This document shows, in pieces, positions 1-64,000 of a DNA stretch of 64,000 nt (its first letter is position 1; every line of letters starts with the position of its first letter). The notes under the pieces are model-generated. The model was not told where the DNA came from and ran no database searches. It saw only the letters and a list, made by a program, of their open reading frames with translations. The stretch lies in assembly GCA_947184155.2 (NCBI GenBank), contig CAMXCT020004001.1, positions 1,055,063 to 1,119,062 of the forward strand, read 5' to 3'. The translations under genes and the position numbers were made by a program. The stretch comes from Cladocopium goreaui (taxonomy: Eukaryota; Sar; Dinophyceae; Suessiales; Symbiodiniaceae).

Positions 1-110
1 TATAATATAATATAATATAATAATATAATATATATAATATAATATCATAATATATCATAATATAATATAATGTAATATATAATAGTATAATAACACATAA
101 TATATATATA
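1..110. repeat. TATAA-rich simple repeat
   Basis: TATAATA motifs repeated without coding potential. Confidence 0.9.
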
Positions 111-556
111 AAGATGGCAACAGCAGTTGCCCAATTTCAGGTGATGACCTCAATGTATATATTTAAATACGAATATGTATTGTTGTGTCAAATTGAGATG
201 ATTTGGTGATACGAACATCTTACAGTGATTCTGGGTCAATAATTGAGTATAGTATAAATCTATATAAACCTGCGATATCATGGGGTAAAAGCACCCGTTA
301 GCAATCAACAACGATGGGTATACTTCATCTGTTTAACTTAGTTTTAGTAACGATCATCGTGTTCTTATTACTTTATATATTTCTACATACTATTCTCTAT
401 TATTCTATATATCATTCTACATTCTACATATTATTCTATATATTCATAAAAATTAATGAGTATTAGTATTAATATATATATTCTTATATTTCAATGAGTT
501 TGCAACCCATGACTCGGAGTTGACCTAGATCCTAGGACTAGGCGAACAGGACCAAC

Positions 557-3500
557 CTTCTGATTGATCTGCTGCTGCAAGAAATCGGCATTCTCCTGTG
601 GCCGCACGCACCTGAAAAACTGGGGATACCCTTGGTGCCCTGGTCACCACATGAAAATAGCCATCAGCATAGTTGCCAAAATCATGGATACCATGGATAT
701 CTATATATGTATAGATGTTACATTATGTTTAGCCAATGCTTTCTATTGATTACTGATATTGGAAGTATGTTAGGAAAAAATAAGTATTGACTGTCCATGG
801 ACTAATTGATGTTACCCAGCAGTTCTTGATTCGTGGCATGAACTCCTTGTAATGAACATCTGTTTGTTGATGATTCCCATACTTAAATCCCATATTCCAA
901 TCATATTTAATTTCCATAACCTTTAGTTTTGGGGCCAAAGTCATGAAAAGATCAACTGCATTCCATCAAGGTTTCTATTGGGGTATTTAATCCTACTGTG
1001 GATGGTTCAGAAATTCTGCACCACCTTGGATGGTTGAAACCCTATAAATCATGGGATAAACAAACCACCTATCAACTGGTGATTCGGATTTCTTCCATCG
1101 TGGGGATCAGTGGGGCTAGGGGCAAGGGATTCTTCCCACCCTCAATTCACTTCGCCCCATCTCCGAGTCCTTCTCCTTCTTCTTCCGCTCGACAGCCTGG
1201 GGGGGTCGTAGCAGGGGTGAAGGTTTGAACCATTTTTTGGTGTCCAAGCATGATAAACAATGGAAAACCAGAAATGGATGGAACCAGTACCCATAGGATC
1301 CATGTATGGTATATATGCTAACATTTGGGGTATATTGATGGTAAATGTTACCATATATATAATATATATATAGCATACATGGATCCTATGGGGTATGAAA
1401 TAGTCTTTTCCAAAGACCATTTGAAAAATCGTCTCCGACCGTCAGGGTGTAGATTTGAAGCAGTGACTCCAGCCGCAGTCTGAAATGACTACGGTTACCC
1501 TGCAATAGACTAACATAAATATGGAAATCCGTGGATTTCCTTGGAAATGATCGATGGATTGAAAAAACATAAGGATTTTCCATGGTAAATCAGTTGGTTT
1601 ACTTGAGGTATACGGTTGTTTCCTGAAATAAGGCTACCCTCATCTATCAACCCCATTTAATTATCATCCATTTTTGTGTCAGGGATTTTCCATGAAATAT
1701 ATGGTCATTTTTCACCATCCAGCGAGCAAGGTAGGGACCATCACCAAAACCTAACAGCTGGTTACCATCACCCATTTTTTCACCGCCGCAGTTTCCAGCC
1801 CCGGTGCCTTTTGTTTCTCCTCTTCGAAGGCGGCTTGCGCATCACGGTCCGAGGACTCACGGACTCGGTGCACTCGGTGCCCGAGTCACTCGCCAAATCC
1901 CAAAAAAGCGGTCCATGGCTGAAAAACCAAGTCACTAACACATGGCGAAACTTGACCATCTACCATTGGAAGATCTCATCATTCTCCATTTTTAGCATAT
2001 AAAATATCTATAAATCGGGTTTTTTATCGGCTTTTTTATACCATTTTTGGACACACCCAAGAAATAAGTCGAGGGTAAGTCCCAGTAAGTCCAGCAACTT
2101 GCCATCCCCACAAGGGGTTGCAGAAACTGCAGAAACCCAGCCAGTGAGAGCGACGTGACACAAACCTGGGCTTTACCAGTTTGATGGTGTTAAATACAAC
2201 ACGCCACCCTTTTTGTTTCGTTAAATCCACCATTTTCATCCATTTTCACTGATTAAACATGGGTGATGAAACAAAAAAGTTGAGTGATTATTTCGTTCAA
2301 ACCATGTTTGAGCATCAACAATCACCCATTTTAGCAAGTGTTGATGCTCAAACATGGTTTTTTTAATGCAATTTCTGCTGGTGATATCGACCCACCGCAT
2401 TTTGAAACGACACCTCGGCCGCCCCACCGCGGCGCTGCTCCTCGCGCTCGGCGGCCTCAGGTCGCACTAGCGCTACTCCCATTGTTGGTTGATTCCTCAC
2501 CACATTAGAAGCTTAATATACTCTGTTTGTATCTGGTAGCAGCAAATGAGTGGTTCTACATGGTTCTACCCTGGGCCCCATCAAGTCCTTGCCATGACAA
2601 ACACCGCTGCCACGTTCACCCCAAAACCTGGGAGATCAATCTTTGGTTTCTATTCACTTCAGGCATATATCGCATACATACCGCATACATACCGTATACC
2701 AAAGATGTAAAGCATTCCCAATTGTGGGTCAAGATTTATTGGGACTATAATCCAAGATATTGCAATTAATCTTTTCCGTCATCTCTCCACTGACCAAAAC
2801 CCCACGGGCGCAGCGCGCCTTCATCGTGGCTTGTTCTTGTAGCTGTCTCGAAATGAAGGCCATCTGATGGCCGTGGCTGGATGCTTTCCGGTGGTTTCAA
2901 GCTCAACCTTTTGTAACATAGGGCCGATATGGGACGATAAACATTTAGGCTTCCAAGCTTGAAGTGTCAAAACATCCGTAGAAACTCCTGGGCTGTTCTA
3001 TTTGGGGGGACCATTCTGGTTGCAATGAGCACTTCTGGGGGGTGCCGTCTAATTTTCAACCAACCAGAGTTTATTGATCAGTCAATGACCAAAGATGATT
3101 CTTTAGATCCTCGAAAATTTTAACAACTATATATACTGTAATTTGAAAAATAAAAAAAACACAACTAATCTCCACTATCATCCCATTGCAGTCCATTGTC
3201 ATGGATGAATCAGACGGATATTACAGCCAATCTTTCAATGGATGTCCGAATTGTTTCAGGTCGTCATCATCCCCGCAGACTCATCCAGATGCGGCGGAAG
3301 TGGCCCCTTCCATCTGCATCTGCTTCAACTTCTGCCGCCTGGCAAAGCAGAAGAATTCCATGGTTTCATCGACCCTCCGGCAAACATGATGAGCTGGGAA
3401 ATCTCTGCCTTTGCATGTTGTTTTTTAATGGAAAATCAAAAATACAATATCATACAATATCTATCTATGACCATCATCCAGAATCCAGCGATGAACAAAA

Positions 3501-6189
3501 TTTGAAACAAACTACACATTAATAATATGTTTTCTGTTTTATCATGTTTTATCGATGTGGTAGATAGCCATGCTCATTGTGAGTTTATAGTGATGTTTAT
3601 CTGTCCAATTTTCGGGTGTCTCTTTTTGGCTTGTACTCACGCGTCACATCCACTAAACGAGCACCAAAATATGATCCATTTAAAATTTGGTAGATCATTT
3701 TCCTTGGGGAAACAGTTGATTTTGCATATCCATGACACGTGGACGTTATAACCCATTATAACCCACTCACTGGGGTGATCCTCCAAGTAGTTTACTGGAG
3801 GGTCCAAAAAATGCAGCCGACCCTTTTTCCCATCTCTCGTCACTGTCCATGGTTTCATCGTCGGATGGCATGCTCTGGCTCTCCATATGGCAGTCTTCCA
3901 GCTCCTGTGTCCGCACTGACCACACTGAATGCAGCATCCGCGGCAGAAGGATCGCACAGGATGCGCATGGATTTAGGATTCAGGTTATGCGTTATGCCCC
4001 TCCCACCAATGACCATGAAACTATCATATTAATATGAAACTCCCAAGTAACTTCAATTACTTTCAAAATCTATTACAATCTACTGAGTTGCATGCACTTG
4101 TGATCGCATCTGCCTTTTTCCCGACTTGAAGTCACTGCAAATGTTAAAAAACATGTATCCGTACGTGTTGCGGCAGCATTATGAATGTCCATGTCAGTCT
4201 CAAAGTTGGATGCTCCAAAGAATCCATCCTCAACAAACCCTGGAAAGGCAGGAAACTTACGGAACCGAAGCCCGTTTCGGTTTTAGAGGGTTTTAGCCCC
4301 TTGGCAAAGCACCATGGATATCATTTCAAAGCCATGGGGTCACACCTGGATGGTTCAGTTTGGAACAGATGATTAATTACTGAGCGTAGACCTGACTGTA
4401 AAAATGCCAGGACATGATGATGATATTCCCATATATGTTCCCCTTTAGTCTCAGAGCATCTCCATCTGTAGATGACAATATATGACAATGGATTATCTCC
4501 CGCAAAGTGATGCCACCTGTCACGTTTGTGAATCTACATTCAACCATTCAACATCATCTAACAAGCTAGTTGTTTCACCAGCTCAAACCCAAATTTGAGT
4601 TCGGCATAGCTGAGCTGGTTTTAAACCAACATAGTCCTACAGAATCTTACTACATCAGACTAGCATTTTCTCCTAAAGCCAGCCAGGTCATATCAACAGC
4701 CACCCTAAAAACACCACCTTCACCCAGCTCTCCTTGGTTTCCTCCCAGCTTTCCAACGCCAAAGGTCCACCCGCCGCCAACTCGCCCAACTCTTTGTCCA
4801 ACTCTTTGTCCGAGACTCGGAACTGGGCCGCCCGTGTCTCTAGGGGGAAACAAATGACTAATGAATGATAGGTTTCAAGGGATTCTTAGTGGGATTTGAG
4901 TGCGATGACTGACATGGAATGACATGGACATTGAAACTCTTTTTGGGATTTTTTGCATGGTCTTTCATGGGGAATTTGGCCATCAACAATAGGGATTTCA
5001 TTGGTACTTAGACGTGGCATATTTCTCAGGGATAGTGTTTTTGGGCGCGTGGTACATTTCCAGAGTTGGTACATTCATCCAATGCTGCTGTCTCAAAAGC
5101 AATCAGCTGAGTTTTCAGGTGTTGCGGACATCCCATGGATCGCAGTCAAAACACGCATCTTTTCCTGGGAATCCCATGGAGATTTTCTGAAAATGGAGTA
5201 CTAAGAATCCAGTTTAATCATCATTATTCCCCATTCAAACTACCATCACTGGATCCGTTTGGCGGTATATCATGGTATAATATCCCACTTTCAGACACAC
5301 CCATGTCCATCATTCATTGTAAAACTCATGTTTGATGGTTATTTTTTTTTGAATGCCACTTAAATCCTATTGAAATCCATATATATCCATATAAATCCTA
5401 CTAAGGTCCCACTCAAATCCAATTGAATCCCATTAAAACCCCCTTAAATTCCCACTGGGTCGACCTCCAAATCGATGGGAGCCAGAGAGCCTCATGGGTG
5501 CTGCACTGCTGTTTTTTTTTGCCTTTGGGTATCATGGGTGTACAAAACCTGAAAACCGTTCTCTATATAGTCTTTGGGTAGAAAAAACATGTAAAAACCA
5601 GGAAAACTCTCGTTTTTTCCCAAGCAACTTTTGGTAGACCGGAATTGGCTGAATGACCAACTAAAACAGGGACATGATGACATGAAAGGGGAATTTATCG
5701 GGAATAGCGGTTGATCTTCTGGCAATCCGATCCGGCAATCTTAAAGCTCATAGAGAAGGAAACTCAAAAACCACCACAGGTTTGATTGCTAAAGGATAAG
5801 GAACAATGACAAAACAGGGAGGTATTCTTGCAAGTAGCTGTGAATTCTTGTTATTGGTAACCCAAAAAATTGGTTGCTTCGAGGCTATACCAAGGAATTG
5901 AACTGGGAAGTTCCCATGAACAGTTCATTTAGATGGTGCCCCCCTTAGCTACGTTGCGAAAAAGATGCTTCAAGACTAAGATACAGTAATTGTATTTGTA
6001 ACTCGGGTTTGTGGTAGTCGTAACTTTAAGCTACTTTAAACTTTAAACCAACAAGCAAAACGGGCCAGGGGGCACCACCAAACGTACCCTCACCGCAGGC
6101 ATGAAAACAACGCCCAACCCTTCCAGCTGAGCGGCGCTGTCGCTTCTTTGGCGGTTCAGCGAGCCAACTCTCCCAACACCAAGAGAGTC
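557..6189 (-). CDS. Charged coiled-coil gene in small exons (3' end outside window)
   Basis: Candidate exons: 6189-6114 (DSLGVGRVGSLNRQRSDS, ends QLEGL), 4839-4718 (40 codons, RAAQFRVSDKELDKELGEL to KESWVK), 3904-~3815 (ELEDCHMESQSMPSDDET), 3338-3305 (RQKLKQMQMEG), 2863-2819 (MAFISRQLQEQATMK), 2455-2414 (AAEREEQRRGGAAE), ~1855-1808 (SSDRDAQAAFEEEKQK), 1196-~1130 (AVERKKKEKDSEM) and 611-557 (CVRPQENADFLQQQINQK). Acceptors are AG, mostly AG|G, and donors GT/GC/GA. The joins 6114/4839, 3305/2863 and 2819/2455 are in phase; others have more than one possible donor. The product is rich in Glu, Lys, Arg and Gln with no recognised domain. It could be one gene or two, and transcription continues beyond position 1. 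Confidence 0.6.
1290..1392. mobile_element. CCCATAGGATCCATG inverted-repeat element
   Basis: Ends CCCATAGGATCCATGTATG and CATACATGGATCCTATGGG around a palindromic TGGTAAATGTTACCATATAT core. A relative lies at 15966-16056. Confidence 0.75.
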
Positions 6190-6814
6190 CTGCGAACGGA
6201 GCCAATTACCTAACATGGGAGGGCTTGCGACTAGGGCTAATGTGGGAAACCCGGTAATAAGATGTAATAAGCTTACCATTTGGGGATGGTTTATAACACC
6301 CAGTATATTGTGGCTTAGGAGATGGTTATTATTACGTAGGTTTACATAGGTTTACCACATTCTCTTGAACAGATGAAATAAGATAAACATGTCCGTCACA
6401 TTTGTGGGCTGACCGAAGGTACCATTGGGGCGTCGCTGAGATCACACAACCATCTTCAGGCATTCTCAATTGGTCCTCTTGACTTATCTTCGTCGAGAAA
6501 AGCCCTGAGCATGAAGGTCCCCAATTTGACAGAATGAACCGAATCAGCTCATTACTTCTTATATCTTCTTATCTTGAAGACTTTTTGACTGAATACCTAT
6601 CACTGTGTGCTTGTGATTGATATCCTTTTCAAGTTGGCACCCAGCAAAAAGTGAACTCGTGACCGAGGGTTGACGGCAGCTCATTTTAGTCCACCTGCGT
6701 AACCGTTAGACATACCAGCATCAGGGCGGATGTTGCGAAGTCTGCAGAATCAACAAATGACCTTGTCAGCCCATCATATGATGCGCCACATTGCGCCACC
6801 ACAATTTCAGCCAA

Positions 6815-7497
6815 ATTCGTGGCAGTCATGGCAGTCAGGAAGTTACCGCAACAGCTGCTCTATCTCCGTCCATTGGCAGTTGCCAAAGCTGCCCTGGAAT
6901 CCTTTTCGATTCGACGGCAGGCAACAACTGCATTACCTCAACATCACCAAAGGATACCAAAGGGACATGCAACATGCAAAGGTGTGCAATTGCCAAGACT
7001 TTGCTGAAAAGTCTACTGCATGATCATGGACAAGTCCTGTCCATGCAGCAGAAATCTTCTCAGCACCAGCATCCAGCAACAGCTTCACTATTACCAACTT
7101 GCCACTACGAACTGCAAGATGTAGTGGTGTTGCACTGTCGGCTCTTGAGCTATTCTTCTCCGTGCCAGCTTTTAGCAAAAGCCATGCTATTTCCAGGTGA
7201 TTGCCCACAATAGCACAATGCAACGCTGCCGATCCACCTATCGTCTTGCTGTTTGCGTCAGCACTGGCATACAAGAGCTGTCGACTCATCCTCTATCGAC
7301 CTGATTTCAGAGTTAGCACCAGCATCCAACAAGAAGTCCAGCTTCCACTGCCCGCCTCTGCTGCAAGGTGTAGGGCCCGCTCAGCTGGCCAAACCTCCAG
7401 GATCACAAGCTGCAAATCCACTGGGGGACACACCTCCCGTTCATCATCAAGCTCGCCCTCTCCCTTGAGATTGCGACTTCGCCCGAAGCTGAAGTGA
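6815..7497 (-). pseudogene. Decayed intron-free ankyrin-repeat gene fragment
   Basis: Reading the minus strand from 7497: a stretch with DLQLVILEVWP (a lead-in often seen before ankyrin repeats in dinoflagellate proteins), then RALHLAAEAG, a frameshift, LDFLLDAGANSEIRSIEDES, another shift, then a longer open block 7289-6933. That block contains SAALHCAIVGNHLEIAWLLLKAG and SATPLHLAVRSGKLVIVKLLLDAGA, two clear ankyrin repeats. Downstream frames break again. About 500 nt of ankyrin sequence without introns but with at least two frameshifts suggests a dead processed copy inserted between the acyltransferase and the next gene. Confidence 0.7.
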
Positions 7498-8132
7498 TGC
7501 GCAGCATGAAGACTATATACGTCTACATCAACTGCTCAGAGGTTTGGACAAAAGCCTTGCAATGGAAAAAACAAATGGCAAGTACAGGAAGCGTCTTTAA
7601 TATGCTTTAATCATGTTAATCCCTACCAGGAGCATGTGAGGAATCGCTCAACTCATCCATTCGGTAGTGCACGGTAATTGTCAGGCAATCTAAAATCAAA
7701 GAGTATCTTCCCCTCCACTTTTAACTGGACCTTTGCCTCGTGGAATGGACATTGGACAAGATGGTAATAACCATCCATAATGCCAAAACCTGCTTATCCA
7801 ATTTTCCGTTCGCAGGGTACTTAAATTATACCACGACATAATATGACATACTAAAACATAATCCATCCATCATTTGAATTCATGTGAGTTATATTGATTT
7901 ATCACGTACATATATTATCTTTCATAATTTTCAAACCCACTTGCCAACACCATCCCCATTTATTTGGGTTTGTCCAAAAATCGGATACCTCTAAAACCAG
8001 TGGACCATTACCATTTCATCCATATACATCCATATACAATAACATTTTTTGATATTTTTTTGGGGTCTGGGGTAGTATACCTCTTGTTTCAGACACATAA
8101 ATTCTGACTCCTTCCCAGCCTTCCCAGGGCCG

Positions 8133-11100
8133 TCACAGCACTTTTCCATACTTTTCCGGGAAGACGCCGGGCGCGACCTCCTCCCCCAGTGGCAGCGCAC
8201 GCACGAAGTCGTCCTTGTCGAAGCGTTTGGTGAAAGCCAAGACGGCCAGGCGCCGTTGCGTTGGCCTGGCGCCCCCGATGGGAAGATATGGGAACGAAAA
8301 CCTTACTTAACGACTTACCCTCTGGTAAACATACAAAAAACTATAGAAAATCACAATTTTTAATGGGAAAACTCACTATAAATGGTGATTTTCAATAGCT
8401 ATGTTAAATTACCAGAGGGTAACCATCAAAATGGACGGAGATTTCCATCAGAAATTTAGAGGCACTACATGAAGATGATAAATCATGATAAATCATGATA
8501 AATCCATGAATTTCTTTTTAGCGCACATGGGGAACAAAGGATATGGTCATGAAATGGTGTCAAAACAAGGGGATATGCAAAAGCCAGGGTCCTGATGATT
8601 TCGGGCTGTAAGCGCGGATTGTGCCCATCCTTCGTCCTGTTCCCTTGTGAGCCGCTGAAAACAATCAGCATTTCCAGCTTACACATTTGATTCATGCTAC
8701 ATGCATTTAATATTCATGGTTTCGATACATTACAATCTATCAAACACAAATTGGGCCATGAGAATATTCTTTACAAATTGTGGCTTTGGAACTCAAGCTT
8801 TGGTCTCCCTGGCACCCTTCAGCACCCTTCACTGGGCCTGAAGATGCAGCTACACTCAAAGGGTATGTTCTCCAAGGGCACCAAGGGCAAGTGCAAGAGC
8901 TGTTGGCCGCCCAGCGTCATTTCTCCAGTAAAGCCAGCCCAGCTGGAGGTTGAAGCGAAGTGGCTCCCCATGGATTCCTCCGAAGCCCAATGGTCCAAAG
9001 AGTCGTCCCATGGCAGCTTTGACCCAGGATACCCAGGATGGACATGGGCAGCCCTCCGATCATGGCGTTGGGAAAATAGCCCAGGAATTCGATGACTTTC
9101 CTCGAAAAAACCAGCCATTTGATCGCCACATTTGATTGCCCAATAGTTGATTAGCTATATCCAATTATCATCCCATTAAATCCCTGAAATCCCTATCAGT
9201 TGATGGTTAGTTGTCTCCATTTCGGCCATGTCAGCCCCAGTGCGGCTCCCAAGCTTCCCACAGCGCAGGCAACGCTTCTCCATGCGTCCTGTAGGGCGGC
9301 CCCTGCTGCAGCACTTCCCGCAACGTGGCGGGGCTGCTGTAGACGGCGGAGTCCAAGATCAGAGCCGATTCCTAGGGACTGGAGGACAAGCTGAGCCTTG
9401 GCTCATAAACAGCCCCCAAAATCAGCAACTTTATGGTAGTTTGGTTATTTTATGGTACTTCGGTGATTCAACATTATTTATGGCAGTGATTTATGGTTTA
9501 TAAAATGGTCTGTCTAGTGAACTGGGATGGAAAATATGGTGCTGGTGTTTAAGCTGATGAATGGTGACTCTGAAGAGTGCGAGAAAACCAGGGGTCGAAA
9601 CTATACTGGAGTGGACACTATGTTAGGTTATGTCTAAAGATGGTGCTGAAGGACGCAACTTCTGGAGCTGGTATACCGTATACCAATGATTCTAGCCACA
9701 CAGCAGCACCTTGAAGTGTGGCTCGATCACCTTAAGTGGGAGATTTTAGCCAGATAAAAGACTTGTAATCCTGGTAAATTACTTTCACTTATAATATGGT
9801 TGGTGGTTTCAACCCTATGAAACATATTATATAGTCAGTTGGGATTATTATTCCCAATATATGGAAAAATAAAAAATGTTCCAAACCACCAACCAGTAAT
9901 GTTCCATTTACATCCATTGAACATACTTAATCAAACATGGCAATGGAAAATGCCGCACTAATTCGTGATTTCCCCAAAAAACCTTCACTAGGGAAGGCCG
10001 TTCACTTGCTGGTGGCAAATCTTCCACTTTTGGACAAACCTCCGTTTCCCTCATTCACCATTCATTTGTCCATGTCCTGATTCCTCCACTGCCCAACACT
10101 GCCACTGCCACTGGAGGCTCGTAGTTTCCCGCGTCCGTGGCTTCTAAGCCCTCAATGCGGCCGCGAAAGTTCATCGCCTCGGAAGATGACCCTCCAAGGA
10201 AACCACCATCGGAACATGGTTAAAAACATCGACTTTTAGCTGCTTGGTGGTTGAGCCACCCCTCTGAAAAATATGAAAGTCAGTTGGGATGATTATTCCC
10301 AACATATGGAAAAATAACAAATGTTCCAAACCGCCAAACAGTTTAGAGGTGGACACAAATCAATGGGTTTGTCTGAAAATGGGTATTTGCCTCAGATGTG
10401 GTTCATGTACTTTTGGGCACCCCATTTTCGGACTAATCCGATTGCAATCTCAATCGCCATGGACCAGTATATACTGTATGTAGATGATCCAATTATAGTC
10501 ATAACTTATATAACTTATAATCCCATTTGTAGTCCCATGTGCACAAATATTTTGATGGTTGAAGCACCTTGAATTCCAATTCTTTTCGGTCTCTACAAAC
10601 GTGCAATCCGAATGGCCATTGTGTAGGTGCGGGCCTCCGCCATTTTGGCAAGGCCACTCACCAACACATCGTTGCTCGACACAAAGGACACCTGGCTGCC
10701 TTCTGTTGCTGCCGCCTTGGCTGCCTGCAAGCGTGGCTTGTGGTTTAGCCATCCCTTTGGCGATATGGCTACGGGTTTAAAACCAAGACCCAAAGAACCA
10801 CGGATTTTGCTTTGATCAGCTTAGCATTAACATTAAACCATCCAAACTTGATAATTACATATCATGATTTCAAGGATTACATCATCCAATTTCAGAGGCA
10901 AGCAGTCTAATTGTCGAATTAGTATACTTCAACCTCTCAGCATCTCTCAACCTTATCTCAACCTGATGTCCCCGGCCCCGACTTTTTATTTTCATGGCCT
11001 TCATACGGGCGTCGTCCACGTAGAGACACACGGCCCTGGCTTTGGGGCCTCTCAGTGCATCGCGGAGCGCCTTGGCGATCAAGGTGGAGAGCATCCAGTC

Positions 11101-14100
11101 GTAGTCCTCGCGGCCCTGGGACCAGATTTCAGCAACGAAATGTGGCGTTGATGGTGGTGTTAAAAGGGTTCATGGCTATAATTTCTATATGGTGGCTATG
11201 TGATGGCATCAGTTATAATCTATATTTCTATAAAAAACATGTACATGAATATTAAGCCATATTGATATATATTATACAAGTTCTATATTTCTATATTATA
11301 GCTATATGGTTGCTGTATTTCTATATTATATGGCTATACTGTTGTAATTTCATGTAAGTTGTTTTCCAGCCATGGAGATTTCACCAATATGGCTGAGACA
11401 GTCACCCTAAGTGGGGCTTTTGAAGAGAAACATATACATATTATCATATCACTAATAATATATTTTATGTACAGTATATAATATTAATTAATATATATAT
11501 ATAATATATTTTATAATATAATATAATATAATATAATACTATATTATATTTATATTTATTAGATTATATGAGCTCTTATATGTATATATAATATCTTAAA
11601 ATGCCAACCAGCTTTTATGGTTTTGAAACCTCAGCACACCCAAATGGCTGGGTTCACTTCCCACCTGCGCTTCGATCATCCTGGGCGATGCCTCATGCTT
11701 CCGTTGGACCTGCAAGCTGACGATCTCTGCATCTGGCGACAGCATGTTGAGCACCTGAGCGGTGATCGAATCTATCCCGAAACAGATAGCACAGTGTCAT
11801 TTACCATCAATTTGGCCGGGTTTCACTTGTTTGTCAGATATCATATATTTTTATCATAAATTTTATAACATACTATAACTATTCGAACAAAAATGGTGAT
11901 GCTACCAATATCACCAATAGAAAGATAGGATCAACACGGGTTCACTAAGTACGTAAGCCCCCGCCCAAGTAACAGCAGGCCTGGTAGTAGCTGGAGCCAT
12001 CCACGGTGGTATGACCCATGCTGAAGATCATGGCAAAAGCATCGGACCTCCATTCTGCGGGCAGCGTAGTGCTCAAATACCCAGGGTCCCTGAAAGTGAA
12101 AACTAAGCACCACCTTGATATGGTCTACAATCGAAACCCCAAAATGCTACGGTAAGTCATTGAATATGGTTATTGTATGTTATTATTGGCTTTACCCGTT
12201 TGCCGCATTGGGGATAGACAATGAAGGAAACAAACCATGCTACCAATTAAGGTGGTAGATCTATGATTTGATATGGTACATCTTCAGGAATGTATAGTAG
12301 ATTGTGGGCCTCTGCCTGTACCCGATGAGCAATAGTTTGAGCTACGATTGTAGAAAAGAACATAGATATCTATTGAAACCGCCCACAAATATCCAGCAGG
12401 CCCATTCTCTCTCCAAGTAGCTCATAGGGATCCGACACCAACGTAATACGTATCTGGAGCGCATCTTTGGCGATGGTGCCAAGCCATGCAAAACCTGGGT
12501 TCATGTGTCCCCGGACGTCCAACTATAGCGATTCTGCATCTGCAGTTTCTGGCCATTTCAAACTTTCAGATTATTCAAAATTGGACACCAGCCAAAAGCA
12601 AAAAAACATGTTCGTATGGTTTTGTCATGTATGTATCATTATGTATCTATTCAGTTCTATTTACCTTTATGATTCAAGATCTAAGATGATTCAATATGAT
12701 TTAATATCTTAAAATATCTTAAAATGGGTCATCACACCTGAAACAAAAAACCATCCAACAAAAATATGTTTCTAGGATTTTCTAGGTTGTTTACATCTGG
12801 TCTTTTCACAAATTGATCTCGTCTGAGAATATAGTACATCCTCCCCAAAAAAAAGGTGGATCATCATGTCTTTCCCAATAGACATTGGCAACTATCCACA
12901 TTTTCAGACAGACTCATCTCCATTCTTCATTCGTGAAATCCATTTATGATCGTGACGTAATTTCTATCTAAATCATGAAAATCGAGTTTTCATCTCCCAT
13001 AACAATCTCTGTAACCAACTCCCAATTGCTTTCCCAATACTTTCATTTCATTTCTGCTTTTTCCCAAGGTTTTTTCCCATCTCCATCCATCTCCCCATGG
13101 ATCCGGGACACAGGGCAGCTCCAGCATGAAGCGACAGCCCAGGCGTTGCACCACCGCGCTGGAGCCCAGGATCGCAGAGGTGATCTCTTCGTAGGTCATC
13201 GAACGATGCACCTCAGAGGGTGCCACCCAGTGGGTCCCGCAGAGGTCCTCGAAGGAACCCATTTTTCCACTGCACAATGCCCCCTAAAATCACTGCGAAA
13301 AGGATGGTAAATCCATGAAAATCCGCCAAATGACGTGTGATTGGATTTATCACTATTGGAGTAGGATTTGTGAATATCCCCTGGCATTGAGGCTAAACAG
13401 TCAAGTCATTGGGTACGTGTTTGGAGCCACAAAATCATAGTCATTTGTAAAATCTGAACACATCCATAGCTTGGGAGGTGGATCATTTTGAACTTAGTTA
13501 TGATGGATGGAGCTGCCAGGAGAATGGTGAAGTAACCTTCAAACAAATTGGAATGTGATTTTTCATGTTCTTCAAACAACAATCAGAATGATGGAAGTAC
13601 CAACACTTTAAACCAGAAATTCTGAAAAACCAACCACCAAACACAGGAGTTTTTGCCGGCACAGCAAATGCTGGTGATTTTCAGTAACAAACCTGAGCAT
13701 GTGGAAACACCAATGGTAGAAGTCATGTCCTTCTGCCCTTTGGATCTACTGGTTGGGTGTGATATTGCAGATTCGCCTGCGTAGCATAAGCATATGACTC
13801 TGATCATAGAATCATATGTCCATATACTACCATATTTATATACATATGTATATATATAGATATATGTATATATTTATACATGTATATATATATACTGTAT
13901 GTATACAAGTATATATATATATTCCAAAGAATCCCAACCATATCAAGCAACATATCTGACTAATTATCCCCTGCACCAACATCCAAGAAAATTGTGGCGA
14001 TTCACGAGCTTTCAACAAAGTTGGGCTTGTCCAATAAAAGGGGCTACCCCGGGAACCGCCAGAATCGCATGGTGTATCATCATATTGTTCAGCCAAATTG

Positions 14101-14988
14101 AATTTTGTTGCGCTTTCCCCCATGTTCCAAACAAACCCTTATCCATTGTTGATGGGTTAAATCATGTTAAATCCATGTCTTTGATTGCTTAATCCCTATC
14201 TCTTATGCTTAAATTTCCATTTGCTTTGATAAATTCCATTTTTAGTTACATCATGTTACATCCCAAGTTTGGCTGCTAAACTCCCAATCACCTCCACCAA
14301 TATCCCAGTAGATGTCCCCATTTTTGCGTGGTGAACAATGTCTGCCGCGTCACCGTTAACCCTGCAGGATCCACATGGAGAATCTCCTCCAGGAGTTCTG
14401 CATCCTCCGTGGCATCAGAACTTGGAAAGTGCAGCTGTAAGCGTGAGGCCTGCAGAGTCAAGCGGCTTGACCATCAAAAAATCTTCAAGAACCAATAGAG
14501 ATCGGATATTATTGAGATATTAACTGATCTGATCAGATAGAAAAATGATGAAAAATGGATCCCCGTTCATTCACCAAAAAATTGCCATGGAACCAACCAA
14601 AGTGAGGATTTAACCACCAAACAATTTTGACCATTGACCATCAAAACAACGGCGTTATAACCAAAGTTCGACTTTAATGGCCATGGAATACTGGAAATTG
14701 GATGTATCTGAAAAAGTCACCAAATACCAACTTTAAATGGGGAAAATTGGAAAATTATCTTCGAAACCTCTGAAATACCATCATTTTCGGTCAAACCCAT
14801 TTCCGGGCGTGATTTAACCAACGGATGGATAGGGGTATGCCGGTATGCCGCATACCCCTATCCATTCTCCATTGGTCAAATCATGTGTGGTTGGTGTAAA
14901 AATTCTTGACGCCGGGATACATTTTTTGGTGCGCGAAACCCAACCCATCGTAGTCATAATATCTCATAATCATCATCACCACCACCGC

Positions 14989-15019
<31 letters not shown>

Positions 15020-15872
15020 GTCTGCTATATGAGTTCTATCAGTTCCGTCCCAATTTGCAGGATTGCTCCCAACACCCCACATACAAGGGTGATTCTTGTC
15101 CTCAAATAAAAACGCAAAAAGATCTTACATATTTCACCTTGCTGACTTGCTGTCATTTATGTTCAATGGGTTGGATTCCTGTTGATTTTGTTGGTTATAT
15201 AATATACAGTAACGCTTCTCCAACCAGCCACCCAATGGAAACATATGGAAACGCCCCAAACCATAACGTAGTTTATTTCATTATAATTATACCCTTCTAG
15301 TGTCGAATACCATCTTCATGTGGTATCTAAATCCAACAATAAACCAAGCGGGGGGTATAAAGTATAATCCCTAGAAAAATTGGAGGTTTTGGCATTGGAG
15401 TAATTTACCTTTACCACATTGAAACTTTTAAATGGATGTTCATCCCCCAAATATGGTATCTCTCATGGTATTTCATAGCCTTCGAACCATCCCCTACCTT
15501 TTTTTCCGATTACTCGAAAGCAACGCAGTGTTGGATTTGCCACATCCCCCCGTTTCAGCTGAATCCCCCATGTTTGATGCTTAAAAACATACATAATCCA
15601 TATATTTTCACGGTTCTGAATGTTGCAGTATCACTACGAGTAGCCATCTGTTCCTACTATATGTGTTATTAGTTCGGGCTATAATTCACCATCGGTTACC
15701 CTATAAAACCACCACCCCTGCGCCTGTGCCCCGCCTCCGGCTTTCGCGCCACCCGCCCGGCCACCCAGGGATTGGCCCGCAGCACCTTCCGCAGCCGCGC
15801 GCGCAGCGTCGTCGCCGCGGCGGACACGCCGCCGGCGCCGCGGAAGAAGGTCACGGTGCTGATGCCAGCCTC
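8133..15872 (-). CDS. CAT/condensation-like acyltransferase, twelve exons (first exon missing)
   Basis: Exons: 15872-15735, 14449-14354, 13211-13139, 12494-12383, 12089-11981, 11754-11665, 11115-10999, 10724-10617, 10177-10121, 9371-9276, 8977-8826 and 8265-8133 (TGA). Every junction is in phase, giving about 426 residues, close to the usual size of CAT/BAHD/condensation-type acyl transferases. The N-terminal part has the LRKVLRANPWVAGRV signature of this fold. Exon 12089-11981 encodes AFAMIFSMGHTTVDG, containing the catalytic H-x-x-x-D-G. Later blocks are SFVSSNDVLVSG, MNFRGRIEGLEATDAGNYE, FASTSSWAGF and LAVLAFTKRFD. From memory this block order is common in dinoflagellate predicted proteins of unknown substrate. 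Donors are seven GC, three GT and one GA. Least certain are the end of exon 9371-9276 and the 5' end; candidate upstream exons lie at 17.6 and 18.0 kb. Acceptor and acyl donor cannot be inferred. Confidence 0.82.
8316..8421. mobile_element. TACCCTCTGGTAA-family palindromic element
   Basis: Perfect ends TACCCTCTGGTAAA and TTACCAGAGGGTA. The interior is also largely self-complementary (CATAGCTATTGAAAATC against GATTTTC...TAGCTATG), so the whole copy can fold into one long hairpin. Confidence 0.88.
9796..9896. mobile_element. CTGGTTGGTGG-family element
   Basis: Inverted ends (first base substituted) with internal TATATAGTCAGTTGGGAT and TTCCCAATATATGG typical of the family. TAAT flanks both sides. 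Confidence 0.8.
10240..10341. mobile_element. CTGGTTGGTGG-family element
   Basis: Ends CTGCTTGGTGG and CCGCCAAACAG; TTTAG on both flanks. Lies in the intron between two acyltransferase exons. Confidence 0.85.
13645..14110 (+). repeat. Dispersed repeat copy 1 with coding-like frame
   Basis: Homologous over most of its length to 51338-51660. Positions 13668-13784 read, on the plus strand, MLVIFSNKPEHVETPMVEV then MSFCPLDLLV and a stop. The frame is conserved in the other copy with a single in-frame codon deletion and several third-position changes. Orientation is opposite to the host genes. It lies in an acyltransferase intron. Confidence 0.6.
14967..15019. repeat. (CAT)n microsatellite
   Basis: CATCATCACCACC grading into pure CAT; inside an acyltransferase intron. 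Confidence 0.9.
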
Positions 15873-15965
15873 CTGACCTTGAGAAAAGCAGCAAGGAACA
15901 GGGGGAAACATCACCAAAATACGGGTATCATGGGAATCTTGATGGAATATAGATCATCAACCCAA

Positions 15966-16056
15966 AGGATCCATGGTGCTGCTATATATGGTAACATGGA
16001 TCCCACCAATATACCCCAAATGTTAGCATATATACCAGCACCATGGATCCTATGGG
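15966..16056. mobile_element. GGATCCATGG inverted-repeat element, second copy
   Basis: Ends AGGATCCATGGTGCTG and CAGCACCATGGATCCTATGGG, with the shared TATACCCCAAATGTTAGC core. Confidence 0.7.
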
Positions 16057-17594
16057 CAATGAATTGATGAATATACCGTATACCCGTGGGAATCAAACGT
16101 GGCTGGCCCGGAAATCCCTGAACTGAATAGAGGTTTCTAACTGGGAAAACTATCTATAAAAGGATATGGCAGTGTGTCAAAACCTTGTACCCCTGGTGAA
16201 CATCAAAATAGCTGGTAAATGGATGTTCATCCCACTAAAAATGGTATTAATAGGTATTGATCCATAGCCATATTATAAACCACTAACCCACAGCCTAGGT
16301 TAGGATTTACGATCAAGCACTATGGCTATGACAAGCACCAAGTGAAAGCGGCATGGGCCTGTTTTCCTCAGTACTTGAGCCAAAGAGTAAGTCAGCAATG
16401 CCAAAATGAGAGTGAACAACATGTGCTTTAGAGGGTGGATACGCAACCATGTTATATGCGTGATCCTTCAACTATAAAAATCAATAAATAAGGGATTTCC
16501 ATTGCCACGTTTGATTCCGGACCGTACCCAGAAAAAAAACACCAAATTTAATGGAAAGTGATCATCCAACCGAATCCAACCCCCCTATTAGGCAGGGTCT
16601 ATGTGAATTGAAGGGGAGTGTAACCAGCAGAAATGGAGGAAGTTGAAGCACTAGAAATGGCGGAACAAACGAAGAGTTTGGCCATCAGTTGACCAACTGA
16701 CATTGGAATTGAACCAGCCAAAATTGCGATGTAATATGATGTCATCCACCCAAGTTGGGATTCAAGTAGCCAAAATGCTGATGGTTACCCATCAAAAAAG
16801 TGCTTTTACCATCCAAAAAATGTTTTTTTTTTTTCGAATCAACACATGGATTCAAATGGATACAACCTGATTCAACAACGATGGGGCAATTTGCGGTTTA
16901 ACCCGGAGAATTGGTGCTTCAACTAGCAGCCAAACAAAACTGCTCGCATCATGTCCGCAAATGATCTTTTTCTGGTGATGACTTTGTACTGTATTGTTCA
17001 ATAAAGGATGACAAAGGGATCAACCATGGAACCACTTTATTTTGGCACCTTGCCACTGTCCCCGATCATGCCCAACTGGCAGGCAGGAAGCTAAGGGCAG
17101 CCTTGGATTCGAGGTCAAGTAGTGGTTCGACTTGGGTGAAATAGTTGTCACCTCAGTAGTTTTCGATTTACTGTACCTGCCAAATGTAATAAGTATGGGG
17201 TAAACAGTGTGTAAACCCTATATTAAATAAATATACAGATATATACGTATAATTATGGAGGCTTTAATGGGAAAATCAGCTAATGGTGGATTTTTCAAGC
17301 AACATCCCAGCATTATGTTCTGCGGATGACCTAGAGCATTTCAAGGATATTCCTAGGGGTATCCCGCAGTTCCCATAACTCGACCGTTTTTCTAAACACC
17401 GATGGAGTGCCGATGATTTAGCTCCTTCATTCGGAATATTTATCTCCTGCATATAGGGGCCGGTTTGGCATACCGTTCATACCGTTTGTCTAGGTAGAAA
17501 CACCCTAAAACATAGAAACGTAATTCATCGCTATTCTAGCATAATATAGGATTTTGGAATGTTGTTTTTCTATCGTTTCGTGAGTTGCTAAGCA
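16057..17594. other. Non-coding stretch 5' of the acyltransferase body
   Basis: Dispersed repeat fragments only. Positions 16374-16384 match, on the minus strand, the last 11 bases of the dinoflagellate spliced leader (TTTGGCTCAAG). Confidence 0.45.
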
Positions 17595-17670
17595 ATTACT
17601 GCCTAACAGGCGGCGACCCTTCTGGAAAAAGGGCATCCATGAGTCCCGTGCGGTACTCGAAGGTGATACT
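17595..17670 (-). CDS. Weak candidate exon
   Basis: A moderately GC-rich stretch with two plausible frames, one reading SKYHLRVPHGTHGCPFS and the other ITFEYRTGLMDALFPEG. It may belong to the 5' part of the acyltransferase. No decisive splice sites. Confidence 0.25.
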
Positions 17671-17981
17671 TGGAAATGCCGTATGACACCGTTCTTGTCA
17701 TGAGGTTCCCATGGGAAGATAGGGGGGTTCCATGGATTTCCCAACCTGTCATATTTAAATTTGGAACGGAGTATGACAACCCAACCATTTACTGATTGGT
17801 CGTATCAGCACTTTGCTTGGGTAAACTCCCATCTTTTTTAGGACATCCCCATGATACGCAATGAGACTCACAACTAATTGATGATAGAAATCATCAGTTG
17901 ATGACAAATTGAAAATCGGATAGCCATGGATACCCTGAATCCCATGATTACCTGATTACCAGTTTTTTCGTATCAACGTAC

Positions 17982-18056
17982 CAGCTGCCCAGTGACGCTT
18001 GAAGAGTGTCCCTTCTCTCCCGCGAGCCCAGGGCAGGGGCCACAGGGGCCACACGG
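17982..18056 (-). CDS. Candidate exon upstream of the acyltransferase
   Basis: GC-rich island with acceptor CGCGAG|C and GT donor (AGCTG|GTACG). The preferred frame reads RVAPVAPALGSRERRDT then LQASLGSW. It lies 2.1 kb upstream of the first assigned acyltransferase exon and could supply its N-terminus. All three frames are open, so frame choice is uncertain. Confidence 0.4.
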
Positions 18057-18465
18057 CTCGCGGAAAGCAGCAAGCCATGGATGCACAGAGGGATGATGGA
18101 CAAAGAAGCAATCAGAATGGGGATGTGGGGGTTTCCTGAAATAGGAACACCTCAAGATTCAAGACCATTGGTTTCAATACTAAAAGGGTCTAGCCTAATG
18201 ACTTGAATGATTTTCGGGGTACCCCATCTTAGGAAACTTCCATGGGTGTCTGATGCAAAGACATTGGGATTTGGTGGGAATAAAGCCTGGCAGTGGATTC
18301 ATGGTACCCTGGGGTTCTCACATCAGCTGATAGCTGAGCCCAAGGCCAGGAAGCGACTCTCGTCTGACAGTTTTTTATTTTGTCCAGATCTCCAGATACA
18401 ACTGTGGGGATTTAGTCTGTTTTAATGGGCTAAACAAAGTTGAATAGAGAATAATAGAGAGTTTT

Positions 18466-18570
18466 AATTCAACAACAACAACAACAACAACAAAAAACAA
18501 CAACAAAAAAAAACAACAACAACACCAACACCAACAGCAACAACAGCAACGACAGCAACAAAAACAACAA
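18466..18570. repeat. (CAA)n imperfect microsatellite
   Basis: CAA/CAG triplets with A-runs. Confidence 0.9.
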
Positions 18571-18786
18571 CTTCTCCCCCACTGTGGCAATCATGATTTG
18601 TAGAGCCAATACTTGTCCGTGGTGGTGGTTGCAACCCAAACCCAGTGTGGGGTTCTATGGCATTGCTACATCTTCTGATGTACAAGAAACACTTGATGGA
18701 TCTTGATGGAAACCACTTTTCTATACACATATAACATGTCAATAGCTTCTGGACACATTCTAATTCTGTGGTATATATGTCCGATC

Positions 18787-18890
18787 TACCCTCTGGTAAA
18801 CTAACATAGCTATTGAAAATGGCCATTTATAGTGGATTTTACCATTAAAATGGGTGATTTTCCATAGCTATGTTAAATTACCAGAGGGTA
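18787..18890. mobile_element. TACCCTCTGGTAA-family palindromic element
   Basis: Intact copy adjoining the ankyrin-type exon. Confidence 0.88.
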
Positions 18891-18901
18891 TGGAAACCAT
18901 T

Positions 18902-18983
18902 TCAACATCGGAAAGCACCAAGCATGTCTTGTTTGCATCCCAACTTTCCAGCCAATTCATCCGCAGTCCAGCCATTGGCATCC
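18902..18983 (-). CDS. Ankyrin-type terminal exon
   Basis: The acceptor is GAAG|G. The frame reads DANGWTADELAGKLGC then KQDMLGAF and ends in TGA at 18902. The D-x-x-G-x-T-x-x-x-L/D-A layout is the start of an ankyrin repeat, here the last one. It abuts a TACCCTCTGG-family element (18787-18890), so the stop could belong to an intron instead. Confidence 0.5.
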
Positions 18984-19539
18984 CTTCAATGCCACGGCTT
19001 TCCATGGCCGGCTGGGCCCGGCTGGGCCCGGCTGCACTGATGTTGATTGACATGTTGGGAATCACCCATCTGGTTGATGTTCAGAAGGGGACTAGCTTTT
19101 AAAAGTCCTAAGGACTGCTTCCTTCCTCATTGATGTTTCTGGAAATCCGTGGACTCTTCAACTCGTGTGGCTGGAGTTCGGTTCGCTGAATTTTCTTGAT
19201 CTCTGCGAATGCTTCGGTTCGCATTTGACTGGCTGTTTTACTCTTGGCTTTCGGTTGGATGATTCCAAATTTCCTTCAACAGAATTGGTGTGTGTCATCC
19301 CCACAACATGCGTAATTATAATTACATGTTTGAAGCCACCATACAAATGCCATCAAAGAAGTAGTATCATTTCGTCCTAATTTCCCACAAAGACACAGAG
19401 TGTCAAATTGTCCCCCTCCTACATATCACTATCATCCCTCACCATTCGTGACCGATCCATGGGTAGCTGTTGATTGGGAAAAGCTGCAGGAATGGATGGC
19501 TGTGATGGCAAATGTGGTGGGACATTTTGCTGGGACACC

Positions 19540-19599
19540 CAGGCCTGGATTGATAGAAACCCCCAAACAGAGCCGGCCACACTTCTCTTGGAAGGCTGC
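19540..19599 (-). CDS. Weak candidate exon
   Basis: Acceptor TTGCCAG|GCAGCC is followed by AAFQEKCGRLCLGVS. The donor is not clear, and the opposite strand is also open here, so coding status is doubtful. Confidence 0.25.
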
Positions 19600-19911
19600 C
19601 TGGCAAAGTCTGGAACGTTGAGCAACAAATCAAAGCCCAGAAAAGAACCAAAAAACATCAAACGAAGAAATGGTATTTCTATGGATTGGTTAAGGGAGAA
19701 TTTACAGGAAACCACCATATGTCACAGGAAAAACCATGATTTCCTGTAGATTCTCAATTAAACCAATCCAGTGAATATTGTGTTGCCAGGAGCAGCACTT
19801 GCAGAAACGATGTGAATACACTTCCAGGCACGACCACATGTCACTCATCTGGATACTTCGTGATCCAAACCTGATCTACGGCTAGGTTGAATGGTTTCCC
19901 CAACGTTCACA

Positions 19912-20016
19912 TACCCTCTGGTAATTCAACATAGCTATGGAAAATGGCCATTTATAGTTGATTTACCCATTAAAAATGGTGATTTTCCATAGTTATGTAA
20001 CAGTTTACCAGAGGGT
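19912..20016. mobile_element. TACCCTCTGGTAA-family palindromic element
   Basis: Intact copy between the two exons of the 20.4-kb region. Confidence 0.85.
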
Positions 20017-20308
20017 ATATGTATTGAGCAGCTCGTTTTGTTAGCGCCGCCTTGGCCGGTCATTTCCGGTCGCTATTTACACAATCGAAAAAAATCGTAG
20101 CTAGCTTTCCTTTTAGCCGACCTGACTCTATATGACTATACTTGGGGGTACTATCATAACTATCTAATACGACAAGTATATATATATATATATTATATAT
20201 ATATACATCTATAGCATAATGGTATTCATATAAGCCGACTGTCATAACATGTCACAACATGTCACAACTATCTAATCAAATACCGTCTACAACTGCTGAC
20301 ACCACTGC

Positions 20309-20428
20309 CTCGTCTCTGGCGTGCTTCTCTTCTTGGTATTTCTTGGCACGTTCCTCCTCCTCGCAGATTCTCTCCAGGATTGACGACACAACCATTGAGG
20401 CTGAGGCTGGGCAGATCGTCAGAGCCAT
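20309..20428 (-). CDS. First coding exon of a coiled-coil protein
   Basis: An ATG at 20428 opens a 40-codon exon, MALTICPASASM then VVSSILERICEEEERAKK and YQEEKHARDE, ending at a GC donor after GAG. The first third is mildly hydrophobic; the rest is a strongly charged helix. Two codons after the first ATG begins a frame that is continuous back to it, and the GC content is well above the flanks. Downstream partners on the minus strand could be the exons near 19.6 and 18.9 kb, but the phases do not prove it. Confidence 0.55.
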
Positions 20429-20710
20429 TTTTTCTATGGGCTTATTACCCATCATTATCTATTCTTGGAGGAGATTGTTGGGTTCTTGGAGAGTCTGAAA
20501 ATGGGGGGGATTTACTCCCAATATGTATATATATATATATATATATATCGCACTGGTTTATCTAGTTTATCTGGTTTTATGGGGAAAATGACTCCCTTCC
20601 ACTTACCGTTGAGATAGGTAAGCCTTGGGTGATTTTACCATACCTGACATGATTTTGGGGTTGGCTATCAACCTGACACTTGGACAAGTGGTTATGCTAA
20701 ATCATTGACA

Positions 20711-20851
20711 TACCCTTCAGTAAACTCGGGTGTAATATAAAAATATAGATATGTGGGAAATGTACCATGAATGTCTGTATATTGTCACATTGAACCATTT
20801 CCGAACTCTAAACCATACATTTTCCACATTTTTTTGTATTACTGGAGGGTA
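20711..20851. mobile_element. Variant element with TACCCTYCAGTAA ends
   Basis: Ends TACCCTTCAGTAA and ATTACTGGAGGGTA resemble the TACCCTCTGG family but with a different inner part. Abuts the open frame at 20853. Confidence 0.7.
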
Positions 20852-20852
20852 C

Positions 20853-21060
20853 AGTATGTCTGCCGCAGGTCTTCCATTTTCACCCACATCCCCGTTGCGC
20901 AATACGCACGTCTCTGGCAAGTCATGCGCCGATGAAGAGTTCCACGATGTTCCACTTCCGCTTCATACCGAATGCCATCAACTGGTTCCTTCACTTCCAT
21001 AATCTTCACAGTTCTGGCATGTTTCACCTCCTTTTCCCGCTTCCGTGCGCGCGGGTAATT
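20853..21060 (-). CDS. Possible exon, basic charged protein
   Basis: The frame holds NYPRARKREKEVKHAR, KIMEVKEPVDGIRYEAEVE and HRRMTCQRRAYCATGMW, and is open to the edge of an inverted-repeat element at 20851. The element's first bases would supply a GT donor (ACT|GTACCC). No family is recognised. The upstream acceptor is not clear. Confidence 0.45.
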
Positions 21061-21678
21061 GCGTGGGTGTGCTGGGATGCCATGTTTGGTCAACTTCACT
21101 CAAGCGCAAGCATCATCAGAGTCGCTCCAGCCATTGGATGCCATCGATTCCTTGGCGATCGAGTGGTGTTCAACCAGGGCTCAGGCGATCAAACGTTGAA
21201 CCCAATACTCAACCCGTAGACAGCGAACACGACTTGATTTATGTATAATATGTCTATCATTGGCAAATGAACTTTCAAATGTGAATCAGAATCAAAATAA
21301 CCCATTTAATCTAATTTATCTAGTTCATCCAAATTGCTACAATGTATTCTTCAATGTAACTTATCTAATTTATCTAATCTGTAAAATCTTCTGCCAGTCA
21401 CAATTTTAAATTGTCTTTTTGCCTGGAACAAATTACGAACACCATTGGTTAAGGTCCCACATTTTCCCAATTCAAGGTATATGTATATAAAACATGTTGA
21501 GACAAACCCGTACAGTGAGTATGGAATGCATATATATCTATAATATAATAAAGATATATATATATAGCTAGTGATATTATTGGTTGATTGGTTGCTTAAA
21601 TTGTTGATTACTGTTGTCATTGTTGAGATGAATTATCAAACAATTAATAACATATTATATCATATTATCTAACCATAT

Positions 21679-24600
21679 CTAACCATATCTAACCATACTT
21701 TTCATGCTTGATGATAATTCCTTGATTCTGAGCCAAGCGTCACTCGTCTCATCCTCACTTTCCTCCAGATCCCAGGTATACAAGGGCGGTTTCACGCAGT
21801 TCACAATGCTGCGTCCCAGAAAGAAAAAAATCGTCAGCGTCACCAGCAGGGCCGTATAGCCTTGGGGATAGGGATTTTTGTATCAACAAACATGGGAAAC
21901 ATGGTGGGTTTAATGGGATTATAATGGGATTAATAATATTGGTGGTGCACCAGTGAGCTAACGTGCTAAGTTGGATTTATTGGGTGAATATAGGTGAATA
22001 ATTTAATTGAATGTTTGGTAGATATGTCGAACTCGTATGAACTAGTTAATGGGTTCTTGTAAGCCAACTTGTATATATGGCTTCCACCACCTTGCACTGG
22101 AAGTATCTAATCATCACTTATATATTTGTCTTCTTTGTTAAAAAAACACTTTCAACATCTGTTCCAATGCATCATCAAGATAGAGGGCAAGATGTGGCAC
22201 AATCTTTGAATCCAACTCTCCAAGGGGTGGCACCATGACCCCATCCACGACGCCAAAAAGCCGATCAGCACCAACGGATATCGCCAATCAATGAAGAAAT
22301 AGAAGAAGAAATGGTACTCCTTGAAGAAGATCCAGGAGAAGATCACCTGGTTGGTGGTGCAATGTGCCCATCTTGAAAAATATGAGTCAATGGGAAGGAT
22401 GACATCCCATATATATGATGAAAAATAAAAATGTTCCAAAGCACCAACCAGTCACATATGAGGCACCATAGTAGAACATGAAGGTCAGATGATAGGTGGT
22501 GATGCAAAGTCGATTTACCAAGGCCTCCACGAACCTTGGTCGATCCTGAGATCCTTCCGGAATCCCAATTCTTACTGCGAAATAATCATTGTGGAACTAT
22601 CTCCTTGTTGTCCTATGCTCACTTATACAGCTGGATTATCTCCTTATGGTCCCAATTCTTAGTTTTAGGAGTTAAAACCCCATTCTGGATGCGGCAAACA
22701 ATATTGCTGCTTGCATATCCCACCAGCCAAAAAGAGTCTGCTTAAACATTCCATAATGATCATATCCCCAGTTTTGCCGCATGTATGTGTATATGTTTAT
22801 GATGATAGTCGTATAGTGTGTGTGTATGTATATATATATTATATATAATATGTATATTTGTGCATACCAGCATATATGCAAGCCTACATAATCATTCACA
22901 TATATATATATGTAAACACATATTGTATGTATGTATATATATATACAATATACCATCTAAAAAAAACACACCATCTCTGCTTCGTCCCATCCCAGCCACA
23001 TGAAGAGGAAATTCAGGTTGTGACAGAAGAGCGCGGGCCAGGTCAGAAGCCCCATGTCGCCACCGGTGGTCTGATAGGCCACTGGCAGCAACACCAACCA
23101 GACCGCCAGGAAGATCAGGAAGGACACGGGGAGCATCACCTGCGGTTGCCCCCCCTGGAAAATGTGGTCAGGCTTGGAATAAGAACTATATGGGAAAAGC
23201 CCAGAAAAATGCATAGAAAAGTATGGAACAGTTGGATTTATATGGATTGATCATGATTTATCACTAGTTTATACTGGGGGGTTGTTTCTTGTCTAACCTT
23301 TTTTTGGGGTTACTATTGGTTAAGGTAGGGTTCAGGGTGATGCAATAGCTATGGACTATAGACTATAGTGAAACGAGGATATCAAGTTATATGTCTACCA
23401 TTACCATAAACTCTAGTTAACCCGCAGATAAAGCACACTATTTTTGGCACCACCCTTAGTGGTACAGTGGCAGCCGTAGAAGTTAGTGGATGGGCCGCCC
23501 AATTCTTAATCAGTGCGGAATTTCCCTAGACCATCAACAAATTTTAGAAGAAAAGGAGGTACCCTTTAGCAATTTAATATATTTATGGTATTTATGAATA
23601 TTTTTAGATACGAGGAAAGTCATGGCAGCTTCAAAATTTCGATGCCCATCCAAAATGGATCAAACGGTTCATCCAAATGATGGGGTTTATCCCACTTATT
23701 CACCACCACAAGGATGGTTGAAACCCTATAAATAATGGGATAGCCTCTAGAAAAATTAACACTTCGACCCTGGCAGTAAGAGTTGGAAGATTAGTGGAAA
23801 CACTAGAACATTTTGTGATTTTCAGGGTCAAACTGTTAATTTACCAGAAAAATAGTGTACCCAAGAATCCTCTGGATTATCATCAGTGTCCCAATTAAAG
23901 TAACCATCTGATCATCTGAGGATACAATATAATGCGGGTACAGTAATACAATAATAAACCACCCATTTGGGAATGGTAAACATACCACCTAGAAAATGGT
24001 GATTTGGGGGATGGTGCGTTTATATGCGTTTATGGCATTGTTTTACCCAGATACCCCCTAGTTCGCATCCATTTATAGATTGATTTTCCATGAAAGAAAC
24101 CATCTGCCGTCCTCGAAGAGCAACCACACCAAACGGCACAACATCGCCGTGCAGCGGCCAGCAGAGCTGGGTTTCCAGTTACCAAAACGGGTGGCCTAAA
24201 CGACAGCGTGGCGGCGTGTTTGTTTCATGGGCGGTCCATTTCAGGAGAAATAGTCCAATCCTATATATATATATATATCAGTATATATAATAGTATATAT
24301 AATAGTATATATATAATAGTATATATATATATTCCAAATTATTCCAATATGTTTGTTTCAGGATAAATATCACCTACCGTTCAATATCATAATGTAGCTT
24401 ATAAACATGTGTGTGTGTGCGAACAACCTGTTGCTGCCCCTTCGAAGCCTTCGGGCTCCCTGAAACCGAAACCGAGCTGCTAAAGTCATGAGACCGCTCA
24501 AGAGCATGTAGAGACCGATCAAGGACCAGCTCCAAATGGTGAACGTGGCAAAGATGATCCAACCACCTGCCAGGCGCGGACCAAAGTGGTGAAGAGAAAT

Positions 24601-24685
24601 TGGGGAGTGACCTTTTTTTTTTTCGACCATATTAGAAGGATAGGATTGATTACTAAAGGATACTAAAGGATCTATAGATTCTTTA

Positions 24686-24716
<31 letters not shown>

Positions 24717-26650
24717 ATGATGATGATGATGATGATGATGGTGATGGTGATGGTGATGGTGATGATGATGATGGAAGAACTGTCCAAAGGTCTGAGATTT
24801 GATGATATTGATGATCTACCTTGCTTGCATCGTTTGGTTTGATGTCTTGATGCATGGCACATGAAAAAAGGGAATATCACATAATATCACCATCACTGAT
24901 TGGGAGACAACTAGCAGTGATGTGCCAAAGCAGATCAATTTCACACAGGGGAAAATGATGCTCAACTGGGCAGTTGTAAAACTCGGTTCTACTCATATCA
25001 TCACCTGTATATCAAGTGTTCGTTGAATGATTCTGAAAGACTGCGATTGTATCTGGGTAGCAAAGGTACAACCTGCCCCACACAATACACCCATGAACAC
25101 TATATATAATTGATTTTTGACAAAACAGACCCTTGAAAAATACTTTTCCGTTTACATCCAGGATCACGTTCCATTTCCTTTTGTTTCTTCAGATGGTTTT
25201 CTGGTCAACTTGGAGACTTGCACAGCTCGCCTCTCACCAACGTGCCCTTTGCACTAGAGTCGACAATCACCACGTCCGTCATGACCACCACTACAAAACC
25301 TGAGCTGCTCGCCAGTCGGGATGATCATCCCGTTTCTAGTGTTGAAAAAAAAACTATAGCATCTGGACATCATTCGACATATATGCTATACTACATGCTA
25401 TATACCCATTATATCATATTATATCTCCATTTAAACAAAATGCCATGTGAAAACTCCAAATAATTATCTCCCCTTTTCATGATCCGAAACTGTCCCTCCT
25501 TTTTTTCAGCCGGGCAGCAGAAGAATCTCCAAAGACACAAACTTTGCGTGGAAAAGGCGGGCCGCGCGCTCTCCACGACGTGCTCCGTACGGATCTTCTC
25601 CCACTTCATGCGACCGCGCAACTCCAGGGGGATGTGGACACTGAGGAGTACGGCCAGCATCACCAGCACATAGACCACCTCTAGTCACGGCGGTTGTGTA
25701 CTTGTAATAAGTAGATATGAAGTAATCCGTAGTAACCCCCATGACTTTGAACAGGTTGAACTCTGGAAAGGTTGGTTTTATATGTTTGGTCTCTGATCTT
25801 GAGGTATACACCCCATTTGTGGCCATTTAGAATGTCGGGAAAATGAAGGTAAGCTAGCGGATGAAATGGGGTATCATATATATATATATATATATTCAAA
25901 CAACACCATTTATTGTAACATATTGCAACCCCCAAACACATGTTTTTCAACGCGGGACATTTTCCTTTTTGGTGTTTGGTTCCCGGGGAAGTTACCCACC
26001 TGTTTTTGTTGGAGGTTCGCTAGAAAGAGCATGGGACCCACCGGGCCCACCTCGGCCGAACACATCAGTTGACAAGATGGTCCCATGCTAAGACATCAAA
26101 CACTAGGGCTTGTAGCCCAAAGGACCAGTGATGTGATAATTATATAATGTTATGTGTTAATTCATGTATAATATCATCAGAATATATCACATATCATAAT
26201 AATATATATATCATAGTATAACCTGATCATAATATCAACATATATCATAACACTATCAATATCATAAATATATCACATTTCAATATATATATATATTCAC
26301 ATTCAGAATATTATTTGAATGTTAATTCTGACATTGCTATATCTCATAATTGAAAAAAAACACATCGTATCCTCTGGTAAATTAAACATACCCTCTGGTA
26401 AACTAACATAGCAATTGAAAATGACCATAGAAATAGTGGATTTTCCCATTGAAAATTGTGATTTTCCATAGATTTTTGTATGTTTACCAGGCCGGGTAGG
26501 CCCTGAAAATCACATCGTATCCATGTCTGACCGTGGGAAACTGACATTTCCAAGGTCAACCCGAGGCACGGCGCTCCACTCCCACGTCACCGCATCGGGA
26601 GGATCCGTCACAGTGGGCTGGTTCATGCTGTCGTCTCTGATTTCAGACAT
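21679..26650 (-). CDS. Multipass membrane protein, ten exons (Rolling-stone / FAR-17a-like?)
   Basis: Exons: 26650-26514, 26087-26000, 25678-25519, 25299-25246, 24566-24449, 24166-24112, 23154-22976, 22534-22456, 22346-22262 and 21860-21679. All phases join, giving about 378 residues from ATG (in-frame TAA 15 nt upstream) to TAG. The N-terminus is polar; the rest holds about seven hydrophobic segments, for example VYVLVMLAVLLSVHI, FTIWSWSLIGLYMLLSG, MLPVSFLIFLAVWLVLLP, TYHLTFMFYYGASYVIFS and ALLVTLTIFFFLG. The series HNLNFLFMW, then VNRL, then YVIFSW, then FFIDWRYPLVLIG reminds me of Rolling-stone or FAR-17a/AIG1-type proteins, but I cannot confirm the family. The acidic tail DLEESEDETSDAW probably faces the cytosol. 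The eighth intron is exactly an inverted-repeat element. Exact ends of exons 3, 4 and 7 are alternatives among in-phase GA/GC donors. Confidence 0.75.
22347..22455 (-). mobile_element. CTGGTTGGTGG-family inverted-repeat element forming a complete intron
   Basis: Terminal repeats CTGGTTGGTGGTGC and GCACCAACCAG bound the element (22347-22451). It is flanked by TCAC on both sides, a 4-bp target duplication. Read on the minus strand, one duplication copy supplies the GT donor, and the element's own CCAG supplies the acceptor in front of GTGATC. Removing the 109 bp restores GASY|VIFSWIFF in the membrane protein. Confidence 0.85.
24689..24770. repeat. (GAT)n/(GGTGAT)n microsatellite
   Basis: Two GAT tracts and a GGTGAT tract within a membrane-protein intron. 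Confidence 0.9.
26389..26498. mobile_element. TACCCTCTGGTAA-family element in the first intron of the membrane protein
   Basis: Left end intact, right end altered to CCAGGCCGGGTA. A second partial left end (CCTCTGGTAAATTAA) sits just outside at 26371, suggesting nested insertion. Confidence 0.8.
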
Positions 26651-27664
26651 GGCGTGGCTGTTTTAAGGGGCGGACATGGGTGATCAAGTTGAAGTTTTCA
26701 TGTGTTGAATGATTAAATTTACCCTATCATATAGTAAATTAACACTATAATGTGTGTTTAAATAATTATAGCCATATACCGAATATATCCCACTGCAACC
26801 TTCCAGTTGCTTGTCAGCTAGGTAGTTAACTCGTGTCCACCAGCTGTGATATCAAAGGGATGAACATCCCACAGAACAGGCAAACACTTCGTCTGAACAC
26901 GGGGGACACCCCCAAAATAGATCAAAATATGTAGTCCTTTTACTTGGGAAAATGGTGATAAACTGGATTTTGGGGTGCCATTTTTTTTAGATAAATTGAT
27001 GCCTCTATACATTGCATATCATGGAATTCTTAGATCCACTAGCCGACCATAGTTGCTGTCGATATCCATATTACCCTCTGGTTATTTAACATAGCCATGG
27101 TATAGATGGCCCATTTATAGATGGTTTACCTATTGAAAATTGTGATTTTCCATGGCTATGTAACAAATAACCAGAGGGTATATCCGGTGAAATGCTTTGT
27201 GTACCATCTCCGCAGCAAGAACCACTTGAGCCAGTCATTCGCCATGCCAGAAGGTCGACAATTCAGAAGAGCGGCTTCTGATGGGCAATGACCACTGGAA
27301 CATCCAGTGGCAGCCAGAGATGGTCTTCAAAATGCCCAGTTCCAACATGGGTCATTGATCAACCCGTTGGTACCCGCGGCGACGCGAAGATACGCGAAGT
27401 GGTGAGTTGGAGGACTTTCTGGACGTCTTCTGCCGGCTTTTTTTCTACCCCTTAAATCCATCGAGTCATTGGGCTATGAGTCAGACTCACGGCAAAAAGA
27501 CATCAAACCCTGCCCCTGAAACATCAAAACAAAGGAACATCTTCCCGGTGCAGCCATGTCTTTGTGGATCTGCTGGGGCACACGTTATTCAGGACTGGGA
27601 ACGAATGAACACTCGGAAAACACGCCACTGGATGTCTCAAAAGAAAGGTTCCACCCGAAAATAG
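26651..27664. other. Spacer upstream of the membrane-protein gene
   Basis: Holds one palindromic element and mixed AT-rich sequence. A weak minus-strand frame near 27.2 kb (MANDWLKWFLLRR) lacks convincing splice sites. Nothing else recognised. Confidence 0.5.
27072..27180. mobile_element. TACCCTCTGG-family element
   Basis: Ends TTACCCTCTGGTTATTT and AAATAACCAGAGGGTA; same inner palindrome. Confidence 0.85.
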
Positions 27665-27771
27665 CTGGTTGGTGGTTGAGCCACCCCTCTGAAAAATATG
27701 AAAGTCAGTTGGGATCATGACATTCCCAATATATGGAAAAATACAAATTGATGTTCCAAACCAGCAACCAG
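27665..27771. mobile_element. CTGGTTGGTGG-family element
   Basis: Ends CTGGTTGGTGG and CCAGCAACCAG; AAATAG on both flanks. Lies in the spacer upstream of the membrane-protein gene. Confidence 0.85.
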
Positions 27772-28715
27772 AAATAGTATGTAACATGACCAACTGTTGC
27801 TGGAACTGTTGCTGTGGTGGAACATGTTGCCATTCTTTTTGGTATCTGCTCTCTGTTGCATCCACCTTTCAATACACCTGGAACTAGACCATGATTGGTT
27901 ATCATTACATAAAACATCATAATAAATCACATCAATATACATGAATAATCATTAATATATATATATTATTAGATAATTAAGTCCCATTCATCCCATTGAG
28001 TGATTATTCAGGATTCAAAGTTATCACCACTGATTTGAATCAATTCAAATACACTCAGTAGCAGCATGCATTTTCTACCACTCAAATCGATGTCGATGTC
28101 GCGCCCGTCGGTCGAGGCGAAAATTGCTGGCGTCACATGGCCACTCTTCCAGTGTCACTTTTCCAGTGTCCTTCGAAGCAAAAGTCCAGTCGGTTTTCCC
28201 CAGGAAACAAACTAAACCAATTTGCTTCAAACTCTGCACACATTCATCACACTACCCTTTGATGTTGTCAAACATGGAAGATGTTGGGAAATCCCCGCAG
28301 CCATAAAAAGGTAGCTGGGAAGGTCAGATCTGACAAAGCGTCGTTGGTTGTAGCGAAGCGAACCCATCCAAATTGACACAGATTGGAAGTCTTCTTACTG
28401 GATGTTACTTATTATTATTATGTTGTTCACTCCACGTTTTCCAAGTCATTAAAGCCGAACTTTCTCCTATAATTTCCCCTTGTTACGAGTATGTTGGATG
28501 CCCGGAAGGTACATCATCGTCTGACCCCTGTCACAGGGGTCCATACAGATCCATCAAAGTGGTCAACAGTTGGTTTAAGATTACCATATGTATATAAAAT
28601 TATATAAATTCAACTATCTAGAAAGTCCGTGAAACATCCGTTTTCAACATCTCCCCATTTTTATATTTTTCTTCTTCCATTCACCGCAGCTTTTCCCTTC
28701 CCTTCCGGGGCCTCG
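27772..28715. other. Spacer downstream of the LHC gene
   Basis: AT-rich with short GC-rich patches (28085-28140) and no exon I can support. The LHC 3' UTR should begin here. Confidence 0.5.
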
Positions 28716-31700
28716 TCAGAAGCCCAGCTGCTGCACGGCGTCTTTGCCCGTGACCAGCTCCGCAGCCACGATACCCAGGATGGCCACCATAGCGAAGCGC
28801 CCGTTGTTCAGCTCCTGGTTGCGCATGTCCTGACGACCGACAGCTTTGACATGTGCAATACACATGACGACATACACACATAATACACATTTATAATATA
28901 CATATATATATATACATACGTAGATATAAAGTAGATTTAAGTTGATATAAAGAAGGTATAAAGTAGTATCATCATTAATATGCATATTCAATCATATTCA
29001 TCTTTATATCCTATATCAATTTCAATCATCAACATCTCCTCATCCCATCCCCCCATCTCCCTTCCGTCCTCGGTGTATTGCTTGAGCCCCAAGGGATCCC
29101 CGAAGTTCCCCGGTTCCTTCGTGGCGTAGTCTTCGCTCCACACGGTGAACTCCAAGAGACCCGCCAGCAGCGACAAAAGCACCAAGCCGAAGCTCCCTTG
29201 GGCAAAACGTGGGGAATGAAAATCATAGTTCACCATCAAAAGAAAGGAACAATCCAATGGATGTGTGTGGATTTCCGTCTATATATAATTATAAATATAT
29301 ATATATTAGATGTGTTTAATGGATTTCTTAGACGGATTTAGAATTTAGCACGATAAAATCATCCAACCATCCGCATGAATGGTCCATGGCATGGCAAACA
29401 CATCATCAAACAAGACATGGATGCATCATGATTGGAACAAGGATAACATAATTGATTATTATTAAATTAACATTGAGGGACCATTGCCTTATAACTTATA
29501 TATCATGATTCAGATGATCAAGTTACCAACCATTGCGAATGAACCAACAAAAGGGGAGCATCAGCGATAATCAACATTGGCATTTTATGGGAGACATCAC
29601 CCAAATTCAGAAACCTTGTCAGGAAAGATAGTTTCCTTCAATTCTGTCATTTTGTCAATGAAGCTGTTGCGTTCTGGGAATGAAGCGGGGATTACAGTAA
29701 ATGGTGGTTTAACCCATGAAGAAACATAGAAAGGTAAAAAGATAGTGGTAAAATCAGACAAGCACGAGGATTAATTACCCTTGGCAATCTAACTTGCGAT
29801 AGGATAGGCTTCCAATCATCAAACATCGGCAATTACGAAAAAAAATCAAAAAATGGTCACAGTGTATCACAGGGTAACATCAACACGAATCCACAAGAGA
29901 TTTCAAGAGATTGCTCATTCATAACTGATAAAACTTTTTAAACCGGAGATAAACCCTCTGGTATTGAACCCTTCAAGTCCACCCTGCCAGAGTTAACCCC
30001 ACGACTCGTAAATGATTGGTGTGTGGCACAGTTTGTGGGGTTAGTTCATCCTTTTATAAATGGAATGACACAAGATTCTAGGACGTCTTTTCATCAGGGT
30101 TATGAACCACTAAGTGACTGGGGCGTAATTTTCCAATCATTTGGGATGGGAACGGGAACATATTCCAGTGATCAGGGCTCAAAACGCTCTGTTATTACCT
30201 TCTAGTTTTTGCTTCAGGATGGGATTTCCCAGTTATGCGATGATGATCATCATCCACCAAGAACATCAAGCAACCACAATTCATCAATGATACCACCTTG
30301 TTTTGCTGGTTGAAAACCATATGTTGCTGGAGCAACCCCCTATAATTAATCATCAACCAACCATCACGTCTTAAGTATATCCTGATATATTCAATTCTTA
30401 CACCCCTTATTCTGGTTATAAGTTATATCATATTCTCATCAAGTAACAAATCAACAGGACTTTAGCAGCCACTGCTCCGCCCAACGCAATCGCCTGGGTT
30501 GTTGAAGGCTGCCATGACCCCCGACGGCATCTCTTCGCCCCATTGGGTTTTTTCGAAGCCCGGGAAGCGCAGAAAGTGCTGCCCCACCGCACCAATTGAT
30601 GCCTCAGTTCAGCCATGGGATCGACCTACGACCGAAAGGCGATGATCATCACCCAAAAACTGGAAATCAAATACATAAACATACATATATAACCATATCA
30701 TATATTTATGTATTTGATTGTCATATCCATAGTATACTGCAAATGGAAAATTGGAATGACATAAACCATAGCAAATCCATGTCATTCCAATCCCACATTT
30801 ACATTTGTGCTGCTTCACATCCAACATTCTAAAAAAAAAACCTCTGGGTATGACTAACAGTTTGCCATGGGATTTCGATGGCCCATAGAAATAGATGGTT
30901 TTTACCTATTAATAGCATGGTGGATCTTTCCATGGCGAAGTGTTAGTCATAACCAGAGGCTAAATCCCCATGAAAAGCATCATTAACCATATAATAACCA
31001 CATATTTACTGTAACCATTATTAACAGTATATATTCCAATTATTTCCAATTAACAGTGTAACCATATTTGTTGGTTCTCTCCCCCTTTGCGCGGCCAGGT
31101 GCCATCATTGCCACGCGGCCATGTTTCAATTCACAGGCGCGGTACTCGCAGAAGGTCTCCTTTCGTTGCAAGGACATTGATAGACTCTCTCTCTCTCTAC
31201 ATATATATATAATTAGATGTAATGATGCGTGTATATTGTATAATATTCAATGTGTATGTGTATATATATATGTTGTTCAGCGTTTATGTAGCATCAGCAA
31301 ACACAGCAAAGTGCTACTGTATCAAAGCAGGTACAAGCACTCAAAACCATTTCAATATCCATGGAAACACTGGATATCACCAACAACGATGTGTGTACAT
31401 TGTACAACTGATGATGGGAAATCCAATGCAATCCATTCAGATTCAAGCGGATATGCAACACCGTTGAAAAAAATAAGATTCCTATCGCTAAATGACGGTT
31501 ACATATACTATAGTAATATACATTAATTAATATAACTTGGGATATTGGGAGAATACCTGGAGTTGGCAATCGATGCAAATCGCCCGAATATTCCCAGGTC
31601 GCGAGCTCTTTGAATTGGAACCTTTGGAAACTTTTGGAACAACGGAACCATCCCAGTTTCTTGAGGTCGTTCACTGAAAACTCCCCCGCCTTGTCTTTGG

Positions 31701-33078
31701 GCGCAAGGCCGATGGGGTCAAAGAATCCCACGGGCGCCGTAACACCAAGCTCCTGGTTCGCTTGGTAAATCGTGGCCTTTCTTTCGACAAAAATGGGTTT
31801 TTGGACAATTCACCAGTGGGATTTTTGATGATTTTTGATTTGATCAATGGATTGGTTTAAGGGAAAATTTACAGGAAAACCCCATATTTAATGGGAAAAT
31901 CTATGGTTTCCAATAGATTTTCCCTTAAACCAAACCATTGATTGGGGTTCGATGTACACTACCTCTGGACTGGCACGAAATCCCAGTGAATTGGATCTGA
32001 TGAGTTTGATGCTGAAACCGGAGCGGATTGATGCAAGCAACAGGCTCCGGGGCCTGGTCACACTAAATGGTTAGGGATATGATATACTGCTTGGTGGTGC
32101 AATAACCATCTTGAAAAATATGAAAGTTAATGGAAAGGATGACATCCCATATATTATGGAAAATTATGGAAAATAAAAAAAAGTTCTAAACCACCAACCA
32201 GATATAAGTATATTTCATGGATTGTGGTGATTATGGGCACATCTAAACATCAATGGTGAGTCCCAGACCAAGATAAGTCAAGATATACTCAAGGGAATCC
32301 CAGGCTGCAACGCCACAAAATGCCAAGACTTCCAGTGCTCCTGGCTGGCTTCCCATGGCGGCTCCACTTTTGGCGGTGGCTTCACCTTGGGTCCCTTGAT
32401 CTCTGGCGACTTCTCCGCGCGAAGACAACTTCGCAGAGGCCGACTTCGCGTGCTGCGGGCTGCGCTAAGGAGGACCTCGAAGGGAAAGGTGACCACCGTG
32501 GGGATGCACCTAAAGGAGAGAAATCCAATCCTTAATGATTGATGAATTGAACCTGTTCTATGCAAATTCTTGGGGTTGTTATAGAATTATGTATATCCAG
32601 GCATATCATGGCATATCTACATGTAAATCGGTTAATTTGGTTTGCAATATTTCAATGAAGGTACAAACTACTGTAAACATCGATGGATGAAGGGGTGATT
32701 TAGTTTGAGTTCTAAATGAAGGCAACTAAATATAGTTACACACACATGAATAGGTGGTTTTGCTCGTTTCAGTAAATGGAGGCAAACAGGAACCATACCA
32801 TATATCATGAATATCAGAAAATGGCTACTACCAGAAGCGATAAACATTTACAAGTCACTCTGGGCAAATGATCAAGTTGTCAGTTGTCCCCCATCAAAGT
32901 TGGCCAGTCTGGGTGTAATTTTCCAACCCATCAACTCATGGTCTCGCCCAGTGACCACCCCGCCAGCCACGGCGCCAATGCCGTGGCCTCTGCAGCCGGG
33001 GCCGGCGCCCACGGGGCCCGGGTGGGGTTGTGGCGCGCTGGGCGCAGCCGCGGCAGAGGAGAGGCTCAAGGCCAACAT
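28716..33078 (-). CDS. Light-harvesting chlorophyll-binding antenna protein (LHC family), seven exons
   Basis: This is a plastid thylakoid antenna protein that binds chlorophyll and carotenoid. Exons (minus strand): 33078-32959, 32475-32350, 31776-31669, 31159-31103, 30602-30494, 29196-29069 and 28829-28716 (TGA stop). All phases join and give about 253 residues. Family marks in order are GVTAPVGFFDPIGLAP, then helix 1 ELKHGRVAMM, then FLRFPGFE and EEMPSGV, then helix 2 LLSLLAGLLEFTVW with EDYATKEPGNFGDP, then helix 3 MRNQELNNGRFAM. The E-x-x-H/N-x-R chlorophyll ligands are present in helices 1 and 3. Donors in order are GT, GC, GA, GC, GC and GA. The two 5'-most exons (Ala/Pro-rich, then basic and Ser/Arg-rich) would form the transit region and are less certain. 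Their ATG has an in-frame TAA upstream. The body of the protein (31776-28716) is near certain. Confidence 0.9.
31848..31944. mobile_element. ATTGGTTTAAGGGAAAAT inverted-repeat element
   Basis: Arms TCAATGGATTGGTTTAAGGG and TTAAACCAAACCATTGA flank a short palindrome. A diverged copy is at 19678-19772. Lies in the LHC region upstream of exon 31776. Confidence 0.65.
32097..32201. mobile_element. CTGGTTGGTGG-family element
   Basis: Ends CTGCTTGGTGG and CCACCAACCAG; ATATA on both flanks. Within an LHC intron. Confidence 0.85.
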
Positions 33079-33154
33079 GGCGCGGGCAGCGAAGACTGGA
33101 CGGCCGTATTATCTGGGGATAATCAATGGATAATCAATGGATAATTCATGGATA

Positions 33155-33296
33155 TACCCTTTGGTAATCAAACGTGGCAATGGGAAATCCTTGAACTAAA
33201 TGCAGGTTTTAATATGTGTTTTGATGGTAAAATTGAGTGACCTAAATGGTGGATTTTCCATTGCCATGTTTGATAAACAGAGGGTAACTAATATTT
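33155..33296. mobile_element. TACCCTYTGG-family element, diverged
   Basis: Ends TACCCTTTGGTAATCAAAC and GTTTGATAAACAGAGGGTA around a longer inner part. Lies just upstream of the putative LHC start codon. Confidence 0.7.
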
Positions 33297-34114
33297 TTTG
33301 TCGCCTTCTGGATATGATTACCAATGATAAGGGATCATATACAACTGCAATTTTACTTTGGAGATGAAAGTCGACAAATTAATGATAAGGCCCTTTGTTG
33401 TTCGTTTCCAGGGTACAATGATTTCGCTACAGTATTTTATAAACAAATGGATACAAATGGGGGTTTTCCATAGCCATATTAAATTACCAGAAAGGCCCAA
33501 CAGCTGCAGCACTGTGGGATGCGACACTTAGCTAGTGCCGTACTGATTTATTGTGGTGTATCATGGGACATCCCACATACCACTTGTCAGAGGTTGTCAC
33601 CAACATCTAAACCTTTGTTACCTTGAAGGACCATATCAATACATCATGCGCGTTGAAACGGAACATTGAATGACATTGATAATCCATGTTATCGAACAAT
33701 CTGGAACAGCAACTGGGCTCAACCTAGCCAACCATTTCCTAGATGGGTTTGTATGAAAATTGGCATACCCTCAACTGCAATGGATTAGACAATCATGATA
33801 CCATTAAAATTGCAAACTTGAGGGCAATTTTTCCCCATTTCCGGACAAACCCGTTTGGTCAAATCCCAATTTGGGCTACTTAAATACCAATGGTTGGATA
33901 CAGTCAGTATATAATTAATGAATATTAATGATATGGGATATCAATACAGGTGTGGACCAAAATTACTGTAGCCCAAGATGGAATCTTTACTCCTCTAACA
34001 TCCAAATCTGAAGAATCCCAGCTTCAAGTTCCATTAAGAGTTCCATTAAAGGCAGCCACAAACATCCAACCTACATCCCATGTTCAATGCCACCAACATC
34101 GGCAACGGCTCCTC

Positions 34115-37100
34115 CTTCCGAAGCCTCGCTTGCTCGCTGCCAGCATTGGCCTGGCGCATGGGAAACTCCGAAGTGATTTCGAAATTGATTGTTACTAGTA
34201 ACATCCGGATATTTATATTTATATATATATATATCATATATATATATATATCATATATATATATATCATATATATATATATCATATATATATGACAGTTT
34301 GCCAACTAGTACAAAACTTCTGTCAACTATGTTTGGCAAATGGTCATATAATTATATATATATATTTAAGACTTGAGTATGAAAATCCATGTATTGAATA
34401 TGGATGAATTTGGAAAGTGATCAGATATAGAATGATACGGATAACAAATGATAACAAGGCTTGATCAAGGACATCTTTTGTTGGAAACTGGACACATTTG
34501 TCTATGGAAAACCCATGGGGAAACCCATTTGGAAAAATGATAGAAACGCGTCGGGTGTCCGGTGTCCGGTGACTCATTTAAGGGGCTGGGATGGGCTGGG
34601 AGTATGAAAAATTCCCCCATTACTTGTAGCGAACATGCGTAAAACTCAGCAGTTTCTCTAACCTACCCTCTGGTAAACTGTTACATAACTATGGAAAATC
34701 ACAATTTTTAATGGGAAAATCCACTATAAATGGCCATTTTCAATAGCTATGTTAAATTACCAGAGGGTACCCAAGGTTCACCCAGGCTTCTCAGACATCT
34801 TCAATCTACGATTGTGGACACCTCAATGAGAGCCACAGCAAAGGAAAACTGGTCATAGTAGCATAGTATGTTGTGCTTCTTGCTGGTTCCAGTCCATCAA
34901 AGACAAGCGTACTCCAATCAAAAGGTCCTAAGGAAAATCATTGGAGAGCCAGAGCCTTGGAGCCATACTTGGAGGCATGTTTAGGAACCATCTGCTTTGC
35001 GATTTCGCCTTCAGTCCACGGGTTTCAATATTTAGTATTATATAATGATATATATATATAGTATATAATGTAAATATAAATATACAGTATTTCACTCATC
35101 TGCTCCTGAACTGCTTTCCCTGCCTCGTATTGCGCCTGCGCCTTCCCCTGCAACAGAAAAGACACACCTCTGCCATTCATAGACAAAACAAATAGGCACA
35201 GGATATCACAGGATCGTTTGTAAAACTTCTGCCATTCAATCAGTATAATCAGATATAATCAGTATATGCTATAATCAGATATAATCAGTATCTGCAACAT
35301 TCTGCAACGCAACGTGGACATGTGGCCAGAGCAACATCCTGGTGAACCGAAAAAACCATGGAGGACAATTGCAGCCACAGAATAAAAAGCCTCGGTGATG
35401 ACCGGGTGCTACGTCAGCCAGCACAGTTTTGGTGCTGGACTCGCTTTGATCCAATTCTCTGTGAAAAACAAATTGTGGCTTTGTCTGAAAGCATCGCTAA
35501 ATCCATGGCTTCATCGGATTATGTTCTCTGTTCAACAGCCATTTTGGGGGTGTATCAATTTCCGACACACGAATATTAGGCCATAGCTATGCAAGAGTCG
35601 ACCACCCTGTGTTCGCGTGCCGTGCCTGTTTGTCTTTCATTCTCTGGAAGGACTCAGCACCTGTGGCGAATTGTATAGGTACGGCTCAAGACTCAAGACC
35701 TCCAATCCACAAATGGCGTGGTCATGCTTCGGAGCGAGTAGTAAACATTAGTAAACCATAGTAAACCATCCAATTTTGAGCTCACCAAATGCCTTGACAC
35801 AGTGGCAGATTGGGTGGCTAACTATTGGTGTTTCAATATGTCCTGGACGAAGCTGGGACTCAATCCCGAAAAAAGCGACATGTTTCTTCTCCAAACAAAA
35901 ATGACCATGTTGTCCATTGTCAGAGTTTCAACCGTTATTATAATGCAGGGTTGTATAATATTGTATAATATTGTATAATATGGTATAATTATCCAAAATT
36001 ATCCAAACAGGAAATCTCAACCATGGAAACAAGTCTGGTGAAGTGCTAGTGGTGCAACGTTGCACGGCCACCGTACGCTGCTTCTTGACCCCCCACTGGC
36101 GATTTCGGTTGCCATTTGAAGCTAACCTGTTGTTGGTGTCTCCCCTGATTGGGGGTCAACCCTCTGCGTAGCTCCTTGGCTCCCCATGTAGGGAAGATAC
36201 CCATAGCTCCTCGGCTGCCCTTTAACCACTGGACAGGCTTTGGAGAAAGTGGTGTGAAAACCTACAGTGCATCAGTGCTACGGGGTACCAAGGGTGAACT
36301 ATGAACTCACCAACGGCCCAGTGGATCTTTGCCCAAGGGACGTTGCCGCTCCTGCTCTTCCATCACCGCCTCGGTTTCGAGGGATGGCCAAATGGAATTT
36401 GACTCAAGAAGGGCTCCAAAATGATCCAAGCATTTCGAAGTGTCAGTTTTGTTTACCCTCTGGTAAACTAACATAGCTATTGAAAATTGCCATTTATAGT
36501 GAGTTTTCCCATTAAAAATGTTGATTTTCCATAGTTATGTTAGCTTACCGGAGGGTATCTGCCAGGCATTCATATGAAATCCAGTAATAGTCCTGCAGAA
36601 TTCAAAAAATCGGATCCCCTGAGCCACCGCACGATCTGAGCTTTCATCATCGCAATGTCCTGGTTCGCCGGCCAGGAGACGTAGGGGTCCACAAAAAAAT
36701 GGTGTTAAACTAAGAAACATGATCTTTTTGACCAAAAAAGCAGTTTTATCCAATTGACCAAAAAAAAAGGTTTTATCCAGGGAAAATTTGGGAGCAACAT
36801 ATAAGAGTAGAGCATGGTAGAGCTTAATCAGCAAAATTGGGATTTGATTAGTAAAGCATGCTGTTAGTGTCAATCCATTCCAAAAATACCACTTTGGTCC
36901 AGGGGGTAGCAATCGGGTACTGTAGAATCAATCCAAAAAGAGTTTCTAAAATTGTAATTTGCACTTCCCAAATGGGTCAAAGTTGGCTGGTGCTACACAA
37001 ATGCCTGGGAATAGAACACCCTGGACTTCGTATAGAACATGTTGCAACCTACTACAGTTGCATTGATGCTTTCGGACTAGACTATTGCTGTGAATAGTTG

Positions 37101-40100
37101 ATATCCAATTTCTCCACTTGTTCATTGGCTCAAGATGTTGGAGGCATGTAAAAATTATATCACACATCACACATAATGTGTATCATAGGCCGTCAACATC
37201 AACTAACATGTCGATCCCAACCCATGCATCGTCATGTTCCAGGTCCTTCTGCGCTTCTGCTTGCTTTCTCAGCACCTGTCCAAATGGCTCTCGATCAAAA
37301 CCCTGCTGCCCTTTTGAGCATCCAATATGGTGTCATAGATCTGGGTCTTGCCCTAATGAGCAGAAACATTTTGCCAGGAATGACGATGAATAAAGATCGC
37401 ATCCAAAGATAATGGGGATATGAATAGTATGAATCTGAGCCAACAAAAAAGTAAAAAACGTAGGTAAGAGGACTATGACTCAACCAAATATCTTGGGAAC
37501 AGTTGCTCCGCAACAGAAAAAAACACCGAACCATCCTGACTGATAGGCACCGATCCCGTCTGATTGAGGGACAGTTGTATCAAGAATGCTACTAATGTGG
37601 TTAAAACAATGCCGGAAACCATCCCCCAAATCACCATTTTTATAGATCAGATGGGTAGTTTATTATTGTTTTAACATGTTTTAACCACATTACATTAGAC
37701 ACATCTAGAGACTATAGGTGCAGGTTCCGTTGTGAGTTCCACATGTGAAACCAGGACTGTCAGAAGTGTCAGATGTCTGTCCTCAGCAAATAACACCACC
37801 CTTTGAAACAAACACCCTCTTCTATGATAAATCGTGATAATCTGACCATATAATTATAGAACTGTCACCTATATGGGCACTATAATGCCAGGATATAATC
37901 AAGATTAATACGTATGTTTATCCTGACATCTTTTTCCCCCTGTTTTACAAGCGGGTTGTGTTCTGAGGATAGGATCAAACTAGGATGTTGTAGATGCGAT
38001 TTGAAAGAATAACATACATATGTTCCTATAACTTTTTCACAAATGTTGTTTTTGAACCATTGAAATTGGAATAATTCCATATAATTCCTGTAGATTTTCT
38101 CTTCATCCCATTTCAAAAATAACGTGAGGCTACTGTAACACACGGCCAATTCAATAGATTCCCAGATTTTTTTGGTTCAACCTCCAAGTTTGCATCGTTT
38201 CATCTTAAATCAGTTCAATCCCAAGAACTAACTGGGGAATCCTGGAAATATCTCCATACCCTCTGGTAATTTGTCACAGTTTGCTATTGAAAACTGCCAT
38301 GTCAAAATAGTTGATAACTACCCAGCTACAAAAATTGTGATTTTCCAATCGAACTTATCTCCATAGTTAAATTATCTTAAATCAATTCATCCCCAGTTAC
38401 CCCCCCCCCGGTTATGGAGATGTCCCAATAACTCAATGAGCCAAGCTCCATAGCGGCTCCGCCCCCGCCTTTTGTTCCGCCGCTTCTTTGGCCGCATCGG
38501 CCATCTGCCGCGCCATCTCCTGGTGGCCACTGTAAACCAAGCATTTGGGGATGATGGTCTTTTACCACTCATTGAGAAGGTATGTTAATGAACCAATAAC
38601 ACTATATAACCATATTGGTTACAGTTAAATTTACCTTTATGTTAATTTACCAACCATATGGGTATAATAAGTCATGATGGTATATTACACATTTGCAGTA
38701 AGAGTAATTAACTTAGTGTACCGGAATATGATAGATATATTATTCAATATTCCATACATAGATTTCTGATTGGTTTTACCACATTGAGGGAACATTTACA
38801 GTTCAAACTTGAAACCCATATTTCTTTCTGCTTTTTTGGAGGTTTCCGGTAACATGTTCCTTCATCCAACCCAAGGAGAAACAGAAAAAAAATACCGGTG
38901 GTATGAGCTTTTGATCAAAGGCATATCTAGTTTATAGGTTGAGATAAGTTAGCATATGTTCATAATTTTTATCTCATACTTGACCTAATTAACATTGCTG
39001 CAAATCATCAAAGACTCTTGGAGGAAATTAAACAGTGTTGGCACACCTGGAAGATTCATTGCTCCAAGACACAACCGGCCAGGTTGAACCCAAAGCAGGT
39101 ATTATTCAATGACCATGAAGGGTACAAGTATGTACAAATGCATAGCGCTGTGGCAAACCTAAAACCAACTGCGGTTGGTCATGTTTGAACTCTCCGTGTT
39201 TTCAAATGGATGGTACCCAAAATTCGCACCGTCTCAAGATGTCTAAGACCTCATTTTGATTCATTCTGCCAAAAACAAGAGGTACTGCAATACCAAAAAT
39301 TCCAAACATCTATACTTCCCCATGACTAAACATTCGCCATGCCCGAATGTTTGATGGCTAAATCCAGCATCTTTGATGGTGCATTACACAAAAAAATAAA
39401 GTTTAAGTCGCTTGACCCCAACGTTTCATTGTGAAATCCCACATCTTTGATGCTTAAATCCAAATTTTGGCCTGAATCTTCCAATTTGTCCTGTTTTTGT
39501 TCATCATTTTGCCATATTTTGAAATATTTTGCCAGTCAAATCCTCGATTTTCGGACCCCCAAAGAACCGCCCAACGCCAGCGCCACCGCGGCCGAACGCC
39601 TGCTGCTTCTTCTTGCGCTGCTCCTCCGCGGCTTCGGAGCGGCGCTTCGCGTCCAAGGCCTGTCATGCCATCGGTGGAAGCCCCAAATCTATAGTGATTC
39701 TAAGGTGATAAAGTTGCTGAGTTGGTTTATATTGGTTCATATAACTACACTATAATATAATATATATATATAACTGGATTTATGATGTTTTAAATGGGGA
39801 ATCTATATGAATCTATCATGATATAGCTATACTTAGATGGGGTTTTAATGTATAAAACCAGGTTGCTTTCTGGGATACTATGGGATAATCATTGGAAGAA
39901 TCAGGATATAAATGGAAAAAACATGGGAGAACAATGGATCATTACGGGATCAGTAGAGGTTTATGAGGTTTATGGTTTATTATTGGGACCCCTATGATCC
40001 CCTATGACTTGGGATGGTGTAAAATAACACCCATTTATGGCTGCAATGGGATGGTGACCATGGCAAAAGAATACATACGAGTAAGAAACGAGTGTCAAAT

Positions 40101-43009
40101 TGGCAAAACAAGCCATCACTAAATGACTATAAGTATCTATAAATGCTTGTTTTGCTTTCCATTGCAGGTATCTGCTTTGCATTGCTTAAATGAGATAAAC
40201 CTTAACAACCCATGGAAAGCAGCCTCCAAGTCACGGCAGGCTTGCTCTCGGAGGCTGGAAACCTCTGTTTATGGCGTCCCTACTAACCAACCGTGGGGGG
40301 TTGTCCCAAAAAAAAAATCGCCGTTTGGATGTCCTCAGAAAAAAACAGGTTCACATGGATTGGAACATGATTGATGATGAGAATATTCATTGCATATATC
40401 TGATGTCATAAAACTAAATTTGGAACGGGTTTTTAACTATCCACCATCATATCAAAGGGTGAATTGGATTTGTTGTCAGTTGAACATCATGACAAACATC
40501 ACCAAAAGCATTGAACATCGACAATGTCCTGCATTTTCCCATGTATTGTCCCATGTTTTTTTCAACATATGTTCCATTCTGTTCCTATTATGTTCCCATG
40601 TTCTCATGATTTTCCCAGGTTTATCCCACGATTGTCCCATGTTTTCGGGTTTTCCCAACTCTTCACATAAAATCCATCAAAAATCCTACAGGATGGGCCC
40701 CCCATTTATAAGTTGGTTTATAACCCCATATCCCATCTACTGTATATAACATTATATAAACATAGTTAATTATTTGCGTATCATACACCAACTTGTTATT
40801 ATAGTATAACCATTGTATAACCATTATATAACCATTGTATACAATTATATAATAGAACTATGGTTATTATACAATTATAACCATATACAATATATTCACC
40901 AACTTAGCTAACGAACTGGGGCCCCACATGGATCATTCCATGATGTTCCGGTGCTGCTGCTGCGCCGCGCCGCCTGCTGCGCCATGTCCCGCTCGATCAT
41001 GGCCACCTGTTCCGCCTCCGCGTCGCGGCGCCGACGCGAGGCCTCGGCCATGACGGTATGACAAAGGTATGGCTGAAGCCCCATGGTTACCATCTGGTTA
41101 TGACTAACATAGCCATGGAACATGGTTTATAATGGTTAATAATGGTTAATAATGGTTTATAATGGTTAATAATGGTTTATAATGGTTAATAATGGTTAAT
41201 AATGGAAAATCCCTTATAAATGGAGGTTTCTAGCTGGGAAAATCATCTATTTCTATGGGCCATCTATACCATGGCTATGTTAAATAACCAGAGGGTATCC
41301 AAAATTAAAGCATTTCTCAACTCAAACCACCATGTTGGTTATCATTGGTTATCATTTGGTTATCATTGGTTATCATCCGAAATTTAAGGTCCCATGATTT
41401 GTGAACTCAAACAAGCATGGTGACTATAATATAATCTTCCAGTGGATATCCAATCCCAAAAATCCAAAAACCGATCAAGCCCATGCCAAGCCAACCCCGG
41501 CGCCTCAGCGTGACGCGCTTGCTCCTCGTTGAACTTCCGCAGGGTCTGCGCTGTGTTGGCTTGTGATGAATCGACCACGCTTCAGCAGCCAACAGCAACA
41601 ACAACACGAAGGATCCAGGTGTTCTGGGGATTTGCGAGTACCGTTTTTTATATTTCCTGCGGTTCCCTGTCATTTTGTTGGTGAAAGTATATGGCGAAAC
41701 TGGTTCTTAGATGGTATCAGCAAATTGAAAAACTCATCGAATCTTCCAGACTCTTCCAGCAAATGCCTGACGCTTCCCACCATTCTAGAACAGTTTGTAG
41801 CACTCCCATGTTTATCAGATTCTTCAGAGTATGTCTAGGATGGTCAGCACCATTGCCATCCCAAATATATATATATAGGATAAAGAAAGTCGAAAGACAA
41901 TAGGGGAATTCAATTCTCGATTTTTCTTGGAAACTTATATGATCTACTGATGTTCTACTGATATCATCTGATATCTACAGTATTAGTGTGGTATCTGAGA
42001 TCCCTATTTTTTTTTGGTGGGTGCCATAATAGTCTCCTGCCTCCTGCTGACGAAGCTTCTTTAATCTCTCTTCTTCTTGCCACCTGGTGGCCGCTTGTGG
42101 TCGGGAAATGGCACGGCTATCTACTTGATGGCTGAACCGCCCACTTGGTAAGTGATAAAAAAAACGGGCCTGGTTATAAGTAGGACCTAGGATAAGTATA
42201 GGGTTACTCCATTTACAACTGGGGTTATAAGATCTTATAAGTATTTATAAGTTATAAATCCGTAGTTATAACATGTTATAACCTACTTTGTAGGGATGAA
42301 TCACCGAGTACAAACCTTCCGATTTTCCTCATCCCAATTTCCCGAGCACAAACGCTAATATATATATATTGTATAATATATAATATATATATATAATATA
42401 TATAATATATATAATATATATAATATATATAATATATATAATATATATAATATATATAATATATATATAATATATATAATATATATAATATATATTATAT
42501 ATAATATATATAATATATATAATATATATAATATATATAATATATATATAATATGTATATATATAATATATATAATATATAATAATATATATATATATGT
42601 ACATCATTCTCTACAGTGGCCCCAAAGATACTCCTCTGGAACACAAATGCACCAGCCCTCCTTCCCAACCTCTCAGATGACAAAAATACACAAACATATT
42701 CATTTTAATTTATAGTCTTGCCTGAAAAAAATGGGCAACCCTATCAAGCCTCAAATCCACTCGTTGATCATAATTGGGTATGAGTCAAAACCTTGGTACC
42801 CTAGTGAACCCCAAATAACTGGTAAATGGATGTTCATCCCCCCAAATATAGCAAGATTGGTTTTTATACATCCCCAGTTGTTTATCATGTTGTCCTGTTG
42901 GTTATGGCGAATTTGTGGATCTACACCCCATTTTCCGACCCCAAAGCAGGCAGCTGGTGTTTCCCAGGCCCCCAGGGGCCCCAGGGCGCCCAGGCCGGGC
43001 AGCATCCGC
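34115..43009 (-). CDS. Coiled-coil gene of microexons, 3' part
   Basis: Candidate exons in phase: 43009-~42978 (ADAARPG), 42083-42041 (WQEEERLKKLRQQE), 41545-41504 (TLRKFNEEQARHAE), 41042-40974 (ASRRRRDAEAEQVAMIER), 39659-39600 (ALDAKRRSEAAEEQRKKK), 38519-38469 (EMARQMADAAKEAAEQK), 37275-37246 (VLRKQAEAQK), 36659-36642 (DIAMMK), 36369-~36352 (AVMEEQ), 35147-35106 (GKAQAQYEAGKAVQ), then 35008-34938 (ends KALALQ and TGA) and 34150-34115 (ANAGSEQARLRK). Each has an AG acceptor, mostly AG|G, and a GC, GA or GT donor. Translated together they read as one highly charged Glu/Gln/Arg/Lys/Ala coil with no frame break through 35106. The last two entries are less secure: the phase into 35008 does not match and the stop may be intronic. 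No enzymatic domain is visible; a structural role is only an inference. Confidence 0.66.
34205..34292. repeat. (AT)n array interrupted by ATC
   Basis: Four ATATATATATC units in the spacer downstream of the microexon gene. Confidence 0.85.
34664..34769. mobile_element. TACCCTCTGGTAA-family palindromic element
   Basis: Intact copy. Confidence 0.88.
36454..36556. mobile_element. TACCCTCTGGTAA-family palindromic element
   Basis: Intact copy, in a microexon-gene intron. Confidence 0.88.
38259..38375. mobile_element. Degenerate TACCCTCTGG-family element
   Basis: Left end TACCCTCTGGTAATTTG intact; right end lost but inner ATTGTGATTTTCC retained. Confidence 0.55.
41088..41297. mobile_element. TACCATCTGG-family element with an internal tandem expansion
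   Basis: Ends TTACCATCTGGTTATG and AATAACCAGAGGGTA. The middle carries about nine copies of an AATGGTTAAT/TTAT unit (41123-41210), doubling the usual length. Confidence 0.8.
42353..42600. repeat. Long TATAATATA array
   Basis: About 250 bp of TATATAATA units, the longest pure AT array in the window, within an intron. Confidence 0.92.
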
Positions 43010-44209
43010 CTGCGCGCGCATAAAGGGTACCTCCCTGTTGATAGATCGTTGATCAATGTTGATCATTTTCAGTAATATATATATATATATGGCAGTGGGT
43101 CAAAACCTTGTACCCCTGTAGTTCACATCAAAATAGCTGGTAAATGGATGTTCATCCCTCTAAAAATTGTATTTTCATAGGTATTATGTGCGACGTATAT
43201 ATATATATATTGGGTACCATGATAATCCATGATCTTGGAATTCAAAATGATTTATCAACATAATGGGTACCATCATCATGATCTATCAATGATAATCAAT
43301 GATCTTGGATTTCAATATTATAATGGACATATCATGGTTTGTACCACTTTACGATTTCCCGGAATTTGAACATGGTAAATCATGGGGTAAGTTTGCCAAC
43401 AACACCGCTGAACCAGGGCATGGCTCAACGGCCAATGGGACCCCTATGTGACCCCAAGGGTCATAGGTCAATGCAGGTCATCGTTTATTGGATTATTGAT
43501 TTCCCAGGTTTTGAATCTTACAAATTGTTAGTGATTTTGTTTTTGATCATATTACAATGATGATTGTTTTGATCATATTTTTAGTGATCCAGGTTGATGA
43601 TTGTTTTGAATATTACAATGTGTGTATAGTTCAAGTCTCAGCTCAATTTCCCCAAATAAGGACCTCGGTTTTTTTTACTACTCTTCACTCTTCAGTGTAA
43701 ATGTTGATCGTAGCCTGATCAAAACCAACAGGGTTTCTCCCAACAGCCAAAATACAAGAAGAAATGGCTATTCACACAAGCAAAATTACCAGTTTTCCAG
43801 CCTTGTGGCATCTTGTGGCTATAATTGACATGCAATATTGGTCCATGCTCAACCCAAATCTTCGGAATCGTGAGTTCCTACTAATTTCAGGTCAATGCAA
43901 CAGATAAAATCTGTTCATAGATATTCTAAAATACGGGGCCAAGTACTGGGCAATGGGTTGGAGCAGCCCTGTCAAATGAGTCAGAAATGTTTCAAACATT
44001 TTAATGCCTCCTCCTGGTCATTGGAAATACCCACTAAACGAATCCAAACAAAACCTTGGCAAATTGATTGAATCTGTTCGTTTTGGGAACCTATGTTCAA
44101 GGTTTACGTAACATTGATCCAATTTCGAAAAAATTGAACTATCTTGAACTCTTGAAGCATGATAAACCACCATTGTTAAACATGTTCGCTGCAAACCCCA
44201 GGTTTGCCC

Positions 44210-47200
44210 GCGGCGAATCCCGCATATCCTTCGACATGCTCAAATCCCTGCGCGGGTTTAAATCTTTTACTTTCCAAAACAACAAACCCTAAAACCCTAA
44301 AATCCTAAACCTCAAATTAAACCCCTAAATCCGCCTCAATCCTGAAAACTTAAAGTCAAAATCACTGCGTATAGCCAGTGTTTCCATTCCTCTGGTGAGT
44401 ATATCATATTGTTTAGATATGTTTGGATGTGTTGTTTCTGGGCGAACCCGGGGTAAATCCCTTGATCCATCCCCGTGCGAGACCTGGATCTGGGTTCCCC
44501 AATGCATTCGCGACAAATTCAGGTCCTGGTCCTGGTCACGGGTGTCACCACAACCGGTGTCACCGGTCACCGCCATTGGAACATGGACTTGAATGAGTTG
44601 AGGATTTAACCATATTTAACCAGGGATTCTATGATGTGTAGTATGTGTAGTTGATTTGTGGATGCTAAGTTGGTTCATAACTAGACTAACCAGTGGACTT
44701 CTGGTGATATCAAACCTCCAAAAACATCGAACCGTTAAATTCGCACGAGACTCACCGAGGGCCTCGTTCCTTTGCCGAAAAACCAAAAAGCCTCACCTCG
44801 TGGGGGGTGTGAATTCGTTCGCCTCGTTAATTCGTCTGGCCTCTGATTTAAGCGCAGGTATAATATTGGAACCAACAAAGCAATCGTCACACAACTAGCG
44901 AACCATTGTTCTGGAACCTATTGATAGTGATGTGTTAACCATTTATGGATTTTTAATGATTTTTATGGTGTTATAGCCTGAACTATTGGACAATCATTGG
45001 ATTTCTATGGATTTTAAGTTCAACCGACAAAACGGGATATCTTCATCAAAACAGGACTTCCAGGGTCATTTGTCCACCAGCTCCATGGGCTCTCGGGCCT
45101 TCTGCCGTGCTTCTCGCACCTGGGACTTTGATCCACCATCAAACGAAGGTGGATTTCAGGGGTGGATTTCAGGGGAACCTTCACATGATTTTGCGATGGA
45201 AAAATGGTGGATTTCATGAGATTTCACCGTGAAACACAGGTGATTCACCATGATTCACCAATTCATAAGTTGATTTCAATGGGATTTTCAGAAACTGACG
45301 GGATTCAACCCGACATAAGTGGGGACAATGATATAACCATGTTAACCCAAAAATAGGGCACTATGATACATTGATATACATTTATAGAATCTCAGCATAC
45401 TTTGCATGACATTTTTAGATTGTTTTGGACAACAATTCCCCAAAACTCATCATGATTTAGGCTGACGTTCTGGGTGAGGTCATACTTCAATTGAAGCTCA
45501 CGCTTCGTCGGTGAGTTTTTTGGGTGATAAATCCCAGTAGATCCCAGTAATTTTAAGTTGGCCACGTCTGATGTGAGAATTTTACCCACAGATTCTGTTC
45601 TGAAAATAGATTGGGTATTTATACGCGATATGGTCATGATTGGCAATCAAACAATCGGTAAAGGATCTTTTTGAACCGTAGAGGTACTCGATTTTCACAC
45701 AAAGCCATGTGGCGGTTTCCTAAAATTTCCTGGGGTTACCCCAAAATAGATGATTTACAATATTAGAAAATCCTACGTATTAAAATGGATGATTGGTGGC
45801 CCTATTTTAGGAAACACCATATTCTTCCAAACACAGAGCGTTTCAACAACCACTTCCAGTTACAACATCCACATAGGACATCCAGAGAAACATGGCCATC
45901 TAGTCTGTGGGTGGTTTCTGTACTCCTAAAAAACTGTGAACATCCTTTGGGATTATGTGTTAGGATCAGGACATCATATCTTTCATTGATTTTCATTGTT
46001 TCTCCCACGGCGAGTTTTTTTTCGCATCCTAAGTGGGTTAAATCTAGCGATACTTCTCTCCAAGAAACCGCCACGCCGAGTGGATTGGTTTCTGCACGGT
46101 TTTTTGTCTTGAAACCTCTACACTGCAATTTTTGGGTTTTGGGTCTTGATTTCACCATGTCTTAGTCTACCCTCTGGTAAACTGTTACATAACGATGGAA
46201 AATCACCATACTAATCCACGATAAATCACCATTTTCAATAGCTAACTGTTGGTCATTTTTCCTGAAGCTGGTGATTGTTGAGGTGACCTGGGAATGGGTC
46301 GAACTCTACATCCTGGCAAAAAACTCATACAGCTACCCTCTTGTAAGTTGAAAAAATGGTGATTTTCCATAGTTATGTTAGTTTACCAGAGGGTAAGTTC
46401 ACAATAAGCTGTATTAGTGTTGGTCAAAATGGCTTTGCTTGAAAAAGGGCTACCCCCGATTCCGATGGTTTATGAGTTTATGATCCTTTTCCAAACACAC
46501 ACCTACATATCAAAATATCAATCAATATAATATCATCGGTTACACATGGTTACTAACCACATTCTATTCATATCCCCATTCGATCCCCACGTTTTCTCCC
46601 CCATTCTGTTGGGGCTTCCCACCTGCTCCTCCAACACCGTTCGCTGCCTGCATCCAATTCTGGATGCAAAGTGTAATGTAGACAAAAGTATTATCCAATC
46701 CCAAATGCTATTAGATACATATATATATGATTGTGTATATATATATATATACGTTACGTACAATTACGTGGGTAACCGTAGGTATGTATGTATATCAGAT
46801 GTAAACTGTGCTAAATTAGTATAAATTAATTCGTAACATATACCATCCGTATACTGTAAACATAATGCCTGTAAATGCATATGAAGTAGGTAAACCTGAA
46901 CCACAGGTTTGAGCTAATAGCACATAAAACAGGTGGGTCACCCCTTCAGCCGGGATCACATACAATGAGTTGACCGAGTTTACCCAATCCCCGAAAAAAT
47001 TGAACACATCGTTTTTTTTGTTCTTTCGCTCTTTGCGAGACTCAAGAGTGACACTTGTTTCTCCTCATCCACTCTTCTGACCAAGCTATTGTTCTTATTG
47101 CAGGGTTTGGTGCGCCTGAAGCCAACTCCGCAACGCCGCGCCTGGCTTTTTGCTCTGCAGCGCGATGTTTCTCGATGTTGTCCTGCGACCATCGAGGTCC

Positions 47201-49168
47201 AAGTCGTCTCCAGATGGTGTGGGAAGATCACCCACATATTCGAAGCTTCGCATGGCATTGGGGGGGAGCATCCTCTTCTTACTGGTGCTTAATGGATGGG
47301 AATGGGGGTTGCTGGGATGATTACTAGTGAGTATGGATCACATCATATCACTCTCTTAAAAGAGTGATGATCACATCATATCACATCCTTTTGAATGTGT
47401 AGTGCACGTTGTGTATTCCATACTTTCCCTGCATATCGCTAAACAATGACGCCAGCACAAAAAGACTTATAACTTATAGCTAAAAACGAAAGGTATGGAC
47501 TCCTGAAAGTGGTCCACACCTGATCATATATATATATACATACTGACTTTGGACTGTCCGCTTCATAGATGACCTGAAAATAAACCATTTCTGCTCATCG
47601 GAGGAATGTACCTAGCCTTTGTAAGATCCAGTTTTTTTCGGATCTAGATGTCAGGGAATCTTATCCCCAAAAAAAAACCTTCAACTGCCACTATGGCACG
47701 GTTCCTCCATCTTGATCCACTTTGGGTATCTGAAGCCATTGATTCCATTGATTCATTACCGTGCCTGGATCAATCCATCGATCGCATCCATTTCGTTCAC
47801 CAGTCTCCAGTGTAACATGCCATCACCTTCTTGCGACGGACGGAACATGATGGAACGATGAATCCTTTGCAGCTCCAATGTTTCGTGAAGAACTAGATCC
47901 AACTGGTAAACATACAAAAACGATGGAAAGATCCACCATGCTATTAATGAGAAAATCAGAAAATCCACTATAAATGTGGTATTTTCAATAGCTATGTGAC
48001 AAATAACCAGAGGGTAGATCCAACTGATCAACTTCTCCTATTCTTCATGATATCCCAGTGCTTCGTAGTTTGGACAAAAAAATCCGCCAAAGAAAAAACA
48101 AAAGTCGATTAACTGCGACCGTCATCCTGTTTCAAGGATGAAGAAACATATGTTTACACATGGGTGTGTCTGCCAAAACTTGCAATCCCAGAATCACATG
48201 TGTTTTATGATCTTTTTTGCTTTTCGTTGTGCTGTTTTTCCATGATTTGGATATCATCATATTTGATATTTTAAATGAAGTTTTCCCAAAAATAGGGATA
48301 CCCCCAAGTCATCCAAGTCATGAGACCATGACTTGATATTGAAAGCCATTGTGACTTGGGGTACCCCTATTTCAGGAAACCTCCATATGGATAATTCGTT
48401 GACTAACAGATTATTATGGAATTATAGACTATGATTATAGCAAAGAATTTTAAGGTTATTAGTGAAATTAACGATTATAGATGATTATAGGCCATTGGCA
48501 AACAGTATCCATTTTTTCATCATGTCATGCCCCACTTTCATCCACAACTTCCCTCCATTTTCATCCACGGCCATCGCGACCTTCATCGCCCACCAACTGC
48601 TTGATGAAGGACCCCACCTGTTCTTCCACCTGAGCCATTGTCCATGGTCCATCGCTGGGAAACTCCACGGTCAAAAACATGGCGCGGATCGATGTATTAT
48701 GTAAAAAAAACAATGGTCCAATGGTGGGCAATATCAGCAATATCTTATCATATTATATCATATTATCATATGTTTATGTTTTTTCCTTTGCTTGGTCCAA
48801 AATTATCACAATGATTTTTTGTTGCACAAGCAATCAGCAAACTCCTGGGAAGAGCAGGGGCCCTACATATCATCTGGCGAGGTGCTGATCAGAAGGTTTC
48901 TTGCTGGGACAATTCCACGATCAATGGATGTTTTCATGGGAACATCCACTATAGATGGAGGTTTGAACAGGACAATCCACCGTAAATGGAGCTTTGAAGA
49001 GGACAATCTATAAATCAACGTTTAGAGCTGGTTAAGAAAATCAACTATAAATGATTTTTGGATGTCCTTTTGGTCAACCAAAAAAAAAAAACAAAAGGGG
49101 CCGATCCCCAGGCACCGCTCGGCCCCCACCTTTCGAGAGTTTCCCGTCGGCAAGCGACTGGAAGATTC
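44210..49168 (-). CDS. Coiled-coil gene of microexons, 5' part
   Basis: Exons upstream of the previous entry: 49168-49130 (ESSSRLPTGNSRK), 48629-48581 (VEEQVGSFIKQLVGDE), 48037-48021 (17 nt, GEVDQL), 47902-47789 (LDLVLHETLELQRIHRS... to WRLVNEM), 47182-47142 (DNIEKHRAAEQKA), 46647-46623 (25 nt, QRTVLEEQ), 45119-45099 (21 nt, VREARQK), 44840-44797 (ARRINEANEFTPPT) and 44247-~44210 (DLSMSKDMRDSPR). Phases agree through all junctions, and donors are a mix of GT, GC and GA. The charged heptad-like character continues across exons. The intron between 48021 and 47902 is a TACCCTCTGG-family element flanked by a 12-bp direct repeat. The open frame from 47902 runs to a TAA at 47756 if unspliced, so that exon could instead be terminal. 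The true 5' end of the gene is unknown. Confidence 0.62.
46168..46395. mobile_element. Two partly fused TACCCTCTGG-family elements
   Basis: A left end TACCCTCTGGTAAAC at 46168, a second left-like TACCCTCTTGTAAG near 46334, and a right end TTTACCAGAGGGTA at 46395. Looks like one element inside or beside another. Confidence 0.65.
47903..48020 (-). mobile_element. TACCCTCTGG-family element with 12-bp flanking repeat, probable intron
   Basis: The left terminal repeat CCCTCTGGTTATTTG is intact; the right end is truncated at TTTACCAG. The 12-mer TAGATCCAACTG is present at both edges (47894-47905 and 48015-48026). On the minus strand the element's CCAG is followed at once by an open 49-codon frame. 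The frame on the other side (EVDQL) is in phase, so the element splits one coding stretch. Confidence 0.65.
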
Positions 49169-49214
49169 CTGGGACCCCAAAAACTGGCCCGGTGGCCATT
49201 ACATGATGGGGATG

Positions 49215-49328
49215 TACCCTCTGGTAATTTAACATAGCTATTGAAAATGGATGAAAATGGTCATTTATAGTGAGTTTTCCCATTAAAAATGGTGATTTCC
49301 AATAGTTACGTTAGTTTACCAGAGGGTA
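49215..49328. mobile_element. TACCCTCTGGTAA-family palindromic element
   Basis: Intact copy, immediately upstream of exon 49168-49130. Confidence 0.88.
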
Positions 49329-49415
49329 CCATATTTTTTCGGCCTATTGTTGAGGCCTAAATTTCAGGGAATATATCCCCACAATTCATATGGCCAAACA
49401 TATGGTACGTTTACG

Positions 49416-49519
49416 TACCCTCTGGTAAACTAACATAACTATGGAAAATCACAATTTTTAATGGGTAAATCAGCTATAAATGGCCATTTTCAATAGTCAT
49501 GTTAAATTACCAGAGGGTA
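49416..49519. mobile_element. TACCCTCTGGTAA-family palindromic element
   Basis: Intact copy. Confidence 0.88.
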
Positions 49520-50056
49520 CTTCCATTTTAGGATCCTGGGTTTAGCATTGAGTTTTTAGACCATCAATCGGTGAAGAAACCCATGGGAAATCGGATATCC
49601 ATGGACATGATGCGATAGAAAAAGAGCCATGGAATAGTTTGCGATAGCCAAGTTTGAAACGAAATTCATTGGATTTGGACGATTCATCAAAAAAATCACC
49701 AGCATTTAAGGATCAATGATGATCAATGCCAAATACGAATCATGGAAAGGACATGAAAGATCATGAAAGGACATCCTTGAAACATCCTGAAAATTCATTG
49801 GGAACCAACTATCTGGATGGGTCAATCACAAACCCACGATATCCCATGATTGCAAAAATCGTCCAATGATCGATAGCTCAATGATTTTACAATTTCCGTT
49901 TTTGAATGATTCATATTCCACTGTAAAATCACAGGTATTATCCCATGTTGCTAAAATCCCAATAGATAGAACAAAAACTGTAGGGGGTCCCCTATGTTAC
50001 AATAGACATGGTAGGATTTTACCAATAGAGCTATTATCCCATTTTACGATGTATAT

Positions 50057-50162
50057 CTGGTTGGTGGTTTCAACCCCTCCGAAAAATATGAGTTCGTCAG
50101 TTGGGATGATGAAATTCCCAATATATGGAAAAGTAATCCAAATGTTCCAAGCCACCAACCAG
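50057..50162. mobile_element. CTGGTTGGTGG-family element
   Basis: Ends CTGGTTGGTGG and CCACCAACCAG; ATAT on both flanks. A TACCCTCTGG-family element starts 27 bp further right. Confidence 0.85.
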
Positions 50163-50188
50163 ATATTGTACTTAGTTACTTCCTCTAT

Positions 50189-50294
50189 TACCCTCTGGTA
50201 ATTTAACATAGCTATTGAAAATCACCATTTTTAGTGGGTAAATCAACAATTTCTATGGCCATTTTCAATAGTTATCTTAGTTTACCAGAGGGTA
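50189..50294. mobile_element. TACCCTCTGGTAA-family palindromic element
   Basis: Intact copy; the right edge meets the candidate exon at 50330-50403. Confidence 0.88.
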
Positions 50295-50329
50295 CCCTCC
50301 TGTCATTACCACGGTAAGATCCCAAGATC

Positions 50330-50403
50330 GCAACCCCATCAATCCATAGGAATCCCAGTGGGCCACCCGAGCGGGATGCTGCGGCGCGATGGCAGGCACC
50401 GAC
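50330..50403 (-). CDS. Candidate exon, frame uncertain
   Basis: Acceptor CTCGAG|GTC. Frames reading VGACHRAAASRSGG or SVPAIAPQHPARVAHW are both open. The second, with a GA donor after CACTGG, is in phase with the exon at 49168. The 3' side runs into an inverted-repeat element whose edge could provide a GTACCC donor. Confidence 0.38.
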
Positions 50404-50545
50404 CTCGAGCGGCAGGGGTGTCAGATGCCTTGGAAAAAAAAGCCACGGGACATAGAATGGGAATCTCACGTGGCTAATTATAGTGATTTAATTTAATGGC
50501 ATTTTATAGTGATTTAATGGGATTTTATAGTGATTTTATGGGATA

Positions 50546-50651
50546 TACCCTCTGGTAAACTAAGATAACTATTGAAAATGGCCATAGAAATAGTCGATTT
50601 ACCCACTAAAAATGGTGATGTTCAATAGCTATGTTAAATTACCAGAGGGTA
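50546..50651. mobile_element. TACCCTCTGGTAA-family palindromic element
   Basis: Intact copy; fourth within 1.5 kb. Confidence 0.88.
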
Positions 50652-51186
50652 CCTCTTCTAATCTGACATGGCAATTGAAAATCTGAGAAAATATGAGAAA
50701 ATCAGTAGAGATAGTCATTATATTCAGGATGAAATTTCGGGGGAAGTCCAAGGGATGCCCAGTTTTATAGGTATAATTTGGTTGGGCCCAACTTGGCTTC
50801 TTACAAAAAAATAGGCCCCAACAAAAAAACTAGATAAGAAAACATGGTTATAAAAAGGGTGCCTCTGGAACCAAGCTCTATCATTTTACAGGGGAAATTC
50901 CAACGGGGATGTCATTATATAGGGATATTGCAAATGAGGGAGCGTGCATGACCACGTTTGTTTACCAGCACGTAGCCCCCAGCGAGAAAAACTGCCAACA
51001 AGAAAAACATTTAGCAATGAATTGACCTAAGGCGGAATTAACAGAAGTTTACGGTTTGGATTCTTTAAAAAAGCACCCCCAAAAAAGCAGATCTAGGTAT
51101 GAACAAGTGTGAATTTATGTGTGATTTCTCACACATTTGAGGATTGGAGGTTTCCCAATTCTGTCTTTTTTAGGGACCTGTTTGGA

Positions 51187-51223
51187 GCCATCATCCCATC
51201 ATCCCATCATCCCATCATCCCAT
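51187..51223. repeat. TCCCATCA short tandem repeat
   Basis: Five copies of an 8-bp unit. Confidence 0.85.
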
Positions 51224-51337
51224 CAACAAATGGTCCCAATGATGTGGAACTTCCCTAGTAAACCCCATGGTTTCTAAGGGGCTGTTTGTTTTTTTTTTTT
51301 TAGGGGGCAAAAAGCTAGATGTCACCACCAAAAAAAA

Positions 51338-51660
51338 AGGAGTTTTTGGAAGCAAATGCTGGTGATTTTCAGCAACAAACCTGAGCATGTGGAAACACCA
51401 ATGGTGGAGGTCATAGCCTTCTGTCCATTGGATCTACTGCTTGAGGATATTGCAGATTCGCCTGTGTAGCATAAGCATATCACTCGGATCATACAGTAGA
51501 ATCATACTTCCCAAAGAACCGCAACCATACCTTAAGCAACACATCTCACTATCCCCGGCACCAACATAGCAAGAAAATCGCGGCGATTCACCTGTTTTTC
51601 ACTACGGGGCTATACTGGAAACCCCTACAATCGAATGACCATCCTTTTCCCCAGCAAAAT
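51338..51660 (+). repeat. Dispersed repeat copy 2 with coding-like frame
   Basis: Second copy of the 13.7-kb repeat. Positions 51356-51469 read MLVIFSNKPEHVETPMVEV then IAFCPLDLL and a stop. Similarity continues downstream, for example the GCAAGAAAATCGCGGCGATTC block near 51569. Confidence 0.6.
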
Positions 51661-51706
51661 TGCCCTCCCAACTGCTCCCAACTATCAAATCTATCAACCC
51701 CTCACT

Positions 51707-51781
51707 GCCCTGCTTCCCTCAAACAATCTCTGTCGCGCTGCGACTCCGCAGTAGGAAACCGCAAAGCTTCTGTGGCAGCAC
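51707..51781 (-). CDS. Candidate exon
   Basis: Acceptor TTGAG|G followed by AATEALRFPTAESQRD then RDCLREAGQ and TGA. Charged composition similar to the microexon coiled-coil gene downstream. The donor is unclear. Confidence 0.35.
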
Positions 51782-52465
51782 CTCAATTGGTGATGCTGGG
51801 AACATGAGAATTCCATGGTGTTTGTATGTATGATAATATATTTTATTATATTCATTGTATATATATATATTATATTGGATCTAATGGGATTTAGAGGGAT
51901 TTCAAGGGATTTCAAGGGATTTCAAGGATTTGCTGGGGTAAAGTAGATTTAATGGGATTTTGATGGTGATCAACATGGGATTAACTTGATTTAATGGGAG
52001 TTAAATGGGATTTCATGGGATTAACATGGATTAAATTGATTTAATGGGATTAACATGGGAGTAACTATATTTCATGGGAGTCTATTGATGATTAACATGG
52101 AAACACGTTGATTTAATGGGAGTTCAATGGGATTTCATGGGATTAGCATGGATCAAGTTGACTTCATGGGAATTTCTCGGGTTCTTATTGGGTTTTTCAT
52201 AGGACTATTAATTGGATTTCATCAGCCAAAATAGGATCTGATCAGATGACAATGGTTGTCAGGTCTTGTCCAAAAAATGGGGTATATCCTAAAGGTCTCA
52301 CCAACATCTACCAAGTTCGATGTGAAACTTCAGGTGCCCTTCAGGTTGCCCTTAGTTTGGGACAAACCCGAATTTGTGTGCCAGAGGGTTTAATGTTGTA
52401 GGCCATTGGCTTCAAAAACAATTACTTTACTTCGTGTGATCCCCACCATGACATTTATACATGTT

Positions 52466-53300
52466 CTTACTGGCACATCTTCTGGCATTCTATCTGACAT
52501 ATCTTCTGACATTCTGTTTGGCATTCTATCTGGCATATCTTCTGGCATATCTTCTGGCATTCTATCTGACATATCTTCTGACATTCTATTTGGGCATTCT
52601 ATCTGGCATATCTTCTGGCATATCTTCTGGCATTCTATCTGACATATCTTCTGACATTCTATTTGGCATTCTATCTGACATATCTTCTGGCATTCTATCT
52701 GGCATATCTTCTGGCATTCTATCTGACATATCTTCTGGCATATCTATCTGGCATATCTTCTGGCATATTTTCTGGCATTCTATCTGGCAAATCTTCTGGC
52801 ATTCAATCTGCCATTCTATCTGGCATATCTTCTGGCATATATTCTGACATATCTTCTGGCATTCTATCTGGCATTCTATCTGGCATTCTATCTGGCATAT
52901 CTTCTGGAATATCTTCTGGCATATCTATCTGGCATATCTTCTGGCATATTTTCTGGCATTCTATCTGGCAAATCTTCTGGCATTCTATCTGGCATATCTT
53001 CTGGCATTCTATCTGACATATCTTCTGACATTCTATTTGGCATTCTATCTGGCATATCTTCTGGCATATGATCTGGCATATCTTCTGGCATATCTTCTGG
53101 CATTCTATCTGGCAAATCTTCTGTCATTCTATCTGGCATATCTTCTGGCATTCTATCTGACATATCTTCTGGCATTCTATCTGGCATATCTTCTGGCATA
53201 TATTCTGACATATCTTCTGGCATTCTATTTGGCATTCTATCTGGCATATCTTCTGGCATATCTTCTGACATTCTTTCTGACATTCTTTCTAACTTTCTTC
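52466..53300. repeat. 12-bp minisatellite encoding a tetrapeptide repeat
   Basis: About 70 units close to TTCTGGCATATC. On the minus strand they read as repeats of MPED, MPDR and MSDR; one block (53319-52888) is open for 143 codons, and another (52584-52390) is open to its left. The frames differ between blocks because of indels. On the plus strand the same array reads as hydrophobic SGILSGIS-type repeats. Coding status unknown; no splice sites bound it clearly. Confidence 0.85.
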
Positions 53301-53327
53301 TGCGCATTCTTTGTCCCATATCTTCCT

Positions 53328-53547
53328 ACATGAGGTCCGGCAGGGAACACTTGGCATGGATACCCGCGGTTGAGGTCCGGCAGGGAACACTTGGCATGGA
53401 TACTCGCAGATGAGGTCCGGCAGGGAACACTGGGCGTGGCTGGTCGTGGTTGAGGTCCTGCACTGGGCGTGGCTGGTCGTGGTTGAGGTCCGGCAGGGAA
53501 CACTGGGCGTGGATGGTCGTGCTTGAGGTCCGGCAGAGAACACTGTG
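53328..53547. repeat. 40-bp minisatellite
   Basis: Five to six units beginning TGAGGTCCGGCAGGGAACAC. Directly continues from the 12-bp array and into the GAC/GAG array. Confidence 0.85.
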
Positions 53548-53559
53548 GATCGCGGGTCG

Positions 53560-53690
53560 CAGTTGGACGAGGACGACGAGGACGACGAGGACGACGAGGA
53601 CGACAAGGACGACAAGGATGACAAGGAGGACGAGGAGGACGAGGAGGAGGAGGAGGAGGAGAAGGAGAAGGAGGAGGAGGAGGAGGCAAC
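53560..53690. repeat. GACGAG / GGA microsatellite
   Basis: GACGAG grading to GACAAG and then GGAGGA. Reads as Asp/Glu runs on plus and Pro/Arg runs on minus. Confidence 0.88.
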
Positions 53691-54289
53691 TGACATAAAA
53701 TCTAACAACCCTCACCTGGCAGGTGGGGAAAAACAAACACCAATTTGATTTTTTCCAAACGCACGGCATCACAGTTCAATAGTTTCGGGATCTTGAACTA
53801 GCATCACTTGGTGTGGGTCTTGCGGAAGATAGGTTGCGGCGAATCAACTGGGATTCCTACAGCCAAAATATGTGCTGAGCAACCAAATGCCATGATAACT
53901 TCCTACTTCCAAGTGGAATTCTAACCCCAATCATCCCCAACCGGTAGGTTGATGGCAGGCAGGGTTTACCAGATTGTGCAATTATCGGTTTTCATCATAG
54001 ACCATACCAATGGCCATTTCATCTCTCTCTCTCTCTATATGCATATATACATATATAATAACCCATCTTTAAGAGCCGTTTCAGGGGATATGCCCCCAAG
54101 TTTTATGGCTTTATAATGCTTTACATGAGGGGTCAAAACCTATGAAATTACCATATTGTTACCATATTTTCGGGAATCGCCATCCAGCCAGCTATGACTT
54201 AGGGTATCGAACCCCCGGGCTGCCACACTGGTGAGTCGACCATGCCTCAGATTGGCCAAAGATTCTTCACGAAAATTGAGGAAAACGAT

Positions 54290-54900
54290 GATCTTTGAGT
54301 TTTGATGATGTTATGTGTTGATGATTTTTTGATGGTTGTTGATGATTGTTGATGAATGTTGATGATCTTTGATGAATGTGTGATATTTGTTTGATGATTT
54401 TTGATGATTTTTTTGATATGTGTTGATGTTTGTTTGATTGTTTGATGATTGTTGATGAATTTGTGATATTTGTTTGATGAATTTGTGATATTTGTTTGAT
54501 GTTTTTTGATGATTTTTTGATATGTGTTGATGTTTTTTATAATTGTTGATGATTCTTAAAGATCTTTGATGAATGTGTGATATTTGGTTGATGATGTTTG
54601 ATGATTTTTTGATATGTGTTGATGTTTGTTTGATGATTGTTTGATGATTGTTGATGAATGTTGTTGATGTTTGATGAATTTGTGATATTTGTTTGATGAT
54701 TTTTGATGAGTTTTTGATATGTGTTGATGTTTTTTGATAATTGTTGATGAATGTTGATGATGTTTGATGAATTTTGATAATGATTGATTATTGTTGATGA
54801 ATGTTGATGATTTTTGATAATTGTGAATTGTGGTTGATTTTCGATGACTTTTCATGATTGTTGATGACTTTTGATGATTTTTGATGATTGTTGATAACTG
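54290..54900. repeat. TTGATGATT-type degenerate minisatellite
   Basis: About 600 bp of TGATGATTGTT/TTTGATGAAT units of 11-15 bp, no stable frame. Confidence 0.85.
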
Positions 54901-55650
54901 TGTGTATGGTTAATAACCATACTTTCCAGCACATGTTCCCTCTACACCTAATAACATAAAATGGGTATGACTAGTGGTAAATCTATGGGTCAAAACGTGG
55001 GTATCCCAAGAAATTGACGGTTCAGATTCAGATTCCCAAACATCTGCGGGTCTTGTCTATCTTGACCCATCTTCCTCGCAGCAGTGGAGTAAGTTGCCCA
55101 AAAAAAAACATAACATCCCATAAGAATAGTCAGACTACACAACAGCCACCATGTTGAAACCACAAATTGATGTCACTTGACTTTTCGACTTTTCTGATGT
55201 AGCTATATATGTGTAGCCTCCCCTTCGAGGGCCCCCAACGAGCTTGGTTTGGAGGCACCGGTGGGAAGCCGTACCTGACGATGGCTGCGACCTCTGACCT
55301 GTTACGCGAGTAAACCTTGGGGATCCTTTCAGCAATGTCATGAAATATCTATGGGAAAGATTTACTCTCCCCAATTAGAACTTCGACCCTGAAAATAGCT
55401 TTTTTTAGTTGAAACCTGGTGGAAACTAACCTTCCGACCCCCTATTTGGCAGGGTCTAAATGAGTTAATTTACTGGCAGTTAATCCAATTAAATCCCCCC
55501 AAACGAAATCTGACGTTGAGATTGTTTGATGGATCTATAAATTGACGTCCTATGAATGATGGACAAAAGTCATGTTCAACTGGAAGGAGATTAATCAAAA
55601 ATGATTCCATGTAAACGACATGGCAACATGTTCAACCCCAACCTGGAATT

Positions 55651-55798
55651 TACCATCTGGTAAACTAACATAGCTATGGAAAATCACAAGCTATGGAAAA
55701 TCACAATCTAGGAAATAGGTAGATCGGTAAATCACATATAAATGGGCCATGGCTTCAATAGCAAACTGTAACAAATTACCAGAGAGTAGTTCCGAAAG
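55651..55798. mobile_element. TACCATCTGG-family element with internal duplication
   Basis: Ends TACCATCTGGTAAACTAAC and AAATTACCAGAGAGTA; AGCTATGGAAAATCACAA is repeated inside. Confidence 0.75.
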
Positions 55799-55817
55799 AG
55801 TCAACATTTCCCATCCC

Positions 55818-55888
55818 TCCAGGCGGTCACGGGCGGCGCCAGCTTGTAGGGTGCCCCACCCGGTGGCGCGCGGCGAACCGAGGAGGCC
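55818..55888 (-). CDS. Candidate exon, frame uncertain
   Basis: GC-rich island after acceptor CTCAG|G. Two good frames exist, one with SVRRAPPGGAPYKLAPP and one with TLQAGAARDRLEGWEM. The island is real; the frame is undecided. Confidence 0.35.
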
Positions 55889-56099
55889 CTGAGGAGGTTC
55901 GGAATGAACCCCTCAAAAAGATGGAACATCGCCATTCGCAATAGGTTTTAATGGGCACATCATAGGAACATGTTGGGAAACTATGGGGAAAATCACTATA
56001 AATGGGGTTTTAACCATCTATACATTACTATACATGGACAATTTTCCATCGCAAACGGTTAAATTACCAGAGGGCAACCCTCAAAAAGATGGTGCAACC

Positions 56100-58669
56100 A
56101 TTAAACAATTGGGATAGAATGGAGATAAAATGGAGAGAAAATGGGGATAAAATGGGAATCTTCTAGACCAATCACCAAAAAGTATTAATAAGTAATCAAC
56201 AACCAGCCGGGGTGTCTCAGCCACTACTCAAGTGCCTTGGATCAATTTTGCATTCTAAGAATATCAAGTATATGATAGGTATTATCATTTTAATTAGCGA
56301 ATGAACATATTATGCACATGCTAGTCCCAATATTATCATAGTTATTCCATGTTATTCCCCGATTATTACTACAGTAATATAAGAAATCTGATATTGGATG
56401 ATATTGGTGCGACGACTTGTTCCAAGTTTCTATGTCGCAACCCCCAAAAAAAATCACCCCACCATCAACCGCCTACTGATCTCTGAAGGAGCAGGGGTCG
56501 ATTTCCCCGCCTGGCTGGAATCACAGGAGCAGATCGGAAAATCATGGGAAAAATATGGGAACATCCTAGAAACATGTGGGAAAATCCTCAAACAATATGG
56601 GAAAATCATAGAAACAAAATGGGAAGCTATGCGGAAAAAAAAAACGGTTAAGCCTAGACAATCATTCTTGTTCCGGCAAGCCATGTTCGATTACGGCTAC
56701 GGGTAAAACAATGCCATAAACCATCCCTCAGTCATCACCATTTTCTTTAGGTGGTATAAACTAGTCCCAGTCATGGGTGATTTATCATATATTGTTTTAC
56801 CCACATTAATCATCATTAGTCATCCATTAATCACCATGAACCATTATTTACCATTAAAAAACCACTATTAACTACCGGTCATATTAAACCAACCATATCC
56901 TGCTACAATCCTTCGGAGGGTAAATAACCCCAAACCTTTCCCCTGATTCGATTGCGGCGAGGAGACTCCGTGTTGTCTCATGGATTGTCCTATTGTCATT
57001 TAATTAGAGTTCCACTATTCCAATCTTTGAATGTGTAAATTAGCCAAGATTTTGATTATGATAGTTCTTAGGCAATTCATGATTGGTACGTAATACCTTT
57101 TATTCATTTGTTGGTATACTTTTTTAGGTGTAATTGTTATTCTATCAATATTAGGTAAATTAATGTATTACTTACCCAAACAACACCTATCATTAACACA
57201 CCCATTGGTACACCCATCAAAATTATGATGTTTATAAACCAACATCATATGTATTGATTGGGTGTATTCATTGGTGTATTAATCACCTATCAATAAGTAC
57301 CCAATTGTGAGAAAAAATCATTACCTCTGGCTATCCAATTATCTGGGTAAATTATATTTCACAAACCTGAAATAATGACATTTGGGGATCATTCCCCTAT
57401 ACATTCACCATCATTCCAGTCCAGTGAGGTCGCAATGAGGTCGTTATCACGGCAGTTACAATTTACCAAGAATTATGATAGTTGTATAATATATTATATA
57501 TATATGCATATATCATGTATATATCATACATATAACAATTGGGTACCTATCACTATCACTACATGGTACTTATCACTATTGGGTACCTATGATCACTATA
57601 GATAATCAAGTTCGCTATTGACCAATGTTGTGATATCAATGATAATTCATCTTCACGATTGGTTAATCACCTATTGTGATAGTCAACTATCATAATAGGT
57701 GATTACCCAATCATGGGATCACCAATAGATACACCGAATATCACTGATATCACCTATTGGTTTTCATCACTATCATAGAATTTTTCGGTGAATCAATATG
57801 GAAAAATCAATATTAGTTTTCATACATTCTAATAGATTCATAGCTTGATCACAATTCATTCTTCATCCCGAAGTGATGTTCAACATTCCCTGGAACATTT
57901 ACCACGCCCAATAATGATAATACTGGTATTAACCAATAGTCACATGATATTATTGATCATAGGTTGATCATAGTTTGATCATAGTTTGATCACACTTCAT
58001 TACCAGTGATTATCACAAATATAATCAAGCTATCAAGATTGGTTAATCACATATTGTTTTCCCCTGTTATTAATGGGCTATTCACTATTGGTTCATAGAT
58101 TAATTCAGTATTGACTCGCAAATCATTATTGATTCACAATTCGTTATTGATCCTATTATTGATTCACAACTCATTGAGTTGTAGATTAATTCACCATATT
58201 TTCGTCAACTAATGTTTGATGGTTGGATTCACTAATAACTATTCGTGATTCATCAATAGGTGATTAATCAATCCTGCTTCAACATAATTAATATTAAGGT
58301 TGGTCAATCACCTATAGATCCTATTGTTGATAACTATATTATTCATTCACAATTCATTGTTGAAATCCAATAAGTGATAAACAAAAATAATTGGATAAAT
58401 CCCATCATCACTATTATTGAATATGTGATCAGTAATCTTTAATATTGAATCACTATAATTGATCATCACAAAAACATATATACTATGTTATAATCACCTA
58501 TTGAATCCTATTGTTTAATAATCCCATCCTGCTATTGATCACCAATATGATCACCAATATGATCACCTATTGATCCTATTATTGATTTTATTGTTGATCA
58601 CTAATCACTATCTATAATCACCTTTTTCATCATCTACAAAAAATTCGTAATAATCATCACTAATCACTA
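56100..58669. other. AT-rich stretch without supported genes
   Basis: Contains one inverted-repeat element (56700-56812), a run of GGGAAAAT-like degenerate repeats (56530-56640) and, from 57.0 kb, monotonous TGATCACTATTG-type sequence. No exon island seen. Confidence 0.6.
56700..56812. mobile_element. GGGTAAAACAAT inverted-repeat element
   Basis: Ends GGGTAAAACAAT and ATTGTTTTACCC. A similar element at 37595-37695 has ATGTGGTTAAAACA and TGTTTTAACCACAT ends. Confidence 0.6.
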
Positions 58670-58930
58670 TAATTAATTAGTTATCACCTATAATCACTAT
58701 AATCACTATAATTAATGAGTTATATTTATCTATAATCACTATAATCACTATAATCACTATAATCACTATAATCACTATTATCCATAATCACTATAATCAC
58801 TATAATTAATGAGTTATATTTATCTATAATCACTATAATCACTATAATCACTATAATCACTATAATCACTATTATCCATAATCACTATAATCACTATAAT
58901 CACTATAATTAATTAGTTATAATCTATGTA
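58670..58930. repeat. AATCACTAT tandem array with higher-order unit
   Basis: AATCACTAT units grouped into about 100-bp blocks that each include TTAATGAGTTATATTTATC. Confidence 0.85.
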
Positions 58931-58965
58931 TAATCACTATATATTGGTCGTTGATTCATCCCATC

Positions 58966-59043
58966 CTGCTTCTCCAGGAGCTTCTCCAGGCGACTCCGCC
59001 GCAGGTCCGGCGCCGAGGCGCGGCAGGGCAGGATGGCCGAGAC
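58966..59043 (-). CDS. Candidate exon, basic helical segment
   Basis: Acceptor CCCAG|GTC and GA donor (AAGCAG|GAT) bound 26 codons, VSAILPCRASAP then DLRRSRLEKLLEKQ. This is a GC-rich island in the most AT-rich part of the window. Confidence 0.5.
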
Positions 59044-59983
59044 CTGGGGGTCTCGGTGGAGATTTCCATGGGACTTGTATGGATTTATAGTTGAATAGAG
59101 CTGATTTTTAGGGAAAAAAGGGCATTTATAGCTGATTTATGAGAATTTCATGGGATTTATAGCTGATTTATAGCTGATTTATAGGGATTTCCATGGGATT
59201 TATCACATCTATAGGAAAAGATCCAACACAAATGCTGATTTCCATCATGAAACATGATGGTTGAAGCAAGAAACGTTGGAAAATATCGGGAAACTACTGG
59301 GTGGTCTTCAGGATAGCTCAACCTCCCTGCTTAACCTTCCTTGGCTCCGGCTTCTGTGATTCCAACCACGCCAACTGGGAAACCCAACTTTGTCAGCCAT
59401 GTGCACCGCGGGCACCGTGTGAAGATCGCAATTCAAATGTGCAAAGACATGACACAATGAGTTGATTAACCTATAGGTGATAATTATCCCAGGTTTGGCT
59501 GAAAACTCTGAGTTCCATAATTTTTCTCTGATCGATGCCAAAAGAACATTTCAGATCATTTTGGGACTAAAGTCCCGTGGCGCTCCAGTTTTGAGGTCAA
59601 AGACCGCACGTCTTCGGCTATCAAGGTGAATTATATCATAGCTTTTTGGGATTCCTGCTATTCCTGGATTTTGTTCAGGTGCTGTTCAGCTGTTCCTCCA
59701 ATTTTCAGGGCAACCTGCTGACAGATGCTGGGGGAGCCTGCAGCGAAGGCGAAGGCAGAGTAAATGAGTAAACTACTCCTCCCTCCATATGCCATAGGCC
59801 TCTACCAATGTCTTATATCTACTCATGTCAATGTGTACTAGTCACATACCATACTATACCATACTCTTACATGGAGTACATGATAGATTGCGATATGCAT
59901 GTACAACATTGTACAACATCTCTTTGTTTCAAACCATGCTGAGTTGTATAGTACACTAAAGGATCGACCACTAACACTCTTTC

Positions 59984-60074
59984 CTATGGTGGCTCCGCGT
60001 ACTGATTCACTTCGTTCTCCGGCGGCAGCCATCGCTGTGCCGCATCGGTGGCCAACTCCACGTAGGCCTTGAAC
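59984..60074 (-). CDS. Candidate exon, possibly terminal
   Basis: Acceptor CCGAG|G followed by FKAYVELATDAAQRWLPP and ENEVNQYAEPP, then TAG. Looks like a helical C-terminus. The stop may be genuine, which would put a gene boundary here. Confidence 0.45.
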
Positions 60075-60284
60075 CTCGGGGGAGATTCGGATCTTGGAAT
60101 AGTGATCTATAGCAAGTTAGATCTTGTAGTTAGTACACAATGTATTGGATCTATGGTAAGTTATGAATCTGCAGTTAGATGTGTTGGGGGTATATTTTCT
60201 TGTTATATTATATATTCTACATGCGTGTAATATAGATTCATATAGTACATATCTATAGAATTCTGATGAATTCTGTGTAGATAA

Positions 60285-60343
60285 TGCAAATATCATAGCA
60301 GTCGGAGCTGACCCGCCAGCCGTTGAGGTTGAGCCATCCGATG
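60285..60343 (-). CDS. Candidate exon
   Basis: Acceptor TAAAG|C followed by IGWLNLNGWRVSSDCYD. The amino-acid composition is clearly non-random compared with the AT-rich flanks. The donor is uncertain (GA after TAT, or further on). Confidence 0.4.
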
Positions 60344-60524
60344 CTTTACAGGGTTCCCCCCGAAAACAGAAGAATCTCTCAAAACACTGTAAATATCCCT
60401 GACATGTGCTCATTGGAGTACCATGCATGTACATCATATAATATGTATATACTGTGTATATATATATAGTACATGTATACATACCTGTGTATATGTCAAT
60501 GCATATATATATATAGTATGTATA

Positions 60525-60735
60525 CTGTATACATTATATATATAGTTACATATATATATATACATATTCAAATATATAGTATGTATACTGTATACAATAT
60601 ATATATAGTTACATATATATATATACATATTCAAATAATGGTGTACTGTAATTATTATTTCTATAATGATGTAATCATTATTTCTATAATGATGTAATCA
60701 TTATTTCTATAATGATGTAATTATTGTTTCTATAT
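60525..60735. repeat. Two adjoining tandem arrays
   Basis: A ~65-bp unit containing TATAGTTACATATATATA occurs twice, followed by a 23-bp unit TTATTTCTATAATGATGTAATC about four times. Confidence 0.8.
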
Positions 60736-61036
60736 CATTCAAATCAAAATCATGAACTGTTACACCAGCTCACTGAATCACCAAGGTGCTTTGACATGGC
60801 TTTCTTCTCCCCGGAGAGGCAAGGATGATCCTCAGCCCGTGGCAATTTCAATGGCAAGTTATGGGGATTTTTTTCGGCTTGAACCGAGTGAGGCTTCGTT
60901 TTCCTATGGTAGTGTATATAAGAGATTTCATGCAGTGAACAAGTGGCTGATGGTCACAGTTGATGCTTCCCACAAAGTCTTTCTTGCAAAAAAATAATCA
61001 ATGACCCTCGTATTGAAGTCTCCAAAAACTTTACAA

Positions 61037-61131
61037 CTGGTTGGTGGTTTCAACCCCTCTTAAACATATTAGTCAATGGGAAGGATTATCCCATATATTA
61101 TGGAAAAAAAATGTTCCAAACCACCAACCAG
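61037..61131. mobile_element. CTGGTTGGTGG-family element
   Basis: Ends CTGGTTGGTGG and CCACCAACCAG; ACAA on both flanks. Confidence 0.85.
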
Positions 61132-61220
61132 ACAAGGTTGAACGTGAGTCACTCAATCTGTGTTTTCAAACGGTCAATCCGTCGGAAAACCGGTGAACCC
61201 CTTGCTACCTGCAGACCTTT

Positions 61221-61420
61221 TCAATCAAAAAAGCATCGGCTAAGAGCACTGTTTTTCACGTCGCTCCGTGAGCGAAGCAATCCTTCTCAAGGCCCGCTAC
61301 CAAGCTCCACGCGTGCTCGGTCTAATCAAAAGAGCTTCGGCTAAGAGCACTGTTTTTCACGTCGCTCCGTGAGCGAAGCAATCCTTCTCAAGGCCCGTTA
61401 AGGAAAAAGCTCCACACGTG
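61221..61420. repeat. 100-bp direct duplication
   Basis: Two units share about 60 identical bases, including GGCTAAGAGCACTGTTTTTC and a TCGCTCCGTGAGCGA hairpin. The left side of the secreted-protein gene (its stop codon) falls at the end of the second unit. Confidence 0.8.
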
Positions 61421-61658
61421 GTCTCACAACGTCTAAGCAACATGTTGCATTAGTAGTTGTCACGCACGTCCACTTGCCCTGGCACTCCAAATGAAAGTTT
61501 GCGAAAGCACTGTTGTAGTCAAATGTTGGATTGCTTTCGTCGCAGGTCCAGTTGTGCCATGTCCAGTGCAAGCAGCCATCTGCGATGTTGTTCATGTTGA
61601 AAGAAGCTTCAACGCTCGCAAGGATGAGGCAAGCGAACAAAACGGATCTGAGCGCCAT
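61398..61658 (-). CDS. Small secreted cysteine-rich protein, apparently intronless
   Basis: An 86-residue frame starts with a classical signal peptide: MALRS, then the hydrophobic VLFACLILASV, then E-A before a likely cleavage site ahead of SFNMNN. The mature part has six cysteines (DGCLH, WTCDE, LECQG, WTCVT and the CC pair in NATCCLD), enough for three disulfides. It also has two N-glycosylation sequons (NWT, NAT) and is rich in aromatic residues (HWTWHNW). The frame stays open upstream to 61706, but the ATG at 61658 gives the signal peptide. It ends in TAA exactly where a tandemly duplicated ~100-bp unit begins (61221-61420). I recognise no family. The lack of introns, unlike its neighbours, suggests a retroposed or recently moved gene. 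Confidence 0.6.
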   Translation of the reverse strand: MALRSVLFACLILASVEASFNMNNIADGCLHWTWHNWTCDESNPTFDYNSAFANFHLECQGKWTCVTTTNATCCLDVVRPRVELFP

Positions 61659-61840
61659 GGCTATGTCGACGCTGAGCAAAATAGCGTCCCTGAGTGCTTG
61701 AGGCAAAATCTGTACAAACAGCTACGGACGACCATAAAGATGCTGAAAAATGACAAAAAAATCCAAGCTCATACTGAAAGAGCTAATTTCTGTAGCTTTC
61801 CAACTAAGACTTAGAATGTCAAAAAAATGGCTGGGGGTTT

Positions 61841-62495
61841 TGGTGCTTGTCTCCCTTCTTCTCTCTTCTTTGGTTCCGGTGCTTGTCTCCCTTCTTCTCT
61901 CTCCTTTCTTTCCTCAGGAAAGGGTATCTGTTCCATCATGATTTGCTGGTTCGTCTTTGTTCCGGCTGGGGTTCCGGTGCTTGTCTCCCTTCTTCTCTCT
62001 TCTTTCTTTTCTCAGGAAAAGGTGTTTTGTTTCATCATGGATTTTCTGGTTCCTCTTGGTTCCGGCTGGGGTTCCGGTGCTTGTCTCCCTTCTTCTCTCT
62101 CCTTTCTTTCCTCAGGAAAGGGTATCTGTTCCATCATGATTTGCTGGTTCGTCTTTGTTCCGGCTGGGGTTCCGGTGCTTGTCTCCCTTCTTCTCTCTTC
62201 TTTCTTTTCTCAGGAAAAGGTGTTTTGTTTCATCATGGATTTTCTGGTTCCTCTTGGTTCCGGCTGGGGTTCCGGTGCTTGTCTCCCTTCTTCTCTCTCC
62301 TTTCTTTCCTCAGGAAAGGGTTCTGTTCCATCATGATTTGCTGGTTCGTCTTGGTTCCGGCTGGGTTCCGGTGCTTGTCTCCCTTCTTCTCTCTTCTTTC
62401 TTTCCTCAGGAAAGGGGTTCTGTTCCATCATGGATTTCCTGGTTCCTCCTGCTTCGGGCTGGGGTTCCGGTGCTTGTCTCCCTTCTTCTCCCTTT
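61841..62495. repeat. ~98-bp minisatellite with splice-acceptor-like units
   Basis: Seven units containing GGTTCCGGTGCTTGTCTCCC, a pyrimidine tract (CTTCTCTCTTCTTTC), TCAGGAAA and TTCATCATG. Both strands are open for long stretches because the units are near-identical; the 227-codon plus frame and the minus Glu/Arg frame are repeat artefacts unless expressed. Confidence 0.85.
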
Positions 62496-62730
62496 TTTGT
62501 TCTTTTATTGCCTCGTATTTGTACGGTTGAAGTAATGAAGGAGTAAAACAGAAGACAGGAGTGTGCCGGACAGTTCCATGAATTTTGAATTGCACATGAT
62601 CTTGGTGGAACACCGGGGTCCACGGGGCTTGGCCCCTCCCAGAAATTTGCCAGAAATCAACAGTTGGGCATGGGCCAAGCCACTGGGTACCCTTCGATTC
62701 AAAGAACTTGCATGGTCAATACCAAGATGG

Positions 62731-62814
62731 ATGTGGGTCAAAACCCTGTACCCCCAGTGAACCTCAAGGTTGATGGTCATCCCTTATACCACATGATTAG
62801 TAGGTTTTGACCCA
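62731..62814. mobile_element. TGGGTCAAAACC inverted-repeat element
   Basis: Ends TGGGTCAAAACCCTG and GTAGGTTTTGACCCA. Fragments with TCAAAACCTTGTACCC recur near 16170, 42780 and 43095. Confidence 0.65.
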
Positions 62815-62980
62815 TACCAAGATGGTACTGTACTCTATGGAGGTCAAAGCAAACATGAGGAAAACAAGGATTTTCGCTGGCCTTGACTAGTGACGATCCA
62901 TTTAGGGTACCCCAGCTGGCGAACATCATCTGACCCGCAGCTGTGATCCCCAAATGGTAGCCCTTGGCAGCCTGGCATCA

Positions 62981-63170
62981 TACCCTCTGGTTATTTGTTT
63001 GCAATGGAAAATGGGTATGGCCCATGTTCATTAGTTAATCATCATAAATCATCTATAATTAGGCTATGTATTTGAATGGCCTTTTTATAGATGAATTGTT
63101 ATTAGATTTACCTATTAAACATTGTGATTTTCTATGATTTTCTATAGCTACGTTACATAACCAGAGGGTA
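62981..63170. mobile_element. TACCCTCTGG-family element, long form
   Basis: Ends TACCCTCTGGTTATTTG and ATAACCAGAGGGTA with an enlarged, diverged interior. Confidence 0.75.
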
Positions 63171-63199
63171 ATCCCCCATCATAATCCCATTTTTCGAGG

Positions 63200-63253
63200 C
63201 CCCGGAACACTCTTCTCCAGCACAATCTGCAAGGGCTTTCCGGAAGCTTCGGC
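63200..63253 (-). CDS. Candidate exon
   Basis: Acceptor CTCAG|GCC followed by AEASGKPLQIVLEKS and probably VPG. In phase with 63965-63915, giving EDGVLQ then AEASGKPLQ. Two in-phase donors are possible. The gene is not recognised. Confidence 0.5.
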
Positions 63254-63289
63254 CTGAGCTAAGCTGGGTAACCCATGCTGGGGTAGAAC

Positions 63290-63404
63290 TATATGGAGGT
63301 TTCCTAAAATCGGTGTTTTCCCCCAAAATGGACGGTTAATGATGGAAAATCCTATTAGAATGGATGATTTAGGGGTGCCCATTTTAGGAAACCTCCATAT
63401 GGCT
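63290..63404. mobile_element. ATATGGAGGTTTCCTAAAAT inverted-repeat element
   Basis: Arms ATATGGAGGTTTCCTAAAAT and ATTTTAGGAAACCTCCATAT. A related element is at about 48270-48390. Confidence 0.7.
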
Positions 63405-63718
63405 GTGTCTGAAAATCCAAATGCCTATTTAATGGGGTTTTCATAGGATGTCTTGATGGGGATTCACCAACAACAAATAGGAAAATGATGGGAACACAAA
63501 CATTTGGGTGTCTGAAAGTTTACAATGGGTGAAGTGATGATGAACGGTTGGAAATTTGTGGTATCCAAATTTCAACCAAACCACAACAAACCCATATGTC
63601 ATCTGAAGTACCGCCCCTTTATAGTATTTGAATACCACACCCCAAAAAGATACGTATCAAAATTATCAAAACGTATACGTAGTCTATCATAGTTTATCAC
63701 TAATTCTCCAATATTTAA

Positions 63719-63828
63719 CTGGTTGGTGGTTTTAACCATCTTGAAAAGTATTAGTCAATGGGAAGGATGACATCCCATATATTATGGAAAAATATGGAAA
63801 ATAAAAAATGTGTGAAACCACCAACCAG
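63719..63828. mobile_element. CTGGTTGGTGG-family element
   Basis: Ends CTGGTTGGTGG and CCACCAACCAG; flanking TAA on both sides. Confidence 0.85.
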
Positions 63829-63914
63829 TAATGTTTACTTTTCTATCTTTATGGAGGGCCAATCTCCAACATCACCGGTTTCTTCGAACGCGACGGTCGT
63901 GACGACTCGGGCGC

Positions 63915-63965
63915 CTGCAGGACCCCGTCTTCTCTTGCGCCTTCCTTCAGCTCGGGTGAGAGGTC
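63915..63965 (-). CDS. Candidate exon
   Basis: Acceptor CCAG|GAC and GC donor (CTGCAG|GCG) bound 17 codons, DLSPELKEGAREDGVLQ. The next exon at 63253 also begins GC and is in phase. The frame stays open to a TAA at 63849 if the donor is not used. Confidence 0.5.
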
Positions 63966-64000
63966 CTGGCTCCATCAATAGGGGATACCATCTAAAAATG

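Follow-up and report, generated by a model that had tools for sequence, protein, structure and literature searches.

Can a short DNA element that lands in an exon become an intron and leave the coding sequence of the gene intact? The origin of new introns is a long-standing question, and it is raised by a locus in 64,000 nucleotides of Cladocopium goreaui DNA (the window, by which we mean the whole stretch analysed; G000:C4001:1055063-1119062, from an assembly of 1.166 Gb in 6,202 contigs). Here a 105-bp element with inverted-repeat ends, together with a 4-bp duplication, fills the whole gap between two exons of a conserved gene for a membrane protein, and the coordinates given for the element in the initial annotation were reproduced. 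The exon borders, at 22456 and 22346, were also as claimed. The features at the locus, with the basis of each, are:

23000..23139, minus strand: exon VMLPVSFLIFL...NLNFLFM, acceptor CCGCAG/G, donor GTGGCT (fitted by eye to homologues)
22456..22534, minus strand: exon FVEALVNRLCITTYHLTFMFYYGASY, upstream of the introner (homologues and translation after splice removal)
22452..22455, minus strand: upstream GTGA of the 4-bp target duplication, source of the GT donor (sequence)
22347..22455, minus strand: predicted intron of 109 nt, GTGACTGG...CAACCAG (nine homologues contiguous at the junction)
22347..22451, minus strand: the introner itself, 105 bp in sense orientation to the gene, reading CTGGTTGGTGC...CACCACCAACCAG on that strand (nhmmer E 9.4e-23)
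22343..22346, minus strand: second GTGA copy, which opens the next exon, CCAG/G at the acceptor (sequence)
22262..22346, minus strand: exon VIFSWIFFKEYHFFFYFFIDWRYPLVLIG, which follows the introner and is itself followed by a GC donor (sequence and homologues)
21736..21860, minus strand: the exon after that, GYTALLVTLTIFFFLGRSIVNCVKPPLYTWDLEESEDE... (start placed with the help of homologues, end approximate)

The insert in the membrane-protein gene

The left end of the element is an exact CTGGTTGGTGG and the right end, GCACCAACCAG, has one mismatch. On the plus strand it is flanked by TCAC/TCAC, that is GTGA/GTGA on the coding (minus) strand, where the locus reads TAT/GTGA-CTGGTTGG...CCAACCAG/GTGATC. 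Deleting the 109 nt gives FVEALVNRLCITTYHLTFMFYYGASYVIFSWIFFKEYHFFFYFFIDWRYPLVLIG and the protein ...FYYGASY/VIFSWIFF....

Nine of 12 homologues, 46-81% identical, are contiguous at the junction (Y/V or Y/L), so that excision would, as proposed, restore the coding sequence. Two more, P0006 and P0012, end short of the junction, and the remaining one, P0009, has an insert of 37 residues there that is a recognisable translation of the same element. Relatives of the membrane protein include the model Skav200067 (71% identity), whose prefix presumably stands for Symbiodinium/Fugacium kawagutii. When the joined peptide is searched against this assembly, the matches are the window's own two exons only, and the homologous proteins are contiguous. 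The joined protein matches no family in Pfam, and the window has no match in Rfam.

P0009 is an open reading frame on another contig (ENA, 431,485 bp), where the insert sits at the same codon, is 111 nt long and has no stop; being free of stops, it is read as protein by a gene caller. One could argue from this frame, which continues through the insert, that the window gene is a pseudogene or that the insert is part of the protein. However, the window insert, if retained, brings a stop 22 codons in and a frame shift, the exons on either side are open, and none of the nine contiguous homologues has such an addition. Further, P0009 begins at the window's in-exon GTG codon and continues into the window's intron sequence, a pattern that suggests a mechanical gene call. 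We therefore give this reading almost no weight.

P0009 also bears on the age of the insertion. The initial annotation described a snapshot of intron birth by an introner; the intron birth is supported, but a very recent date is not, because P0009 has a like insert at this very position on a different contig, so that the insertion is common to the window and at least one other sequence.

The borders of the neighbouring exons, fitted to homologues, are a donor GTGGCT after FLFM and an acceptor CCAAG/G before FVEAL and, further on, a donor GC after VLIG and an acceptor CCCCAAG/G before YTALL. The fitted gene has both GT and GC donors, and every acceptor obeys AG/G. In a related genus 96.1% of introns end in AG/G (PMC9412976, in excerpt). 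The rule is obeyed in the window gene and in the kinesin gene described below.

A kinesin gene and the proposed mechanism

Further support for the mechanism comes from a kinesin gene on contig C3546, where the duplication is GTTT. Searching genome-wide for the kinesin family yielded 104 exon matches, among which neighbours contiguous in the profile were then sought. Of ten gaps, three of 117-122 bp and seven of 146-207 bp, the three shorter ones were read. One of the three (C3546:287420-287547) is an introner element in sense orientation (nhmmer 7.1e-19), and the other two (L068, L069) are unrelated sequence.

The kinesin insert is a 124-bp element with GTTT on both sides, AACAAGA-GTTT-CTGGTTGG...CCAACCAG-GTTT-GAGTGCC. 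Taking out 128 nt gives SGQTLKEGANINKSLSALGNVINALVEI and rejoins the conserved NINKS/LSALGNVINAL; this case thus sits in a highly conserved kinesin motif. The joined peptide is matched by 75 distinct solved-structure sequences at E<=0.001, of which the best 3 of 75 are gapless across the junction.

We propose the following mechanism. With its terminal inverted repeats CTGGTTGGTGG/CCACCAACCAG and its target duplication of 4 bp, the element would be a small DNA transposon of the non-autonomous kind, presumably moved by a transposase encoded elsewhere. In sense orientation it has a pyrimidine tract and a site resembling a branch point, and it ends in CCAG, which can act as acceptor. Should it land in an exon at a target starting with GT, the upstream duplicate would serve as donor and the downstream duplicate would place a G after the acceptor. 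The spliceosome would then remove one target copy together with the element, and the original coding sequence would be back.

That the element is an introner, and that the inserts in the window gene and the kinesin gene made introns via a duplicated GT target, we hold with a probability of roughly 0.93. Two unrelated genes have the same element anatomy, a target duplication and a conserved protein that is restored on removal, and in both the element is in sense orientation. A donor from the duplication and an acceptor from the element, as first suggested, fits the protein conservation, the stop-containing and frame-shifted retained form and the kinesin case; that splicing occurs, and at these sites, we infer from sequence. 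Of the features that characterise introners, many copies of which some are whole spliceosomal introns are indicated by two unrelated genes and tens of thousands of copies, and the restoration of coding sequence on removal by protein conservation across both junctions. A published mechanism thereby gains clear cases in conserved genes.

Counting against the mechanism is an earlier internal AG past the branch-point-like site, TTTTTCAAG in the window and TTTTTCAG in the kinesin gene. Splicing might use TTTTTCAAG and not the terminal CCAG, as it is the first AG past the branch-point-like site, the A of which lies at a median of 40 nt before the element end. In the window, however, 25 nt would then stay in the mRNA and shift the frame, against a conserved protein without insert, and in the kinesin gene the conserved motif also demands the terminal CCAG. 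Use of the internal site is accordingly very unlikely, and it is protein conservation alone that argues for the terminal CCAG.

Five copies preceded by GTGA were fetched, two of them with GTGA on both sides. At one locus (L066, on C551) GTGA on both sides is combined with a coding-like open frame across the element, which makes it a possible third exonic case with putative exons. Three short open reading frames were found as relatives: two enter the same element and the third begins to, then diverges. Since all three run, or start to run, into the same element, they lend no independent protein support, and the L066 peptide matches no family in Pfam.

The element family and its targets

The seven other copies in the window, all recognised by sequence and profile match, are:

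9796..9896, minus strand: family copy, flanks TAAT (coding signal not on both sides)
10240..10341, minus strand: family copy, flanks TTTAG
27665..27771, minus strand: family copy, flanks AAATAG
32087..32201, minus strand: family copy, flanks ATATA
50057..50162, minus strand: family copy, flanks ATAT
61037..61131, minus strand: family copy, flanks ACAA
63719..63828, minus strand: family copy, flanks TAA (3 bp)

These copies exist as annotated, with exact flanking repeats of 3-6 bp; the length of the duplication is, however, 4 bp. Because coding sequence on both sides is lacking for 7/8 window copies, we see the family as a general repeat of MITE-like kind, in which copies that turned into introns are the minority. 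The copies at 27665 and 32087 lie on either side of exons resembling a light-harvesting protein gene (28719-31788, minus strand), where PF00504 (chlorophyll a/b-binding) matches at about 28719-28856, minus strand, and two other pieces have no Pfam match. This domain, the relative Skav200067, the GT and GC donors and the long one-way runs of genes all fit a photosynthetic dinoflagellate near Symbiodiniaceae.

Genome-wide, CTGGTTGGTGG occurs 41,655 + 41,594 times (83,249), versus 349 + 368 (717) for the reversed pattern. The size of the family is about 67,000 judged by matches per exact end in a 264-kb stretch (C4001:855063-1119062, window included) and about 106,000 judged by density, both rough figures.

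We compared 46 complete copies, 17 from the 264-kb stretch and 29 from pieces of contig C2 picked by exact ends; 14 of 60 matches were left out as incomplete or too close to the end of a piece. As in MITEs, the copies are short (95-126 bp), with inverted ends and a target duplication; their median pairwise identity is 77%. On the sense strand the consensus is CCCaACTGAC...TCATATTTTTCAG with a terminal CCAG. The motif [CT]TGAC is found in the second half of 41/46 copies and TTTTC with AG within two bases in 40/46, while a terminal CAG is present in 44/46, a figure biased upward by the 29/46 picked by exact ends.

The flanks of these copies settle the length of the duplication. It is exact at 4 bp in 17/46 copies versus 1.02 expected from mispaired flanks, and for other lengths the column matches are near background, so a duplication of 3-6 bp is rejected. 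In the window, the 5- and 6-bp repeats probably owe their extra length to chance, and the 3-bp repeat is probably a duplication that has decayed. Position 2 of the flank favours T (right 35/46, left 25/46) and G is rare at position 1 (right 4/46, left 1/46), hence most targets would not already provide a donor. The intron-forming copies would then probably be the minority that struck a GT site and were retained.

Two further observations concern the flanks. A T-rich stretch lies 8-10 bases downstream of the element in the set of 46. Three copies (L037, L039 and the one at position 104599 in the C4001 stretch) have, in place of a plain 4-bp duplication, direct repeats of 14-16 bp that are offset from the element by 1-10 bases in total. 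Such repeats are not supported as the general form of the duplication; they occur in 3/46 copies versus 0.2% of mispaired flanks with at least 12 bp, so the three are unexplained.

Several known systems resemble this one. DNA-transposon introners in Micromonas pusilla and Aureococcus anophagefferens, whose target duplications help to form a splice site, were reportedly described by Huff and co-workers in 2016; their duplications are said to have lengths other than 4 bp, and the hosts are different from ours. The introners of Symbiodinium microadriaticum, as given in a figure legend (Gozashti et al. 2022, PMC9860276, Fig. 2B legend), match feature by feature: the 4-bp duplication, the inverted-repeat ends, the 3' splice site of their own and the 5' splice site from the duplication are all present here. 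This likeness is one of description. The introner elements of Amoebophrya, also of the dinoflagellate lineage, share inverted repeats and the capacity to form hairpins, and have direct repeats of 3-5 nt at the exon borders (Farhat et al. 2021, PMC7789003, in excerpt). In contrast to the one family-wide repeat and GT-AG borders seen here, the same excerpt says that many of the Amoebophrya elements use non-canonical splice sites and lack an inverted repeat specific to their family.

Orientation of the copies

The unexpected part is the orientation. All eight window copies share one orientation, sense to minus-strand genes. In the 264-kb stretch the first 170 kb holds 15 matches, all forward, and the last 70 kb holds 9, all reverse, in step with two gene blocks of opposite direction. 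Some of these 24 matches are partial, and 35958-36022 and 36069-36146 may belong to a single interrupted copy.

Gene direction in this stretch was taken from a self-trained codon model seeded with three window exons (score at least 8, low complexity removed). In the first 180 kb, 88/98 coding segments are on the plus strand, and after 200 kb 27/29 are on the minus strand; the seven segments at 180-200 kb are mixed. By eye, some of the plus-strand segments resemble mobile-element genes. Pfam matches agree with the blocks: DnaJ on the plus strand, ankyrin and light-harvesting on the minus strand. The region about 170-200 kb into the stretch is a convergent boundary between a plus and a minus gene block, and the orientation of the introners switches there too.

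The pieces of C2 hold 37 matches over 1.2 Mb in two runs, 3 forward and then 34 reverse. Coding fragments are few and weak there and give a mixed picture of gene direction, which weakens the case: L032, L036 and L043 agree with the local introner run and L011, L033 and L044 disagree, while locus L034 lies between the two runs. Using a 25-base forward-strand pattern, neighbours on a contig have the same orientation in 62 cases and the opposite in 4 among the first 100 of 4,960 matches listed, and all of those less than 50 kb apart are the same (34/34). With eight further listed copies the counts become 67 same and 6 opposite; both extra opposites come from one antisense match on C20, a truncated fragment that abuts another MITE and whose right end is absent from the 241 bp fetched. 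For later contigs among the matches listed, 23 are the same and 3 opposite, with 9/9 the same within 50 kb.

Elsewhere the kinesin matches, together with codon patterns that mark ankyrin repeats and kinases, gave the direction of genes. The gene strand agrees with the nearest listed introner on 9/10 contigs, at distances of 5-193 kb. The exception, which also weakens the case, is C18: two kinesin matches there are on the other strand from the nearest introner listed, at a distance of 118 kb.

Such a strand lock is not a general property of repeats in these blocks: a self-comparison, counts per family and a genome-wide control MITE were all mixed. The control, CTCTGGTAAAC...GTTAAATTACCAGAGGG, is about 110 bp long and near-palindromic and has thousands of copies in the same regions (6,409 exact 27-mers in the genome, 86 linked intervals in the 264 kb). 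It differs in that its orientation is mixed relative both to the gene blocks and to the introner. Among the first 100 of 6,409 matches listed, its neighbours are 29 same and 48 opposite, and relative to the nearest introner the count is 25 to 24 among the matches listed.

What causes the lock can be stated only tentatively. One possibility is that a DNA-type transposon goes in nearly always in the direction of transcription, which would lock its copies to unidirectional blocks even away from exons. If true, insertion would be coupled to transcription or nascent RNA, and the DNA- and RNA-based models of intron gain would be joined in one element. We consider it about equally likely that insertion takes place in both orientations and that antisense copies harm the transcript and disappear, so that neither account reaches even odds. 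Such selection is consistent with the branch-point-like site and pyrimidine tract on the sense strand. Block direction also matters for expression, since transposon genes that break it are reported unexpressed in a related genus (PMC9412976, in excerpt). On the other hand, the lock holds though a coding signal on both sides is lacking for most of the copies in the 264 kb, and the control MITE, of similar size and in these same blocks, has mixed orientation; it is these two facts that make us lean slightly towards an insertion bias. Further, a sense copy within an intron would give it a second acceptor, which might make sense the harmful orientation, and the one antisense match read inside a run, that on C20, is a truncated fragment.

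Sense-only placement is also what an RNA route predicts, in which an excised intron reverse-splices into nascent transcripts and is then copied back, leaving all copies transcript-sense, a prediction that would fit the 264 kb, the C2 runs and the listed neighbours. However, the inverted repeats and a 4-bp duplication that varies from copy to copy are signs of DNA transposition, a reverse-spliced intron would bring its own donor bases and duplicate nothing, and duplications such as TTAT and ATTT are impossible from splicing at GT. We regard this route as very improbable. In the lock, inverted ends and a duplication, the marks of a DNA-type element, thus go together with a placement in sense only, as an RNA route would give.

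If the lock is mechanistic, intron gain here would be tied to the direction of transcription, and intact copies could mark the strand of gene blocks in unannotated DNA. The intron-making step is already published; that the lock extends to copies away from exon junctions is, as far as we have found in print, new. A literature search gave no paper on the sense or antisense orientation of introners, and the excerpts of the introner literature examined hold no statement on the orientation or placement of copies outside introns; prior mention is possible in both cases. Where a method is given in those excerpts, introners were sought in annotated introns (PMC9860276, PMC7789003, PMC11453091, PMC10522408, PMC10666404, PMC7245778), and the intron search in S. 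microadriaticum allowed similarity in the same and in the opposite orientation (PMC9860276, in excerpt).

Finally, contig C1 (L001-L008), of more than 5.2 Mb, has 55-62% G+C in eight loci and nine introner ends among the matches listed; it is probably a bacterial contaminant in the assembly.
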